Origin: Halobacteriales archaeon
GTDB taxonomy: Archaea > Halobacteriota > Halobacteria > Halobacteriales > SKSH01
DNA length: 64,000 nt
Direction: 5' to 3'
Assembly (NCBI GenBank): GCA_007118145.1
Contig: SKSD01000001.1
Span: 1 to 64,000, forward strand
Shown: in pieces, positions 1-64,000 of the stretch
Position numbering within the stretch: position 1 is the stretch's first letter
How the letters are laid out: each line of letters starts with the position of its first letter
The notes under the pieces: generated by a model
What the model was told of the DNA's origin: nothing
The model's database searches: none
What the model saw: only the letters and a program-made list of their open reading frames with translations
Position numbers and translations under genes: made by a program

Positions 1-720
1 AACGAACCCCCCGAAATGTTCATCGAACCCTACACGACGCTCGCGGCGATCGCGACCCGGACCGACCGCATCAGCCTGGGTACATACATCTCGCCGGTCC
101 CTCGCAGGCAACCGTGGCAGCTCGCACTCGAACTCGCCACACTCGATGAACTCTCAGACGGGCGAACCATCCTCGGGGCCGGTCTTGGCGCACAGCATAA
201 CTACGATTGCATCGGGAACGACGATACGTTCGCTGAACGAGGCGAGAGGTATGATGAGGCACTTGAGATCATCGTCGGACTTTGGGAGGGAGAGCCGTTC
301 AGCTACGACGGCGACTACTACACCATCGACGAGTTACATCTGCCGGTCACCCCCGTCCAGACACCACGCATCCCGATCTACATGGGATGTTGGTGGCCGA
401 ACAAGAAACCGTTCCACCGCGCGGCGAATTGGGACGGTGTCATGCCGGCCGCACCCTCGTACTTCGGGGAGGAGGGGGTCCAGGGCGAGCCCGTCACGGG
501 CACCCCCGAGGAGGAGATTCGGGATATCACCGCATATTACCGTGGTATCACCGATGATCCCGGTGAGATCTTCGTCCCGATCGATATCCCTGAGGCAGGG
601 CCGAACTTCAGAGAGGTCTGTCTGGACGCAGGTGCGACGTGGTTACTCACGCTCTTTGCCATCGGACCAGAAAGCCACGATGACAACCTCGAGACCATCC
701 GGGAAGGACCACCGAGATGA
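1..720 (+). CDS. LLM-class (luciferase-like, probably F420-dependent) oxidoreductase, 5'-truncated by window edge
   Basis: The frame is open from base 1 and the ATG at 16 is internal, so the N-terminus lies outside the window. The visible part has the luciferase-like TIM-barrel pattern: a segment on rates and time (RISLGTYISP), then LELATLDELSDGR and LGAGLGAQ, and later AERGERYDEALEIIVGLWEG, a signature of the bacterial luciferase/F420 oxidoreductase family. Family knowledge suggests a flavin or F420-dependent hydride transfer; the substrate cannot be read. The stop overlaps the start of the aldo/keto reductase by 4 bases (ATGA), so the two are probably co-transcribed and translationally coupled. 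Confidence 0.85.
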   Translation, partial: NEPPEMFIEPYTTLAAIATRTDRISLGTYISPVPRRQPWQLALELATLDELSDGRTILGAGLGAQHNYDCIGNDDTFAERGERYDEALEIIVGLWEGEPFSYDGDYYTIDELHLPVTPVQTPRIPIYMGCWWPNKKPFHRAANWDGVMPAAPSYFGEEGVQGEPVTGTPEEEIRDITAYYRGITDDPGEIFVPIDIPEAGPNFREVCLDAGATWLLTLFAIGPESHDDNLETIREGPPR

Positions 721-1565
721 ACGGTACGCACGTCCCAACCCGAGCGCTACCGAGTGGCGACGAGATGCCGATCGTCGGGTTCGGTACGTGGCGCCTGCAC
801 GGCGACACCCTCTATACCGCCCTCGATGGGGCCATCGAGGCGGGGTATCGCCACTTCGATACCGCTCAGGCGTACGGAAACGAGGCGGCCATCGGCGAAC
901 ACCTCGCCGAGTACGACCGGGCAGAGGTGTTTCTCACTTCGAAGGTGGTCGGGTCTGATCTGGCGTACGACCGTGTCATCCGTACGTGCGAGGAGAGTAT
1001 CGAACGATTGGGCTCGGATTATCTCGATCTGTTCCTGATCCACTTCCCGAACCCTGCGGTCTCGCTTCGGGAAACGCTCGCTGCGATGGCCACCTTGCAC
1101 GATGAGGGACTGGTCCGCAACGTGGGCGTCTCGAATTTCAACGCCTATCGTCTCAGCTGTGCCCTGCATCTCACAGACGTCCCGATCGCAGTCAACCAGC
1201 TCGAGTTCCATCCCCTCTACCAGCAATCGAGGACGGTGAAATACTGCCATGAGCACGACGTGATCGTCGAGGCAGCGGCACCACTTGGGCGAGGGCAGGT
1301 GTTCGACGATGCTGTGATCACGTCGATCGCAGAGCGCCTCGGCAAGACGAACGCACAGGTCGCCCTCCGGTGGGCGATCGAACGTGACACCATCCCACTT
1401 CCTCGTTCATCCGATCCAGCACATATTCGTGAGAACCTCGACCTCTTTTCGTGGGAGCTCGACGAGAAGGCGAGGGAGCGACTCGATGATCGTTCGGCCC
1501 GATCCCCCGCGTATTCCATGCCGACCGAGCACTGGTCCCACGAGACATACGGTATCGCTCGATAG
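717..1565 (+). CDS. Aldo/keto reductase (2,5-diketo-gluconate reductase type)
   Basis: This 282-residue cytosolic protein has the full aldo/keto reductase core. The catalytic tetrad is visible as D48 and Y53 (FDTAQAYGNE), K76 (LTSKV) and H109 (LIHFP). VGVSNF and the NQLEFHP segment are further family marks, and the C-terminal PLPRSSDPAHIRENL matches the NADP-binding loop. It reduces aldehydes or ketones with NAD(P)H; the substrate is unknown. It starts inside the last codon of the upstream oxidoreductase, giving a two-gene redox operon. Length is normal for the family. Confidence 0.92.
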   Translation: MNGTHVPTRALPSGDEMPIVGFGTWRLHGDTLYTALDGAIEAGYRHFDTAQAYGNEAAIGEHLAEYDRAEVFLTSKVVGSDLAYDRVIRTCEESIERLGSDYLDLFLIHFPNPAVSLRETLAAMATLHDEGLVRNVGVSNFNAYRLSCALHLTDVPIAVNQLEFHPLYQQSRTVKYCHEHDVIVEAAAPLGRGQVFDDAVITSIAERLGKTNAQVALRWAIERDTIPLPRSSDPAHIRENLDLFSWELDEKARERLDDRSARSPAYSMPTEHWSHETYGIAR

Positions 1566-1583
1566 TCATTCACCCGTGCGTCG

Positions 1584-1825
1584 TCATCGTGGGAGTTCCC
1601 CGTAGAGCCGATACAGGTCCGCGCCAGAAGGACACCCAACGGCCCATCCGTGATCAGGTCGTCCTCGGTCTGCAGTCGAAAGCGCCGCGGTCGCCACCCA
1701 GCCGATGTCTCACCAAGTTCGAGTCAAGCTCGGTAACGCTCACCATCGATACGAGCCTCGACCAACACATCGTCGTCACGGCCGTGAAGGAACACGACCG
1801 TGACACGAGCAGCGCTGATATCCAC
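1584..1825 (-). pseudogene. Decayed small haloarchaeal gene (in-frame stop plus frameshift)
   Basis: No intact ORF covers this stretch, yet the minus strand reads like haloarchaeal coding sequence. From a GTG at 1825 the frame gives VTVVFLHGRDDDVLVEARIDGERYRA, meets a TGA, and in the same frame continues LELGETSAGWRPRRF and LQTEDDLITDGPLGVLL. A shift of frame then gives ADLYRLYGELPR and a natural-looking stop at 1584. This pattern suggests a small protein gene with one nonsense and one frameshift change. I do not recognise the family. The call rests on amino-acid composition and register only. Confidence 0.35.
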
Positions 1826-1890
1826 GTCTACCGTAGGCGTCGGAGGTGTGAGTATTTGAAGGATGGCACCCCGGTGAGGTGGCACGCTCC

Positions 1891-2517
1891 TCAGGCGATG
1901 AGATGCAATACGACCGAGCCAACCCCGATTAGCATGGCTGCCAGCCAGGCGCGGTCGCGAGGTACCTCGTGTGTCTCACTGACCATCCCGGCGATGATGT
2001 AGACACTCCATGCCGTGACGAGGATGAAGATGATACCGCCGAACATGCCGCTCGTCTCCATCGCGAGCTGCTCCATCCCCTCAATCGCACGCTCGGGGTT
2101 CGACCCATCGAAACCGACATCGCGAAGATCGAGGTATACCAGACCCAACGAGAGCGGGAAGGCGACGATCTCCGGTGCGAATGACCACCCGGCGATACCG
2201 AGGGCGTCCGGGAAGGAACCCTCCGTCTTCGACCCACCGACGACGAGATGGATGACGGCAGCTATGAGCAGCCAAGATACCACCGCGACGATGAAGAACA
2301 CGATCGAGAATGTGATGAACATCCGGTCCCAGATTGGACGCACCTCTGGTGGCAATGGCTCGATCCGCCTGAGGATCCACTCCATGACGATCCAGAAGGC
2401 TATCACCAGGGCGATGCTATAACCGATGAGTACGAGCAGGCCGTGACGGAAAGGGCTGTCGACGGCCATCACGTACCCAGTGGGATCGAGCAACGGGGTG
2501 TGTGGGTCGGTCGACAC
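1891..2517 (-). CDS. YIP1-like polytopic membrane protein
   Basis: The protein has four to five hydrophobic segments and the YIP1-type pattern of a membrane helix, a small loop and GYSFAP-like motif (here IAGWSFAPEIVAFP). Such proteins sit in the cytoplasmic membrane; their role in archaea is not known. The ORF track starts at an ATG at 2595, but a TATA-like run (TTTTTTAC on the minus strand, about 2543-2553) lies 25-30 nt upstream of a GTG at 2517, which gives the start MSTDPHTP. I therefore prefer the GTG. It is convergent with the decayed gene region and stands alone. Confidence 0.7.
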   Translation of the reverse strand: MSTDPHTPLLDPTGYVMAVDSPFRHGLLVLIGYSIALVIAFWIVMEWILRRIEPLPPEVRPIWDRMFITFSIVFFIVAVVSWLLIAAVIHLVVGGSKTEGSFPDALGIAGWSFAPEIVAFPLSLGLVYLDLRDVGFDGSNPERAIEGMEQLAMETSGMFGGIIFILVTAWSVYIIAGMVSETHEVPRDRAWLAAMLIGVGSVVLHLIA

Positions 2518-2675
2518 GTATGGCCAGGCTTGTGCACTCTCGGTAAAAAAGACGTACCATCGACAATATCGCGTCAGGGCAGTGTCACATACCATGAGCC
2601 TTCGCAGACGGGTACATGCTCATAGCTGCATAGCCGGTCGCTTATATCGTTCCTCTGGGTAACAGGCGGTATCGA

Positions 2676-3833
2676 ATGTTCAAGAGCTTCCGGGTGGGGT
2701 CGGTCCTGGGCATCCCGATCAGGCTGGATATCACCTTCCTCCTCATCCTCCCGGTGTTCGCCTACATCATCGGAGCCCAGGTCGAACTCCTGCTCGACCT
2801 GCTTGAGCCAGTTATCCCCAACGAGATAGCCGCCACCGATCTCACCGACGGCTCACTGCAGTGGGGTCTCGGCCTGGCTGGCGCGCTCGGGCTGTTCCTG
2901 TGTGTCGGTCTGCATGAACTCGGCCACTCAGTCGCCGCCATGCGCTATGAGTACGATATCGAGTCGATCACGCTGTGGATATTCGGCGGTATCGCACAGC
3001 TGACCGATACACCTGAGCACTGGCGACATGAGTTCGTCATCGCCCTCGCCGGCCCGATCGTGAGCATCATCCTCGGTGGGGTTGCCTACCTGCCATTGCT
3101 GGTCCTCGACTGGCCCGCGACGGTCACATTCCTGCTCGCCTATCTCGCCGTGATGAACATCGCCCTCGCCGCGTTCAACATGCTCCCAGCGTTCCCCATG
3201 GACGGTGGGCGCGTGCTTCGTGCACTGCTTGCGCGCAATCGCTCGCTCCCCAGGGCGACGAAACTCGCGTCTGAGATCGGCAAGCTCTTCGCCGTCCTCA
3301 TCGGTATCTTCGGGCTGTTTACGTTCAACATCATCCTCATCGGTATCGCCTTCTTCGTCTATATCGCCGCCTCTGGTGAGACCGAGCGCGTCATGATGGA
3401 GGCGGCCCTTCGGGATGTCCGTGTCGACGATGTCATGACCGCGGCCGATCAGGTGCATGTCGTCACCCCTGAGCTGTCCATCTCCGACCTGCTCGACCGC
3501 ATGCTCGCCGAGCGCACCACCGCCTTCCCCGTCGTGGCCAACGGATCGCCAATCGGCATGGTCACGCTCACTGATGCCCAGCAGGTGCAGGACTTCGAGC
3601 GTGACGCCCTCGAGGTGCGCGATGTCATGTCGCGTGAGCTCCATACCATCGGTGCGGAGACGGATGCCATGGATGCCATCGTGCAGATGCAAGAGGCGAG
3701 CGTCTCACGGCTGTTCGTCGTCGACCGCCACGGCTCGTTCATCGGGCTGATCTCACATGGCGACCTCATGCGCGTGTTCAACATCATGCAACAAAGCGGT
3801 GACTGGGAGCGTGTCCGGCCTGGAGACCGCTGA
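2676..3833 (+). CDS. M50 (site-2 protease type) membrane metalloprotease with tandem CBS domains
   Basis: This 385-residue membrane protein has several transmembrane helices in the first 230 residues. The zinc site is HELGH (H80, E81, H84), and the third ligand is in NMLPAFPMDGG (D176), both classic for S2P/M50 intramembrane proteases. Residues about 250-370 form two CBS domains, each introduced by a DVMT/DVMS motif, so activity may respond to an adenine nucleotide. M50-CBS fusions are common in archaea. A TATA-like CTTATAT about 30 nt upstream of the ATG suggests a leaderless transcript. Natural substrates are unknown. Confidence 0.93.
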   Translation: MFKSFRVGSVLGIPIRLDITFLLILPVFAYIIGAQVELLLDLLEPVIPNEIAATDLTDGSLQWGLGLAGALGLFLCVGLHELGHSVAAMRYEYDIESITLWIFGGIAQLTDTPEHWRHEFVIALAGPIVSIILGGVAYLPLLVLDWPATVTFLLAYLAVMNIALAAFNMLPAFPMDGGRVLRALLARNRSLPRATKLASEIGKLFAVLIGIFGLFTFNIILIGIAFFVYIAASGETERVMMEAALRDVRVDDVMTAADQVHVVTPELSISDLLDRMLAERTTAFPVVANGSPIGMVTLTDAQQVQDFERDALEVRDVMSRELHTIGAETDAMDAIVQMQEASVSRLFVVDRHGSFIGLISHGDLMRVFNIMQQSGDWERVRPGDR

Positions 3834-3910
3834 TCGATCGCCCGTCTACCGTATATCACCGAGTTGTATAAGTGAGTTATTTAGCCCTGCCAGGCGTAGC
3901 CGAGTCACCG

Positions 3911-4576
3911 ATGCGCCTGAGCGACCACCTACTCGAACTGGGCGAACCCATCTGGCAGCGACAACTCGAACACCCATTCGTCGTCGAACTTGCCGAGGGT
4001 ACTCTCGATGAGGCAGCGTTTCGTACCTGGGTCGAACAGGACTACCGCTACCTCCTCGACTACGCGCGCACCTTCGCCATCGCCGGCGCCACCGCACGCG
4101 ATGAGGATACCATGACCGGCCTACTCGATGTCGCACACACCATCCTCGACTTCGAGATGGACCTGCATCGCGAGTTCGCCGCAGAGTACGGCCTCTCTGT
4201 TGCCGATCTCGAGGCCGTCGAGCAGGCACCAACTTGTACCGCATACACCAACTTCCTCGTCAGAACCGCCTACGAGCGCCCACTCCCCGTCATCGCCGCG
4301 GCGATCTACCCGTGTGGCAAGGGCTACCTCGATGTCGCCGAACACATGGCATCGATCGCCGACGGTGAGCATCGCTACACACCATGGATCGAGAAGTACA
4401 CGAGTGATGAGTTCCACCAGGCCGTGGCGTGGATGACCGACCTCGTTGACGACGCTGGCGAACGCCACGCAGGCTACCACGATGAGATGGAGCGAGCCTT
4501 CATCCGTAGTGCCAGACTCGAACTCGAGTTCTGGGAGATGTGCTATACACAGGAGACCTGGTACGCAGATCGCTGA
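3911..4576 (+). CDS. TenA family protein (thiaminase II / aminopyrimidine aminohydrolase fold)
   Basis: The sequence matches the all-helical TenA fold: EHPFVVELAEGTLDEAAFRTWVEQDYRYL at the N-terminus with the conserved Asp, a central FLVRTAYERP, and IYPCGKGY carrying a Cys. TenA_C proteins with that Cys hydrolyse aminopyrimidine products of thiamine breakdown for salvage; other haloarchaeal members may differ. The ORF track begins with GTG at 3872, but that overlaps the TATA-like TTGTATAAG at 3864-3872, so the ATG at 3911 (MRLSDHLLELG) is the better start. No thiamine genes are beside it. Confidence 0.88.
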   Translation: MRLSDHLLELGEPIWQRQLEHPFVVELAEGTLDEAAFRTWVEQDYRYLLDYARTFAIAGATARDEDTMTGLLDVAHTILDFEMDLHREFAAEYGLSVADLEAVEQAPTCTAYTNFLVRTAYERPLPVIAAAIYPCGKGYLDVAEHMASIADGEHRYTPWIEKYTSDEFHQAVAWMTDLVDDAGERHAGYHDEMERAFIRSARLELEFWEMCYTQETWYADR

Positions 4577-4644
4577 GACGCAACCGGGCTTCGCTGAGGA
4601 CAACCCACCAGGGGGTGCCCGCATCCACCCCCGTTCGAAGCGCT

Positions 4645-4920
4645 ATGTCGATGAGCCATCGCAACCACCCACAGCGTACGAGTGCCCCCTCGCGCAGGCC
4701 CGACGATCCCATGAACGTGACCACGGGCTGCCTCGAGGGCTGGAGGAGGGAACTCGTCGCCGGCGGTGCCTCGATCCCCGGCGTCGTCGGTTTTATCACC
4801 ATCTTCAGCGGTTTTCATCCCGTGGCGATCGGTGCCACCCTCGGCGGTATCGGCCTGTTCCTCGCGTTCGCCCTCGTCATCATGTACCTCACCGGCGCAC
4901 TGTGGCCGGCTAACGGAAGC
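4645..4920 (+). pseudogene. Small two-helix membrane protein frame, 3' end interrupted
   Basis: From the ATG at 4645 the frame gives a polar head, then GGASIPGVVGFITIFSGF and ATLGGIGLFLAFALVIMYL, two clear membrane helices. Shortly after, around 4920-4930, the frame runs into DNA that is antisense to the HNH gene, and it stays open there only by chance to 5334. I infer that the original 3' end was lost when the HNH-bearing DNA joined here. I do not recognise the family, and an intact short protein ending by another route cannot be excluded. Confidence 0.4.
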
Positions 4921-4924
4921 CATG

Positions 4925-5600
4925 AACAGCCTGACCGGGATGATGTGGTGGACATCGAGGTTCCGACCGAACTCCTCGGCGGTGACCCCACAGACGACGC
5001 ATGTGTTTCCGTCCCGCTCGAGAGTGTCTGTCTTCGCTCGGTACCATCCTCGATTGTATTCTTGGTGGACACCTCCCTTCCAGTTCGGATGGCCGTCTCC
5101 CTCGTAGGCTCCCGAGAGCCAGTCGGATCGGCAATCGTTCGAGCAGAATACACGATTGCTCTTGATGTTCGATGGATACCGTTGGAAGGTAGTTCCACAA
5201 TAATGACACGTGAGTTCCCGATTTCCACCATTCCATCTTGGGTTATCCTCACCCGTTTGAGGCTCAGGAACTGTTCTCCAATCCGAGTGCTCACACATTC
5301 TGCGCAGTACAATCCGGGCTTTTCTGAGGGGTAGTACTCGAACTCGGCACCACAAATCTCACATTCACCGATTTCGAGCTTATCTTTCTTCCCGTAACTC
5401 GGATGGTTAGAACTTTCTTGATTGTACCCAAGATCCAGACACTCCTCCGAGCAAAACCGTTGACCAATGTTCGTATGAAAGTACATGCCACAGAATTCGC
5501 ACTTCGTGTTTGGCAACTTGATGTCATGAACAATCGTGTGGTGTACGCGAAGGCCACTCATCGACTCGAATTGTCTATCGCAAGTCGGACACCGGGGCAT
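4925..5600 (-). pseudogene. Zinc-finger HNH endonuclease, frameshifted and 3'-truncated
   Basis: The N-terminal frame from ATG 5600 has a C2H2 finger (CPTCDRQF...HHTIVH) followed by CEFC...CSEEC and CEIC...CAEC knuckles. At about 5297 (TGTGTGAG) the register slips by one, and the next frame continues with CHYC...CSNDC, two NPxW-type repeats and an HNH core, CVVCG...VHHIIPVRLF. The usual C-terminal CxxCH part of the HNH domain is missing because the frame passes into unrelated DNA near 4925. Zinc-knuckle HNH proteins of this kind are common in haloarchaea and their viruses and often behave as selfish endonucleases. As it stands it should not make a working enzyme. Confidence 0.8.
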
Positions 5601-5717
5601 GCGACCTATAAGAAATCAGAAAATATAAACATTATTTCTGATATGTCTGTTAACCACAAATGAACATCCACCCTTCCAATTGGATTGTTATTAAAATAAT
5701 ACTAAGAATTATTAACA
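5601..5717. other. AT-rich strip between HNH pseudogene and tRNA-His
   Basis: This stretch is rich in A/T runs (for example AGAAATCAGAAAATATAAAC and TTATTAAAATAATACTAAG), very unlike the G/C-rich DNA on both sides. It holds no ORF. It must contain the promoter of the HNH gene. Its position directly behind the 3' end of tRNA-His, a favoured integration point, suggests that it is part of a transferred segment. Confidence 0.6.
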
Positions 5718-5789
5718 GTCCGGACGCGGGTTACGATCCCGCGGCAGAGCCACCACAAGGCTCTAGGTTGCCATTACCCCAGTCCGGAC
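5718..5789 (-). tRNA. tRNA-His (anticodon GTG), atypical T-loop
   Basis: Read on the minus strand, the gene folds as a complete cloverleaf: encoded G-1 opposite C73, the His identity pair; a perfect 7-bp acceptor stem; U8 and A14; D stem GGGT/ACCT with G18 G19; anticodon stem GAGCC/GGCTC around loop TTGTGGT; and T stem GCGGG/CCCGC. The CCA end is not encoded. The T loop is ATCGTAA instead of the usual TTCRANY, so the conserved T54 and A58 appear exchanged for A54 and T58. No intron is present. The 3' end faces the AT-rich strip and HNH pseudogene. Confidence 0.9.
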
Positions 5790-5866
5790 ACACCAATAAA
5801 TTGCCTTGACAGACTCAAATACCTTTCTTTAGTCGGTGTTAAGGCCCCAAGCGAGGAATCACGACC

Positions 5867-7192
5867 ATGGAGGCATCTCACGCGGTTGATGATACGTTGC
5901 ACGAACGTCCAGTCGACATCCTTCGGTCGCTCATCCGCTTTGAGACGGTCAACCCACCTGGGAACGAGCGACCGTGTATCGAGTGGATCGGCGAGGTGTT
6001 CGAAACGTACGGTATCGAGTACAAGACGTACACAAAGGACCCGGATAGGCCGAACATCATCGCGAGGATTCCTGGTGGAAACGATCCCCCTGTGCTCCTT
6101 TACGGCCACGTCGACGTCGTCCCGGTGACCGATCAGGAGTGGACACACGACCCGTTCGAGGCGGTCATCGACGACGGCATGGTATGGGGCCGTGGCGCGC
6201 TCGACATGAAGGACGGTGTGGCGATGTTCCTCGCGAACTTCCTTCGTATCGCCACCGAGGACGAACCCCTCGCCAGCGATCTCGTGTTCCTCGCCGTCAG
6301 CGATGAGGAGGCAGGCGGTGAGTTCGGCCTCGAGTTCCTCGTCGAGGAACACCCGGAACTCTTCGACGACATTGGCTTCGCCATCGGTGAGTTCGGTGGC
6401 TACCCGATGGAGGTAGCCGGCGAGACATTCTATCCGATTCAGGTGAACGAGAAGCAGGTCTGCTGGCTGGAAGCCACCTTCACGGGCAACAGCGGCCACG
6501 CCTCGTTGCCGACGGTCGACACAGCGATGGGTAAGCTGGGTCGCTTCCTGGCGGCCGTCGACGAACACCGCCTGCCGGTGCACCTGACACCGACGGTCGA
6601 GTCGATGATCGAGGCACTCGCCGAGGGATTGGACGAGGACGAGGGCGACCGCCTGCTCGAACTGCTCGACCCCGGGAAGACCGACGCCGTACTTGAGGAA
6701 CTCCCGTTCGATGCGCGTGTACTGGACGCGGTGACGCACAACACGGCCAACCCGACGATCGTCTCCGGTGGTGACAAGGAGAACGTCGTCCCAGAGGCGG
6801 TACGCGTCAGGATCGACTGTCGGCTCGTACCTGGTCAGACACCCGATGACGTGATTACGGAGCTGCAAACGGTCGCTGGTGACGATGCTGACTTCGAGGT
6901 GGTGCGGTTCGATGAGGGTCCACCACCGGCTTCACTCGAGCATTTCGACTTGTTGGCTGATGTACTCGAGTCGGCGACGGGGAAGACGGCTATCCCGTTC
7001 ATGATGTACGGAGCGACCGACGCACGTCACTTGGCACAGGTGGGTGTCGAGAGCTACGGGTTCATCCCACTGAACATGGAGGACATCCCACTGCTCGATA
7101 TACTACACAGCGGTGACGAGCGGGTACCCGTCGACAGCGTCGCGTGGGGTACCGAACGTGTCTACGAGGCACTTCGCACCTACGCTGGCTGA
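5867..7192 (+). CDS. M20 family metallopeptidase / ArgE-DapE type deacylase
   Basis: The 441-residue protein has all M20 landmarks: YGHVDVVPV (zinc-binding His and nearby Asp), WGRGALDMKDG (bridging Asp), SDEEAGGEFG (catalytic and zinc-binding Glu pair), a central dimerisation domain, and a late His in ILHSGDERVPV. Family members remove acyl groups from amino acids or cleave dipeptides with two zinc ions in the cytosol. The precise substrate is open; arginine or lysine pathway genes are not adjacent. It is a single gene, divergent from tRNA-His. Confidence 0.9.
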   Translation: MEASHAVDDTLHERPVDILRSLIRFETVNPPGNERPCIEWIGEVFETYGIEYKTYTKDPDRPNIIARIPGGNDPPVLLYGHVDVVPVTDQEWTHDPFEAVIDDGMVWGRGALDMKDGVAMFLANFLRIATEDEPLASDLVFLAVSDEEAGGEFGLEFLVEEHPELFDDIGFAIGEFGGYPMEVAGETFYPIQVNEKQVCWLEATFTGNSGHASLPTVDTAMGKLGRFLAAVDEHRLPVHLTPTVESMIEALAEGLDEDEGDRLLELLDPGKTDAVLEELPFDARVLDAVTHNTANPTIVSGGDKENVVPEAVRVRIDCRLVPGQTPDDVITELQTVAGDDADFEVVRFDEGPPPASLEHFDLLADVLESATGKTAIPFMMYGATDARHLAQVGVESYGFIPLNMEDIPLLDILHSGDERVPVDSVAWGTERVYEALRTYAG

Positions 7193-7255
7193 CTCCCACG
7201 GCGTGGAGATTGCCACATCGCCTTTAGTACTCACAGTGGTATGATGCCTTGAGCG

Positions 7256-9757
7256 ATGGCGATGAACGAGACATGTCCGTTGTGGCACCCAGGCGAGTGT
7301 ACGGGGACACCGGCGTGTCCACCACGGTGCCCACGCTTCGCGACGGGCGATGGGTCGCGGTACACGATCCGTCCGGTGCGCCTTGAGGGTCGACGCCTCG
7401 AGGTGCGTGATGAAGACGGTGCGGTCTGCGGGCGTGCGTTCGCACCGGGTGGGGCACCCGCACACGTCGAGGTGGCCAGCGAGGTACAATCCGAGGTGGC
7501 GGCTGAGGTGATACGACAGGTGGTCGCCCACGCATATGCTCGCGGTGAGGATGCCATCGAGGTGGTGGCCACGGCCGATGCGGTCACACATGTTTCTAAA
7601 GAGCTGGGCTCGGCGGCGAGGAGTGACGGCGCGTCACTGCATGTGACGCTCGACACGGAGACGGTGGCACGGCTTTTGCTACCACCGGCACGGTACGCAC
7701 CGGTCGGTGCACCGACTGGCCTTGATGCACTGGTCGACCCGGCGACGGTGGCGGTCATCGGTGCGACCGATCGCGAGGGGTCGATCGGCCGTGTCCTGCT
7801 TGAGAACCTGCTGGCGACGTTCGATGGCGAGGTGATTCCGGTTCATCCCACAGCCTCGACACTGCTCGGTGTCGAAGCGATGAAGATGGACGAGTTGGGC
7901 AGATATTCACCCGATCTGACCGTGATAGCTCTCCCAGCTGATGACGTCCTCGATGGGGTCCGCTGTGCGCTCGATGCTGGCACATCTGCGATTGCGATTG
8001 TCTCCGCAGGGTTCGGCGAGGCAGACGAGGTCGGTGCACGCCGTGAGCGTGAGTTACGCGATCTACTGGAAGGACACGAGGTGACGGTCATCGGGCCGAA
8101 TGCACTCGGCGTGGTGAGTTCACGCCGCGGGTTGAACGCGAGCTTCGCACCGGTGATGCCACCGGACGGTGGTGTCTCGGTCGTGAGTCACTCAGGAGCG
8201 ATGATCACGGCGATACTTGACTGGTTACATGGCGCCGATATCGGCATCCGTGACGTACTCTCGCTTGGTAACACGGTCGACCTCGAAGTTCCCGAGGTGC
8301 TTCGGTACTGGGGGCACGACCCCGAGACAGACGTCATCGTGGCCTACCTCGAGGACGTCCGCGATGGCCGTGGCTTCGTCGAGGCAGCACGTGACGTGAC
8401 GCCGACGACGCCCGTGATCGCGATCAAAGGTGGTCGGACCGAGGCCGGGTCGGCCGCGGCTGCCTCACATACCGGTGCGCTCGTCGGTGATGTGGCAGGC
8501 TTCGATGCAGCGTTCGACGCGGCGGGCGTCGTGACGGTTGACGGTCAGCAGGCGCTGTTTGACGTGCTACAGGCGATCGACCGCCAGCCGGTTCCGACGG
8601 GTTCGCGACTGGGGGTGGTGACGAACGCGGGCGGGCCGGGTGTCCTCGCCGCCGATGCGGTCGCGGTGAGCAGGTGCGACCTGGCCGGTTTGACCGCTTC
8701 GACGCTCGAACGCCTCGGTGAGACACTCCCCTCGGCTGCCACCCCTGGCAACCCCGTCGATGTCCTCGGTGATGCCGATATCGACCGTATCACCTCAGCG
8801 CTCGAGGTCGTCCTCTCCGATGGCGGTGTCGATGCGGGTATTGTGACGACGACACCACACCCGCTGATCGACCAGGGAGACCTCATCGATGGTGTCGGTG
8901 ACGTGGCAAGGCGGTATGGCAAGCCGGTCGTCATCTGCCTGGGTGGGCGTACGCCCTCGGTGTCGGTGGCACAGGCTGCACGTGAGGCATCCGTCCCGCT
9001 GTATCCCGATATCGCGAGGGCGGTATCGACACTCGCCACACTGGCACGATACGGTGAGGTGCGCAGACGCCCGCGGCTGACACCGTCGCCGGTCTCGGTC
9101 GATGTCGAGCGGGTGACATCGGTGCTCGAGCTGGCCGAGGGGAACACCCTCGGCGTCGAGGCATCGGGGCTGTTGGAGGCGTACGGTGTCTCGACGCCGT
9201 GGTGGAAGGCCTTCGATAGGGAGGATGAGGTCGACCACGCACTCGAGGGTCGCGCGGGGCCGTTCGTCTTGAAGCTGGCCAGTCTGGCACACAAGACCGA
9301 GGTAGATGGTGTGGTCACCGGTGTGATGGCCGATGAGGTACCTGCGGTGGCTGACGAACTGCTCAAGCGTGGCGATACGGTAATCGTCCAGGAGCAGGTC
9401 GAGGATGGTATCGAGGTACTCGCCGGTGTCACGACCCATCCACGCTTCGGCCCGGTGTTGACCGTCGGTCTCGGCGGGACATTCGTCGAGCAACTCGATG
9501 ACGTGCAACACGCACTTGCACCGGTGACACACCCCGAGGTGGAAGACCTCCTGGGTAATCTCGATGCTGCCTCGCTCATCGAGACCGGCCCTCGGGGTGG
9601 GAGACCACCCGACCACGATGCACTTGTCGATGCGATCGTCAGGGTATCACAGCTGGCGAGCGATATCGACGCGATAGGCGAACTCGAGGTGAACCCACTC
9701 ATCGCCACCGCCGAGGGTGCGTTCGCGGTCGATCTGGTCGCCCAACTCACGGATTAA
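7256..9757 (+). CDS. Acyl/acetate-CoA ligase (ADP-forming), fused alpha-beta, with Cys-rich N-terminal extension
   Basis: The 833 residues divide into an extension of about 140 residues with four cysteines near the start (C7, C15, C21, C25), a CoA-binding domain (VAVIGATDREGSIGR), a ligase-type domain carrying the phosphohistidine motif SHTGALVGD, and a C-terminal ATP-grasp domain (GVEASGLLEAYGVSTPW). ADP-forming enzymes of this type make ATP from acetyl-CoA or other acyl-CoAs in archaea, and alpha-beta fusions are usual in haloarchaea. The first Cys cluster may bind a metal; I infer this only from spacing. The start offers two ATGs two codons apart. It forms a single-gene unit. Confidence 0.9.
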   Translation: MAMNETCPLWHPGECTGTPACPPRCPRFATGDGSRYTIRPVRLEGRRLEVRDEDGAVCGRAFAPGGAPAHVEVASEVQSEVAAEVIRQVVAHAYARGEDAIEVVATADAVTHVSKELGSAARSDGASLHVTLDTETVARLLLPPARYAPVGAPTGLDALVDPATVAVIGATDREGSIGRVLLENLLATFDGEVIPVHPTASTLLGVEAMKMDELGRYSPDLTVIALPADDVLDGVRCALDAGTSAIAIVSAGFGEADEVGARRERELRDLLEGHEVTVIGPNALGVVSSRRGLNASFAPVMPPDGGVSVVSHSGAMITAILDWLHGADIGIRDVLSLGNTVDLEVPEVLRYWGHDPETDVIVAYLEDVRDGRGFVEAARDVTPTTPVIAIKGGRTEAGSAAAASHTGALVGDVAGFDAAFDAAGVVTVDGQQALFDVLQAIDRQPVPTGSRLGVVTNAGGPGVLAADAVAVSRCDLAGLTASTLERLGETLPSAATPGNPVDVLGDADIDRITSALEVVLSDGGVDAGIVTTTPHPLIDQGDLIDGVGDVARRYGKPVVICLGGRTPSVSVAQAAREASVPLYPDIARAVSTLATLARYGEVRRRPRLTPSPVSVDVERVTSVLELAEGNTLGVEASGLLEAYGVSTPWWKAFDREDEVDHALEGRAGPFVLKLASLAHKTEVDGVVTGVMADEVPAVADELLKRGDTVIVQEQVEDGIEVLAGVTTHPRFGPVLTVGLGGTFVEQLDDVQHALAPVTHPEVEDLLGNLDAASLIETGPRGGRPPDHDALVDAIVRVSQLASDIDAIGELEVNPLIATAEGAFAVDLVAQLTD

Positions 9758-9805
9758 CCCAGGTAATCGGCCGATATTTACCGGTGAATCGAGTAGGTGA
9801 GAGCA

Positions 9806-10276
9806 GTGACACTGCCAGAGAAGGTCTACGTCGTCGATCATCATCGCCTGGTGAGACAGCTCGATACATCGTTCCCTCGGGCGGCCTTCGCCGGGGCGAC
9901 GCTCGATCGGCTGTTCACCGGGGGAGATTTCGATGCACTGGACCCAGCGGTGGCCGACCGCATCCTCAGGTTCAACCGCGAGTTACTCGATTGTGACTGC
10001 GATGCCCGGCCATATTGCGGACATCCCGAGGAGAAGCTATGTCGGTGGATCCTCGAGGAGCGACTCGATGGCCGCTCACCGGAGGCGATCGTCGATGCGA
10101 TGCGGGTGACGTACCACCTGTATGCCTATCCCGCCGATGTAGTGAACTTCCTTGATGATGCGATCAGACGGTTAGATGCACTCGCCGACCTGGCGGAGGT
10201 GAACGGCGACGATGCACAGGCACGCCTCGCCGCCGACCTCGGTCACGGTCTCGAACGGGGTAATCACCCCAGCTGA
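9806..10276 (+). CDS. DUF5814-like haloarchaeal protein
   Basis: This acidic protein of about 156 residues shows LPEKVYVVDHHRLVRQLDTS at the start, a Cys/His cluster CDCDARPYCGHPEEKLC in the middle and a helical end. I recall this layout from haloarchaeal DUF5814 proteins, which also occur joined to a superfamily II helicase. The function is unknown; the Cys/His cluster suggests metal binding. Two in-frame GTG codons, 9797 and 9806, can start it, and 9806 (MTLPEKVYV) fits family N-termini better. Its 3' end overlaps the convergent CopG-type gene by 13 bases. Confidence 0.72.
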   Translation: MTLPEKVYVVDHHRLVRQLDTSFPRAAFAGATLDRLFTGGDFDALDPAVADRILRFNRELLDCDCDARPYCGHPEEKLCRWILEERLDGRSPEAIVDAMRVTYHLYAYPADVVNFLDDAIRRLDALADLAEVNGDDAQARLAADLGHGLERGNHPS

Positions 10277-10686
10277 TAGGAAGGATTGTCGGGGTCGATA
10301 TCGAGTTCGCGGTCGAGTTCCTCAAGGTTGATGACCTCGCCCTCCTCCTCAGCTGACTCGATCTCTTCGAGTAACTGCGTGACGTAGGCCTTATACTCCT
10401 CGAGTTGTGCTCGCAGATGGTCGTTCTCGAGCTCGATACGTTCGTGCTCGCGGACGAAACTCGTGGACACCTCGACGGTCGGCGGGAACTCCGCGTCGTT
10501 CATGGTGGACTCGTCGATGGCGTGGTCGGGGACGACCGATACCCGGCCATCGTGTGTGACGAGCAAGTTCGCGTAATCGCGGAACACGGCCGACAGCGGC
10601 AGATCGCGTTCGTTGGCGATATGTCGCAGCTGCTCGGCGGTATTCTCGGTCACGCGGAACGTGAGCGTCGTGTCCTTGTTGCCCAT
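10264..10686 (-). CDS. Ribbon-helix-helix (CopG/Arc-type) regulator with coiled-coil tail
   Basis: The first 45 residues (TLTFRVTENTAEQLRHIANERDLPLSAVFRDY) have the strand-helix-helix pattern of ribbon-helix-helix DNA-binding proteins. Residues about 85-125 are rich in Glu, Leu and Ala with heptad spacing, so a coiled coil is likely. It probably binds DNA as a dimer; the targets are unknown. A related possibility is a plasmid-type antitoxin, but no toxin gene is beside it. It is convergent with the DUF5814-like gene. Confidence 0.75.
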   Translation of the reverse strand: MGNKDTTLTFRVTENTAEQLRHIANERDLPLSAVFRDYANLLVTHDGRVSVVPDHAIDESTMNDAEFPPTVEVSTSFVREHERIELENDHLRAQLEEYKAYVTQLLEEIESAEEEGEVINLEELDRELDIDPDNPSYQLG

Positions 10687-10742
10687 ACCGGATGCTAACG
10701 TCGGTGATGAGCGTATTTAACAGTTTGTCAGACGTTCGCGTG

Positions 10743-11330
10743 CTATGAGACTACCTCAGGTGTGTCCTCGATGTCGAGTCCCTCGAGGGCGTCGATGACG
10801 GCATCGCGATACGGGCTGATATCGTCACCGTAGACATCCTTGGCTCGGATGGCGTCTGGCTCGTCCCCATCCTCGAACGCTCGGATACGATTGAGCGTGT
10901 GCCTGGCAGTCTCCACGATCCATCGCTTGCGCACGGCGGTATCGACGTGTGCGACCGTCTCAGCACGGAGCGAGACGTTCGTCCCGCCGTCGTCGGTCTC
11001 GTAGGTACGTGGCTTGCCGAGGACGGCCACGTGTGATGGGGTGGTTGCGTGTCTGAGCATGGCGGCCGCCTCGGGCTGGTACTCACCAGCGTAGGCGAAG
11101 AACGTTCCCGTCGGTTCGATGATCCTCCCGCGCCAGTATTCGGTATCGTCACCGATCTCCTCGGTCTCGGTGAGCGTCCCAACCACGAACGCACGGTTGA
11201 GCCGCATGCCGGTGGGTAACAGTGCGTAGACGGGGGCGTACTCGTCATCAGACTCTGAGAAGGTGAACGTCGCCGCATTGAACTCCCTGGCGAAGACACG
11301 TCTGGCGACCTCGCGCATCGACTGGCTCAT
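10743..11330 (-). CDS. rpap3: RPA-associated protein (COG3390)
   Basis: This 195-residue protein follows the RPA gene with a single base between the RPA stop and this ATG, so the two form an operon. The central part (LNRAFVVGTLTETEEIGDD, YWRGRIIEPTGTFFAYAGEY) is an OB-fold pattern typical of COG3390 proteins, which partner with single-strand DNA-binding proteins in haloarchaea. In Haloferax the matching pair is rpa3-rpap3, and the length agrees. The ORF track begins upstream at 11423 inside the RPA frame; the ATG at 11330 (MSQSMREVARR) is clearly the true start. Confidence 0.88.
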   Translation of the reverse strand: MSQSMREVARRVFAREFNAATFTFSESDDEYAPVYALLPTGMRLNRAFVVGTLTETEEIGDDTEYWRGRIIEPTGTFFAYAGEYQPEAAAMLRHATTPSHVAVLGKPRTYETDDGGTNVSLRAETVAHVDTAVRKRWIVETARHTLNRIRAFEDGDEPDAIRAKDVYGDDISPYRDAVIDALEGLDIEDTPEVVS

Positions 11331-11331
11331 C

Positions 11332-12261
11332 TCAGATCGACCTCGCTTCGATAAGGAGCTCCTCGACATCGGTCGGTGCACCGAGGCGTTCGACCTGCTC
11401 GACGAGGACGTACCGACCCACACGGGGGCCCTCGATGTGGTAGTACCGGCCGACGACTCGGTCGGCGATCTCGTCTGCGACGACCGTCGTGTCGAGTGCG
11501 TCTTTGGCCATCTGCTTGGCCGTCTCGATGTCGATATCGGCGACCTCCTCGGTCATCTCACGATTGAACAGGACGTCCTGTGTCTCAAGGCCATTGTCGA
11601 GCACGCCCTTGATACGGAGATCGAACACACCTTCGACCTCCCCGTGCTCAGCGCATCGCGAGTTTTGTAACACGCGCGTACAGTTCTCCTCGGGGCAGCG
11701 TTTGATCAACCCACTGCCTTGTTGGATATCGACGAGTGCACCATCGAGTTCAACGGTCGCCCGACCCACATCGATATCATCCTCTAGTGGCTCGATCTTC
11801 GTGGTCCGGTTGAGCTTGACCGAGTAGCGACCCTGATACTCGTCGGTGACAACGTTCTCAAAGCGGTAACTCTTGCCCTCCTCAAGCGGTTGCAGGTCGG
11901 ACTTCGCCCACTTCGTGAACTTGATGGTGCCGGTCGAGTCACCGAGCAGGCCGACCTGTTCGATCGAGTCACTCCGTGGCTCCCAGAGCTCGACGACCTT
12001 CGCCTTGAGCGTCACCCACTCATCAGGGGCGTTGATATCGGCGGCATTGGCGAGTTCGCTATCTCCGGCATCGAACTCGTCGCGTTCGAGTCCAGCTTGC
12101 TCGCGGTAGTGACTGATGACGCTACGTCTCGCCTCCGATAGCGGGACCTTGTACTCGTTGACGAGCGTATCGAGTCGTTCCTCGATCTCGTCAACCCCGA
12201 GGTCTAGATGTTCCTCGAACAGTTCGTGGATGTCCTCTGCGTGTGGTCGCAAATCGGTCAT
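11332..12261 (-). CDS. rpa3: Replication protein A, single OB-fold plus zinc finger type (RPA3-like)
   Basis: The 309-residue protein binds single-stranded DNA in replication and repair. It has a helical N-terminal part (residues 1-70), an OB fold around 85-175 (TLKAKVVELWEPRS, GTIKFTKWAKSDLQPLEEGKSY) and a zinc finger around 190-215 (CPEENCTRV...CAEHGE). One OB fold with a zinc finger and a length near 310 residues match the Haloferax RPA3 rather than the three-fold RPA1. It is the first gene of a two-gene operon with its associated protein. Confidence 0.9.
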   Translation of the reverse strand: MTDLRPHAEDIHELFEEHLDLGVDEIEERLDTLVNEYKVPLSEARRSVISHYREQAGLERDEFDAGDSELANAADINAPDEWVTLKAKVVELWEPRSDSIEQVGLLGDSTGTIKFTKWAKSDLQPLEEGKSYRFENVVTDEYQGRYSVKLNRTTKIEPLEDDIDVGRATVELDGALVDIQQGSGLIKRCPEENCTRVLQNSRCAEHGEVEGVFDLRIKGVLDNGLETQDVLFNREMTEEVADIDIETAKQMAKDALDTTVVADEIADRVVGRYYHIEGPRVGRYVLVEQVERLGAPTDVEELLIEARSI

Positions 12262-12356
12262 ATGCGTTGTGTCTCCCTCCGTGGGCTACCCCTCGTTGGA
12301 TGCCTACTTGGATATAAGGCTACGCAAGGGATAAAAAGCCAGTAGACTGCGCTTGC

Positions 12357-12626
12357 TCAGACGTAGTTACTTTCCCAATCGTGTCGAGCCTGAATCTCCC
12401 GTCGACCACGGCTCGTGAGTGTGTAGAAGTTGGTACGTCGGTCCTTTTGCCCCTTCTCCACGAGGCCCTTGTCGACGAGGGTATCGAGGTTTGGATAGAG
12501 GCGACCGTGGTGAATCTCGGTCTCGTAGTAGTCTTCAAGCTCCTCTTTGATCGCCAAGCCGTGGGGTTGCTCGAGCCCGGCAATCACGTACAACAAGTCT
12601 CGCTGGAAACCTGTGATGTCGTGCAT
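12357..12626 (-). CDS. PadR family transcriptional regulator
   Basis: The 89-residue protein is a compact PadR winged helix: FQRDLLYVIAGLEQPHGLAIKEEL, then the recognition region HHGRLYPNLDTLVDKGLVEK and the wing DRRTNFYTLTSRGRREI. PadR proteins are usually repressors that respond to small molecules or stress. I chose the ATG at 12626 (MHDITGFQRDLL); the longer track ORF enters a non-coding region. A palindromic, TATA-containing motif lies directly upstream, which suggests autoregulation. The region upstream to 13002 has no gene. Confidence 0.88.
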   Translation of the reverse strand: MHDITGFQRDLLYVIAGLEQPHGLAIKEELEDYYETEIHHGRLYPNLDTLVDKGLVEKGQKDRRTNFYTLTSRGRREIQARHDWESNYV

Positions 12627-12632
12627 TGTCAG

Positions 12633-12659
12633 ACATATGTAGATGTGGTGGATATATGT
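12633..12659 (-). promoter_or_regulatory. Probable promoter/operator of the PadR gene
   Basis: ACATAT (12633-12638) and ATATGT (12654-12659) form an inverted repeat, and the first arm is itself the palindrome ACATATGT. On the minus strand the second arm gives ATATATCC about 26 nt before the PadR ATG, the place expected for a TATA box. Binding of a dimeric repressor would cover the TATA box. The function is inferred. Confidence 0.5.
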
Positions 12660-12806
12660 GGTTTTTGGTATTTCTCGCACTAAGATAGTAGCTGACGGTG
12701 ATGACCGTTTAAGACGCTCTGACTGGTACAATTCGTACTGTGATAACAACGCACAGTCTGGCGATTTCACGGTGTGAGAGCGTCTCTCTCGGGGTTTATT
12801 AGGCAA

Positions 12807-13002
12807 AGCTTGCTGGAATCAATACAATCGTTGTCATCACAATTGCGATATGTAGGAAGGCGGACGAACACAGACAATAAGCAGACTCCAAGGTGGTATC
12901 TCCGTGTGACGGTTCCATATTTCTACATCGATTGAAATCAATTAATTTGGTGAACTGATAGCAAAAAATTATTAGCCAATCCGAGTAACATCACTCAATA
13001 TA
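12807..13002. other. AT-rich intergenic region
   Basis: No ORF with haloarchaeal composition is seen here. The stretch is richer in A/T than its surroundings and has TATA-like runs (AAAAAATTATTAGCC near 12964), which may serve the downstream regulator gene at 13003. No repeat or RNA gene was recognised. Confidence 0.5.
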
Positions 13003-13809
13003 ATGTCCGCAGCATTCGTTGAGCGGTCACTGCCAGATCTCTTCGAGGAGGTGCGCTCGATCACGAACGGTGACCTCGTGTTCATGAACCCGTCGAGGAC
13101 GATGATAGCCGGCCTGGTCGAGTGGGGGGTCCGCCTCGAAGACAACCCACATGTACAGCTGCTCGCCGAAGAATGGACACTGAAGTATACGCTCAGACAG
13201 TGCCCAGTGGCGAGTCGATCGGCGCACCTCATCGAGGCCGAACGGCTCGACCTCAGGTACGTGAGCGACCCACCGAAGACCGCGGTGATCACAGATGGCG
13301 AGCACAGTATCGCACTGATCGAGGCTGGACAACACATGGGTGCGCTCGTCACGACCGAACAACCGTTCGTCGGAGACCTCCACCAGCGGTATCTCGACAT
13401 GTTCGCTCAGGCCGAGGGGATCACCATCCACACGCCGCCGATCTCGGTCATCGTGGAGACGCTCGCTGAGCACCTCGGAGACGACCGTCGCGAGGACTTC
13501 GAGGCGTTCATCGATGCGGTCGATGGTACAAGTGCGAGTCTCGATGAGGTCATGATTGCCCTCCTCATCGCTGCGAAGAATCACGATTTATTGTACGATA
13601 TCAGCAAGTGGGGTGAGGATATCGGCCTGGCGAGCAAGGCAACCTTCTCGCGGAAAAAGTCCGAACTGGAGGATGCTGGTTTAATCGACACGGACAAGGA
13701 GTACATCGATGTCGGCAGACCGCGTCTTCGGTTGAAGTTCACCGACGACCGACTCGATGGTGCATCGATCGACACGATCGTCGATCAGGTCACCGACGCC
13801 CTCAGCTGA
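13003..13809 (+). CDS. TbsP/DUF5821-like haloarchaeal transcription regulator
   Basis: This 268-residue protein has an N-terminal domain (DLFEEVRSITNGDLVFMNPSR, TAVITDGEHSIALIEAGQHM) and a C-terminal winged-helix pattern (WGEDIGLASKATFSRKKSELEDAGLID...GRPRLRLKF). The layout matches the DUF5821 family, of which TbsP of Haloferax volcanii acts with TrmB on gluconeogenic gapII. Whether this copy controls sugar metabolism is not visible from the window, as no glycolytic gene is beside it. It is convergent with the SDR gene. Confidence 0.72.
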   Translation: MSAAFVERSLPDLFEEVRSITNGDLVFMNPSRTMIAGLVEWGVRLEDNPHVQLLAEEWTLKYTLRQCPVASRSAHLIEAERLDLRYVSDPPKTAVITDGEHSIALIEAGQHMGALVTTEQPFVGDLHQRYLDMFAQAEGITIHTPPISVIVETLAEHLGDDRREDFEAFIDAVDGTSASLDEVMIALLIAAKNHDLLYDISKWGEDIGLASKATFSRKKSELEDAGLIDTDKEYIDVGRPRLRLKFTDDRLDGASIDTIVDQVTDALS

Positions 13810-13852
13810 GGCGAGTTATCACTGAGCAACTGTAGTGAGCTGGACGCATGTG

Positions 13853-14638
13853 CTAACTTCTGAGTCGGCCACCGTCGACGGGCAGACATGCACCGGTCAC
13901 GAAGCCGGCTCGATCGCTCGTCAGGACAGCGATCATGTCACCGAGCTCGGTGGGTCGACCAAGTCGATTGAGGGGGATATCATCGATCCAGTCGGCCATC
14001 GCTGTCTCCTCATCCGGGTGCGTCCCGGACTCGACCGCATTGTCGATGAGTTCCTGGATGCGTGGTGTATCGAACGCCGAGGGGAGGACGGCATTGACGC
14101 GAACATCTGGGGCGAGCTCTCTTGCGGCCGACTTCACCAGACCGATGACGCCACGTCTAACCGCATTCGACAGTGTGAGCCCGACGATCGGTTCGCGGAC
14201 GCTCGTCGACGTGATGACGGTGATCGACCCACCCGGACTCTCGATGAGGTACGCTTTGGCGGCGTCGATTGTCCACACCAGGCTCATCATGAGCAGGTCG
14301 TATGCCTGATACCAGTCACGATCGTCGAGCTCATCGAGCCCACCAGGGGGGACGCCACCGGTCGAGGCGACGATGTGATCGATGCCGCCGACCGACTCGA
14401 CCGTCTCTTCGATGAGACGTCCGATTTGTTTACGATCGGTGATATCACAGCGAACCGCCCTGACATCACCGCCGTCGATACTCTCGAGGTGCCGCAGTGC
14501 GTCATCGAGGCGTTGTCCATCACGAGAGCAGACGGTCACCGTGGCACCCTCTTTGACAAGCGATTCAGCCGCACCGAGTCCGAGGCCGCTCGTCCCTGCC
14601 AGGACGATGACGGACCGGTCACGCAGGTGTAGATCCAT
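13853..14638 (-). CDS. SDR family oxidoreductase lacking the classical YxxxK pair
   Basis: The Rossmann start is clear: SVIVLAGTSGLGLGAAESL, then NNAG-like VASTGG and a normal C-terminal GACLPVDGG. Length (261 residues) is typical. At the place of the catalytic Tyr-x-x-x-Lys the sequence is LTLSNAVRRGVIGL, so Ser and Arg stand where Tyr and Lys are expected. A subgroup of SDRs with SNxxR exists, so this may be natural for the subfamily. The reaction cannot be named. The start chosen is ATG 14638 (MDLHLRDRS), as upstream codons do not look coding. Confidence 0.85.
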   Translation of the reverse strand: MDLHLRDRSVIVLAGTSGLGLGAAESLVKEGATVTVCSRDGQRLDDALRHLESIDGGDVRAVRCDITDRKQIGRLIEETVESVGGIDHIVASTGGVPPGGLDELDDRDWYQAYDLLMMSLVWTIDAAKAYLIESPGGSITVITSTSVREPIVGLTLSNAVRRGVIGLVKSAARELAPDVRVNAVLPSAFDTPRIQELIDNAVESGTHPDEETAMADWIDDIPLNRLGRPTELGDMIAVLTSDRAGFVTGACLPVDGGRLRS

Positions 14639-14690
14639 GCTCGCATCAATGAACGGCCAGATAAAGAAATCGAGGGCGTGAAAAGGTGTG

Positions 14691-15146
14691 TTAACCGCCC
14701 CAGAAATTGTCACGTCGACCCAGGCGTTGACGACGTGATCGTTCCTCGGATTCCTCGTCCTCTTGGGCTGCCTCGTCCTCCCCAGCGTCAGCATCGTCAT
14801 CCTCATCAGGCTCGAGTGGGAGTCGCTCGACAGCCTCACCGCGTGCGTGATTGGAGAACACTCGATGCACTACGACCCGTGCGCGTGCATCAGGTAACAC
14901 GTTGTCGACGAGGATGATGAAACCCTCCTCGGTCCGTCCCACACCGGCCCCACTCTCGTGGATATCTGTCACCTCGACGATGACCTCCTCGCCTGGTTTG
15001 ACCGGTTGTGTCTTAAGATCGCTGATCGGTTGGCTATAGTGGTTACACCACTCCTTACCCCCCCGATCACCATAGTGCTGACAGCCCATGCCCTCGATAC
15101 GCTCAGTGAAGCTCGGGCATTCGTCTGCCAGCGGACAATTCACCAT
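14691..15146 (-). CDS. TRAM-domain RNA-binding protein with Cys-rich head and charged tail
   Basis: Residues about 1-35 hold cysteines (CPLADECPSF, GMGCQHYG, WCNHY). Residues about 50-105 are a TRAM domain: PVKPGEEVIVEVTDIHESGAGVGRTEEGFIILVDNVLPDARARVVV. The tail is very acidic and then ends RSRRQRLGRRDNFWGG. TRAM proteins in archaea bind RNA and can act as chaperones. The N-terminal cysteines suggest an extra metal site. It lies between the SDR and the COG1395 regulator, on the same strand, with separate spacing. Confidence 0.85.
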   Translation of the reverse strand: MVNCPLADECPSFTERIEGMGCQHYGDRGGKEWCNHYSQPISDLKTQPVKPGEEVIVEVTDIHESGAGVGRTEEGFIILVDNVLPDARARVVVHRVFSNHARGEAVERLPLEPDEDDDADAGEDEAAQEDEESEERSRRQRLGRRDNFWGG

Positions 15147-15215
15147 GTAGAGTGGTTCGTGGGCGATGAAAAAACGCTTGCGGGTCAGCGGTGGTTACCG
15201 GCGACGCCCCGGAGA

Positions 15216-16181
15216 TTAGCTGTCTGAGGTGTCGGCACGGGATGCGATCATCTCGCGTAGATCGTCACTCTCTTCGATACCCTCGATCTCGCCACGCTCG
15301 ACGAGTGCGGTCCCATGGATGGAATCTTGCCGAGCTCGCTCGACGATGTAGACCGACTGCGATCCGGTGACCCGACCGATCGAACCCATGATTCTTGCCC
15401 GCTTTTTTGCCGTGCGGTTGTACTTAGAGTGTCCCGTCAAGACGACACCACGCTCGGGGTCTTCGTCCTCGCCGACGGCCCGAAATGGCGCTCGTGCGAT
15501 GGGATGGGCGGTGAACCCGGCATGGGTCAACAACGCCAAGGTACCCGCCTCGTCTCCATCATCCTCAGCCTCGGAGATGGGTGACTGACGCTGTTCGAGG
15601 AGCTCGTCCTCATCGAACAGGCTGATCGGGTTCGTCAGTGGTGCGTCGAACAGTTCCTCGAGATGCATGGCGATATCGATACTGGCGTTCATCCCGTCCT
15701 CGTACTTTGAGACCGTCCGTCGCGAGACACCAAGCTCGGAGGCGAGTTGTCCGAGGCTCCAGCCACGCTCTTTGCGCTTATCCTCGAGGATGTCGCTGTC
15801 GATGGTGACGTACAGCCCACCCGGCGCCGCGTAAATGAGTGGGTCGACCTCCTCGATAAAGAGGTCGAACGCAGTATCCGGGCTGATGACCGGTACGCCG
15901 TGTCTGAAGTAGACTACACTCGGCTTGAGGTCCTCATCACGGCTACGGACACCGATGACCATCGGCGTCCCGCCGAGAAGTTCGGCCAACCGACGCATCT
16001 CGATGCCGGTCGATGCCTCGAACGCATCGATGTTGCCGAGGATCTTGAGAAAGATGAGGGTCTGATCCCTCCGTGCCACCATGTCGAAGCTCTTCGGACG
16101 GATGGCACAGCGGTCGCTGACGATGTACCCGGCATCCTCCAGCATCACCGTGAGGTTATCGATCAGCGCCTGCCTCGTCAT
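15216..16181 (-). CDS. HTH-type transcription regulator, COG1395 family
   Basis: The protein has 321 residues. The first 120 form a domain seen in archaeal COG1395 proteins (MLEDAGYIVSDRCAIRPKSFDMVARR, TPMVIGVRS). Residues about 130-185 form a Xre-like helix-turn-helix (KRKERGWSLGQLASELGVSRRTVSKYE). The C-terminal part resembles a nuclease-like fold with few hints. It probably regulates genes, but the target is unknown. It is divergent from TiaS with a short common upstream region. Confidence 0.87.
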   Translation of the reverse strand: MTRQALIDNLTVMLEDAGYIVSDRCAIRPKSFDMVARRDQTLIFLKILGNIDAFEASTGIEMRRLAELLGGTPMVIGVRSRDEDLKPSVVYFRHGVPVISPDTAFDLFIEEVDPLIYAAPGGLYVTIDSDILEDKRKERGWSLGQLASELGVSRRTVSKYEDGMNASIDIAMHLEELFDAPLTNPISLFDEDELLEQRQSPISEAEDDGDEAGTLALLTHAGFTAHPIARAPFRAVGEDEDPERGVVLTGHSKYNRTAKKRARIMGSIGRVTGSQSVYIVERARQDSIHGTALVERGEIEGIEESDDLREMIASRADTSDS

Positions 16182-16279
16182 ATCTGATGGTACGTCGTCC
16201 TGTAATTAAATGCATTGTGCCGATAGCTGACCTGTTGGCGTCGAAATTGGCATAGGCGATCAGGGGTTAGCGACAGGCA

Positions 16280-17542
16280 ATGGGGACGCTCATTGGCCTC
16301 GATGATACCGATGCCCGCGATGTCGGGATGTGTACGACCTACGTGGGGAGTGTCATCGCCGATGCGCTTGTGGACGACGGATATGCCGTCGGGCGACGGT
16401 ACCTGATCCGGCTCAACCCCGCCGTCTCGTACAAGACTCGAGGGAACGCCGCGGTGGCGATCGTGACCGACGCTCCCGTGGAGACGGCGTTCGAGCTGGC
16501 CAGCACGTCCGTCGAAGAGCTGGCCGTCTTGGACGACCCCGACACCAATCCCGGCGTCGCGGTGGTACGGTCAACCCGAGTCGCCGCACTGCGAAGTCAT
16601 ACCTGGGAGGCTGTCCGTGGCTTCGTCGACACAGCGGTCACGGTTGATCGACTGCGGTCGGTCGATGCGCGTGTTTGGTCAGCCGGTAACGGCCGTGGAC
16701 TGATCGGTGCAACAGCGGCTCTCGGTGCACCAGCAGCGTTCGCTGACTGGACGGTGGAGTTCATCGGTTACCGTCCACGACAGCGCTACGGGACAGATCG
16801 TCGTGTCGATCACGAGACAGCGTTCGAGGCCGACCGGGCGACCTACCCGTTGACGTGGGATACGGTCGACCGTGGCGAGGATACAGTGGTGTGCGCACCA
16901 CGCACACCTGGGCCGGTGCTGTTCGGTCTCCGTGGCGCCTATCCCGAGGCAGTGATACACGCCGCAGACCTGCTCGAACACGAACCTCTCGAACGTACCG
17001 CACTCTTCGTGACCAATCAGGGTACGGACGCACACCTCAGGCCAGGTACGCCTGGAAGCGTCCGTGACGGTGGCTCTTACCTCGTCAACGGCATGGTCGA
17101 CACGTCGGTCGAGACCCGACGTGGTGGACACGTCCACCTCACCATCGCCGGTGGTGATGGCAGGCTACCGTGTGTCGCGTTCGAACCGACTAAGCGCTTT
17201 CGCGAGCACGTCCGTCAGCTCCGTCGAGGTGATCAGGTAACCGTTTGTGGCGAGGTGAGCGAGGGGACGCTCAAACTCGAGAAGTTCGCACTCCGCAGAC
17301 CACGGACGTTCACCCGGTCGGTCCCTCGGTGTGATGACTGTGACCGGTCGATGGAGAGTGCCGGCACTGATCAGGGGTATCGATGTAGGACATGCTCGAA
17401 CACGGCTGTGAGTCGGGTGACACGTTCGGTCGTGCGACGCATCGAGCCAGGCTGGTACGAGGTGCCTCCGGTCGCGCGTCGTCACCTCGCCCGACCGCTC
17501 TGTCGAGGTGGGTTCAACGGCCAGTGCCACCCGTCGAGGTGA
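16280..17542 (+). CDS. tiaS: tRNA(Ile2) 2-agmatinylcytidine synthetase TiaS
   Basis: TiaS attaches agmatine to C34 of tRNA-Ile(CAU) so that it reads AUA codons, an essential archaeal step. The start LIGLDDTDARDVGMCTTY carries the kinase-like Asp cluster of the family. The THUMP/OB-type middle and the C-terminal zinc ribbon (CDDCDRSMES...YRCRTC) complete the expected order. Length, 420 residues, fits. It is convergent with the short HTH gene, separated by only a few bases. Confidence 0.93.
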   Translation: MGTLIGLDDTDARDVGMCTTYVGSVIADALVDDGYAVGRRYLIRLNPAVSYKTRGNAAVAIVTDAPVETAFELASTSVEELAVLDDPDTNPGVAVVRSTRVAALRSHTWEAVRGFVDTAVTVDRLRSVDARVWSAGNGRGLIGATAALGAPAAFADWTVEFIGYRPRQRYGTDRRVDHETAFEADRATYPLTWDTVDRGEDTVVCAPRTPGPVLFGLRGAYPEAVIHAADLLEHEPLERTALFVTNQGTDAHLRPGTPGSVRDGGSYLVNGMVDTSVETRRGGHVHLTIAGGDGRLPCVAFEPTKRFREHVRQLRRGDQVTVCGEVSEGTLKLEKFALRRPRTFTRSVPRCDDCDRSMESAGTDQGYRCRTCSNTAVSRVTRSVVRRIEPGWYEVPPVARRHLARPLCRGGFNGQCHPSR

Positions 17543-17547
17543 GTCAC

Positions 17548-17835
17548 CTACGCTGATGCAGCCCGGATAGCTGCTGCGACACGTGGGTGCAGTCGGACGG
17601 TCTCATCACCTGAGCGTTCGATCAGGGGTGACCCCTGTAGCCGTTCCTCGAGGGAATCGACCCGTTTTTTCACCGTCCGCTCGGTGTACCCGGTCGCATC
17701 GACAAGTGCATCGATATCGAGTGGTTCGTCAGCATCGGCGAGTGCGGTGGCGATCGCCACCTCGGAGTCCAGGTACTCATCATGCATCTTCTCGACCAGG
17801 CGCACCAGTTCCTCCGGGATCTCCTCCTCTGCCAT
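17548..17835 (-). CDS. Small winged-helix transcription regulator
   Basis: The 95 residues include a helix-turn-helix: SEVAIATALADADEPLDIDALVDATGYTERTVKKRVDSLEERL, with a basic recognition helix and a short wing (LIERSGDETVRLHP). It resembles haloarchaeal single-domain MarR/TrmB-like proteins, but I cannot name the family. It is 51 bases behind the threonine synthase gene end and on the same strand; whether it shares that transcript is unclear. Confidence 0.75.
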   Translation of the reverse strand: MAEEEIPEELVRLVEKMHDEYLDSEVAIATALADADEPLDIDALVDATGYTERTVKKRVDSLEERLQGSPLIERSGDETVRLHPRVAAAIRAASA

Positions 17836-17886
17836 AAGCTGAACGTCGAGAGCCTGCTAAGTAAATCCGACGGCTTGACTCGACGG

Positions 17887-18951
17887 CTATCGATCGCGTG
17901 ACCGACCCGTGATGGGGACAATCACGTCGGCCGTGTCCGGAAGCTTGCCACGCTCGAGCAAGGCGCGTCGTGCGACTACACCGAGGGCGGCGGTCGAGCA
18001 CATATCAAAGCCGATCGCGGCCAGCTGACGACGACCCTCGGTGACGTCGGACGGGTCGACCGTGATGACCTCGCCACCTGAGGTATCGATCGCCTGCCTC
18101 ACCTGTGACTGACGAGCCGGTCGCTCGATACGTACCCCAGGCGCGATTGATGGATCGACGCTGGCATCGGTCGGTGGCGTGAGCGACCCAGCACCGGCCA
18201 GCTGGGCTGCATAGAGCTGGGGTAGCCTCTCGATGGTGCCCCCCTCAAGTAGCGCTTTAAACCCGCGGTAAAGGCCGAGTAACAGCGTACCATGGCCAAC
18301 GGGGAGCACCAACGCATCCGGTGGGCATCCATGTCGGTCGGCGATGAGTTCCCACGCACACGTCGCCGTCCCGAGGTAGAACTCCGGTCGCCAGGCGTGA
18401 CTGGCGTACCAGCCAGAGGCGTGCTGGCATGCGGTAGCAGCTGCACTTCGCCCACCATCAACGGCGATCACGTTTGCACCGGTCGCCTCGATGGTCGCCA
18501 GTGTCGACGCATCGGCGTGACTAGGCACATAGATATGCGCATCGATACCGGCCCTGGCCGCGTATGTCGCGATGGCGCGACCGGCGTTCCCAGAGGAGTC
18601 CTCCCTGAGGTGCTCGACACCGAGTGCCGATGCCCTCGAGAGGGTGAGCGCGGCACCTCGGTCCTTGAAGCTCCCTGTTGGGTTGCACGTCTCGAGCTTG
18701 AAGCTCGCATCGTACTCGGGGACGTCCACCAGCGGTGTTCCGCCAGCTCCGAGCTCGATTCGTTGCCCCGGTGGGAAGGATGCACTGAATGCCCAGAGGT
18801 TCGAGACCGGTGCCTCGAGTGTTGACGGTGAGCGAAGGGGTGATCGAAGTTCGAGCGGACCGCCACAGGTGCACCGATGTGGTTCGTCTCGGTGTGCCTC
18901 GAAGAGCCGGTCACACGACGCACAGCGTGTGTCCGGTACCTCAGACGGCAT
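17887..18951 (-). CDS. thrC: Threonine synthase (PLP enzyme with zinc ribbon)
   Basis: A zinc ribbon opens the protein (CASCDRLF...CTCGG), as in archaeal threonine synthases. The PLP lysine is in NPTGSFKDRGAALTL, the phosphate-binding loop is SSGNAGRAIA, and the product-side helices follow. It turns O-phosphohomoserine into threonine. The 354-residue length fits. The ORF track runs to 19449 inside the next gene; I take ATG 18951 (MPSEVPDTRC), which overlaps the AspA-like gene by 11 bases and suggests coupling. A relative acting on another substrate cannot be excluded without comparison. Confidence 0.87.
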   Translation of the reverse strand: MPSEVPDTRCASCDRLFEAHRDEPHRCTCGGPLELRSPLRSPSTLEAPVSNLWAFSASFPPGQRIELGAGGTPLVDVPEYDASFKLETCNPTGSFKDRGAALTLSRASALGVEHLREDSSGNAGRAIATYAARAGIDAHIYVPSHADASTLATIEATGANVIAVDGGRSAAATACQHASGWYASHAWRPEFYLGTATCAWELIADRHGCPPDALVLPVGHGTLLLGLYRGFKALLEGGTIERLPQLYAAQLAGAGSLTPPTDASVDPSIAPGVRIERPARQSQVRQAIDTSGGEVITVDPSDVTEGRRQLAAIGFDMCSTAALGVVARRALLERGKLPDTADVIVPITGRSRDR

Positions 18952-19897
18952 CGATGTCGGTACCGACCGAACAGACGTACTCACCGGTCGCGACCTGTGG
19001 GAGTCGGGTCGAACGCCAGAAGATGCCATCGTCGACGGCGGTGACCGTCTCACGGACCTGGCCGAGTGGTGAGATGACGGTGTAGAGTTCGTCACCCTCA
19101 CCCACCTCGACACCGAGGTCGACCGAGAACTCGACGAGACCGCCACATGGACTGTAGTACTGATCGAACCCTCCGATACGTGATTGCTCGGATGGCTCAA
19201 CCGACCCCTCGGTGAATCCGTAAGCGGTGAGCACGTTCCAGATACCTCGCTCACCGATTTCGACGCTCTCCTCATCCCAGCCGACACTCCCACCGAGTTC
19301 AGGGTTGACCGTCGGGATGCCCTCATCGGCGAGGACGCGCGCGAGTTGACCATCAGGTCCCTGCTGGTCGAGGATATGTCCCGTGTCGAACACCCTCGCG
19401 AGCTCGAGACAAGCATCGTGGAGATCGTGATGGCGGCCACAGCGGACACGTGTCTCGTTGATCATCCGGCTGGTCGATCCCTGATGCAGATCGAGGGCGA
19501 TGTCTGCCTGGCTGGCGATCTCGAAGGTCTTCGCCGCGATGCGGTCGGAGGAACTCCCCTCCGCATCACCTGGGTATGCCCGGTTGAGCTTCGTGTGATC
19601 GATCGGGTTGCGATGTCTCGCCCGGAGGAAGGCGTGATAGTTCGTGATCGCGATGACGATGATCGTCCCGGTCACCTCACCCGGGTCGACAGCTCTGAGG
19701 AATCGGGTGACCGCACCCAGGCCGTTGAGTTCGTCGCCATCACTGACCGACTGGATGTAGAGCGTGTCACCAGGTTCTGCTCCGTTGATGACGGCGACTG
19801 GGAGGTGGACAGGTTGACCGCCCCGGTCCTCGCCGATGGATAACTTCCCGTATGCGATCTCACCCTGCGCGGCCTCGGCCGTCCCAACGGACGTCAT
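18941..19897 (-). CDS. AspA/AstE family zinc hydrolase (succinylglutamate desuccinylase-like)
   Basis: The protein has GAEPGDTLYI, YHAFLRARHRNPIDHTKLNRAYPGD and LDLHQGSTSRM, which fit the carboxypeptidase-like AspA/AstE family, and a C-terminal beta domain (YSPCGGLVEFSVDLGVEVGEGDELY). The usual zinc motif GIHGDE reads VSDGDELNG, so Asp takes the place of the first His. I prefer ATG 19897 (MTSVGTAEAAQG) because a TATA-like TTTATC lies about 28 nt upstream; the track start at 19969 lies before the box. Substrate unknown. It precedes and overlaps the threonine synthase gene. Confidence 0.82.
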   Translation of the reverse strand: MTSVGTAEAAQGEIAYGKLSIGEDRGGQPVHLPVAVINGAEPGDTLYIQSVSDGDELNGLGAVTRFLRAVDPGEVTGTIIVIAITNYHAFLRARHRNPIDHTKLNRAYPGDAEGSSSDRIAAKTFEIASQADIALDLHQGSTSRMINETRVRCGRHHDLHDACLELARVFDTGHILDQQGPDGQLARVLADEGIPTVNPELGGSVGWDEESVEIGERGIWNVLTAYGFTEGSVEPSEQSRIGGFDQYYSPCGGLVEFSVDLGVEVGEGDELYTVISPLGQVRETVTAVDDGIFWRSTRLPQVATGEYVCSVGTDIDAV

Positions 19898-20065
19898 TGC
19901 GAAGGCGATGGTCACCATCTGATAAAGAAATTGGCGGTCCGTCCGTGATATTTCGTGAAGTATGGTCAATCAGGGTGCATCGAGGGCATGCACGCGACCG
20001 TATATCGACACACTGAGATGACGGCAAACGTGGCTGTTTTGTGCTCCGGTGATAAACCCACACGC

Positions 20066-20335
20066 GTGGGTCACGATTCACCACAGACGGCGACGCTAGG
20101 GCAGGTACTCGTTGCAGCCAATGCCATGCGTAACCTCGGCTTCGGCCTCGTCGTCGGTGGTGTCATCGCAGCTGGTGTCTATTACGCGTTCGTCATCTCG
20201 CCTGAGGAGACCGTTCACTCGCCGGCATACTACCTCGGCCTCGCGGTCGTCCTCGGGGTCTCGATCGCCCTCTTGCTGGGTATGATCCTCAGCGTCGTGA
20301 CACTCGCTCGACTGGACGATTCCGGCCATTCCTGA
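20066..20335 (+). CDS. Small two-helix membrane protein (DUF7536-like)
   Basis: Two long hydrophobic helices are present: NLGFGLVVGGVIAAGVYYAF and AYYLGLAVVLGVSIALLLGMILS, with a short polar start ending in VAANAMRN. This layout resembles a haloarchaeal membrane family I know as DUF7536, but the match is from memory. The start is uncertain: GTG 20066 keeps the conserved-looking segment before the first helix, while ATG 20126 would begin directly at the helix. Function unknown. It stands just before citrate synthase on the same strand. Confidence 0.6.
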   Translation: MGHDSPQTATLGQVLVAANAMRNLGFGLVVGGVIAAGVYYAFVISPEETVHSPAYYLGLAVVLGVSIALLLGMILSVVTLARLDDSGHS

Positions 20336-20381
20336 CCTTGGATACGGTACGTTTTTCCCCGGTCCTCTGGTAGCTTATCTC

Positions 20382-21530
20382 ATGACCAGTGAGCTGGCAA
20401 AGGGTCTCGATGGAATCCTCGTGACGGAGTCTGAGATGAGCTATGTCGATGGTGAGATTGGGAGACTGATCTATCGCGGATTCGATATCGAAGATCTCGC
20501 CGAGCAGGCAACGTACGAGGAAGTCGTCTACCTCCTCTGGTACGGTGACCTACCCTCTGAGGCCGAGCTTGAACACTTCAGCAGCCGTCTCGCCGAGGAA
20601 CGTGTCCTCCACCAGGACGTCCTCGCCACCCTCGAGAGACTCGCAGAGGCCGATGAGGAGCCGATGTCCGCATTGCGCACGGCCACATCGATGTTGTCGG
20701 CGTACGATCCCGAGGCGTCGTACACGACCGGCGAGATCGACCTGAGCCGAGAGAAGGGCATGCGTATCCTCGCGAAGGTGCCGACCATCCTCGCGTCGTT
20801 CCATGCTTACCGGGAGGGACGCGAACCGCTCGATCCAGATCCATCGCGATCACTCGCCGGTGACTTCCTACGCATGCTCAGTGGGGAGTCTGGATCATCG
20901 CTTGCCGGTGAGACGTTCGATATGTCACTCATCCTCCATGCGGACCACGGGATGAACGCATCGACGTTCACCTCGATCGTCATCGGCTCGACGATGGCAG
21001 ATCTCTACGCCTCGGTGACAGGTGGAATCGGAGCCCTCAGCGGACCGCTTCATGGAGGGGCTAACCAGGAGGTCATCAGGATGTTCCGCGACCTCGAGGA
21101 CAGTGAGCACGGCCCTGTTGAGTGGGTCAAGGAGATGCAAAAACGTGGTGAGCGCGTCCCGGGCTTCGGTCACCGCGTCTACCGTGTGAAAGACCCACGG
21201 GCACACATCCTCGAGGCGAAGGCGGTCGAGCTGGCTGAGGAGGGTGCGGAGGGGCGCTATATCGGCTATGCACAGGCGATCGAGGAGTATCTCACCGAGT
21301 CCGGTCTCGTCGAGAAGGGTATCGCTCCGAACGTCGACTTCTATTCCGGTGTCGTATACGACCAACTCGGCATCCCATTCGACCTGTACACCCCGATCTT
21401 CGCCATGAGTCGAACCGCCGGATGGATCGGCCACGTCATCGAGTATCAAGAGGACAACCGCCTGATTCGCCCACGTGCCAGGTACGTCGGCCCGAAGGAC
21501 GTCGAGTTCGTCCCGATCGAACAGCGCTGA
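20382..21530 (+). CDS. citZ: Citrate synthase
   Basis: The 382-residue protein has the catalytic signatures of the family: GPLHGGANQEV with a His, PGFGHRVYRVKDPRA with the second His, and VDFYSGVVYDQLGIP with the Asp. The start (KGLDGILVTESEMSYVDGE...YRGFDIEDLAE) is typical of archaeal and Bacillus-type citrate synthases. It condenses oxaloacetate and acetyl-CoA at the entry to the TCA cycle. Its start codon is ATG 20382, a few bases behind a TATA-like CTTATCT. It may instead be a 2-methylcitrate synthase, but no prp genes are near. Confidence 0.93.
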   Translation: MTSELAKGLDGILVTESEMSYVDGEIGRLIYRGFDIEDLAEQATYEEVVYLLWYGDLPSEAELEHFSSRLAEERVLHQDVLATLERLAEADEEPMSALRTATSMLSAYDPEASYTTGEIDLSREKGMRILAKVPTILASFHAYREGREPLDPDPSRSLAGDFLRMLSGESGSSLAGETFDMSLILHADHGMNASTFTSIVIGSTMADLYASVTGGIGALSGPLHGGANQEVIRMFRDLEDSEHGPVEWVKEMQKRGERVPGFGHRVYRVKDPRAHILEAKAVELAEEGAEGRYIGYAQAIEEYLTESGLVEKGIAPNVDFYSGVVYDQLGIPFDLYTPIFAMSRTAGWIGHVIEYQEDNRLIRPRARYVGPKDVEFVPIEQR

Positions 21531-21581
21531 GGTGAGTCCGGCCGTCGAAATGGTTTTCACAGCCCTTCGTGACGACCCAGC

Positions 21582-22550
21582 ATGATCGACGCAGCAAGTA
21601 TCGAGGAGGCGAGCGATCGTATCAGTGACGTCATCAGGCGAACCCCGATGCTCTCATCGACGACACTCGGGGACATCGCCGGTGCCGAGGTGGTGCTCAA
21701 GTGTGAGATGCTCCAGCGCACGGGCTCGTTCAAGGTACGTGGTGCGACTAACCGGATCCGTACACTCGATCCGGAGGTACGACGACGCGGCGTGGTGACC
21801 GCCAGCGGCGGAAATCATGCACAGGGTGTTGCGTTCGCGGCGACGATGGCCGGTGTCCGTTCGACCATCGTCATGCCGGAGCGGACCTCGCGTGCGAAGG
21901 TCGAGGCGACGCGCTCGTATGGCGGCGAGGTGATCCTCCACGGTCGAGACTACAATGCAGCTGCTGCCAGAGCACACGCCATCGAGCGCGAGGAGGGGCT
22001 GACGTACGTGCACGCCTTCGAGGATCCGGCCGTCATCGCCGGTCAGGGGACCCTCGGCCTTGAGGTGCTCGAGGAGTGTCCCACCGTGGAGACGATCATC
22101 GTGCCAATCGGTGGGGGTGGGCTCATCGCTGGCATCGCACTCGCCGTTGCACATAGCGATGTTGACGCACGGGTCATCGGTGTGCAGGCAGCGGGTGCCG
22201 ATGCCGCCAGCCGCTCGGTCGAGGCGGGCGAGCTCATCGAGCTCGAAGCGGTTGACACAATCGCCGAGGGGATGGCCACGCGGCATATCGGCGAGCTCAC
22301 TCTCGATATCATCACCGAGCATGTCGACCATCTCGTCACTGTCAGCGATATGACGATGTCACGCGCCATCCATCTGTTACTCGAACGATCGAAGCTGCTC
22401 ACCGAACCCGCCGGAGCTGCCGCTGTCGCAGCGTTGCTCGAGGGTGCGATCGACCCTGCACCTGCTGAGGTGGTCGTCCCGGTACTCAGTGGTGGTAACC
22501 TGGACATCGGTGAGCTACCTCGGTTCCTCGACGTGGGTGACAGTAGTTAA
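21582..22550 (+). CDS. Threonine dehydratase (catabolic type, no ACT domain)
   Basis: The PLP lysine is in RTGSFKVRGATNRI, the phosphate loop is SGGNHAQGVAFAA, and the cofactor-binding GGGGLIAGIAL follows. The 322 residues contain only the catalytic domain; the C-terminal ACT regulatory domain of biosynthetic IlvA is absent, so feedback by isoleucine is not expected. It makes 2-oxobutyrate from threonine. Serine dehydration is also possible. RidA follows with 25 bases between, a strong functional link. Confidence 0.9.
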   Translation: MIDAASIEEASDRISDVIRRTPMLSSTTLGDIAGAEVVLKCEMLQRTGSFKVRGATNRIRTLDPEVRRRGVVTASGGNHAQGVAFAATMAGVRSTIVMPERTSRAKVEATRSYGGEVILHGRDYNAAAARAHAIEREEGLTYVHAFEDPAVIAGQGTLGLEVLEECPTVETIIVPIGGGGLIAGIALAVAHSDVDARVIGVQAAGADAASRSVEAGELIELEAVDTIAEGMATRHIGELTLDIITEHVDHLVTVSDMTMSRAIHLLLERSKLLTEPAGAAAVAALLEGAIDPAPAEVVVPVLSGGNLDIGELPRFLDVGDSS

Positions 22551-22575
22551 GGCTGCACCGGGCGCACGCCAAGGT

Positions 22576-22956
22576 ATGCGCGAGGTCATCCATACCGACG
22601 ATGCACCGGATGCGGTTGGTGCGTACAGTCAGGCGATCGGGACGGACGAACTGGTCTTCACCGCCGGACAGATCGCATTGACGCCCGAGGGTGAGTCACT
22701 CGTCGATGCATCGATCGAGGAGCAGACGCGACAGGCACTCGACAATATCAGTGCCGTTCTGACAGCGAGCGGTTCGGGTCTCGAGCACGTCGTGAAGGTG
22801 ACGGTCTTCCTCGAAGATATCGACGGCTTCGAGGCGATGAACGAGGTGTACGCATCGTACTTCGATACAGCCCCACCAGCTCGGAGCGCCCTTGAGGTTG
22901 GTGCACTCCCGAAGGGTGCGTCTGTCGAGATCGAGGCGGTCGCCCTCAGACCGTGA
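22576..22956 (+). CDS. ridA: RidA family enamine/imine deaminase
   Basis: The 126-residue protein is a standard RidA: DAVGAYSQAI, VFTAGQIAL, TRQALDNISAVLTASG and KVTVFLEDIDGFEAMNEVY, with the catalytic Arg in PPARSALEV. RidA hydrolyses the reactive enamine products of PLP dehydratases such as threonine dehydratase, which is the gene just upstream. The start is ATG 22576; the track ORF begins inside the dehydratase. The next gene starts within its stop codon region, so three genes appear to be one operon. Confidence 0.93.
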   Translation: MREVIHTDDAPDAVGAYSQAIGTDELVFTAGQIALTPEGESLVDASIEEQTRQALDNISAVLTASGSGLEHVVKVTVFLEDIDGFEAMNEVYASYFDTAPPARSALEVGALPKGASVEIEAVALRP

Positions 22957-23171
22957 TCGGGCGTCACGGTCTCATCGCCGGCATATTCGGCGTGGTGATC
23001 TATCTCTCGCTCTATCTCGCCTACGCCGTCGTCGATGGCTGGGAGGTACCGCTCTGGCTGGTCGGTATCCTCGGTGTGATCGTCTTTCTCGGTGCAGGTT
23101 TCGGTACGCACCTCGTAATCACCAACCTCGAGCGACAGGCGCGACAGACACATGATGAGGAGGATGCCTGA
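22953..23171 (+). CDS. Small two-helix membrane protein
   Basis: A GTG start overlaps the RidA stop by 4 bases (GTGA). The 72-residue protein has two helices, GLIAGIFGVVIYLSLYLAYAVV and PLWLVGILGVIVFLGAGFGTHLVI, and an acidic tail. I do not recognise the family. Overlap implies coupling with RidA, but a functional tie is only inferred. Confidence 0.72.
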   Translation: MIGRHGLIAGIFGVVIYLSLYLAYAVVDGWEVPLWLVGILGVIVFLGAGFGTHLVITNLERQARQTHDEEDA

Positions 23172-23268
23172 CCGGATCTGTGCACCAGCTGCTCGGTTAT
23201 CGCGGTGAGCACCGAAACCGCTAACCTCGCAAGACATTTAGTCGATGCTCGGACTACCCACCAAGTGA

Positions 23269-23350
23269 GCCAGGATGGCCGAACGGTAAGGCGCACGCTT
23301 GGAGAGCGTGTTCCCTCACGGGATTCTGGGTTCAAATCCCAGTCCTGGCG
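23269..23350 (+). tRNA. tRNA-Ser (anticodon GGA)
   Basis: A class II tRNA: acceptor GCCAGGA/TCCTGGC, anticodon stem CACGC/GCGTG around TTGGAGA (GGA at 34-36), a long variable arm (TTCCCTCACGGGAT) and a normal T arm CTGGG-TTCAAAT-CCCAG. Discriminator is G, as expected for Ser. CCA is not encoded and there is no intron. Confidence 0.97.
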
Positions 23351-23498
23351 GGTCGTTTTATCGAGCTAACCCGTTACCGACATCCAACACCCAGCACGTT
23401 CCGTTTTGTGTGAGAGTTCAGCTATTCACGGAGTGGTTAGTTCCTACGGCATGAGAACCTACCTTACACCTTCCCCTTAGCGAGGTCTATATGGCGGT

Positions 23499-23921
23499 AT
23501 GGAAACCATACACCGTCGGGCACTCCTGGTGGCGATCGGTAGTGCCGGGGTCGTGAGCCTTGCTGGCTGTCTCGGGGACGATTCGGACGAGACCAACGAT
23601 GAACCGAGTCTGACAGTCACCGTCACCAACGATGCAGCTCGTGAGGTGGCGGTCGAGGTGGTCATCGCGGAAGAGGGTGAGTCGCTAGACGACGGCGAGT
23701 TGCTTGCCAGCTTCGCGCTCGCTGTCCAAGGAGATGAATATCAGATCGGACCGGTGCATGACTTCGGACGTGGGCCACATCGCTTCGGACTCCGTATCGA
23801 TGATGGAGAATGGGAGGAACTTCGACACCGCTGGCGTCAGGAGGAATGCATCGAGCTCAAGTTACACATCAGGGTACGCCAGCACGAGAACGCCCTGACC
23901 GTCATGTGCCGTCCACCATAG
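23499..23921 (+). CDS. Predicted Tat-exported lipoprotein of unknown function
   Basis: The N-terminus (HRRALLVAIGSAGVVSLAGC) has twin arginines, a hydrophobic stretch and an LAGC lipobox, so the protein is probably exported by Tat and lipid-anchored outside the membrane. The mature part of about 115 residues is beta-rich (SLTVTVTNDAAREVAVEVVI...), like a small immunoglobulin-type fold. I do not recognise the family. It is followed by the flavodoxin gene with a short gap. Confidence 0.8.
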   Translation: METIHRRALLVAIGSAGVVSLAGCLGDDSDETNDEPSLTVTVTNDAAREVAVEVVIAEEGESLDDGELLASFALAVQGDEYQIGPVHDFGRGPHRFGLRIDDGEWEELRHRWRQEECIELKLHIRVRQHENALTVMCRPP

Positions 23922-23972
23922 GCGAACGTCACCTGAATCTTCATGCCATCACGCCGTGAATATCTTCCCCCT

Positions 23973-24521
23973 ATGCCATCGTTCCTCATCGTCTACGGCA
24001 CCGGCGAGGGTCAGACTGCGAAGGTAGCCAGACAGCTCGGTGAAACGCTCTCGGAACTTGGTCATGCGGTTCGTATCGAAGATATCGACGAGATCGATGC
24101 TGATGTCGGCCTCGGTGACCATGATGCGCTGCTCATTGGCTCATCCATCCATGCAGGGAGACACCATGGGAAGGTCATTGATTTCATCGAGATGCATGTC
24201 GACGAACTTGCAACCATGCCGAATGGATTCTTCCAGGTATCGCTCTCATCTGCCGGCGACGATGTGGCGAGGGCGACTGCAGCTGGGTACATTGATTCAC
24301 TCATCGAGCGAACGAAGTGGACGCCAGATCGCATCGGGCAATTCGGTGGTGCGCTTCGATACTCAGAGTATGGGTTCCTCAAACGGGCGATGATGAGACG
24401 ACTCGGTGGGAGGTCGTTAGATGCAACCGATACCACCCGTGACTACGAGTATACAGACTGGGACGAGGTGCGCACGTTCGCCGAGGACTTCGCTTCGTTC
24501 GTGACACAGCGAGTCAGCTGA
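23973..24521 (+). CDS. Flavodoxin domain protein (HemG-like)
   Basis: The protein starts FLIVYGTGEGQTAKVARQL, the FMN phosphate loop of flavodoxins, and has HDALLIGSSIHAGRHH, VSLSSAGDD and TPDRIGQFGGALRYSEYGFLKRAMM. The last segments resemble menaquinone-dependent protoporphyrinogen oxidase HemG. It may oxidise protoporphyrinogen or transfer electrons in another pathway; no haem genes are adjacent. ATG 23973 (MPSFLIVYG) is preferred over 23943 because flavodoxins begin directly at the first strand. Confidence 0.85.
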   Translation: MPSFLIVYGTGEGQTAKVARQLGETLSELGHAVRIEDIDEIDADVGLGDHDALLIGSSIHAGRHHGKVIDFIEMHVDELATMPNGFFQVSLSSAGDDVARATAAGYIDSLIERTKWTPDRIGQFGGALRYSEYGFLKRAMMRRLGGRSLDATDTTRDYEYTDWDEVRTFAEDFASFVTQRVS

Positions 24522-24569
24522 GACGCACACTTTTCTTGCGGTGGGCGTTATCTTCAAAGGATCATCTGG

Positions 24570-24848
24570 ATGACGGCCATCGAATGCGTGTTATTCGGTC
24601 AGGTTCGCGAAGATGTCGGCGAGCGTTCACTCGCCATCGAGACTGATGCAACGACCATCGGTGAGTTGCTCGATCAGATGACAGATCGATACCCTGCCCT
24701 CGTCGACCATCTGTTCGATGATGGCGCTCTTGCGAGTGACATCATCATCACACGCAATCAAAAACACGTCAAGCAACTTGACGGCACGGCAACACCGATA
24801 CAAGACGGTGATATCATTCGGATCACGCTCGCGTTTTACGGCGGTTGA
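24570..24848 (+). CDS. Ubiquitin-like MoaD/SAMP family protein ending in Gly-Gly
   Basis: The 92-residue beta-grasp protein ends FYGG, the diglycine needed for adenylation and thiocarboxylation. Features are VLFGQVREDVGERSLAIETDATTIGELLD at the start and PIQDGDIIRITLAFYGG at the end. MoaD proteins give sulfur to molybdopterin, and haloarchaeal SAMPs also modify proteins. Its neighbour across a convergent junction is an aldehyde:ferredoxin oxidoreductase, which needs tungstopterin, so a role in making that cofactor is a good guess. Confidence 0.87.
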   Translation: MTAIECVLFGQVREDVGERSLAIETDATTIGELLDQMTDRYPALVDHLFDDGALASDIIITRNQKHVKQLDGTATPIQDGDIIRITLAFYGG

Positions 24849-24857
24849 CTCTTTCGC

Positions 24858-24892
24858 GCCCTCGAGGGCAGGGATCCCCGAGCATCGGGGAT
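24858..24892. terminator. Possible bidirectional terminator (two hairpins)
   Basis: Between the convergent MoaD-like gene and AOR gene there are two inverted repeats: GCCCTCGAGGGC (24858-24869) and ATCCCCG-AGCAT-CGGGGAT (24874-24892, 7-bp stem and 5-nt loop). There is no long T run. The location suggests a role in ending transcription, but archaeal terminators do not depend on hairpins, so this is only a suggestion. Confidence 0.35.
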
Positions 24893-24954
24893 GCGGTGCT
24901 CACCGGTGTGAGTAACCGTTCGTCTCTGTGTTACTCGTGGGTGAGCTATCGGGT

Positions 24955-26628
24955 TCACCTGGGAGGCATGGGCGGCTGTGTTTGCTCGATTCGGTCGTCA
25001 GGGACGACTCCCCGATCGGTCCATCCCCGTAGGTGGTAGTACTCCTGTTTCGATGCTTCGAGGTCGGGTAACTCGTATGGGAGTTGGTCATCCTCGATAT
25101 CCATTCCACGCTGGTTATTGAAGTGGCGCTCGCGCTCGATAACGCCGTTACCCACCTCGAGGAGTCGCTCATAGGGTACCGCGAAGATCGCCTCGAGTCG
25201 GTCTTCCTCGAGGTGGTCTCCCGAGAAGGCGCAGATGATCGCCGAGTCTCGGAAGGCACAGAACTGCTCCTGCTCGATAAGTTTACTCGCCTTCCCTGTG
25301 GTCCCCTCGGGGTCGACCTCACCACGGTACTCGAAGCGTTGGAATGTGGCATACATATGGTCACCTCCACGGTTGGCAACGGCGTACTGGAGTCCGAGAC
25401 CGTGGAGTTCGCGACCGTCGTGCCCGGCGAACTCCATGCCCTTGGCAGTCATATCGTCGACGCCGAGGTCATCAGCGATGCGGTGGACACCCTCGGCGAG
25501 TAGATCACCGATGCCATCGCGGTAGGCTACCTTCTCGATCAGTTCGTGAACGAGCCCGGCGTTACCGAACTCGTCCTCACTTGCCAGGTAGGCGGCGATG
25601 GTTACCCCGGCGGAGATGGTGTCCAACCCGAGGTCATCGCACAGTTTGTTCGATTTCATCACGTCGACGATATCACCGACCCCCTGATTCGATCCGAACG
25701 CATAGACGGTCTCAAACTCAGGTCCCTCGGTCTCGAGCCCGGTCTTCTCATCTCGGGTGGGCAGTTTACATCCGAAGGCGCACATCGAACACGTCCCTCG
25801 CTTGTACTTCTTCTCCTCGACGGCATCACCTCCGATTGAGGTTACATGTTCGAAGGAGCGTTCGGAGAAGTACCGAGTCGGGAGCGAGAAGTTATCATTG
25901 ATGAACTCTGTTCCGCCGGTGGTCCCCTGGCGTTTCATCCGGCTATCTGACTGTGCCGCCTCACGGTGGACGGTCGATGTGACCGAGGTTGGTATCTCGA
26001 TATCCGGTGGAGTTTCGCCGTCGAACGTGACGCACTTGACACCCTTGGCACCAAGGGCCGCCCCAAGACCACCCCGTCCAAACGCACGGGAGTTGAACGT
26101 CAATACGCTGGCGTACCTGACGAGGTGTTCACCGGCCGGTCCGATCGCGATACAGTGCTCGGGTCCGAGGTCGTGTGCCTCGGTCATGTGGTCACTCACC
26201 TCAGGGACGGTCGCTTCCTCGAGCTCGGGGATGGACTCGAACCAGACATCGTCATCTCGGACATGGATGGCGATGAGCTCGTCACTCGAACCGGTGACCT
26301 CGAGGACGCTGATACCCGTGTTCGCGAAGTTCCGTGAGAGATAGCCCCCGGCATTGGTCGAGACGAGGCCGTTGGTCAGCGGTGATAACCCCGTCATATT
26401 CATCCGCCCGGTGAAGCTCATCTGCGAGAGTTGCAAGGGACCGGTCGAGAGATAGATGCGGTTGTCGGGGCCAAATGGGTCGGCATCGAACGGGATGCGA
26501 TCATGTGCGAGATAGGTCGCTGTTGCCCGCCCGCCGATGGTCTGTTGGAGCAGTGGATCGATATCATGGTGCATGACCTCGCAAGTCGAGACATCGATAG
26601 CGAGCAGCGGTCCCTCGGCATGCAGCAT
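24955..26628 (-). CDS. aor: Aldehyde ferredoxin oxidoreductase (tungsten/molybdenum AOR family)
   Basis: The 557-residue protein carries the AOR pattern: FNSRAFGRGGLGAALGAKGVKCV in the first domain, the CxxCxxxC cluster motif CSMCAFGCK with a later Cys (FCAF), and pterin-binding GVGDIVDVMKSNKLCDDLGLDT. It oxidises aldehydes to acids with ferredoxin as acceptor, using a tungsten bis-pterin cofactor and a [4Fe-4S] cluster. Length is slightly short of the roughly 600 usual. A MoaD/SAMP gene faces it. The natural aldehyde is unknown. Confidence 0.9.
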   Translation of the reverse strand: MLHAEGPLLAIDVSTCEVMHHDIDPLLQQTIGGRATATYLAHDRIPFDADPFGPDNRIYLSTGPLQLSQMSFTGRMNMTGLSPLTNGLVSTNAGGYLSRNFANTGISVLEVTGSSDELIAIHVRDDDVWFESIPELEEATVPEVSDHMTEAHDLGPEHCIAIGPAGEHLVRYASVLTFNSRAFGRGGLGAALGAKGVKCVTFDGETPPDIEIPTSVTSTVHREAAQSDSRMKRQGTTGGTEFINDNFSLPTRYFSERSFEHVTSIGGDAVEEKKYKRGTCSMCAFGCKLPTRDEKTGLETEGPEFETVYAFGSNQGVGDIVDVMKSNKLCDDLGLDTISAGVTIAAYLASEDEFGNAGLVHELIEKVAYRDGIGDLLAEGVHRIADDLGVDDMTAKGMEFAGHDGRELHGLGLQYAVANRGGDHMYATFQRFEYRGEVDPEGTTGKASKLIEQEQFCAFRDSAIICAFSGDHLEEDRLEAIFAVPYERLLEVGNGVIERERHFNNQRGMDIEDDQLPYELPDLEASKQEYYHLRGWTDRGVVPDDRIEQTQPPMPPR

Positions 26629-26664
26629 ACTACACCTACAGATTGAACGGACGTTTAACGGTTG

Positions 26665-27672
26665 TCAAGCGAACTGGTCGTCGTCTGTCTGTTCGAGGAA
26701 GGTGTGGACGGTCTCTTGGACGCGTCGGCTGCTTCCGAGCAACAGGTGTCCACCGTGATCGATCGTCACCAATCTCGCCCGTGGTAGCCGGTCGTACATC
26801 CACTCGATGTCATCGAATCTGATGAGTGGATCGTCCATCGACGTGACGAGCAACGTCGGGGTTTCGAGCCCCTCGAATCGATACCGGTCAGGATGGCGAT
26901 GCTGGTCAGATAGGGTGACGTGTACATCGTTGACGATCCCCTCTGTCCGAGGAGACAGCGGTGAGGTCTGCTTGAACACGTCTCTGACGACGCGGCGATC
27001 GGTGACCGTGAGATGGTACGATCCCGGGATGATGGCGCGACGGATGAGGGGGCGCAACGGACCGATCACCAACCAGTGTAGCAGGTTCGAGGCACAGACC
27101 GCGCGGATGAGCCCCTTCGGTGGCCGCAATGGCATCCGCCGTTGAGGTGAGATGGCGACGGAGATCAAGGCGAGTTTCGAGACCCGGTCTGGATGTCTGA
27201 GGGCGAGTTGAACGGCTGCGGCACCACCTGATGACCAGGCGAGTACGGCAGTCTCCTCGATACCGAGGTGATCGAGGAGATCGACGAACGCATCAGCCTG
27301 GCTGGCAGGTGACGCATCATCAGGGACCGTTGACCCGAGGAAGCCGAATCGAGACGGTGCAATACAGCGGTATCCCTCCTCGATATACGGCCGACCGAGT
27401 TCGAGTGCCTGATCGAAACCGCCGACCCCACCGTGAACGAGGAGCAATGGTTCACCATCGCCGATGTCGACAAACTCGAGACGACCCCCCACGTCGGTAT
27501 CGATGGATTGGCGACGGAAATCGGTGAGGCGGTCGTACGCATCTCGCATATCGCGTTGATATGAGGCGTAGGCATAGCCGACCAGAGCGGCTATCAGCGG
27601 CGACAACCGGAGGAATCGACGGAGCCAGGCGAACGTCCTCGCCATCGGTCGCTTCATCCAAGCGATCAACAT
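26665..27672 (-). CDS. Alpha/beta hydrolase with N-terminal membrane-like segment
   Basis: The fold is clear: EPLLLVHGGVGGFDQ (oxyanion region), nucleophile elbow LAWSSGGAAAVQLAL, an Asp in VTSMDDPLIRFDD and the catalytic His in DHGGHLLLGS. Residues about 10-40 are hydrophobic with basic residues (RTFAWLRRFLRLSPLIAALVGYAYA), which suggests membrane attachment. Substrate unknown. It follows the AOR gene on the same strand after 36 bases, so a shared transcript is possible. Confidence 0.86.
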   Translation of the reverse strand: MLIAWMKRPMARTFAWLRRFLRLSPLIAALVGYAYASYQRDMRDAYDRLTDFRRQSIDTDVGGRLEFVDIGDGEPLLLVHGGVGGFDQALELGRPYIEEGYRCIAPSRFGFLGSTVPDDASPASQADAFVDLLDHLGIEETAVLAWSSGGAAAVQLALRHPDRVSKLALISVAISPQRRMPLRPPKGLIRAVCASNLLHWLVIGPLRPLIRRAIIPGSYHLTVTDRRVVRDVFKQTSPLSPRTEGIVNDVHVTLSDQHRHPDRYRFEGLETPTLLVTSMDDPLIRFDDIEWMYDRLPRARLVTIDHGGHLLLGSSRRVQETVHTFLEQTDDDQFA

Positions 27673-27921
27673 CTATCATCACCACCTTCGCAACCGCTCC
27701 ACCTGTGGGAGACCCGGTGTAGGTGACCCGAGCTACCTGATCGGTGGGGACTCACCATGTCAGTTCCACATCGACAGATACACACCGCCGAGGTAAGAGC
27801 ATAACCCTACGCTGGATCGGACGGTTCGGTGATGCACTCTGATGCAAGCTTCGCCCGATTCTCCAACCTATGGAATGAGAAGTGGTTCATTTATCATCAG
27901 TGGTAGTATGGATAGTTGTAG

Positions 27922-28077
27922 ATGACGACCAGAGATGAACCGACTGAGCACACCTTCTCATGCCCTGAGTGTGGAGAATCTCTCGAGGTGAACGCGAGTA
28001 TGCGTGATGCACTCCTCGAATTCGGGTGTGTGCTCTGTGGTACACTGGTCTCGGATGAGGCATTTTCAGCTTCATAA
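27922..28077 (+). CDS. Small zinc-ribbon protein (DUF7560-like)
   Basis: This gene is too short for the ORF track. It codes for 51 residues: a short head, FSCPECGESLEVNASMRDALLEFGCVLCGTLVSDEAF and a short tail. The two CxxC pairs 24-30 residues apart form a zinc ribbon, and MRDALLE-GC-CG matches the haloarchaeal DUF7560 family, many of whose members sit in gene clusters of unknown role. A TATA-like TTTATCA about 30 nt before the ATG (27922) supports transcription. Its partner is not known. Confidence 0.75.
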   Translation: MTTRDEPTEHTFSCPECGESLEVNASMRDALLEFGCVLCGTLVSDEAFSAS

Positions 28078-28204
28078 GATTAGATAGACAATCCCCTCCG
28101 CGAGCGGGTACCAGATCGAGCCATTGACCACGTCGTACGGACCGATAGTGGCTCCAATGTGCAATCACTTATATGTTCATGAACCGATACGTAACGCCAA
28201 GAGA

Positions 28205-28669
28205 CATGGGTATGGAAACACACCTCTCCGACGCAGATATCGATCGTGTCCTCAAAGAGAATGACACCGGAGTTCTCGCGCTCGCCCGTGAGAATACCCA
28301 TATGCAACACCGGTATCATATGGATACGATTCGGTGAACCGTCGGCTGTATCTTCGGTTCGTCGCACCGGCCAAGAGCGACAAGGGACGCCTGCTCGACT
28401 CCGCTACTGAAGCCACCTTGGTCGTCTACGAGTCTGACGGTACCTGGGTCTCAAGTGTGATCGCCCGTGGCCAGTTAGAGATTATCAGGCCTGAGGAGCT
28501 CACTGAGGAGGAAATCATCAATTTTGGCAAGGCACAAAAGCCCCGCTTCGATATGTGGCAAGAGCAACTCAGCGAACTCGATATCCAACTCATCCGGATC
28601 GAACCGACCAAGTTGACCGGTAGGCGGTTGCCGGTTGAAATGGGTCAGATAGGGTCGACATCGGAGTGA
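28205..28669 (+). pseudogene. Pyridoxamine 5'-phosphate oxidase-like flavin-binding protein, single-base frameshift
   Basis: The first frame (ATG 28205) reads METHLSDADIDRVLKENDTGVLALARENT and soon ends at TGA 28338. The neighbouring frame reads PYATPVSYGYDSVNRRLYLRF and goes on to 28669. Joined, they give one good split-barrel FMN-binding protein of about 155 residues. The junction falls at GAATACCCATATG (about 28300): a fourth C in the C run would restore the frame. It may be a sequencing error or a true recent inactivation. The track shows only the second part as an ORF starting at 28334. TATA-like CTTATAT lies upstream. Confidence 0.88.
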
Positions 28670-28770
28670 TTCACCGGAGTACGTGTTTTCTGCCACTCGA
28701 TGGTACACCCCAATGTCTTGAGAGGTAGGTTCCATACAATCAAGTGTTGGCATGACGAATTTCCAGTACC

Positions 28771-29415
28771 ATGTCGGTTGGGATACGGGCAACCCTCAGG
28801 TTCACCTCGGACAGATCTTGCCCTATCTCAGCTCTCTCTGCGTCCACCGAGTCGGTGATTAGCAGTATCTCCACGAGTGTAGCAACTACCAACGGTCATG
28901 AAGCCTCGTCAGAGTTCTACGTGACGAGGGATGAGCCACCGATACGGGATGGAGTGCAGCTTCTCTTTTCGTATGGTTCGACACATCTCTGTCGGGTAGC
29001 ACACGGGTCATGTGCGTGTCCTTGCGTAACCCTCGGATCACACGGCATCCCGATATCCAGATTCGTCGCTTCTGAGGGTGATCTCACGGTGGTCTTTCAT
29101 ACCGCAGGCTATGACGAGCTCCAACGTGTCGTCGGTGACCTCCGAGATAGTCACCCATCGATGTCGATCCAACGTCTCATCAGAGAACCGCCTGAGGGTA
29201 GACCGAACGATACGGTGTTCGTCAACCGTGGGCGCCTGACGGCCCGACAGCTGCAGGTGCTCAACGCCGCGTTCGAGTACGGGTACTTCGAACGACCACG
29301 CCGTATCAATATCACCGAACTTGGTGAGCGACTCGGTATCGCACCATCGACCGTCTCTGAACATCTCACGGTCGCACAGTCAAAGCTATTCGAAGACGTC
29401 CTCAGCGATGGCTGA
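28771..29415 (+). CDS. HTH-10 (bacterioopsin-activator type) transcription regulator
   Basis: The C-terminal 60 residues carry the haloarchaeal Bat-type HTH-10 motif: LTARQLQVLNAAFEYGYFERPRRINITELGERLGIAPSTVSEHLTVAQSKL. The N-terminal part is an associated sensory-like domain of unknown ligand. Targets are not visible; nearby genes are the broken flavin protein and another HTH gene, so regulation of those is possible. The start is ATG 28771. Confidence 0.88.
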   Translation: MSVGIRATLRFTSDRSCPISALSASTESVISSISTSVATTNGHEASSEFYVTRDEPPIRDGVQLLFSYGSTHLCRVAHGSCACPCVTLGSHGIPISRFVASEGDLTVVFHTAGYDELQRVVGDLRDSHPSMSIQRLIREPPEGRPNDTVFVNRGRLTARQLQVLNAAFEYGYFERPRRINITELGERLGIAPSTVSEHLTVAQSKLFEDVLSDG

Positions 29416-29487
29416 TACCATCCCTTATAAAGGAACCCTGATGGCGTGGGTAGGCTTTGGTGGCATTCTCTCACGAATATATCTGAT

Positions 29488-29856
29488 ATGAGCCCATCTC
29501 AGCTCCTTTCATACCGTGATTCACCTGCTCACTACGGCCAGGACGATGCCACCACCATCTCGACATCGCTCGAGGTACAGGCCATCCTCGAGACACTCGA
29601 GGACGAGACGAGTCGTGAGATACTACGCCTGCTCGAGGATGAGCCCATGTCGGCGAGTGAACTCGCAGACAAGGGTGACATCCCACTCTCAACGACTTAT
29701 CGCAAGCTCAACGCCCTCAGCGAGACCAACCTGGTGAGCGAGCGTATCCGCATCCTCAGGTCCGGTCGTCATACGAGTGAGTACACCAGGGCATTCAGCG
29801 ATGTGACCATCTCGATCGAACCAGATGCTGGGGCGACGATCGAACTGATCAGCTGA
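29488..29856 (+). CDS. ArsR-like winged-helix regulator
   Basis: The 122-residue protein has the winged-helix pattern TLEDETSREILRLLEDEPMSASELADKGDIPLSTTYRKLNALSETNLVSERIRI, then a short C-terminal strand region (ISIEPDAGATIEL). Such proteins in haloarchaea are common single-domain regulators with unknown signals. ATG 29488 is preferred to 29446, whose extra 14 residues are unlike the family. It follows the HTH-10 gene on the same strand. Confidence 0.86.
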   Translation: MSPSQLLSYRDSPAHYGQDDATTISTSLEVQAILETLEDETSREILRLLEDEPMSASELADKGDIPLSTTYRKLNALSETNLVSERIRILRSGRHTSEYTRAFSDVTISIEPDAGATIELIS

Positions 29857-29950
29857 GCGATATCTCGACTACCTTCCTGAGACTCAATCAAGCATTCCTG
29901 GGCGGATTTAATCCACGATGAATTAGTATCCCCCGCCCGTCAGCACGGAT

Positions 29951-31462
29951 ATGTCAGCGCAGGATGCCGATATGAACAGTGATGGCCCCGATGCCTATGA
30001 GGCACTCATCGAGCGGTATCGACGAGTGTTGAATCTCGGGTACAGTTCGATGTATCTCAACTGGGATCAGCAGGTGATGATGCCCGAGGGGGGTGCACCA
30101 GCTCGTGCTCAGCAGCTGTCGGCACTCTCGGCGACACGACACGAACTCTTCGTCGACCCAGAGGTGGGCGAGTGGCTCAATCAACTTGAGGGGGCCGACC
30201 TGACCGATGCCCAGCAGGCGAATGTCCGTGAGATCCGACGAGAGTATGAGCGAGCTGCGAACGTGCCATCTGAGCTCGTCGAGGCGATCGCACAGACCGC
30301 CTCAGAGAGTCAACAGATCTGGCAGGATGCGAAGGCGAACGATGACTTCGATGCGTTCGCCCCTCGATTGGAGAAGCTCCGTGACCTCACCGTCGAGCGT
30401 GCACAGCATATCGATCCCTCGACCGAGCCATATGTGGTGATGTATGAGGACAACCACCCGTACATCTCACTCGATACGATGGAGGATATATTCGGTACCC
30501 TCCGGGAGGAACTCCCAAAACTCGTCGACGAGATCCGCAAATCTGGGGTTGAACTCGCCACGCCGTTCGATGACGAGTATCCAGATGAGGAGCAACGCGC
30601 ACTCTGTGAGGCAGCACTCGACTTCATCGGGTACGACCGGTCACGTGGCCGACTGGATACGGCACCACATCCGTTCATGACCGGGACGCAGTTCGATGCC
30701 CGTGTCACGACTCGGTTCAAACGGTCTGACCCGATGGATGCCCTCACGGCGACGATCCACGAGTTCGGCCACGCCACCTATCAACTCGGCCTCCCGAAGG
30801 ATCACTACGGTACCCCCCTCGGAAGCTCGCAGGGGAGCATCCACGAGTCACAGTCACGTTTCTGGGAGAATCATATCGGCCGGTCACGGCCGTTCTGGGA
30901 GGTGTTCCTCCCACACGTGCAAGAACACCTCTCTGGCACGGACTCGCTCACGGTCGATAGCTGTTTCGAGGCGGCCAACCGCGTACGACCGGAGAATCTC
31001 ATCAGGGTCGAAGCTGACGAGCTGACCTACCATATGCATATCATCCTTCGCTGTGAGATTGACCGTGCCTTCGTCGAGGGTGAGATCGAGGTTGATGAGA
31101 TACCTGCGCTCTGGAACGAGAAGATGGAGGACTACCTCGGTGTAACACCGGATACCGACACGCAGGGGTGCCTGCAGGATATCCACTGGACCTCGAGGTA
31201 CGCCGCGTTCCAGACCTACACACTCGGAAGTATGGCCGCCGCACAGCTCGATGCTGCCATTCGGCGTGAGCTCGATGTCGACGCACTCGTCCGTGAGGAG
31301 AAGTTCGAACCCATCCTCAACTGGATGATCGAGAACGTTCACAGTCACGGCCAGTTCTACCGAACACCCGAACTCATCGAACAGGCAACCGGTGAGCCAC
31401 TCACGGCACAGTACTACATCGATTACGTCCGCGACAAGTTCGAACGTCTCTACGACCTCTGA
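29951..31462 (+). CDS. Carboxypeptidase, M32 (Taq) family
   Basis: The 503-residue protein has the zinc motif HEFGH (H270, E271, H274), followed by GSSQGSIHESQSRFWEN with the third ligand, a hallmark of M32 carboxypeptidases. Other family segments are HPFMTGTQFDARVTTRF, NRVRPENLIRVEADELTYHMHIILR and the C-terminal helices. It removes C-terminal residues from peptides in the cytosol. No operon partner is near; the next gene starts 70 bases later. Confidence 0.95.
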   Translation: MSAQDADMNSDGPDAYEALIERYRRVLNLGYSSMYLNWDQQVMMPEGGAPARAQQLSALSATRHELFVDPEVGEWLNQLEGADLTDAQQANVREIRREYERAANVPSELVEAIAQTASESQQIWQDAKANDDFDAFAPRLEKLRDLTVERAQHIDPSTEPYVVMYEDNHPYISLDTMEDIFGTLREELPKLVDEIRKSGVELATPFDDEYPDEEQRALCEAALDFIGYDRSRGRLDTAPHPFMTGTQFDARVTTRFKRSDPMDALTATIHEFGHATYQLGLPKDHYGTPLGSSQGSIHESQSRFWENHIGRSRPFWEVFLPHVQEHLSGTDSLTVDSCFEAANRVRPENLIRVEADELTYHMHIILRCEIDRAFVEGEIEVDEIPALWNEKMEDYLGVTPDTDTQGCLQDIHWTSRYAAFQTYTLGSMAAAQLDAAIRRELDVDALVREEKFEPILNWMIENVHSHGQFYRTPELIEQATGEPLTAQYYIDYVRDKFERLYDL

Positions 31463-31532
31463 TCGGACCACTGTCCGAGGGTATCGGTGAATCTAAGAGT
31501 CGGTACCGACCACGTGTAAGGAACGAACGGCC

Positions 31533-32477
31533 ATGAGTTCCATCCTTGTCACCGGAGCAGGCGGACAGATCGGTTCTGAACTGACACCCGCCCTCAGACA
31601 GCGCCACGGTCATGATGCCGTGATCGCTAGTGGGCCAGAGGAGGTCGATGACCCAGCACCACCGTTCGAGGTACTCGATGTCACCGACGCAGACCACCTC
31701 GAGTCAGTCGTCGATACCTTCGAGGTTGATGCCATCTACCATCTCGCCGCCATCCTCTCAGCGAAGGGAGAACAGGACCCACAGCTCACCTACGAGGTGA
31801 ACGTCAACGGGCTTTACAACGTGCTCGAGGTGGCACGCCGTCACGAGCTCGCACAGGTGATCGTTCCGAGCACGATCGCCGTCTTCGGACCAGACACACC
31901 TGACCATCCTGGTGAGAAGACGATCCTCCGACCGACCACGATGTACGGTATTTCAAAGGTATTCCTCGAGTTGTTGGCATCGTACTATCACAGACGGTTC
32001 GATCTCGATGTACGTGGCGTTCGTTATCCAGGTATCTTGAGTCACAAGACGCGACCGGGCGGCGGTACGACCGACTATGCCGTCGAGGTGTTCTACGAGG
32101 CGATCGAGTCCGGTTCATACACGTACTTCGTCCGCGAGGACACCCAGTTACCGATGATGTACATGCAGGATGCGATCACCGCAATGTTGGATCTGGCCGA
32201 GGCAGACGAAAGTGACCTCCGGTATAGATGTGAGTACAACGTGAGCGCACTCGAGTTCACCCCGAGGGAGTTGACCGCAGCCATTAGAGAGCATATCCCC
32301 GATTTCCAGGCCAGTTACGAACCGGACGACCGTCAGGAGATCGCCGATTCATGGCCGAACACGATCGACGATACCGCCGCTCGGGAGGATTGGGGATGGT
32401 CACCGGATTACGACCTCGAGGAGATGGTCGAGGATATGATTCTCAACCTCAGACAGAAGCTCGATACATCGGCTTGA
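31533..32477 (+). CDS. L-threonine 3-dehydrogenase, SDR type
   Basis: The Rossmann start is ILVTGAGGQIGSEL. The YxxxK motif is in TMYGISKVFLELLASYYHRRFDLDVRGVRYPGILS, followed by PGGGTTDYAVEVFYEA and MYMQDAITAMLDL, the pattern of the short-chain threonine dehydrogenases. It makes 2-amino-3-oxobutyrate from threonine. Kbl, the next enzyme in this route, lies in convergent orientation 16 bases after the stop, which strongly supports the call. NAD-dependent epimerase is the alternative. Confidence 0.87.
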   Translation: MSSILVTGAGGQIGSELTPALRQRHGHDAVIASGPEEVDDPAPPFEVLDVTDADHLESVVDTFEVDAIYHLAAILSAKGEQDPQLTYEVNVNGLYNVLEVARRHELAQVIVPSTIAVFGPDTPDHPGEKTILRPTTMYGISKVFLELLASYYHRRFDLDVRGVRYPGILSHKTRPGGGTTDYAVEVFYEAIESGSYTYFVREDTQLPMMYMQDAITAMLDLAEADESDLRYRCEYNVSALEFTPRELTAAIREHIPDFQASYEPDDRQEIADSWPNTIDDTAAREDWGWSPDYDLEEMVEDMILNLRQKLDTSA

Positions 32478-32493
32478 GGGACAACCGAGGCGA

Positions 32494-33672
32494 TCAGATG
32501 ATGTCGAGGTCTGAACCTGCCGATTCGTAGGCCCTGAGCGCCTCGTCGAGGTCCTCCTTCGTCAGACCTGCGTTCACCTGATTGCGGATACGTGCCTCGC
32601 CCCTTGGGACCATCGGGTAGACGATGGCGAGGGCGAAAATCCCCTCCTCGAAGAGACGTGCTGCCAGTGCCTGTGCCTTCTTGCTATCGCCCACCATGAC
32701 CGGGATGATCGGTGTCTCACTCCGACCGGTATCGAACCCGAGCGATTCGAGCTCGCGTTTGAAGTACTCGCGAAGCTCCCAGAGTCGTTCGACCCGATCT
32801 GCCTCGTTCTCGACGATCTCGAGTGCCTTCGTGTTGGCAGCTGCGATCGCAGGTGGGTACCCAGCGCTGAGTAGCCATGTTCGCGAGGTATTGTACGCGA
32901 AATCGATGACGTGTTGATCGCCGGCGAGCATACCGCCGAATGAGCCAAGTGCCTTGGAGAAGGTACCCATCTGAAAGTCGATATCATCCTCGAGACCGAA
33001 CTCAGCCGGGCTGCCGTGACCACCGCCCAGGACACCCTCGCCGTGTGCGTCATCGACGTACATCATCGCACCGTACTCCTCCGCGAGTGTATGTATCTCA
33101 TCGAGTCTGGCGATATCACCATCCATCGAGAAGACCCCGTCGGTCACGATGAGCATCCGGTTGTACTCGTCGTGTACCTCGCGCAGTCGATCCTCGAGGT
33201 CTCCCATGTCTGAGTGATCGTAGACGACCGTATCCGCACGTGATAGGCGCATGCCATCGATGATACTTCCGTGGTTCAGCTGGTCAGAGATGTAGACATC
33301 TCCCTCCTCGAGCAGTTGTGGAATCAACCCCGCGTTGACTGCGAAACCGGTCTGATACGAGAGCCCTGCCTCCGTGTCTTTGAACTCAGCGATCGCCTCG
33401 TGTAGCTCCTCCTGGACCTCCATGTAGCCGGCGATCGACCAGTCCGAACCGGTTCCTGCACCAAAGCGCTCGATGGCCTGCGTGGCTGCCTCTCGCAGCC
33501 GGGGGTCGTTGGCAAGGTCGAGGTAGTTGTTCGAGGCGAGCATGATTACCTCGCGACCCTCGACAATGACGTGTGGTTTGGTTGGTGTCTCGAGCGTGCG
33601 CAGATCCCACACCTCGCCTCGCTCGACCATCTCCTCGTACTTCTCAGCCAGATAGCGTGTCTTGTTTCCCAT
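32494..33672 (-). CDS. kbl: Glycine C-acetyltransferase (2-amino-3-ketobutyrate CoA ligase)
   Basis: A PLP-dependent alpha-oxoamine synthase: LASNNYLDLANDPRL, then GTGSDWSIAGYM, DDAHGEGVLGGGHG, and the PLP lysine in GTFSKALGSFGGM. It splits 2-amino-3-oxobutyrate with CoA into glycine and acetyl-CoA. Together with the convergent threonine dehydrogenase it completes threonine breakdown. I take ATG 33672 (MGNKTRYLAEKYEEM); the track ORF adds eleven residues unlike the family. Confidence 0.92.
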   Translation of the reverse strand: MGNKTRYLAEKYEEMVERGEVWDLRTLETPTKPHVIVEGREVIMLASNNYLDLANDPRLREAATQAIERFGAGTGSDWSIAGYMEVQEELHEAIAEFKDTEAGLSYQTGFAVNAGLIPQLLEEGDVYISDQLNHGSIIDGMRLSRADTVVYDHSDMGDLEDRLREVHDEYNRMLIVTDGVFSMDGDIARLDEIHTLAEEYGAMMYVDDAHGEGVLGGGHGSPAEFGLEDDIDFQMGTFSKALGSFGGMLAGDQHVIDFAYNTSRTWLLSAGYPPAIAAANTKALEIVENEADRVERLWELREYFKRELESLGFDTGRSETPIIPVMVGDSKKAQALAARLFEEGIFALAIVYPMVPRGEARIRNQVNAGLTKEDLDEALRAYESAGSDLDII

Positions 33673-33850
33673 GGTATATACCCCGAGTACTAGATGAATT
33701 GGCAACCCGCATCACAAAAAAGGAATCCAAACCGCGCGTGTGGTATCCTCAGCATCACCCCGGTCAGAACGACACCTGCAACGCCGTATCAAACCGGAGC
33801 CTGTTTACCTCGATATCACGAACGGTGGGCTGCGACAGGCGTGTGAACTC

Positions 33851-35104
33851 ATGATTGTCCAGCATCTCATCTTCATCCTGTTACTCGTCGGCACGCAGGC
33901 ATTTTTTACCTGGTTGGCCGTGGTGAATCTACGACACAGTGAACGCGAGGTGACAGCCGAAAAGGAGTGGCTCGCAGATGAGTTCGAGATAGACGACACC
34001 GATCAGTTGCTCGACTACCAACGTCTGGGTGCCGGTGTGGGTCACCTGCAGGCATGGATTGGACTGTTGGTCTTGTTGTTGGTGTTATACTCTGGACTGT
34101 TCTCGATGATCATCGAACTCATTGATGGACTCGACTTCGGATTGGTGACTGAGGGGGTACTCCTCTTCGTCGGGTTGGTGATCGCACTCACAGTCTACTC
34201 GCTTCCATTCGATGCAATTGGCACGTTCGTCGTCGATGAGCTGTTCGATTTCAACCAACAGTCGGTCACCCTCTGGGTTCGAGACCTCATCATCAGTCTC
34301 GCCATCTCCATCGTTCTCGTGGGTGTCATCGCCACAGCCCTCTTGGCGTTCGTCGTCTGGCTCGGTTGGTGGTGGTGGGTAGCTGCTTGGCTGTTCGTGG
34401 TGGCGTTTTCCCTCGCGATGAACGTGATCTACCCACGCGTCATCGCACCGCTGTTCAACGAGTTCGAACCGGTCCAGGAGGGTGAACTCCGTGAAGCCGT
34501 CGAGGAGGTGTTCGACCGGGCAGGGTTCGAATGCTCACAGATTTACACGATGGATGCCAGCCGGCGATCATCGAAGGTCAATGCATACTTCGTCGGCTTT
34601 GGCCGGACCAAACGTGTGGTACTGTTCGATACACTGGTAGAGACGCTTGATACCCGCTCCGTACAGAGCGTGCTCGCACACGAACTTGCCCACTGGAAGC
34701 GAAAACACATCTGGAAGGGTCTCGCGAGTGAGGCAATCCGACTCGGTATCGTCTTCGCGGTCGTCGGCTATCTCGTCGGTGCAGAGTGGGTGTACACCAT
34801 GTTCGAGATCGATCCGACACTCACTTATGCCGGCATCATCCTCGCCGTGCTTTGGGTCACCCCGCTGGTCAGGTGGTCGAGCCCGCTCTCGAACCGTATC
34901 TGGCTAGACTTCGAACGCGAGGCCGATGCATTCGCGACGGAGGTGATGGGCTCTGGGGAGGGTCTCGTTCGGGCACTGACCGAGCTCACGAGGGAAAACC
35001 TCTCCAACCCCTTCCCTCACCCGTGGTTCGAGGCGTTCCACTACGACCACCCACCGGTCCCCGACCGAATCCGCGCTATCAGATCGGAGTCAGAGGGGTC
35101 GTGA
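33851..35104 (+). CDS. M48 family integral-membrane zinc protease (Ste24/HtpX-like)
   Basis: The 417-residue protein is mostly membrane helices with the motif VLAHELAHWKRKH (HExxH), a later ligand segment FEREADAFATEVMG and a TMDASRRSSKVNAYFVGFG segment before it, as in Ste24/CAAX prenyl protease 1 relatives. It cleaves peptides at the membrane face; targets in archaea are unknown. The start is ATG 33851 (MIVQHLIFILLLVG); the longer track ORF begins in a non-coding region. Confidence 0.9.
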   Translation: MIVQHLIFILLLVGTQAFFTWLAVVNLRHSEREVTAEKEWLADEFEIDDTDQLLDYQRLGAGVGHLQAWIGLLVLLLVLYSGLFSMIIELIDGLDFGLVTEGVLLFVGLVIALTVYSLPFDAIGTFVVDELFDFNQQSVTLWVRDLIISLAISIVLVGVIATALLAFVVWLGWWWWVAAWLFVVAFSLAMNVIYPRVIAPLFNEFEPVQEGELREAVEEVFDRAGFECSQIYTMDASRRSSKVNAYFVGFGRTKRVVLFDTLVETLDTRSVQSVLAHELAHWKRKHIWKGLASEAIRLGIVFAVVGYLVGAEWVYTMFEIDPTLTYAGIILAVLWVTPLVRWSSPLSNRIWLDFEREADAFATEVMGSGEGLVRALTELTRENLSNPFPHPWFEAFHYDHPPVPDRIRAIRSESEGS

Positions 35105-35251
35105 AGCCATATATACCAGCACAATTACCTCAATATCGACGACGATTCGGCATGTCAAGCCATACCAAGAATTCATGAGTGTGACGCCTCAAGACGGTCG
35201 AATTGAACAGTATCTGAACGGTCGGAAGGGTGGTGACGAGTCACCCTAGAG

Positions 35252-35266
35252 CGTTACCCATTTATA
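35252..35266 (+). promoter_or_regulatory. Promoter (BRE and TATA box) of the thermosome gene
   Basis: CGTTACCCA then TTTATA (35261-35266) lies 26-28 nt before ATG 35293, the usual distance from TATA box to start for leaderless haloarchaeal messages. This decides the start and rules out the upstream codon at 35230. Confidence 0.65.
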
Positions 35267-35292
35267 GAAGCACATTCAATCATCGACCGACT

Positions 35293-36972
35293 ATGAGTCA
35301 GCGAATGCAAGGGGCGCAGCCCCTCATCGTTATGAGTGAAGGTGCTCAGCGAGTCAAAGACAAAGACGCGCAGGAGTACAACATTGCAGCGGCCCGGGCG
35401 GTCGCCGAGGCAGTCCGCTCCACACTTGGACCAAAGGGGATGGACAAGATGCTCGTCGACAGCATGGGTAGCGTGACCGTGACGAACGACGGTGTCACGA
35501 TCTTGACCGAGATGGACATCGACAATCCGACGGCTGAGATGATTGTCGAGGTCGCAGAAACGCAGGAGGATGAGGCCGGTGACGGCACGACCACGGCGGT
35601 CGCGATCGCCGGTGAGCTGCTCAAGAACGCTCAAGATCTTCTCGAGCAGGACATCCACCCGACAGCGATCATCAAGGGCTACCACCTCGCGAGCGAGCGA
35701 GCCCGTGCTGAGGTGGACGACATCGCAGAGACGGTCGATACGGATGACGAGGAGATCTTGCGTCGTGTGGCCGAGACCAGCATGACCGGCAAGGGTGCGG
35801 AGTACAACAAGGAGCTGTTCTCAGAGCTCGTCGTCGATGCTGTCCGAAGCGTCACCGTCGAGACAGACGATGGCGAGAACGTCGTCGACCTCGAGTTCGT
35901 GAAGGTCGAGACGCAGACCGGTCAAAGTGCCGAGCAGTCTGAGTTACTCGCCGGCGCCGTGATCGACAAGGACCCCGTCCACGATGATATGCCACGCATC
36001 AAGGAGGACGCCAATATCCTCCTGATCAACGAGCCGATCGAGGTCGAGGAGACGGACGTCGACACCGAGGTCAGCGTGAGCGACCCCGAGCAGCTCCAGA
36101 AGTTCCTCGACCAGGAGGAGGACCAACTCCGCCGCAAGGTCGAGCAGATCAAGGAGCTCGGTGCGGATGTCGTGTTCTGTCAGAAGGGCATCGACGACCT
36201 CGCCCAACACTTCCTCGCCCGTGAGGGTATTCTGGCGGTACGCCGGGCGAAAAAGAGCGACATCGAGTTCCTCAAGGAGGTACTCGGCGCCAGCATCGTC
36301 TCCGATCTCGACAGTGCCGAGCCGGATGACCTCGGCTTCGGAACGGTCACCCGCGACATCAACGATGAGCTGTTCTACGTCGAGGGTTACGGCGGTCACG
36401 GTGTGACGATCTTGCTCCGTGGTTCGACCGATCACGTCGTTGACGAACTCGAGCGCAGCATCAGTGACGCCCTTGAGGTGGTCGCACAGACCGTCTCCGA
36501 CGGTCGGACGCTTCCTGGTGGTGGTGCGGTCGAGACCGAACTCGCACGACGCCTTCGAGACTACGCTGACAGTGTCAGTGGCCGTGAACAACTCGCGGTC
36601 GAGGCGTTTGCCGACTCGCTCGAACTCGTACCTCGTGTGCTCGCTGAGAACGCCGGGCTCGACAGCATCGACACGCTCGTCGACCTACGCGCAGCCCACG
36701 AGGACGGCCAGATCCGCGCTGGTTTGAACGTCGACACTGGCGATGTCGAGGATACCTTCGATGCTGGTGTCATCGAACCAGCCCATGCGAAGGAACAGGC
36801 CATCGCGAGTGCTGCCGAAGCCGCCAACCTCGTCCTGAAGATCGACGATATCATCGCCGCAGGTGACCTGTCCACAGGTGGCAGTGACGATGAGATGGAC
36901 GACATGGACATGGGCGGTATGGGCGGCATGGGTGGCATGGGCGGTATGGGTGGCATGGGCGGCATGATGTAA
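35293..36972 (+). CDS. Thermosome subunit (group II chaperonin)
   Basis: All chaperonin marks are present: [52 protein letters not shown] (ATP-binding Asp) and, near the end, [15 protein letters not shown]. The C-terminus is a GGM-repeat tail. The ATP-driven double ring folds cytosolic proteins. The length of 559 residues is normal. The track start at 35230 lies upstream of the TATA box and is rejected. Other thermosome subunits may exist outside the window. Confidence 0.97.
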
Positions 36973-37071
36973 TCACCGCGCAAGGCCAACTATACACCAA
37001 CCGGACCGATTCACCAACCGATTTTTCACTTCGAAGTCAGACGACAGCGGCGATAGCTGAGCGCACTCTCG

Positions 37072-37530
37072 TCAGTCGGGTATCGAGACGCGGACCTGGT
37101 CGTGTTCGGCGATGATGTTCAGCACGATACTGGTATTCGTCTCGAGGATGGCAGGGTGGACGAGGAGTTCTTTGATCTGCTTGTTCATATCGTCTGTATC
37201 GACGTACTTGCCGATGGCGATGATATCGAAATCGCCGGTCACCTCATAAACACTGAGCATCTGATTGGCCGTCTCGAGATCGGCAGAGACCTCTGAGATG
37301 GCGTCACCCTCGACCTTGAGCTGGATGATGGCCGTGACATCATATCCGAGGGCGTCGTAGTTGATCTTCGGCGAGTAACCGGTGATGACCCCATCCGTCT
37401 CGAGTTCATCGAGATGATTCGAGACGGTGGTAACCGAGACACCGAGCTCGTCTGCGAGGCTACGAAGACTCGCCCTGCCGTTATCGATGAGGGCGTTGAC
37501 CAGCTTACGGTCGAGGTGTTCATACGTCAT
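37072..37530 (-). CDS. Lrp/AsnC family transcription regulator
   Basis: The 152-residue protein has an N-terminal helix-turn-helix ([44 protein letters not shown]) and a C-terminal RAM domain (AIIQLKV..., [16 protein letters not shown]). Lrp proteins bind amino acids and control their genes. It is divergent from glutamine synthetase across 113 bases, which makes glnA its probable target, as is known for this arrangement in haloarchaea. The start is ATG 37530; the track adds 16 basic residues. Confidence 0.93.
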
Positions 37531-37594
37531 ATGGGTGGACACTCTCGAGCTACACCTTTTAATTTTACGTTTGTCCAATAATATATTGAAATAC

Positions 37595-37630
37595 TAGCGA
37601 ATCTTCAACGGTAGCGTTATATTAGTAGCG
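37595..37630 (+). promoter_or_regulatory. glnA promoter with three TAGCG repeats
   Basis: TAGCG occurs three times, at 37595, 37612 and 37626, around the TATA-like TTATATTA (37617-37624). The TATA box lies about 25 nt before ATG 37644. The repeats fit a binding site for the divergent Lrp protein, but this is an inference from position. Confidence 0.5.
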
Positions 37631-37643
37631 ATTTTGCTATGAG

Positions 37644-39023
37644 ATGTCGATATATATGGTAGGAACAGAACATCAACTCGAGGACAAGTCACGATCTGCG
37701 GCGATCGACCGCGTTTTCGACACGATCGCCCAGGAGAACGTCGAGTTCGTCAGGCTACAGTTCACCGACATCACCGGAACGGTCAAGAACGTCTCCATCC
37801 CGTCGAGTCAGGTAGAGAAGGCCTTCGATGAGGGTATCTGGTTCGATGGGTCGAGTATCGAGGGGTTCGTCCGCATCCAGGAGTCAGACATGCGTCTCGA
37901 ACCCGACCCGTCGACCTTCGCCATCCTCCCATGGCGCTCGAACGGTGAGTACGCCAGCGCACGGATGATCTGCGATGTGGTCAATACGGACGGTTCACCC
38001 TTCGCCGGCGGGCCACGTCAGGTGCTCAAGCGCGTCCTTGAGGAGGCAAAGGCCATGGGCTATGAGGTCAACATGGGTCCGGAGCCGGAGTTCTTCCTGT
38101 TCGAGAAGGACGAACGGGGGCGACCGACGACCACGCCACATGACCGAGGTGGCTACTTCGACCTCGCTCCGAAGGACCTCGCGACGGACGTGCGCCGTGA
38201 GATCATCTTTGCCCTCGAAGAGATGGGATTCGAGGTTGAGGCAAGCCATCACGAGGTGGCTGAGGGGCAACACGAGATCAACTTCAAGTACGCGGAGGCG
38301 CTTCGAACGGCAGATAATATCGCGACCTTTAGGGCGGTCGTCCGGGCTGTAGCTGAGCGAAGCAATCTCCACGCGACGTTCATGCCAAAGCCAATCGCAG
38401 AGATCAATGGCTCGGGCATGCACTCACACATCAGCCTCTTCGAAGATGGTGAGAACGTCTTTTCCGATGAATCGGACGAGTTCAATCTCTCTCAGGAGGC
38501 ATATCACTTCATGGGCGGTGTCCTCGAACACGCCCCGGCGATCACCGCCGTTGCGAATCCGACAGTCAACTCATACAAGCGCCTGGTACCAGGGTACGAG
38601 GCCCCGGTGTATATCGCCTGGTCGGATGTGAATCGCTCTGCATTGATCCGTGTCCCCGATGCTGCAGGGACGAGCGCACGCTTTGAGATACGAAGTCCAG
38701 ATCCATCATGCAATCCCTACCTCGCCTTCGCTGCGATACTCAAGGCAGGACTCGATGGTCTCGAACAGGAGACCCATCCTGGTGACCCCGTCCGCGAGGA
38801 TATCTACGAGTTCGATGAATCGACACGCGATGAGTACGGGATCGACTTACTCCCTGCATCACTCGACCGTGCCGTTGATGCGCTCGAGGCCGATTCCGTC
38901 ATCCTCGATGCCCTTGGTGACCACGTCGCTGAGAAGTTCATCCAGGCGAAGCGAACCGACGTGCAAGAGTTCCGCATCTCTGTCAGCGACTGGGAGCTCG
39001 AGAAGTACCTCGAGAAATTCTGA
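37644..39023 (+). CDS. glnA: Glutamine synthetase type I
   Basis: The enzyme joins ammonia and glutamate using ATP. Motifs: [21 protein letters not shown] and [18 protein letters not shown] in the beta-grasp domain; [28 protein letters not shown]; and RIPDAAG-like segment [29 protein letters not shown]. The 459-residue length fits. The TATA spacing supports ATG 37644 over the ATG four codons later. Control by the divergent Lrp gene is likely. Confidence 0.96.
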
Positions 39024-39053
39024 GACAACCCCGAGCGTCAACTCAGCGGCTCA

Positions 39054-39533
39054 TCACCGCTCACTATGGTGAGCGTAGCTACCGTCGGTATGGATGGCGA
39101 AGAACTGCCAGGTATCTCGTTTCTCACCACCCATACCGGGAGAGCCAGCCGGCATCCCGGGCAGCGCTATCCCAGCTATCGACGGTGTGTCATCGATCGC
39201 CTGCTCGATCACCGCGACGGGGACGTGCCCCTCGACGATGAATCCATCGAGAACCGTGGTGTGACAGCTCCAGATGTCCCGATGGATACCTTGCGCTCGT
39301 TTCAAGCCAGTCAGGTCGTGTTCAATACGCGTCTCAAGCGAGACGGGAAGGTGCTCTTCGAGATATGTTGCATACACATCACAACATGCACACTGTGGGC
39401 CTTGGTACTGGGTGGCCTGTGACACCATCGGCAGGTGGTCGGCTGTCGTCGCACGGTCAAGACAGCCGGCAAGAGCGCCGACCACCGTCGAGACACCACC
39501 GGCAAGCACGGTACGACGATTCAGCTCAATCAT
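39054..39533 (-). CDS. DUF411-type metal-binding lipoprotein
   Basis: An RR-containing signal followed by ALAGC marks a Tat lipoprotein. The mature part shows PQCACCDVYATYLEEH, with several cysteines like DUF411 proteins (periplasmic copper or metal related in bacteria), then VEGHVPVAVIEQAI and LPGMPAGSPGM. The metal role is family knowledge only. The start chosen is ATG 39533 (MIELNRRTVLAGG). Confidence 0.85.
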   Translation of the reverse strand: MIELNRRTVLAGGVSTVVGALAGCLDRATTADHLPMVSQATQYQGPQCACCDVYATYLEEHLPVSLETRIEHDLTGLKRAQGIHRDIWSCHTTVLDGFIVEGHVPVAVIEQAIDDTPSIAGIALPGMPAGSPGMGGEKRDTWQFFAIHTDGSYAHHSER

Positions 39534-39619
39534 GAATGCCGATACCAGGCATCCGACTGAAAGCATGGGGGTCGACTCCTACCAAGTGGGAACCGACCGT
39601 CAGATCGCCTCACCGTCAA

Positions 39620-40831
39620 CTATCGACCTCGTAGGCGGTCGAGGATGCGACCTGGAATCCCGAGGGCACCGAGTGTCGCCCCGGTGACGATCATAAACAC
39701 GTACAGACCAAGGGTCGACAACCAGATGACGATCATCGCGAGTATCGCCCAGCCACCGGGGAGGAGATAGAACGCCCCGAGGGTCAAGATCACACCGTAG
39801 AGTAAGACGAGATACGGACCCCAGCCACGGGCATGCCCACGACGTTGGCGCTGGCGAACATAGCGCTTGAGATCGCCTTCGACCTCGTCGCGATGGACTG
39901 TTCGCTCCTCGAGTGATGCCTCGAGCGCCTCGAACTCCGCCCGGAGTGCCGTCACCTCATCCTCCTCGTTGAGGTCATCATCTTCCGGTTCCTCGGGGTC
40001 TTCGTCGGGCATGGCCTGCTCTGTTGGGGCGTGAAACGCCCCTCCGGCATGTACCTGCCGGTCACTGAGCGTTGCGTTGATCACGGCACCCAATAGGATG
40101 ACGACTGCGATGACGTACAACCAGGTCATCGAGATGAAGACGCCAGCGAGGACACCATAGACGGCGAATGGTGCAGCGATCGTGATGTACAGTTGCAAGA
40201 GCGCGGTCGCGATGGTGATTCCGACAGCCGCGACGATCGATCCTGGGAGGATACGACGAAGTGCGTATCGCCGAGGTGGGAACACGGCATACATCGGGAG
40301 TAACGCGATCGCGATCGCGGGTGCCACAAGCAGCGGGAGGAGGACACCACCCACCTCGAGACCGAACGTGTACAAGGTGACCATGGAGACACCAACTACA
40401 CCGATGATGCCGACCATCGCCAGGAGGACCGCGAGGCCGTTTCGTATGGTCACCAAGACAGAAGCCTCGCCTGGAGCACCGTAGATGGAGTTGAATGCTC
40501 GATCGAGCCCTCGGAACACCTTGAGTGAACCCCAGAGGGCGAAGAGCACCCCCGTGATCGTCGCCACAGATCTGCCAGCGTCCGCCTCCAGACCGGTGCG
40601 GATGAACCCGATCGCCTCATCGGTCACGAGATGGCCGAACGCAGCGGTCAGTTGGTTCATGATGGCTTCACCACCGAAGGTGGCTGCCACGGCGACGATC
40701 ACCACAGCGAATGGGACGATCGATAGTAACGCGTAGAACGAGATTCCGGCAGCGAGTAACGTCACCTCCGACCGCGATGTGTGATCGATGACGCGTTTGG
40801 CGTACTCGATACCCGTTGTGAGGTCGCGCAC
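39620..40831 (-). CDS. YihY/BrkB family membrane protein
   Basis: The 403 residues have six or more helices in the first 270 residues with the YihY/BrkB pattern (VTLLAAGISFYALLSIVPFAVVIVA, LFALWGSLKVFRGLDRAFNSIYGAP, VYGVLAGVFISMTWLYVIAVVILLGAVINATL). A hydrophilic, acidic, coiled-coil-like part about 275-330 then leads to two more helices. Function is unsettled; an alternative view is a transporter. It follows Trm1 on the same strand. Confidence 0.9.
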   Translation of the reverse strand: MRDLTTGIEYAKRVIDHTSRSEVTLLAAGISFYALLSIVPFAVVIVAVAATFGGEAIMNQLTAAFGHLVTDEAIGFIRTGLEADAGRSVATITGVLFALWGSLKVFRGLDRAFNSIYGAPGEASVLVTIRNGLAVLLAMVGIIGVVGVSMVTLYTFGLEVGGVLLPLLVAPAIAIALLPMYAVFPPRRYALRRILPGSIVAAVGITIATALLQLYITIAAPFAVYGVLAGVFISMTWLYVIAVVILLGAVINATLSDRQVHAGGAFHAPTEQAMPDEDPEEPEDDDLNEEDEVTALRAEFEALEASLEERTVHRDEVEGDLKRYVRQRQRRGHARGWGPYLVLLYGVILTLGAFYLLPGGWAILAMIVIWLSTLGLYVFMIVTGATLGALGIPGRILDRLRGR

Positions 40832-40857
40832 ATCGTCATGTTTCGATAGCGTCGGCC

Positions 40858-41970
40858 TTAAGCGCTGTCGGCAGTGGCCTGTACGACGCGCCTCACGGTG
40901 TCGATGGGGGCATCTGTCTTGAACGTCGTCCCACCGAAGTGTGTCCGAGAGGCACGAAATCCCCTGTCGCTGATCTCCTTGAGGACGTCATCCATGGGAC
41001 CTGCAGGCAGGTCCAGCTGGTCACAGATGACGTGATGGTCGTGGTGTCCGACGATATCGAGCTCGTGACTGAGTCTGTCGAGCAGTCGCTCAATCGTCTT
41101 TCGTTCGCCCATCGAGTCGTCGAGATGCGTGGCCACCTCAGCCACGAACCCTTGGTCTACATAGGTGTCCAGCCAGAGTGGCCCAATCCTCCTGAGTGAC
41201 TCCCCACACTCTCGACATGTCGCGGGTAAGGCTGGGGCGAGCCCCTCGACTGTCGCACGATGCAAACAGGCGTCACAGTGGACGAGGTAGCCTAGTCGGT
41301 CGACTGCATCATCTGCATCGCTCGCTCGCCGGTGTAACCTGAGGTAGGTACGGACGTAGTGACGGGTGACGTGACTCAACACCGGTGCGATGCCGATATC
41401 ATATCGAGCAGCCGTCCTGGCGATAGCCGAGAGGAGAATCCTGAGTCCAACCTCGGCGTGATACTCGGTGTTGGCTGGGACAGCTGAGTAGCGCCGTACC
41501 CCTGCGCGAAAGTGCGCACCACAAAGCGGTGCCGTATCGGTGGCGGTGACACACAACAGCTGTGCAGTGCCGGACATCGCCGGATCAAGGTAGGGTATTG
41601 GCGACCCGAACGGGTCGAGATCGACCACATCATAGTGATGGGCGTAGAGGTGACGTCGGACATCTGCCTGCTCGATGGCACAATTGATATCGTTGCTGTC
41701 GGCATTCTTTTGCGACAACTCGACCGCAGGCTGGTTGATATCGGTCATGGTGACCTCGTACCCCTGCTCCGCGGCTCGGATTCCCCTGATACCCGCTGCA
41801 GCCATCGCATCGAGATAGCTCGGGACTCGGTCGTCGATCCACGTCTCCCTCACCGCATTGAGTACGGCCACGGTGAGGTCACGGTTGAGCTCCATGGTCG
41901 GGTTGAAGAAGACTGCCTGCTCCATGTTCTCAGGGACGGTGAATGTCAGCCCGCCTTCCGACCACTGCAT
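40858..41970 (-). CDS. trm1: tRNA (guanine(26)-N2)-dimethyltransferase Trm1
   Basis: Trm1 methylates G26 of many tRNAs with SAM. The Rossmann part has YLDAMAAAGIRGIRAAEQGYEVTMTDINQPAVEL and DVVDLDPFGSPIPYLDPA; the later zinc-type knuckles are CDACLHRA and CRECGES. Length 370 residues is usual for archaea. The start is ATG 41970 (MQWSEGGLTF); the track version adds 58 non-family residues. It is divergent from the SWIM protein. Confidence 0.95.
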   Translation of the reverse strand: MQWSEGGLTFTVPENMEQAVFFNPTMELNRDLTVAVLNAVRETWIDDRVPSYLDAMAAAGIRGIRAAEQGYEVTMTDINQPAVELSQKNADSNDINCAIEQADVRRHLYAHHYDVVDLDPFGSPIPYLDPAMSGTAQLLCVTATDTAPLCGAHFRAGVRRYSAVPANTEYHAEVGLRILLSAIARTAARYDIGIAPVLSHVTRHYVRTYLRLHRRASDADDAVDRLGYLVHCDACLHRATVEGLAPALPATCRECGESLRRIGPLWLDTYVDQGFVAEVATHLDDSMGERKTIERLLDRLSHELDIVGHHDHHVICDQLDLPAGPMDDVLKEISDRGFRASRTHFGGTTFKTDAPIDTVRRVVQATADSA

Positions 41971-42089
41971 GTGGCTGTCTGTGTGGCGGAGGTGAAAAGC
42001 CTCACCGGTCTGGAAGTATCGCGTGCTGCAAATACCACCGAACCGGTTTTGTGTGGTTGACACGTAGCCCAGCGAGCGAAGCGCGTCAC

Positions 42090-42437
42090 ATGAGCACGTT
42101 CGAGGAGTGGAGGGCAGAGCTCGAGTCAGTCGGTGAGCTGACACCGGAGGTGGTAGAGCGGATCGTCTCGCTACATGGAGACCGGGGAAAACGGGCGATC
42201 GAAGCGGTTGGCGAGCGACGCGTCAAGGAGTACCTCGATTTCACCGTCGTCGTCGGTCACTCTGAAGAGTACATCATCGAGGAGGGTCGGTGCTCATGCA
42301 AGGATGCGAGATACAACCTGGACCGCGATGACCCGAACCAGCGTTGCTGGCACGAACTGGCCGCACTGATCGCGACGTATACCGACACGCTCGATCATCA
42401 CGAGCTATGGTACACCGAGGTTCACGAGTTCCTGTGA
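42090..42437 (+). CDS. Small SWIM zinc-finger protein
   Basis: The 115-residue protein ends with a SWIM-type pattern, CSC-x(n)-CWH (CSCKDARYNLDRDDPNQRCWH). The N-terminal half is helical. SWIM fingers bind DNA or proteins in many contexts; the role is unknown here. ATG 42090 (MSTFEEWRAEL) is the start; the 3' end overlaps the convergent UDG gene by 16 bases. Confidence 0.85.
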   Translation: MSTFEEWRAELESVGELTPEVVERIVSLHGDRGKRAIEAVGERRVKEYLDFTVVVGHSEEYIIEEGRCSCKDARYNLDRDDPNQRCWHELAALIATYTDTLDHHELWYTEVHEFL

Positions 42438-43015
42438 GCCAGTCCGGCGAGTTCGATCGACCGATCGAGTGCCTCCTCGAACGCTCCCATCGAGTTACGG
42501 TTGTACAACGTTGCAGCCGGATGCAACCCGATGACGATGACACGTTCATGCCCACCGAGCTCGACATGTTCAACAGCTCCTACCTCGTCGGTCACCCGGA
42601 TATCTCGCTGGAGTAACTCCTCGGCGGGGACCCTCCCCAGGGCGAGTATCACCCGAGGGTCGACGAAGGCAATCTCGTTCTCGAGGTGTGGTCGACAGTT
42701 CGTCAACTCGGACACCCTCGGGTTCCGGTTATCCGGTGGGCGACACCGCACACAGTTGGTGATACGGACCACACCTCGATCGAGGCCACGTGCCTCGAGT
42801 GACTGATTCAACACCTCACCACTGCGGCCGACGAACGGTACACCAGCAATGTCCTCTGCCTCCCCCGGTGCCTCGCCGATAAGCAGTAACTCGGTATCGT
42901 CTGCCCCCTGGCCGTTGACAATCTGTGAGCGATGGTCGACGAGGTCAACACATCGCGTACATCCTTGCACGACGTGGTCAGCGGGTTCTTCCATATCTCC
43001 GTCTAATCGGGTCAT
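42422..43015 (-). CDS. Uracil-DNA glycosylase, family 4 (4Fe-4S type)
   Basis: Family 4 UDGs remove uracil from DNA. The signs are CTRC near the N-terminus with further cysteines in ITNCVRCRPPDNRNP and LTNCRP for the iron-sulfur cluster, the catalytic-type loop LLIGEAPGEAED, and the HPAATL motif near the end. It starts within the DUF99 stop codon (ATGA), so both belong to one operon. ATG 43015 is taken; the next in-frame ATG is eight codons later. Confidence 0.93.
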   Translation of the reverse strand: MTRLDGDMEEPADHVVQGCTRCVDLVDHRSQIVNGQGADDTELLLIGEAPGEAEDIAGVPFVGRSGEVLNQSLEARGLDRGVVRITNCVRCRPPDNRNPRVSELTNCRPHLENEIAFVDPRVILALGRVPAEELLQRDIRVTDEVGAVEHVELGGHERVIVIGLHPAATLYNRNSMGAFEEALDRSIELAGLAHRNS

Positions 43016-43590
43016 GCATTAGCGTTCGTGGTTCGGTATGCATCCACCGCCCTCGCGGCGAGTCGTGCCACACGGAGTGGTGCTGGTCGTGCATCGACCG
43101 ATTCGGTACACTGTATGATCACCTCGTCTGCCTCTGACGGGCGACAACCGGCCTCTCGCAGGTACAAGGTCGTCTTGTTGACAGTGACCGCCCGACGAGG
43201 AGGGAGTCTCGCGTATCGCTCGTGTCGATCCTCCATGGTCGACCGATCATCGATGTTCTCCTCGATAGCTGTCTCAAGCCCATCGCTTGCCTCGAAGGTG
43301 ACGGCGATGGTCGGTAACGCCGTCTCGGCGTGGATCGCCTCGAGATCGATGATGTTGTACCATGCGAGTGCCACCCCGGCGATGAGCAGAAATCGAATGT
43401 CCTCTCGATCGAGTCGCTCAACCATCTCGATGATTGACTCGCTGATGTCGGTTCCACCGACAGTACACCTCCCGAACACGAAGTCATCGACTCGCCCCGA
43501 ACACGTCATCACCACACCCCCGAGTGTACTCGACTCATCAGCTCCGAAGGACTCGGCGATGCCAAGCACCCGGGTCCCCGGTTTCATCAC
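43012..43590 (-). CDS. DUF99 family protein (endonuclease V-like fold)
   Basis: The protein reads KPGTRVLGIAESFGADESSTLGGVVM and later LLIAGVALAWYNIIDLEAIHAETALPTIAV, the usual DUF99 pattern. DUF99 has an endonuclease V-like fold and lies beside repair genes; function is not proven. Here it is between DUF5786 and UDG with 4-base overlaps on both sides, suggesting a repair link. Length 192 residues fits. Confidence 0.88.
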   Translation of the reverse strand: MMKPGTRVLGIAESFGADESSTLGGVVMTCSGRVDDFVFGRCTVGGTDISESIIEMVERLDREDIRFLLIAGVALAWYNIIDLEAIHAETALPTIAVTFEASDGLETAIEENIDDRSTMEDRHERYARLPPRRAVTVNKTTLYLREAGCRPSEADEVIIQCTESVDARPAPLRVARLAARAVDAYRTTNANA

Positions 43591-43775
43591 TCCTCGGTAT
43601 GGTCTTTGATCTCTTGTAACCGCTCGAGTAACTGGTCGTTGGACGTTCCGAACTCGAAATCGACCGACCCATCGTGCTCAGACTCATCGTTACGCTCTGA
43701 GACATCAGCCGTGATGTCCTCGGTATCGATTTCCTGGCGCTCTTGTTCGGATTCGTCGTAACTGCCGAATCCCAT
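43587..43775 (-). CDS. DUF5786 family protein
   Basis: The 62 residues (MGFGSYDESEQERQEIDTED, SVDFEFGTSNDQLLERLQEIKD) match DUF5786, a very acidic small haloarchaeal protein of unknown role. The ORF track extends to 44045, but ATG 43775 is the family start. The stop overlaps the DUF99 start by 4 bases, so it heads the three-gene operon. Confidence 0.88.
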   Translation of the reverse strand: MGFGSYDESEQERQEIDTEDITADVSERNDESEHDGSVDFEFGTSNDQLLERLQEIKDHTEE

Positions 43776-43868
43776 ACACGGTCTAGTTAGCACCGAGGAT
43801 ACAAATGACTGCGGGTTGGGAGTACCACGTCGGATAACCTTTGTGTCGGCCGCAACGAAGGACTTGAC

Positions 43869-44483
43869 ATGCGCGTCATCACCGTAACTGAGGGAGCCGA
43901 TCGCTTCACTGCGAACGCATACCTCCTCACTGGAGAGGTATCGACACTTGTCGATGTTGGGACGTGGCCACCGGTGATCGATCGGATCGATGAGCACGTC
44001 GAGGAACTCGATCGGGTCGTCATCACCCACGCCCATCAGGACCATATCGAGCAGTTATCTACCGTGGTCGAGCGCTTCGACCCCGAGGTATACATGTTCG
44101 ATGCTCATCAGTCGCGGACGCAACAACTATGCGATGGTGATACCGTCGGCATGGGCGATCACGAGTTTGAGGTGATCCATACACCCGGTCACGCCGATGA
44201 TCACGTCTCACTCGTCAGTGAGACGGCGCTGTTCAGCGGCGATGTCGTCGTCTACAACGACGGTGCGTTCGATGACGGGAGCTTCGGCCGGACCGATCTC
44301 CCTGGACAGTCTCGGGAGGTGTTGATCGAGTCGATCGAACGCCTCTTAGCGACACTGCCACAGACGGTCGATACCATGTATCCTGGCCATGGGTCGAGCT
44401 TCACAGGCGATATCCACGCCGTGGTATCGCGTGCGCTCGAACGAGCGAAACGGCGCGAACCGAAGTATCCGGATGAAACGTGA
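43869..44483 (+). CDS. Metallo-beta-lactamase fold hydrolase
   Basis: The fold shows VVITHAHQDHIEQL (HxHxDH metal site), HTPGHADDHVSLV, FSGDVVVYND and a late His in YPGHGSSF. It hydrolyses an unknown substrate with two metals; glyoxalase II-like is one option. Its stop is 3 bases from the convergent L40e gene. Confidence 0.92.
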   Translation: MRVITVTEGADRFTANAYLLTGEVSTLVDVGTWPPVIDRIDEHVEELDRVVITHAHQDHIEQLSTVVERFDPEVYMFDAHQSRTQQLCDGDTVGMGDHEFEVIHTPGHADDHVSLVSETALFSGDVVVYNDGAFDDGSFGRTDLPGQSREVLIESIERLLATLPQTVDTMYPGHGSSFTGDIHAVVSRALERAKRREPKYPDET

Positions 44484-44486
44484 GTA

Positions 44487-44636
44487 TCAGGCGCTACGCG
44501 ACTCGACCGCCTTCGGTCGGAGTCTGCCATAGCCACACTTTCGACATCGCTCGGCTCGGACAGGGTTGCGTGCGTTACAGCGCATGCAGATCTGCTTGTT
44601 GAGAAGCCGATCCTCGGCCTCTCGGAATCTCGCCAT
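44487..44636 (-). CDS. rpl40e: Ribosomal protein L40e (eL40)
   Basis: The 49-residue protein reads [22 protein letters not shown] and ends LRPKAVESR, the CxxC-x(n)-CxxC zinc form of archaeal L40e in the large ribosomal subunit. ATG 44636 is the start; the track frame begins far upstream. It is downstream of Tsr3, and convergent with the MBL gene. Confidence 0.95.
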
Positions 44637-44686
44637 ACGATGCGATTGGCAAACGAGGTGTTTAAGAGTACTGATTGCTGGCGTCC

Positions 44687-45193
44687 TCACTCCTCGACCG
44701 GTGCGAGGTAATCCTCTTGTACCTCGATAACACCGGTCGAATCCGCACACGTCGCATAACGACGAAGTGGCTCCTCGTTGAGCGTCAGGAAGGTCGAACC
44801 CCATCGAAACGGGGCCATGATCGACGCTGCACGCTCGGTATCGCCGAGGATGGCATACCCGGCTGCGATCGCCTCCGCAGTCGTCAGCTGGAATGGCCGC
44901 CCGTAGTTGACCGGGTTCGCCGCGACGAGGAACGGCAGTGCGCGGTGGGAACCCACCATCTCCTCGAGGATGCGTTCGGCTGATTCCCACGAGCAATCGA
45001 TCCCGATGAGCGTGTCGAATTCACCATCCATATCGGCAGGCGAGAGCGCCTGCTCGGCGAACGGGTTCAAGACGATCCCCCGCGGTAACGTCCGTGGCGA
45101 GCGATGGAGCTCGATGAGACCGAACCGCTCGAGTCGCTTCGCGGTGCACTTTGCGGGATCGTCATCACCCTCGTAAAATACGTGTGCGTTCAC
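44687..45193 (-). CDS. tsr3: Tsr3/DUF367 aminocarboxypropyltransferase
   Basis: The sequence ([63 protein letters not shown]) is the DUF367 pattern. Tsr3 adds an acp group to small-subunit rRNA using SAM. No ATG is in place; GTG 45193 gives the start [12 protein letters not shown]. It lies 50 bases before the L40e gene on the same strand, so the two are probably one unit for ribosome function. Confidence 0.88.
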
Positions 45194-45321
45194 TCGTATG
45201 AGGTAGGCCAACCGTGATGAAAAGTTCGCTGGTTGGGTAATCGACCTCTCTCGGGTCGATGTGACCACCAGGAAGGTGCGCCCGCCGCCTGGGCACATGC
45301 CGATTCTTGTGACGGGCTGGC

Positions 45322-47067
45322 TCAAGTCTCGTGGATGCGCTCACCACGGCTGAGACGTTCGGCGATGGTGAATGTCTGTTCACCCGACCGCCTGGTGGGT
45401 GTGTGTGCTGCGAGATACCGCGTGGTGGCGATGAGGTGTATATCCGCACGTTCGTCTGGTGTGGTTCTGAGGTACTGGGTGAACGCAGCCTCGAGGTTCT
45501 GCCTGGTGTGAAAGCCAACATCCTCACGCAGAAGAACCGTCCCGAGTTCATTCATCAGTGCCGCGACCGATCCATCGGCAGCGAGATATTCAGCAACGAG
45601 CCTGCCAGAACGGTTGACTTCCTCGTCCGATTCGACCTCGAACGTCTCGAGCAATTCCTCGAGGATATCATCAGGGTGTCGATCACCCTCGGGTTCGGGC
45701 AGACGCTGCGGAGGTGTGTTCAAAAAGCGGTCGAGATAGATCGCCATGGCCCCGTCGAAGAGTCCGCGATATGCTTCAACGGCAGATGTCCGCTGTGTCA
45801 GGCTATCGACTGCGTTGAGGTACGTATACGTGTGATGGACGGTATTCCAGTCGTTGAACTCATTCGCCGTCCCGAACTGTGCGACACGTTGCGCCCCGGC
45901 GTCTGTGAGGATGCCAGCCAACTGACTCGCTGTGGCACCGTCTGCGATCGCGTCGGTGAGCGCGTCAATGATCGCACCTGGGTCGTCACCGAGGATGACA
46001 TCATAGAACCCGTCGGGTTCCGTCCATTGACGTCCCTCACCCGCCTCGACCAGCGAGTCAAGCTGCTCTGCCGCATCGAAGCACATGGATGCCAGATCGA
46101 TGGGTTGGCGCCATGCTGAGCGTTCCTCTGCGCGGTCGGCACCTGCCAGGCCAGGTACGAGACTGGGGAGAACCTGCTCAGCGTGATCCCATCCGATATG
46201 ATCGAGCATCTCGAGTGCCTTGTTGATGAAGTCGATACGGTGACCGGCATCCAGGTAGAGATGATCCGTCCCGGCGGCGACGAGTATCCCTGTGATCGTA
46301 TCCTCGTCCAGACCTGCCCGGATGGCTGCCCTGATGATCCGCTCACCACCGTCATCGTCTCGTACATCGATACTTCGTCTGAACCATCGCTTCAGACGGT
46401 CGGACGAGACATCGGTGTTCGACAGCGATTCCTGGCTGAAAAACGGTGCCTGTCCGGCACTGTCATCTGCGACCTCTGACAGTCCAACGAACAGTGCTCT
46501 TCGTCGATCATCTGGTCTGAGATGTTCCAGCAGGTTGGCCATGACTCCGAGGGTCGTCAACCCACTCCCCCAGCCAGCCTCACGGTACATCGTACCGAAT
46601 CTAACACCTATCTCGAGTGGTACCGTCGCCTCGACCGCTGCATCATCGAGGCCGATGACGGATTTGGCGATGATGAGGCTGATATCCTCTCGCAGCCCGT
46701 GTTCGAGGCGTTCACGCCAGTGTGTCTCATCATCGTGAGTCTGCACCGGTTCGGGTGAGACGTAGACCGAGCCATTTCGCACCTCGACCGGATAGGTGGG
46801 TACGTCATCGGCAAAGGGATCGAGGGTATCACCACACGAGAGTTCGAATCGGGCGTGATGCCAGGGACAGGTGAGGATTCCGTCCTCGACGGTCCCATCG
46901 GTGAGTGGAAACCCCATATGTGGACACCGAAGATCGGTCGCGTAAAACGCATCCTCGTGATGGAACAGTCCGATCGCCCGCCCATCGATGGTCACCACGG
47001 TCGGACTCTCTGCTTTTGCGTCCTCGACACTTCCAACCCTGACGAAGCCCTCGGCAACCTCGCTCAT
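45322..47067 (-). CDS. Rieske domain fused to a duplicated helical domain, unknown function
   Basis: Residues 1-110 are a Rieske-type [2Fe-2S] domain: C48, H50 (CPHMG) and C67, H70 (CPWHHARF), with a ferredoxin-like end. The remaining 470 residues are helical and acidic. I see two related halves: [20 protein letters not shown] followed by [13 protein letters not shown], and [19 protein letters not shown] followed by [13 protein letters not shown], with several His/Asp residues that could hold a metal. Related Rieske proteins are known in bacteria, but their job is unknown to me. It stands between Tsr3 and SerRS as a separate unit. Confidence 0.8.
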
Positions 47068-47233
47068 CTAGCCTCACCTCGTTTGCTCAACCTCCACTGT
47101 GCGTCCGAAGCAGCCCTACCGGGTTGCTCTCGAGTATGTGTGCTACATTGACTCATAGCATGCTGTTCGGTCGCATCGCTCAAAACGCTTCGCTGAAGGA
47201 ACCTTTGGTAAGATATCGGAGAAGACGGTGCAT

Positions 47234-48616
47234 CTATGCCTTCCGACCGGCTCCAACGGCACTCTCACCGACGGGATCGTGTCCCTCGATGACCTCTTGA
47301 CCATCCAAATATGGACGGAGTACCTCGGGGACGGTGACCGTGCCGTCGTCGTTCTGGTAGTACTCGAGGATGGCGACAACCGTGCGTGGCAGTGCGATAC
47401 CTGACCCGTTGAGTGTGTGCAGGTAGTCCGCAGATTCGTGTCGCTCAGCCCGATATCGCAACCCTGCCCGTCGCGCCTGAAAGTCACCGAAGTTCGATAC
47501 ACTCGATACCTCGAGCCATCGACCACCAATCTCGGGTCCATCGGGCATGTCATCAGCCGGTGCCCACACCTCGATGTCGTACTTCTTCGCCTGTTGGAAC
47601 CCCATGTCACCCGTACACATGTGCAGGACCCGATAGGGGAGTTCGAGGCGTTTGAGCACCTCCTCGGCCTCCTCACGCAGTCCCTCGAGACGCTCGAAGC
47701 TCTCTTCCGGCCGGACGAAGTTGACGAGTTCAACCTTGTTGAACTGGTGTACGCGTACATATCCGCGTGTCTCGGTTCCGTGCTCACCCGCCTCACGACG
47801 GAAGTTTGGGGAGAACGCCTGGTGCTTGATCGGGAGATCGTCGTCAAGGAGGATCTCATCTCGGTACATGTTGGTCACCGGTACCTCTGCGGTGGGTAGT
47901 AACCAGAGGTCGCTATCGTCGTATGGCTCATCATTGGCACCACCGATGCGGTAGGCGTCCTCGACGAACTTCGGGAACTGTCCCGTGCCCCGCATCGACG
48001 CACTGTTGACGGCTATCGGTGGGAACACGTCGGTGTACCCCTGCTCGCGGTGTAGGTCGAGCATGAACTGGATGAGTGCGTACTCAAGACGTGCGCCATC
48101 GCCCTTGAGGAACTGAAAGCCACCACCGGCCACCTTCGCGCCACGTTCGAAATCGATAATCTCGAGCTCCTCACCGAGGTCGTAGTGTGGGATCACCGGA
48201 TCTGAAAGTTCACGGGGGGCGTCGAACCCCCAGCGATCCACCTCGACGTTGTCCGTCTCATCCTCGCCCACGGGGACGCTCTCGTGGGGGATGTTCGGCA
48301 GCTCGAACAGTGCCGCATCAAGCTCTGCCTCGAGTGTGTCAGCCCGTTGTTCGACCTCCTCGAGCGATTCCTTGAGTTCACCCGAGCGTTGAATATGTTC
48401 CTGCGCTGCCTGCTCATCACCGGCGCGTTTGAGCTCACCGATCTTCTCGCTGATACGGTTTCGTTCGTGGCGCAAGGAATCTCCCTCGGCTTTCAGCTCT
48501 CGCCACTCCTCGTCGATGGCGAGGACTTGATCAAGGTCGATCCCCTCGACACCCTTCACCTCGATGGCCCACCGCACGCGCTCTGGCTCCTCTCGTAACA
48601 CGTCACGATCGAGCAT
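47234..48616 (-). CDS. serS: Serine-tRNA ligase (class II)
   Basis: The N-terminal coiled-coil arm (residues about 30-110, [33 protein letters not shown]...) binds tRNA-Ser. Class II motifs follow: [39 protein letters not shown] and [20 protein letters not shown]. Bacterial-type SerRS are usual in haloarchaea. Length 460 residues. ATG 48616 ([15 protein letters not shown]) is chosen. Confidence 0.96.
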
Positions 48617-48670
48617 TGACTTGCATTCGCTACCACCTGGGTACACAAAAACCGTATCGCTTGTCGCTGT

Positions 48671-49585
48671 TCACTCTGCAGGTGGAACGACCACGTTCTC
48701 CGCAGCGTGATAGTAGACGTGCCCGAGGGTTGCGAAGATGACCAACAGCCCAACAGCGATCGTCAGCAATATGGCTACGATCGGGAAAATCGAGAGGATC
48801 GCCCCGGCGATACCAAGTGGGTTCGTCCCGATACCGAGATAGAAATCGATCGCCAGGATGACCGTGATCATCAGCGCCACAAAGAAGCCAAACAGGCCGG
48901 CAAGGACGAATACCGCCGCGACTGCCTTCCCATAGAACCGGGTACGCATGAACTTGAGCACACGACCGGGGCGGTAGGATGTCGCCAGATCAATCGACCC
49001 GGTATACAGTGTCAAGATGGCTGGCCAGATGAGTAACAAGATGAGCCCAACACCGTAGACGGGTATCGCTCCGACGGGGTCGACGGTGACAAGCACCTCA
49101 TAGGGTCCGATGTGGACGATATGCGTCGGCTCGACGAGGTAGAAATTGGCGAGATAGAGGTAGACGATACTGGGTAACCAGTAGACGACGAATCCGCTGA
49201 GGAATAACCTGAGTCCATCACCCATGTATGAGGTGATATCGACCATCTCGGGGGTGCTATCACGCCCCCGCGCTGCGAAGTTACCGAGGTTCAGACAGTA
49301 GCCCAGGAGTGCGAACAGTGGGAGCAGCAACCAGGAGGTCGCCACCAGCATAGCGGCGATCAACACCGGTTTGTACCCGCGTTTCATCGTGAAGGCGAAC
49401 CCGAACTCGGTGAGGCTCAACTCGGTCTGAAGCCGGCCGCGTGTCACCTCATCAGTCATGAGACCCTCAACCTCGTCGTACTCGTCAACGTCTCCAAGGT
49501 CTACGTGGGCCAGGTCAGCCTCACACGCCAGACACGATGGATCCGCGGGATGAACCCATAACCCACATTCCGGACAGTGCGGCAT
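48671..49585 (-). CDS. DUF4013-like membrane protein with N-terminal zinc ribbon
   Basis: The start has CPECGLWVHPADPSCLAC, a zinc ribbon, and then LSLTEFGFAFTMKRGYKPVLIAAMLVA and a row of five or six helices with G-rich loops, as in DUF4013 membrane proteins of haloarchaea. Function unknown. It is downstream of an oppositely oriented gene and upstream of SerRS on the same strand. Confidence 0.82.
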   Translation of the reverse strand: MPHCPECGLWVHPADPSCLACEADLAHVDLGDVDEYDEVEGLMTDEVTRGRLQTELSLTEFGFAFTMKRGYKPVLIAAMLVATSWLLLPLFALLGYCLNLGNFAARGRDSTPEMVDITSYMGDGLRLFLSGFVVYWLPSIVYLYLANFYLVEPTHIVHIGPYEVLVTVDPVGAIPVYGVGLILLLIWPAILTLYTGSIDLATSYRPGRVLKFMRTRFYGKAVAAVFVLAGLFGFFVALMITVILAIDFYLGIGTNPLGIAGAILSIFPIVAILLTIAVGLLVIFATLGHVYYHAAENVVVPPAE

Positions 49586-49679
49586 TAGTGGAACTCCGGG
49601 TTCCTTCTGCCATATACTTTAACTTCTTGTCGCGACAGCGAACGAGGCGGCTATACCGCGTGAGTGTGAACCCCGTGAT

Positions 49680-50588
49680 ATGGCGGTCGGTGACATCTCA
49701 AATGTTGATTCATCGGTGATGAGCGGCTGCTCGTATGTCGATACGGGGATGTATGATGTCTCGGACTATGGGGCGGTCTACCTACTGCATGACACACGGC
49801 CGACCCTGATCGAGACCGGTATCGGGACGAACCACGAGGTGATACTCGACCTGATCACAGCGTCAGGGTTGACCCTGGATGACATCGAGTTTATCTGCCC
49901 GACACACGTCCACCTCGACCATGCGGGTGGTGCTGGTTTCCTCGCTGAGGCGTGTCCAAACGCAACGATTCTCGTACATACACGCGGTGTGCGACACCTG
50001 GTCGACCCCACCAGGCTGGTCGAGGGTACGAAGGCTGCTGTCGGTGACCAATGGCGCTATTATACCGAACCACTACCTGTCGACAAGTCGCGTATCGATG
50101 GGCTCGCTGACGGAGACACCATCGATCTCGGTGAACATTCACTCGAGGCGGTCGAGGTACCTGGTCACGCGAGGCACCAACACGCCTTTTATGTACCCGA
50201 GGCGGATGCGGTGTTCACCGCCGATGCTGCAGGTCTCTACGTACCTCACACACAGGAAATTCACCCAACCTCGCCACCCCCTGAGTTCGATCTCGAGCAA
50301 TGCCTCCGCGATATCGATCGACTGCAGTCACTCGACGTGAAGGCGATGTTTTACACACATTTCGGCGTGTCGACCGATCCGGAGATGCTCGAGCGCTATC
50401 GACACGTGTTGACTGAGTGGGTCGATACAGTCCGTGAGGCACTCCGATCGTCACCTGATACGGAGTCGGCGGTGGAGACGGTCGTCGAAGCTCACGCTCC
50501 GGTGGATGAATGGGGAGTCACGAAGGCGAGGGCTGAGACGGCGATGAACGTGAGGGGCGTCATCGGCTACCTACAGGGTCGAACGTAA
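49680..50588 (+). CDS. Metallo-beta-lactamase fold hydrolase
   Basis: The motif CPTHVHLDHAGGAGFLAEACPNA gives the HxHxDH site; VPGHARHQHAFYVPEADAVFTADAAG and YTHFGVS supply other ligands. The substrate is unknown. It sits 78 bases before the acyl-CoA ligase on the same strand, so it may hydrolyse an acyl thioester; this is inference only. Confidence 0.92.
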   Translation: MAVGDISNVDSSVMSGCSYVDTGMYDVSDYGAVYLLHDTRPTLIETGIGTNHEVILDLITASGLTLDDIEFICPTHVHLDHAGGAGFLAEACPNATILVHTRGVRHLVDPTRLVEGTKAAVGDQWRYYTEPLPVDKSRIDGLADGDTIDLGEHSLEAVEVPGHARHQHAFYVPEADAVFTADAAGLYVPHTQEIHPTSPPPEFDLEQCLRDIDRLQSLDVKAMFYTHFGVSTDPEMLERYRHVLTEWVDTVREALRSSPDTESAVETVVEAHAPVDEWGVTKARAETAMNVRGVIGYLQGRT

Positions 50589-50666
50589 CAGGGTCCTCGA
50601 CACTACGTAGGGCGACACCGCGTGGACTTCCGCTCGATTAATGTCATATGGGACGAACCATGAGAT

Positions 50667-52625
50667 ATGTCGACAATGCTCGATGCCGAACGGCGGTACG
50701 ATGACGAGATCATCGGTGAGTCGCCGATCCCACGGACGTTCGAGGATGCTGCGAGGCGGTTCGAAGCCCGACCCGCTCAGATGTACAAGGGGGGTGTGTA
50801 CGACCGGTCACTGACCAATGCCGTCTTGGAGCCTGCGCCGCCAGGTGAGTATCGGACCATCACCTACGGTGATATGCGCGATATCGTCCAACATCTCGCT
50901 GCAGGGTTCCACGACCTCGGTGTATCGCCTGACGATCGCATCGCCATGTTCGCCCACACTCGCATGGAGTGGGCACAGGCTGATTACGCATTACTCGCCA
51001 CCGGGGCTGTCGTGACCACGGTCTATCCCACCTCGTCGGTCAATCAGCTTGAGTTCCTGCTCGACCACCCGAGTGCGCGTGGGGTCGTGGCGGAGAACGC
51101 CGACCTTCTCGATCGCGTGCTCGAGGTGGAGGATGACATCCCGACACTCGAATGGATTGTCGTCATCGATGACATCGAGGATCACCCAGCTGCCAAGCGT
51201 GATAACGTCTACACACTGGCTGAGGTACACGATATCGGCGCCAAACGATTCGATCCGAGTGCGTACGAGTCATGGATCGATGCCAGGGAGTGGGACGATC
51301 TTGCGAGCATCATCTACACGAGTGGTACGACCGGCAGACCGAAGGGGGTCAAACTCACGCATGGTAACTTTAGGGCGAATATCAACCAGATTCGACGTCG
51401 GTTCGGCCCAAGGGATGACAAGCCCCCAGGAACGCCTGCGATCACCGAGGAGACCCGTGTCGTCTCATACCTCCCCCTCGCACACGTCTTCGAACGCCTG
51501 GGCGGCCATTTTGTCATGTTCGCCTCGGGTGCGTGCGTGGCCTATGCCGAATCGCCAGATACGTTACAGGCAGACTTCGAACAGGTCGAGCCGACGGCAG
51601 CGACCTCGGTCCCGCGAGTCTACGAGCAGATGTACAAGGCGATCCGTGAACAGGCACAGTCGTCGTCGGTCAAGGCGAAGATCTTCAACTGGGCGACCGA
51701 GGTCGGTGAGGCATACCACCGAAGCGATGACCCAGGATTCGGATTGCGGACGAAACGAGCGATCGCAGACCGGTTGGTGTTCAAGAAGGTGCGGACCGCA
51801 CTCGGTGGCCAACTCGATTTCATGATCAGTGGTGGCGGGAGTCTCTCACCTGACCTATGCGCACTCTATCACGGTATGGGACTGCCCATCCTCGAGGGGT
51901 ATGGGCTGACGGAGACCGCACCGGTGCTCACAGCGAACCCTCCAGAGGCCCCACAGATCGGCACCATCGGCCCTGCCCTGGTCGATGTCGAGACACGCCT
52001 GGACACGTCGGTACGTGCCCCTGATGATGGTGATACGACAGCAGCAGTCGGTGAGCTGCTCGTCAAGGGACCGAACGTGACAGACGGCTACCTCGACAAC
52101 CCAGATGCGAACGAGCGAGCGATTACCGACGATGGCTGGTTCCGAACCGGTGATATCGTCGAGGAACGCCCCGATGGCTACTTCGTCTTCAAGGAACGAC
52201 TCAAGGAGATTATCGTCCTCACCACGGGCAAGAACGTCGCGCCGGCGCCGATCGAGGATGCGTTCGCACCGAGTCAGCTCGTCGAACAGTGCATGGTCGT
52301 CGGCAACGATCGACCGTTCATCACCGCGTTGCTCGTCCCGAGCTTCGAGGGTATCGAACGGTGGGGGAAGCGAAACGATCACGACCTACCCGAGGAACGG
52401 GCCGACATCATCCGCGATCTGCGTGTTCGAACCGCGATAGCCGACCAGATCGATGCCGTGAACGAGCAGCTGGAATCCCACGAGCAGATCGAGGACTTCA
52501 GACTTGTCGAGGAGGAGTTCACCGAGGAGAACGACCTGTTGACCCCGACGCTCAAGAAGAAACGTCGCAATATTCTCAACCGTTACCGCGAAGAGGTCGA
52601 GGAGATGTACGTAGAAGCCGAGTGA
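50667..52625 (+). CDS. Long-chain fatty-acid-CoA ligase (AMP-forming)
   Basis: The 652-residue protein has the adenylate-forming motifs YTSGTTGRPKGVKLTHGN, GYGLTETAPV, DGWFRTGDIVEERPDGYF and LKEIIVLTTGKNVAPAPIE. It activates fatty acids through acyl-AMP; the preferred chain length is not known. The thiolase gene is convergent directly behind it, giving a probable beta-oxidation neighbourhood. ATG 50667 is the first start; MLDAE at +3 is an alternative. Confidence 0.94.
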   Translation: MSTMLDAERRYDDEIIGESPIPRTFEDAARRFEARPAQMYKGGVYDRSLTNAVLEPAPPGEYRTITYGDMRDIVQHLAAGFHDLGVSPDDRIAMFAHTRMEWAQADYALLATGAVVTTVYPTSSVNQLEFLLDHPSARGVVAENADLLDRVLEVEDDIPTLEWIVVIDDIEDHPAAKRDNVYTLAEVHDIGAKRFDPSAYESWIDAREWDDLASIIYTSGTTGRPKGVKLTHGNFRANINQIRRRFGPRDDKPPGTPAITEETRVVSYLPLAHVFERLGGHFVMFASGACVAYAESPDTLQADFEQVEPTAATSVPRVYEQMYKAIREQAQSSSVKAKIFNWATEVGEAYHRSDDPGFGLRTKRAIADRLVFKKVRTALGGQLDFMISGGGSLSPDLCALYHGMGLPILEGYGLTETAPVLTANPPEAPQIGTIGPALVDVETRLDTSVRAPDDGDTTAAVGELLVKGPNVTDGYLDNPDANERAITDDGWFRTGDIVEERPDGYFVFKERLKEIIVLTTGKNVAPAPIEDAFAPSQLVEQCMVVGNDRPFITALLVPSFEGIERWGKRNDHDLPEERADIIRDLRVRTAIADQIDAVNEQLESHEQIEDFRLVEEEFTEENDLLTPTLKKKRRNILNRYREEVEEMYVEAE

Positions 52626-52629
52626 ACAC

Positions 52630-53778
52630 TCAGGCTGGGAATACCTCGAAGTCCATCGCCGCACCCTGACCGAAGCCGACACACAGCGTGGTCAGCCCAA
52701 GGCCACCACCACGACGGCCAAGCTCGTGGATGAGCGTCACAGGGAGTCGTGCACCACTGGCTCCCAAGGGGTGACCGATCGCTATCGCCCCACCGTTGAC
52801 ATTGAGTTTCTCCGAAGGGATGTCCAGTTCGCGACGTGAGTAGACGGTCTGGCTGGCGAAGGCCTCGTTGATCTCGATGAGATCATACTCGTCGATCGAA
52901 CGACCCGTTCGCTCGAGGAGGCCGCGTGTTGCCGGGACGGGTCCAATCCCCATCACCTGAGGGTCGACACCGGCGACATTGTTCGAACCGACCTCGGCGA
53001 GGATTGGGAGGTCGTGAGCGTGGGCGAACGCCTCACTGGTCACCAGCAAGGCGGCAGCCCCATCACTGATCTGTGAAGCGTTACCTGGTGTGACCGTCCC
53101 ATCACCGACGAAGACACTCGGTAACTGCGAGAGCACCTCGAGGTTCGTGTCTGGTCGGATACCCTCGTCCTCTGCCACCGTACCTGCCTCAGTCTCGATC
53201 GGGACGATCTCATCCGCGAATCGGCCATCGGTGGTCGCGGCATGCGCCCGTTCGTGACTGCGAAGCGCCCATTCATCCTGTTCCTCGCGACTCACCTCAT
53301 AGCGTTCTGCGACGGCCTCTGCCGTCATGCCCATCTGCAGGCTCGGGAGGTTGTATAGTTCGTCGATCTCCGGGTGGATGTAGCCATACGCACTACCCAT
53401 CTCGACCCGTGACATATTCTCGACGCCACCGACCATGATCGCATCACGCTGTCCCGCCCGTATGGCATCGCTTGCGCTCATGATTGCCTGCATCGACGAG
53501 GCGCACCAGCGGTTGATCGTCGTCGCCGGGACCGACTCACCCAGATCGGACAATAGGGCGATGGCCCGTGCCATGTTGTTATCCTGTTCCTCGCGCTGCT
53601 GCGCACAACCCCACATGAGGTCGTCGATATGTTCACCGGAGAGTTCAGCATCATCGAGGATCGTGTTGATGAGCGGGATCGACAGGTCTTCTGGTCGCGT
53701 GTCTGCAAACGCACCACCGTCCTTCCCCTGGGCTGTTCGGAGGGCGTGAGTAATCACTGGCGTCGTTTCAGCCGACAT
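52630..53778 (-). CDS. Thiolase (acetyl-CoA C-acyltransferase)
   Basis: The nucleophile is C92 (NRWCASSM); the base His and second Cys are in GGAIAIGHPLGASGAR and TLCVGFGQG. EINEAFASQ is another hallmark. It joins or splits acyl-CoA with CoA. The 382-residue length is normal. ATG 53778 is the start; the track frame begins in the promoter region of the divergent AAA gene. The degradative or biosynthetic use cannot be separated by sequence here. Confidence 0.95.
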   Translation of the reverse strand: MSAETTPVITHALRTAQGKDGGAFADTRPEDLSIPLINTILDDAELSGEHIDDLMWGCAQQREEQDNNMARAIALLSDLGESVPATTINRWCASSMQAIMSASDAIRAGQRDAIMVGGVENMSRVEMGSAYGYIHPEIDELYNLPSLQMGMTAEAVAERYEVSREEQDEWALRSHERAHAATTDGRFADEIVPIETEAGTVAEDEGIRPDTNLEVLSQLPSVFVGDGTVTPGNASQISDGAAALLVTSEAFAHAHDLPILAEVGSNNVAGVDPQVMGIGPVPATRGLLERTGRSIDEYDLIEINEAFASQTVYSRRELDIPSEKLNVNGGAIAIGHPLGASGARLPVTLIHELGRRGGGLGLTTLCVGFGQGAAMDFEVFPA

Positions 53779-53862
53779 GGTCGGAGATTCGATGTGTGTA
53801 CTTTTACGCTCGCTGTTTCGCGGCGAATCCCTTAAGCCGGTCTGGCGGCTACCTTTCTGTTT

Positions 53863-55179
53863 ATGAGTGATGAACATGTCGCCGTTGTCGAACTCCTGCT
53901 GACTGTGATGGCGTTTAACGATCACACTGAACTCGATGAAAACGACCTACCCCCACGCTTTAGGACCGTCTTCTGGAGTAACGGAGGGATAGAGCGTCCC
54001 CTGCCGGTGACAGGCGATGCAGCCCGAGCCGCGACGGGTGTTGATGAACCGTGGGAGGCGGTGAACGATCTCATGTTCACCGATCGTGACACCTTCACGG
54101 ACACATTATCACTGAGTGATGAGTCGATGGCCCGAGAGTGGCTGGTCGCCCGCGTTGACCGTGCATACATCCAGTCGAACCCCACACTGACGTTCGTGCT
54201 CGAGGGTGAGACCGACCTCGATCTTGATTACGAGGAGGCACGTGAGACTAACCGACCAATCCAGGCAGACCGCGTGTGGATCGATACACTGCTCGCAGAA
54301 TACTTTGACGAGGAAGATGAGGAGATGCTCGATCTCGTCACCGTGCATGCCCCCGAGGAGGTGGCCATCACACTCGACGACCTCGTCCTGACCAGGGACC
54401 AAGAGGAGGAGATCCTCAAGATCGCAACCGCCATCGAACACCGTGCATACCTCGCTGAGATCGGTCTCCGCGAGATCGGCAAGTTGCTCTTCGTTGGTCC
54501 GCCGGGGACGGGAAAGACATCCGTCGCCCGGGCGTTGGCACAAGATCTCGACCTCCCGGTCGTCGAGGTACGCCTGTCGATGATCACCAGTCAGTACCTC
54601 GGTGAGACGGCGAAGAACGTCGATAAGACGTTCGAGGTGGCCAAGCGGTTGTCTCCGTGTATCCTGTTCATCGACGAGTTCGATTTCGTCGCGAAGACCC
54701 GACGTAGCGACGAACATGCAGCCTTAAAGCGGGCGGTGAACACCCTGTTGAAGTCGATCGATGATATCAGCCTCATCGAACATGATGTATTGTTGATCGG
54801 TGCGACGAACCATCCAGATCAACTCGATTCTGCAGCCTGGAGACGTTTCGACGAGATCGTCAACTTCCCCAAGCCGGATGAGCCGATGCGTGCTGACATC
54901 CTCCGGGTGATCACCCGGGAGATGACCATCAATGAGTTCGATCCAGAGGCAGTCGCGGCTGAGACCGAGGGGTTCACCGGGAGCGACCTGCGCCTCGTGC
55001 TCCGCGAGGCGGTGTTGGAGGCACTGACGGAGGGACGTCGTGAGCTGACGCAGGAGGACCTACTCGATGCGGTTGACGACTTCCACGAGCGTGACAACCT
55101 CCGCGAGCTAGATACGATTGAGGGTGATCATGACGCACTCATCGCCGGTGGTGGTGATATCGCAGGTCACGATCACTGA
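53863..55179 (+). CDS. AAA-type ATPase
   Basis: Walker A is GPPGTGKTS (about residues 212-220), Walker B is CILFIDEFDF, and IGATNHPDQLDSAAWRRFD carries the Arg finger and sensor region. The first 200 residues form an acidic N-terminal part with no known motif. Haloarchaea have many such single-AAA proteins of unknown job; a remodelling role is likely. It is followed after six bases by a small membrane protein gene, possibly its partner. Confidence 0.9.
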   Translation: MSDEHVAVVELLLTVMAFNDHTELDENDLPPRFRTVFWSNGGIERPLPVTGDAARAATGVDEPWEAVNDLMFTDRDTFTDTLSLSDESMAREWLVARVDRAYIQSNPTLTFVLEGETDLDLDYEEARETNRPIQADRVWIDTLLAEYFDEEDEEMLDLVTVHAPEEVAITLDDLVLTRDQEEEILKIATAIEHRAYLAEIGLREIGKLLFVGPPGTGKTSVARALAQDLDLPVVEVRLSMITSQYLGETAKNVDKTFEVAKRLSPCILFIDEFDFVAKTRRSDEHAALKRAVNTLLKSIDDISLIEHDVLLIGATNHPDQLDSAAWRRFDEIVNFPKPDEPMRADILRVITREMTINEFDPEAVAAETEGFTGSDLRLVLREAVLEALTEGRRELTQEDLLDAVDDFHERDNLRELDTIEGDHDALIAGGGDIAGHDH

Positions 55180-55185
55180 CTGACG

Positions 55186-55356
55186 ATGCCCGCAGCCGAT
55201 GTGCGTCGGGCGGTACGCTACCTGCTCGTGGTGCTCATCGCGTACGTCTTGATCGCCATCGGCACCGGTAGGGGCATCCGCGTCCTCGAGTTGCTCGTCT
55301 TCATGGCCGGTCTCCTGGCGCTGTTTATCGCTGCAACCAGGCTGATGGACTACTGA
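55186..55356 (+). CDS. Small two-helix membrane protein
   Basis: This 56-residue gene is missing from the ORF track. From ATG 55186 it reads MPAADVRRAV, one helix (LLVVLIAYVLIAIG) and a second (LELLVFMAGLLALFIAA). It lies six bases behind the AAA ATPase stop, so it is probably in the same operon. The last bases overlap the convergent DUF5787 gene. No family recognised. Confidence 0.65.
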   Translation: MPAADVRRAVRYLLVVLIAYVLIAIGTGRGIRVLELLVFMAGLLALFIAATRLMDY

Positions 55357-56327
55357 CTCGAGGTGAACCGCTCGAGGCTCGACTGGTGGCTGCGTCGATC
55401 GGGTGGATTGCGTATCCACGGTGAACATCTCGCTCGTAATCCAGCGAGATCGACCGGAGGTGGGGCAGCCGGTTCGAACCCCGGACACCTCGGTCCGCAG
55501 TCTCGCTCCTGGCGGATGAGACGGTCGAAGTGCGAGCAGTACGGACCACCGGGGAACGGCCCTCGATCGGGGTCGACCTGTCCACAAGGTGGGAGGCGGT
55601 ACGTCCGCCATCCCTTGCCGTAGGCTCGCTCGGCGAGGTGTCGCCTGGCATGTTGCTTGGAGGTGGTATCGACGATATCGATCTCTGTCCGTCCGGTCTG
55701 TCGGTTTGCAATCTCGATCCCCGGCCCGTCAGTTGCCAGCTCACTCGCTTCAGTGATCACCTCGATCGAGACTTCCTCGGGATCGAAACGCCAGATACCG
55801 ATCTCATCGGGAAACCGGTTGCGGTGCGCACGAGTGACATAGCTCTCGGTGACCAATACCACGCTGTCGGCCAATCCCAGGCTGACATCGAACTGTAGTT
55901 GTTCGTAAAGGGCACCTGGTTCGTCGAGGTATGGCTTGTTCTCGATGGCGATGATACGGTCGAACCAGTCCTTAGGATACCTGTCGACCAGCCTGACGAG
56001 CTCTCGCCCACGGTCATGATCAACCTCTAGGACACCGATATTGATCGCCCGCTCGATGGCCTTCTCAGCTGCTATACCATCGCCGAGGGCACGACGCCAG
56101 TCACGAAATGTGCCTGCCCCGATCGGGGACTCGAGGATGCGACGGGGAATGGTCGCCTCGGAGAGTCGTGCTCGGTCATCGAATGTCCGACCGGGTTCGA
56201 CGATGACGACATCAAGCACCCGTCGGTCAGCATCGACAACCGCACCACCGAGTTGTCGCGAGACGATGACGTCATCGGCCGACTCAAGGTGCGCACAAAG
56301 CGCCAGTTCAAAGGCATACTCTCCCAC
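55350..56327 (-). CDS. DUF5787 family protein
   Basis: The sequence GEYAFELALCAHLESADDVIVSRQLGG is the family start, followed by LDVVIVEPG, IENKPYL and a Cys-rich end (PPCGQVD, GPYCSHFDRLIRQERDCGPRCPG). DUF5787 looks like a nuclease-type fold of unknown role. GTG 56327 (MGEYAFELALC) is the natural start because the track's 28 extra residues are unlike the family. It overlaps the small membrane gene by 7 bases. Confidence 0.82.
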   Translation of the reverse strand: MGEYAFELALCAHLESADDVIVSRQLGGAVVDADRRVLDVVIVEPGRTFDDRARLSEATIPRRILESPIGAGTFRDWRRALGDGIAAEKAIERAINIGVLEVDHDRGRELVRLVDRYPKDWFDRIIAIENKPYLDEPGALYEQLQFDVSLGLADSVVLVTESYVTRAHRNRFPDEIGIWRFDPEEVSIEVITEASELATDGPGIEIANRQTGRTEIDIVDTTSKQHARRHLAERAYGKGWRTYRLPPCGQVDPDRGPFPGGPYCSHFDRLIRQERDCGPRCPGFEPAAPPPVDLAGLRARCSPWIRNPPDRRSHQSSLERFTSSQ

Positions 56328-56411
56328 TGATGCCGGTAGGAACTCGTTGCACCATAAAGCCACCGTGGGTACGATGGAGGTAGTGGGTGACACCCCATTA
56401 AATTGGGTCAC

Positions 56412-56768
56412 AAGACGTATCAGAGATTGAATGTCCGAGCCTCAGCATGGATGTTGTGAGAGTTCAACGTCAGCGATACTGTCTTTGACATCTTCCCCGC
56501 ACTGAAGCGCCAGGCGTTCGCCTCGTTTTCTACGTTAAGACGTGTCCGACAGCCCGTCAACCTCATCGTGACAGTTGAGGCTGTGATAACTCAGGGACAC
56601 CCCATCAGTCACCACACCTATGTGCGTACGTGGCGGAGAGTCGGAGGATGAATGTATTGTCCGAGAGCTCCACGTTACGATGTGATATGATGGCAGGTTG
56701 ATGACGGTGCGGTACAGTTCCAAGGGTACCCAGCCAAACCCTACCTTGCATGGATGGGTGATCGATCC
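56412..56768. other. Gene-poor region with IS200/IS605-like end
   Basis: No ORF with clear coding character is seen. Near 56485 the sequence TTGACATCTTCCCCGCACTG resembles the end at 57122 (TTGACATCCTTCCTGTCC) and the terminal sequences of haloarchaeal IS200/IS605 elements. It is probably a relic of such an element. Confidence 0.4.
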
Positions 56769-57125
56769 ATGACGCGTATGTGGGGCATCGATCCAGCACT
56801 CTTATGCGACAAGCATCTGCTTGGCGAACACGCTGAGATGCATCAAGTGGTTGGCACCATTCGAAACCATCCCCACGGTGTAGCAATCGTCCGGGGTCAC
56901 GCCGACAAGCACCAGATCGACACATCGAACATCCAACGTCGACATGACGAACTCGCCAAGGAGATCACACGGAGAGGCATGGACCATAACTCACCGCTGA
57001 AATTCGACGATTCGTTACAACTAGGTGACATACAGCTCGCCGATAATATCGAATTGCTGAAAGACAGGTGTGCCGACTGTCGACAACGGATCGAGAGGAG
57101 TGAATCCTCGGATGATGAGTATTGA
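56769..57125 (+). CDS. Pyrimidine dimer DNA glycosylase/endonuclease V family protein
   Basis: The protein reads MTRMWGIDPALLCDKHLLGEHAEMHQVVG, the family signature of PF03013 proteins related to phage T4 endonuclease V, then HDELAKEITRRGMDHNSPLKFDD and a CADC end. Family members cut at UV-made pyrimidine dimers. Viral and archaeal versions of about 120 residues are common. ATG 56769 is preferred over 56754. It lies between IS-like ends, so transfer is likely. Confidence 0.82.
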   Translation: MTRMWGIDPALLCDKHLLGEHAEMHQVVGTIRNHPHGVAIVRGHADKHQIDTSNIQRRHDELAKEITRRGMDHNSPLKFDDSLQLGDIQLADNIELLKDRCADCRQRIERSESSDDEY

Positions 57126-57490
57126 CATCCTTCCTGTCCTTCAAGGCGAGGATTCCTTCGTGGGACACCAAGGCCGTTCCTCCTTCCTCGAAGGCACCCT
57201 GACCAGACCACTGGGAGTCTGGCGGTGGTTCGTGAGTCGTGCGTCGGACCACGTTTGAGGAATAGTGTGCTGAGGTATTGGCTTTCACCTCACATGGCCG
57301 TGCAATCGCCTCGACTCGTCCACGGTGGTAGAGTAGAACATCCGACCCGGGGTTGCCTTTTGTCGATGGAGACACAACCCAACTGCAATTTCCACCTGAT
57401 GTACGTACGTCACGATCTGCAGTCAACGTCCCTGTCGTCGGATTCATCCCCTCGCTAGAGCACGGGGCTTTCTCCTTGAAATCCCGTAAT
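57122..57490. mobile_element. IS200/IS605 (IS1341-type) element remnant or MITE
   Basis: The left end TTGACATCCTTCCTGTCC and right end GCACGGGGCTTTCTCCTTG are like known haloarchaeal IS200/IS605-type ends. Between them, a minus-strand frame resembles the C-terminal tail of TnpB (EEGGTALVSHEGILALKDRKDVN), but the main TnpB body and any TnpA are missing. It is therefore a short, non-autonomous relic. I estimated the borders by eye. Confidence 0.6.
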
Positions 57491-57571
57491 CATCCGTGAT
57501 GAGACGACACAATTCAGGTGAACAGTGTCTGAAGCGCCTCACGCTCCAAGCTCACGGGGAAATGTGTTCGG

Positions 57572-58006
57572 TTAGTGGCCCATCGCCGTCAGAATATCCT
57601 GCGTGTAGAACGTTGTATGATCCTCTTGGAGACTATCTATCGGCATCCATCGAGCGCGATGCTCAACATCGAGGTCAGGTTCAACGAATGTGAACGAATC
57701 CCTGTTGTAGGGCCAATCCTCGATGATGTGGCCTTCATAGACCCGCCAGATCTCGTGGCATGTTTCATCGTTATACGTGAATACCTGCTCGAACGTCCCG
57801 ATATGCGTCGGATTCGCAAATTCGACGCCGAGTTCCTCCTCGAATTCACGTACCACTGTATCCTGACTGTGTTCGCCAAATTCGACCCCTCCACCGAGCA
57901 ACCGATAGAACGGCTCGTCGGTCTGTGGTGACTGACCTTCGAAGACGAGGAGTTCGTCCTCACGCCAAACGGCACCGAGTGCCACGAAGCGGATACCAGG
58001 CGTCAT
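57572..58006 (-). CDS. Nudix hydrolase
   Basis: The Nudix box is GVEFGEHSQDTVVREFEEELG, which fits Gx5Ex7REx2EExG. The 144-residue protein (MTPGIRFVALGAVWREDEL...) cleaves nucleoside diphosphate-linked substrates with a metal. Its neighbours do not show the substrate. ATG 58006 is preferred; the track start at 58030 adds eight residues. Confidence 0.9.
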   Translation of the reverse strand: MTPGIRFVALGAVWREDELLVFEGQSPQTDEPFYRLLGGGVEFGEHSQDTVVREFEEELGVEFANPTHIGTFEQVFTYNDETCHEIWRVYEGHIIEDWPYNRDSFTFVEPDLDVEHRARWMPIDSLQEDHTTFYTQDILTAMGH

Positions 58007-58224
58007 AGAGGATCTCGATATCCGTTGCAACCCGGTTCATAGGAATCTTTGGAACTTCTAGCGTCAATTCATCAATGAAATACTCAGAACTTGTCCGTTC
58101 CGTGCAGGTCGAGTCATACCCAAACGCACCGGATATATTGTAGGAGATGGGGGGACGTAATCGTCTAAAGCGGTCATGATATCCGGTGTCGACTCCTCGC
58201 CGCAGGTAGCACACCAAACACCCC

Positions 58225-58938
58225 CTAGACCTCGCCATGCCATTCGGCCAAAAACCGCTCGAAGAACAGCTCAAGGAATGCGTGTCTTCCTTCTGCCAAT
58301 TGCCGGGCTGGGTCAGTATGGAGTTCACTCCGCAAGCGGAGTAGTTTGTCCTCGAAATGATATATTTGCGAATATTCCTCCCCATCGGGATCCCAAAGTG
58401 GCGTGCCATGGAAGCCACCGAATGCAAACGTGCGGGCCACACCGACTGCACCCATCGCATCGAGATTGTCAGCATCGCGTAGAATTGCTGCCTCAATCGT
58501 CTCTGGTGCGGGATCTTCACCCCTAAATGCGAGATCATCGTGAACTGCCACGCAATGTTGGACTCTCGCGAGCTGGTCGTCATCCAAGCCCGATCCCTCG
58601 AGCATCTCTTCAACCATGTCAAGCGTTGCTTTCGGGTCACAGCCGGTACCATCACCCACCACTCGATGTAGGTCGTGGACGAGAGCCGCACAGCCAACGA
58701 TCTCGTTGTCTGCAGCTAACTCGCCTGCAAACCGCTGTGTGAGCCGAAACACACGCCATACATGGTGCATGTTGTGTCCGGAAGAGTCTGAAGATAGATG
58801 TTCATGTACGTTCGCGGCGACGGTGGGAAACGGCTCTTCCTTGTGTCGAGGACCGCCGGGATGTTCTCCTGTCGTTGGAGAAGGATCCGACAACATCGTA
58901 TGACGATTGCTGTCAAAGGGTTCTCTTCTTTCTTTCAT
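58225..58938 (-). CDS. HD-domain phosphohydrolase
   Basis: The HD site is visible: HNMHHVWRVFRLTQRF, AALVHDLHRVVG (His-Asp), VHDDLAF and LRDADNLDAMGAVGVARTF. It hydrolyses phosphate esters with a metal; substrates of small HD proteins range from nucleotides to second messengers. ATG 58938 is the first start, ATG 58896 (MLSDPSPTTGEH) another. It stands alone. Confidence 0.87.
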   Translation of the reverse strand: MKERREPFDSNRHTMLSDPSPTTGEHPGGPRHKEEPFPTVAANVHEHLSSDSSGHNMHHVWRVFRLTQRFAGELAADNEIVGCAALVHDLHRVVGDGTGCDPKATLDMVEEMLEGSGLDDDQLARVQHCVAVHDDLAFRGEDPAPETIEAAILRDADNLDAMGAVGVARTFAFGGFHGTPLWDPDGEEYSQIYHFEDKLLRLRSELHTDPARQLAEGRHAFLELFFERFLAEWHGEV

Positions 58939-59156
58939 AACATTGAATCACCCGGTCATGGAGATTGGTCATATTCCTGTAGTATCGATAGCGATTTTCG
59001 AACAGTACCCATATCAAACGTTTCTTTGCGTCAGCCCAAATTCCCTCTATTGACCGATATTCTCACAGATGATCCCTCCACGAGTACCTTGTTGCACCAC
59101 GTTACGGTGTCGAACGGACCGATTTAGGGTTTACCTCCTCGGACGGCCACTGACCC

Positions 59157-59456
59157 TTATGTTCGAGATAACTGCCGATAAATCAACCAACCAATAACGA
59201 TCGTAGCAGTTACTGTCACGACAAATCGCTGGACTGAGGCGGTCGCGTAAATTCCGACGTACGAGGGGTCGGGCCACAGGAGGGGGATAACCGATGCGAC
59301 TGCAATAAACCCGGTTATCCCTCCAATGATGATGAGTCCAGTGACGATAGTCCCACGTTCGATACTCAGTGATGCCTCATATCCACAATGCTTGCATCTT
59401 GTTGCCTCGAGTGAGAGTTGGCCTCGACACTTGGGACACTGACCGTGTCTAGTCAT
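59157..59456 (-). CDS. Small zinc-ribbon membrane protein
   Basis: The N-terminus holds CPKCRGQLSLEATRCKHCGY, a zinc ribbon, followed by two helices (IVTGLIIIGGITGFIAVASVIPLLW and FVVTVTATIVIGWLIYRQL). The 99-residue layout is common in haloarchaea with unknown role. ATG 59456 is chosen over the ATG one codon earlier. Confidence 0.8.
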   Translation of the reverse strand: MTRHGQCPKCRGQLSLEATRCKHCGYEASLSIERGTIVTGLIIIGGITGFIAVASVIPLLWPDPSYVGIYATASVQRFVVTVTATIVIGWLIYRQLSRT

Positions 59457-59459
59457 CAA

Positions 59460-60069
59460 TGTATTTTTTCAGTAGTACATTTAAAGTTAATCGAGATATC
59501 GAGCATGGTAGACAACATTATATGTGAAATTAGCCCACTCAATAAACTAATTTGAGTGATTTTGTGGCCACCGGAATCGGCTTGTACACTGTAGTGACAC
59601 GTTTGTCGTGTACCCCCTCGACCTGGAGAGCTAGTATTATGATCTGGTCGAGACTGGTTTAACCGACCGACACATGGCGGTAGGTGATCACGACAGGGAG
59701 CGTTTGGCTGATCACTCTCCCCCGACAAGGATAATCCAATCCAGATGCTTGCCACCTCGGCTACTGTGTCACTTCATGAATTCGGTGCCAGGAAATATCC
59801 GATGTATCAGCTGCACTGAGCCCGATCACCGACACTGTCATTCATCAACTGGTTCCTTCGATCGAAGACGAGTCCGTGATGAGGGGTTGTTCGATGCCGA
59901 ACGGCACCGCCTTGCTGAGGTGCTTTCCGAGTGTGCCCGTGTATTGCTGCGAATGTAACATCTGCTTCAGAAAGCATTTGTAATTTTTCACAAAAGGGGG
60001 TGTATGGGTTCGGGGTACTACCCTTCAGTCGTGATCGGACTCCCTCGCTATTGATGTCATTAACAATTC
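59460..60069. other. Gene-poor region with one doubtful ORF
   Basis: The only plus-strand ORF of note is 59674-59958 (94 residues). Its second half (FDRRRVRDEGLFDAERHRLAEVLSECARVLLRM) looks coding-like, but the first half is Arg- and Pro-rich like a shadow frame. I could not recognise it and do not call a gene. The bases near 59980-60069 include A/T runs that probably hold the promoter of the lipoprotein at 60070. Confidence 0.35.
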
Positions 60070-61485
60070 ATGCCCTCTGAGCGTACGTACTCACGCCGTC
60101 GGTTCGCTGCGATACTCACCGCAGGAGTCGCCGGAGTTGCTGGTTGTACTGATTACAGCGATCAACATACCAACCAACATACTACCACTGAACCGCCTTC
60201 GATCAATCCTGTCCCTCCAGGTACGGATTTCAAGCATACCAGATCGGAACCGGTTACAGGGTGGCGTATTGACGATCCCGGATCGCCGAAATGGGTTGAC
60301 GACCCCGGGTGGCGTATGCATGGGCACGATACAGCCAACACCTCTCGGAACCGGTCTGCAGATGGTCCTTCCGATGAACCATATGTCCGGTGGACGTTCG
60401 ATCCGAACATCCCGACACTGTTTGCACGAGAGCACCACCCCGTAATTGTCGACGGTACTGTCTACACTCGTCGTGCGGTCAACACCGAAACGGGGGCGTT
60501 CGAAGACATGAGCTTTGAACTGGTCGCGATCGATGCTGAGACAGGTGATGTCGAAACGATTGTCGGGGCCGACCGGTTGATATCTCGCCCATGCGTGACT
60601 GAGGGAACTATCTACGTGGCTGTCGGCTCCGATTCAAAGACCGCGATTCATGCCTACGATCGCAAGACGATGACAAGACGTTGGGAGACAGAAGGGGCGC
60701 TGTACGACCCGTTTACCATCCGGCGTGTTGACGACATCGTACTCGCTACAGACGCCGATCCTCGGTATGGAGTTAACGAGGATCTCGAGCTGGATCCGGA
60801 GCAGGGGTCGTCGGAACTGTTTGCATTTGATGTGGAAACCGGTGCGTTGCACTGGGAGGCCCGGGGAATCGGCCCGAACATGGTCGACAACTACGGTCGT
60901 CCTCTGGCGACAACGGCTGTGGCAGTATTCGAAGGGACGAGAATCGCACGACGACTCGATGACGGTTCTCGCGCAGGTATCTTACCTGCGTTACCCGGCG
61001 AGGAAGCAACGCGGCTCAGCGACGCATTGTTCGAGGATACCTTGCTCTCGATTGGCTACGCCTCCGAGACATTCCTAATTTCAGCGTACGACTGGCAAAC
61101 GTTGGAACCACGTTGGTCGCGATCGTTTCCAGATAGTCGTGCGGGAGGTCGTCCGACAGTCGTGGATGATGTTGTTGCCGTTCCCCGCCCCGACGACCGA
61201 ACAGTGGTCGGGCTCGATTTACTAACCGGTGAGACACTTTGGCGGGCTTCGCCCGAGATCGCACCAGGCCACGATGACCTCCCAGCGACGATGGTCGCCA
61301 GTGACGACGAGTTCTACGGCGTGCTTCCTGGCGGCGGCACATTCGCACTCGATCCGGTATCTGGAATGGTCAGGTGGGAGTTACGGACAGAAGCCATGTC
61401 GTGGTCACCGACATACGGTATTGCGCTCGCGGATGATCTGCTCGTGGCAACAGGCAGTGATGGAACACTCTTCGCCATCGGCTGA
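60070..61485 (+). CDS. PQQ-binding-like beta-propeller lipoprotein
   Basis: The signal (RRRFAAILTAGVAGVAGC) has the twin Arg, a hydrophobic core and a lipobox Cys, so the protein is probably Tat-exported and anchored outside. The rest consists of repeats of about 40-60 residues with ETGDVET, ETGALHWEARG, LTGETLWRASPE and VSGMVRWELR, typical of PQQ/BamB-like beta propellers. It may scaffold or bind a quinone cofactor; family members vary. It stands alone in a gene-poor region. Length is 471 residues. Confidence 0.9.
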   Translation: MPSERTYSRRRFAAILTAGVAGVAGCTDYSDQHTNQHTTTEPPSINPVPPGTDFKHTRSEPVTGWRIDDPGSPKWVDDPGWRMHGHDTANTSRNRSADGPSDEPYVRWTFDPNIPTLFAREHHPVIVDGTVYTRRAVNTETGAFEDMSFELVAIDAETGDVETIVGADRLISRPCVTEGTIYVAVGSDSKTAIHAYDRKTMTRRWETEGALYDPFTIRRVDDIVLATDADPRYGVNEDLELDPEQGSSELFAFDVETGALHWEARGIGPNMVDNYGRPLATTAVAVFEGTRIARRLDDGSRAGILPALPGEEATRLSDALFEDTLLSIGYASETFLISAYDWQTLEPRWSRSFPDSRAGGRPTVVDDVVAVPRPDDRTVVGLDLLTGETLWRASPEIAPGHDDLPATMVASDDEFYGVLPGGGTFALDPVSGMVRWELRTEAMSWSPTYGIALADDLLVATGSDGTLFAIG

Positions 61486-62087
61486 CAACACAGACGTTGC
61501 CGTTCGGATCGTCCCCTTTTTCTGAACTCCTCACGTTTACAGAAAGCGGACAAGCACAGGGGGAGGCAACTATCTGCATCATGTGTGAAGCGACCGAGAA
61601 AAACTTATTGTCCTATGACATATGCTTGAGCATATTATCGCCGTAGCCCCTCGCCAGCGGGTTGTGAATGGTTCATCCACGACTGAAAACATCTGCGTCC
61701 CGAGCGTACTTTGACTCCTCTAAGGAATGTGATATATAGGGCGTGCAAGCATTGCAGTGATAGACCGCCCCGAGTTTGTTTTCATGGCTGTCATCACCGT
61801 GTTGCACTTCGTCGTACCGCTTGCCGGATAATCCGTACTTGTAGATTTTCCCTCGGAGAGCACCGGGGATGATAGCAACCATTTGCCTACCGAGGCTGGT
61901 TCTGTCGAGGCCGCCGACTGACCCATGTTGACGTGGTTCGGTTGGATTTCTGAGTTGGCTGTCCCACGTAGCCACGCTAGGGGGACAACAAGCGTTTCGA
62001 GGAAATAACCAGTGACCTAAACCAGTTTGTGAACGTATCTTGTATCTGAGTTAAGTAGTTGGCCGGTCTTGGCTTGCAACAGCGTGG
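61486..62087. other. Long gene-free stretch
   Basis: About 600 bases lack a convincing gene. The minus ORF at 61673-61975 (100 residues) has a mixed, non-acidic composition and resembles no family I know; a transposase remnant is possible but unproven. At 61620-61635 a hairpin ATATGC-TTGA-GCATAT is present. Confidence 0.45.
61620..61635. repeat. Perfect 6-bp inverted repeat
   Basis: ATATGC, a 4-nt TTGA loop and GCATAT form a perfect stem. It lies upstream of no obvious gene, about 135 bases after the lipoprotein. It could be a regulator site or a mobile-element hairpin. Confidence 0.4.
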
Positions 62088-63062
62088 TCAGGATTTGACC
62101 TCGACGATGTCGGCGCCCTCATCAAGGACGAGCGTGAGCGTTTCATCGCCGGCTGTGTAGGTCACGCTTACCCGAGGGGGATTGCTGCGCAGCACGTTCA
62201 GATGGTTCGAATCAAACGAAGGGAACTCCCAGACGGGACGGTCTCGGATGTCGATATCTTGTTCGTAATAGAAGCTCCTGACGGCGGGGTGGTCAAAGGT
62301 AGCCAACCAGAGTCCGCTCGTCGCCATGTGACTGCATCGCTCGCACTCATATAGAACGACTGGAATCACGGAGTCATCTCCGGCGCTTTCTCCATCGTCA
62401 GTCTTCTTGGATGCCTCACCACCCGCTATTTCGGCCTCGACGAGACTGAACTCTCCAGGTTCATCACGTTTCAAGCTGGCACGGTCGGCTGCCTTGGAGG
62501 GTGCCTCCTCAAACTTCACTGTCGACCGTGTTTGACCCTTGCAGAACCAGCAAAAGCCGGTCTGGATGTGATGGAACGTCGCGTGCAAGTATCGGTTGGC
62601 AACCATCGGGATCGACTCACGGTCGTAACCAGCGAAGACAGCTGGTGGGACTACGAATCGGTACATAACCTCGCATGACCCGCATTCGATATTGACGACC
62701 TCATTCTCGAAGTTGAGTGTCCTGACCCCACCACAGTAAGAACAAGCCCCGTCGAGTTCAATCGGTTCGAAGGTCGCCTTGAGTGTGAAGGAGCCGGTCT
62801 CGATCACGCCATTGATCCCCTTGCCAGCTTGCGTGAGCTCATAGCCTTCGGTCGACTTGCGGACGAATTGCCCGATGAGCTTGCCGAGGTGGTAATTGAA
62901 CTGGCCGGAATCTCTGACACCGACGGCCTCACGGAGTTCAGAGAACGCGATCGGTCTGTCGGTTCCCCATAGTGCCTGGAGAATCGCCACACGGGTATCG
63001 TCTGATAGGAGGGTGAACACCTCCTCGGGATTGTTGCGCTCGACAATCCGTGGCTCCTCCAT
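62088..63062 (-). CDS. ArsR-like winged-helix protein with zinc-ribbon domains (DUF7351-like)
   Basis: An N-terminal HTH (EEVFTLLSDDTRVAILQALW, FSELREAVGVRDSGQFNYHLGKLIGQFV) is followed by CxxC pairs (CSYCGGVR, CGSCEV, CWFCKG, CERCS) in a C-terminal part. This plan is known in haloarchaeal HTH proteins with a DUF7351-type end. The signal and targets are unknown. ATG 63062 (MEEPRIVERNNPEE) is the start; the track extends 29 residues with a GTG at 63149. Confidence 0.83.
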   Translation of the reverse strand: MEEPRIVERNNPEEVFTLLSDDTRVAILQALWGTDRPIAFSELREAVGVRDSGQFNYHLGKLIGQFVRKSTEGYELTQAGKGINGVIETGSFTLKATFEPIELDGACSYCGGVRTLNFENEVVNIECGSCEVMYRFVVPPAVFAGYDRESIPMVANRYLHATFHHIQTGFCWFCKGQTRSTVKFEEAPSKAADRASLKRDEPGEFSLVEAEIAGGEASKKTDDGESAGDDSVIPVVLYECERCSHMATSGLWLATFDHPAVRSFYYEQDIDIRDRPVWEFPSFDSNHLNVLRSNPPRVSVTYTAGDETLTLVLDEGADIVEVKS

Positions 63063-63145
63063 ATTTCCACCGTTGGAACCGTAACGTTTAGTTTTGCCGG
63101 CATATCCGATCACCCGCGATCTATCAGAAAATCTGGTAGCTGATC

Positions 63146-63289
63146 TCACATTTTCCGACCTTCATCGTTGGTGATCTTCTCTGAATCCACCGATGCACCG
63201 AACTCATAGGCTGCATGTTCCATATCAATCAGTACCCTCACCGATTCTACGGCTGCAATCGGGGGTGTGCATGATACACCTACGATCAC
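63146..63289 (-). CDS. Possible small ORF (47 residues), unknown
   Basis: From GTG 63289 the minus strand reads MIVGVSCTPPIAAVESVRVLIDM then EHAAYEFGASVDSEKITNDEGRK, composition like coding sequence, and stops at 63146. A TATA-like GGTATTAACC lies upstream. The stop codon overlaps a GTG that begins the track version of the next HTH gene. No family recognised; it could be a remnant. Confidence 0.35.
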   Translation of the reverse strand: MIVGVSCTPPIAAVESVRVLIDMEHAAYEFGASVDSEKITNDEGRKM

Positions 63290-63468
63290 GATACCTCGGG
63301 TACCGTTCTGGCAGCTGAGCTAAGGTTAATACCTCGTGTTGGCACGTGCCGGGGTGGAATCTTCACACTGAGGTTCGACATTACATCAGGGATACAACCT
63401 TGATGTCTGTTCAATGCGTGTCTCACCCCCTGAGATAGAGCTATCTTTACTGAGAACGGACCTCGTAT

Positions 63469-64000
63469 ATGGCTACCACACCACATGAGGATGACATCGG
63501 TGTCCTGATCGACCTCCTCAGAAGGTCTCCACTACTAGAGGAACTCCATGGCGAGGTGTACGACCGGCGGGAGTTGCAGAACCGATTAGGGGTATCGAGG
63601 GCGACAAGCCACCGGCATACAAAACTGCTCAGTGAGTTGGGGGTGATCGAGAGGGTGAACGGGCAGTTTCGGCTCACGGAGTCGGGCACGCTTCTCACCG
63701 AGGCCTCCACCAGATTCAAGCGGGAGGCGAGCACTGCGCTGCAGTTGGCTCCGGTTCTCGAGGCAGTGAAGGATGCCCCAGTTCCGATCGACAATGAAGC
63801 GTTTGCCGACGCGACAGTGACGGGCACCGAACATGGAGACCCGCATACCCCACTCGTCAGATTCATCACGCTTGTTCGAGAGACAGAAGCACTCCACGCG
63901 TTAGATCTCGATCTCATCGTACCGGCCCGTCTGGACGAGGTGAAGGGGCGCATCGTCAACGGGATGGAGACGGAACTCATTGGACTCCTGGATGTCGCCA
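63469..64000 (+). CDS. Winged-helix regulator, 3'-truncated by window edge
   Basis: From ATG 63469 the frame is open to the window end: DDIGVLIDLLRRSPLLEELHG, then the HTH region RRELQNRLGVSRATSHRHTKLLSELGVIERVNGQFRLTESG, then a C-terminal domain start (FITLVRETEALHALDLDLIVPARLDEV). The pattern matches haloarchaeal helix-turn-helix regulators of the DUF1724 group. The ORF track lacks it because no stop is in the window. Confidence 0.85.
   Translation, partial: MATTPHEDDIGVLIDLLRRSPLLEELHGEVYDRRELQNRLGVSRATSHRHTKLLSELGVIERVNGQFRLTESGTLLTEASTRFKREASTALQLAPVLEAVKDAPVPIDNEAFADATVTGTEHGDPHTPLVRFITLVRETEALHALDLDLIVPARLDEVKGRIVNGMETELIGLLDVA

Follow-up and report, generated by a model that had tools for sequence, protein, structure and literature searches.

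A haloarchaeal Rieske protein with an all-helical, putatively questin-oxidase-like C-terminal domain as a candidate non-classical oxygenase

One gene of the window (the whole 64,000-nucleotide stretch of DNA that was analysed) encodes a protein in which an N-terminal Rieske [2Fe-2S] domain is fused to a C-terminal domain that is predicted to be all helical and carries a set of invariant histidine, lysine and acidic residues. We give an even chance to the reading that this is a self-contained, single-chain Rieske oxygenase whose catalytic domain is non-classical and questin-oxidase-like, that is, an O2-activating redox enzyme. It is probably an oxygen-using enzyme that is built like the classical Rieske oxygenases and not descended from them. 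In the mechanism that we infer, the N-terminal Rieske cluster would accept single electrons from a ferredoxin or flavin reductase of the cell and hand them on to a mononuclear non-heme iron located in the C-terminal domain. H276, H412 and H520 would be the ligands of this iron, with H555 and K135 as possible additional ones, and in its reduced state the iron would activate O2 for the oxidation of a small organic substrate.

Results

The gene and its Rieske domain

The gene is present in a single copy in the source draft genome and lies between two genes on the same strand, named here from a reading of their sequences: upstream lies a seryl-tRNA synthetase-like gene at 47234-48646, and downstream a Tsr3-like gene at 44687-45325 that overlaps it. 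The features of the gene and its product are collected in Table 1. Homologues are currently annotated merely as 'Rieske (2Fe-2S) protein'. The protein is soluble, consists of a single chain and has a mass of ~65 kDa, so testing it should be easy.

Table 1 Features of the gene and its product, with positions in the window and residues of the 581-residue protein
Feature	Position	Strand	Basis or remark
Whole gene, 581 aa	45322-47067	-	Start ATG at 47067, stop 45322-45324
Rieske [2Fe-2S] domain, residues 9-93	46789-47043	-	PF00355, E 3.8e-15; Foldseek to Rieske ferredoxins
First cluster motif, C48-P-H50	46918-46926	-	59/59 homologues
Second cluster motif, C67-P-W-H70	46858-46869	-	C67 and H70 in 59/59 homologues
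All-helical C-terminal domain, residues 106-581	45325-46752	-	Without Pfam/NCBIfam family; best structural match 8yxs
Helical unit 1, residues 113-205, with invariant K135 and W166	46453-46731	-	Model helices; hhalign with unit 3
Helical unit 2, residues 222-311 (first repeat of the earlier note)	46135-46404	-	hhalign with unit 3
Helical unit 3, residues 348-450 (second repeat of the earlier note)	45718-46026	-	hhalign
Helical unit 4, residues 463-557	45397-45681	-	Model helix order; hhalign with unit 3; weak
Lys135, invariant	46663-46665	-	59/59; candidate metal ligand (possibly carboxylated) or second-shell residue, putative role
His276, invariant, candidate metal ligand	46240-46242	-	59/59; in register with H412
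His412, invariant, candidate metal ligand	45832-45834	-	59/59
His520, invariant, candidate metal ligand	45508-45510	-	59/59
His555, near-invariant, candidate metal ligand	45403-45405	-	58/59

The protein is a member of the Rieske [2Fe-2S] domain proteins, with the ligands C-x-H ... C-x2-H present in a Rieske fold. An earlier note on this DNA, made from the sequence alone, had described the Rieske cysteines and histidines as intact; C48, H50, C67 and H70 are indeed present and do not vary across the 59 distinct homologues. The nearest named families and solved structures for the N-terminal domain are the ferredoxin subunits of aromatic oxygenases, and a Foldseek search with the full-length model matched it to the Rieske ferredoxins 5bok, 2de5 and others with TMt values of 0.83-0.87, reaching up to 0.88 among Rieske ferredoxins. 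An unusual stretch, T81-x-D83-x2-A86-D87-D88 (window 46801-46830), follows the Rieske motif in the chain and is invariant in archaea and bacteria; it might form a contact with the helical domain.

Families searched with the C-terminal domain and its distribution

Residues 106-581 matched no Pfam or NCBIfam family, either for the window protein alone or for 23 members, and a PDB sequence search with the same residues up to E 10 gave chance matches only. No dioxygenase catalytic domain was detected in residues 106-581 by the Pfam/NCBIfam searches and the model of this region is all helical, in line with the view in the earlier note that the Rieske domain has a helical partner and not the usual dioxygenase catalytic domain. 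Weak Pfam matches to carboxymuconolactone decarboxylase/AhpD (PF02627) appeared in 3 of the 23 members (E 0.047 at best), a family with a helix spacing similar to that of the C-terminal domain; this candidate was rejected, as hhalign comparisons of all four helical units (described below) with 24 haloarchaeal candidate CMD sequences stayed within the shuffled range. MgsA_C likewise gave weak matches in 3 of the 23 (E 0.013 at best), and was absent from 31 related genomes.

With the C-terminal domain as the query, 44 of 98 related genomes were positive, as were 15 contigs of named haloarchaea and 24 plasmid records from haloarchaea, cyanobacteria (Aulosira, Nostoc, Gloeothece), Microvirga, Sinorhizobium, Paraburkholderia, Priestia and Metabacillus. 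In a sample of the phylum 10 of 197 genomes were positive, all 10 from the window's own order (haloarchaea, according to the named records), and the viral contigs searched contained no relative. The C-terminal domain together with the Rieske domain is widespread among haloarchaea and occurs also in cyanobacteria, rhizobia, Burkholderiales and Bacillales, which bears out the statement that similar bacterial proteins exist, and a quick tree separated the archaeal from the bacterial sequences in two groups. Haloarchaea are mostly aerobes, as are most of the named bacterial hosts, which favours an oxygen-using enzyme. Although the searches used the C-terminal domain alone, all 59 distinct homologues that were extracted keep the Rieske ligands. 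The fusion is therefore obligatory among these proteins, and the two domains work together and form one unit. The homologue of Halosimplex pelagicum has an open frame that stops after about residue 436 (contig NZ_CP058909.1, ~8994-8996); in a tblastn search, however, one alignment stays in this frame as far as residue 580, which points to an in-frame stop, arising either from a recent pseudogene or from a sequencing error.

Invariant residues of the C-terminal domain

Conserved in 59/59 homologues are K135, W166, H276, D279, N282, E315, W319, R394, N402, D406, W407 and H412, and equally R447, N450, E515, H520, R550, Y551, R560 and R571. H555 is kept in 58 of the 59, the remaining one having Gln. 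This exception, the homologue of Natronorubrum halalkaliphilum, is a natural test of whether H555 is an essential ligand. The earlier note had spoken of conserved His and Asp residues, and invariant His, Asp, Glu and Lys residues are found, including the candidate metal ligands of Table 1; conservation does not extend to every residue of the stretches that it quoted, for H269, which lies in one of them, is replaced in rhizobia and Burkholderiales.

A degenerate array of four-helix units

The last 470 residues had been described by eye as two similar halves. A self-alignment, which had been proposed as one of the checks, yields nothing significant when the two halves are compared by BLASTP (best E 0.95), so a profile comparison was needed, and this does find a duplication. 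With hhalign, residues 222-311 aligned to residues 348-450 with a probability of 89.4% (P 2.1e-6, score 37.2); among 60 column-shuffled control comparisons the maximum score was 21.0, none of them (0/60) reaching the score of the true pair. H276 is aligned opposite H412, and each of the two opens the third helix of its unit. The two quoted stretches are truly alike. They are not halves of the protein, however: what is repeated is a stretch of four helices, ~75-100 residues long, and the two stretches appear to be two of about four such units.

Comparisons of unit 1 with unit 3 (P 7e-4) and of unit 3 with unit 4 (P 4e-3) gave weak matches, each exceeded by 0 of 60 shuffles, and the unit pairs 1-2, 1-4 and 2-4 did not beat all 60 shuffles. 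Because of these weaker matches and the order of helices in the models, we suggest a degenerate array with about four units of four helices each, in which the repeat is clear twice and probably occurs four times. H520 lies at the start of a helix of unit 4, a placement that resembles that of H276 in unit 2. Unit 1 has no histidine; its W166 is in register with W407, not with H412.

Predicted fold and structural matches

AlphaFold2 was run on a shallow alignment of 15 fairly similar sequences, all archaeal, and gave a pLDDT of 83.0 for the whole chain. A structure search with the full-length model returned solely Rieske matches among the matches listed, and the C-terminal domain was therefore modelled separately, with a pLDDT of 86.5 and a pTM of 0.88 (the five models range from 64 to 86 in pLDDT). 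The models of this domain are all helix and lack a beta-sheet helix-grip core. In a Foldseek search against 350,542 PDB chains the first rank was taken by 8yxs, a non-heme iron dioxygenase of Aspergillus brunneoviolaceus solved by X-ray crystallography (probability 0.99, E 0.04, TM 0.41/0.43), matched over nearly the whole length. BTG13 H58F (7y3x) was found at rank 15 in the same search (probability 0.66, TM 0.37/0.39), and nearly all of the remaining PDB matches listed had TM values of 0.09-0.20. Against a viral library the C-terminal model matched uncharacterised helical proteins (probability 0.92-0.99, query TM 0.29-0.32), mostly over about half the length.

Kinship with questin oxidase (BTG13) had been proposed from the pattern of His and Lys residues before any model existed. 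The advance proposal and the two later matches, both to a single small group of enzymes, make a good case for kinship of fold; the match is nevertheless suggestive and not proof, because its E-value is weak (0.04) and because the viral library was also matched. On the basis of the predicted model, we regard it as fairly probable that the C-terminal domain is related in fold to the questin-oxidase-type dioxygenases 8yxs and BTG13. The idea of a new metal or redox enzyme, raised in the earlier note, remains the best reading and, since the best structural match is a non-heme iron dioxygenase, it gains specific candidate relatives of moderate strength in 8yxs and BTG13.

Gene context

No constant neighbour, reductase or pathway gene is conserved beside the homologues. 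The gene lies next to seryl-tRNA synthetase and Tsr3 in the window and some relatives, in a dnaK/grpE/dnaJ region in others, and elsewhere in further contexts. These varied surroundings without a constant partner fit a stand-alone enzyme, and the context names no pathway. On four Haladaptataceae plasmids the gene is directly 3' of a regulator gene of the AsnC family (in one of them a small gene intervenes); class I ribonucleotide reductase genes are downstream in 3 of the 4, and hemH, hemG and hemE are nearby in two. Four bacterial plasmids carry an alpha/beta hydrolase gene up to ~2.5 kb upstream, one of them annotated as a meta-cleavage product hydrolase, and short-chain dehydrogenase genes are found near the homologue in cyanobacteria and Priestia.

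Discussion

Alternative explanations

Several other explanations of this architecture have to be weighed against a single-chain oxygenase. The internal helical repeats, the generic likeness to helical repeat proteins (viral helical proteins at a probability of up to 0.99 and weak MgsA_C matches in 3/23 members) and the closeness of the Rieske domain to Rieske ferredoxins would all suit a C-terminal domain that is a scaffold, docking a Rieske ferredoxin domain onto a partner enzyme, with the whole protein acting as a specialised electron carrier. We think this unlikely, as a scaffold would not lead one to expect more than 20 invariant polar residues set in motifs (among them K135, H276, H412, H520, D279, E315, D406 and E515) and shared by archaea and bacteria, which is typical of an active site, nor is a partner enzyme conserved in the neighbourhood. 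The C-terminal domain may instead bind a metal or cofactor in a protein that is a sensor, a redox regulator or a redox enzyme other than an oxygenase, for instance a reductase or a peroxidase. Such a role would agree with the patchy occurrence of the gene (44/98 relatives), with its usual position as a stand-alone gene, and with its place behind the gene of an AsnC-type regulator in Haladaptataceae, but the Pfam/NCBIfam searches found no DNA-binding or signalling domain and the best structural match is a dioxygenase, so that we assign this role, too, a low probability.

That the protein is a classical Rieske non-heme iron oxygenase, so strongly diverged that its catalytic domain merely went unrecognised, is very improbable and has been largely refuted. 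The classical alpha subunits, too, start with a Rieske domain and continue with a large one, and Rieske oxygenases do occur among the Foldseek matches, through the Rieske part. Nonetheless, the modelled C-terminal domain is helical throughout, without the beta-sheet helix-grip core; neither PDB nor Pfam yielded a match to the catalytic domain of a Rieske oxygenase; and the motif D/E-x2-H-x3-5-H is missing.

A questin-oxidase-like oxygenase remains our preferred reading. Somewhat more tentatively, the family could represent a second kind of Rieske oxygenase, assembled independently of the first, in which the Rieske domain is permanently fused to a questin-oxidase-like helical domain and the catalytic iron is bound by invariant histidines, perhaps together with a carboxylated lysine. 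To our knowledge, a single catalytic fold is common to every Rieske oxygenase that has been studied. If the proposal is true, evolution has coupled a Rieske cluster to an electron-accepting mononuclear iron at least twice, in catalytic folds that are not related, and a comparison would become possible of how the fold and the ligand set steer the activation of O2.

Comparison with known systems

By sequence and structure, the N-terminal domain is closest to the Rieske-type ferredoxins, such as those of naphthalene, biphenyl and carbazole dioxygenase and of toluene 4-monooxygenase. These ferredoxins are free-standing proteins of ~105 residues, whereas the domain described here is always fused to a partner of 470 residues. 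With the alpha subunit of the classical Rieske non-heme iron oxygenases the protein has in common an N-terminal Rieske [2Fe-2S] domain, a large domain in the same chain with conserved His and acidic residues, and likely the same electron path. The catalytic domain of the classical enzymes is of the helix-grip (START-like) type, in contrast to the all-helical and unrelated domain here, and D/E-x2-H-x3-5-H, which forms part of the 2-His-1-carboxylate site, is absent from the window protein. The protein is therefore not a member of the classical Rieske oxygenase family, because its catalytic domain differs and the ligand motif is absent.

PF14027, the questin oxidase family, including 8yxs and the BTG13-type fungal enzymes, had no match in the window protein or in the 23 C-terminal domains at E up to 10, and none over the cut-off in 394 genomes of the phylum or in nine bacterial plasmids; a literature search likewise found no paper naming questin oxidase together with Rieske. 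The fungal chains of 8yxs and BTG13 have ~440 residues and no Rieske domain, unlike the Rieske-fused protein here, and they show no detectable sequence relation to its C-terminal domain. BTG13 reportedly binds iron through four His and a carboxylated Lys, and its ligands are said to include an early His (H58) and a late Lys (377), whereas the invariant Lys of the present family is early (K135). What the C-terminal domain shares with 8yxs and BTG13 is a predicted all-helical build that, as in those enzymes, carries several conserved His and one Lys.
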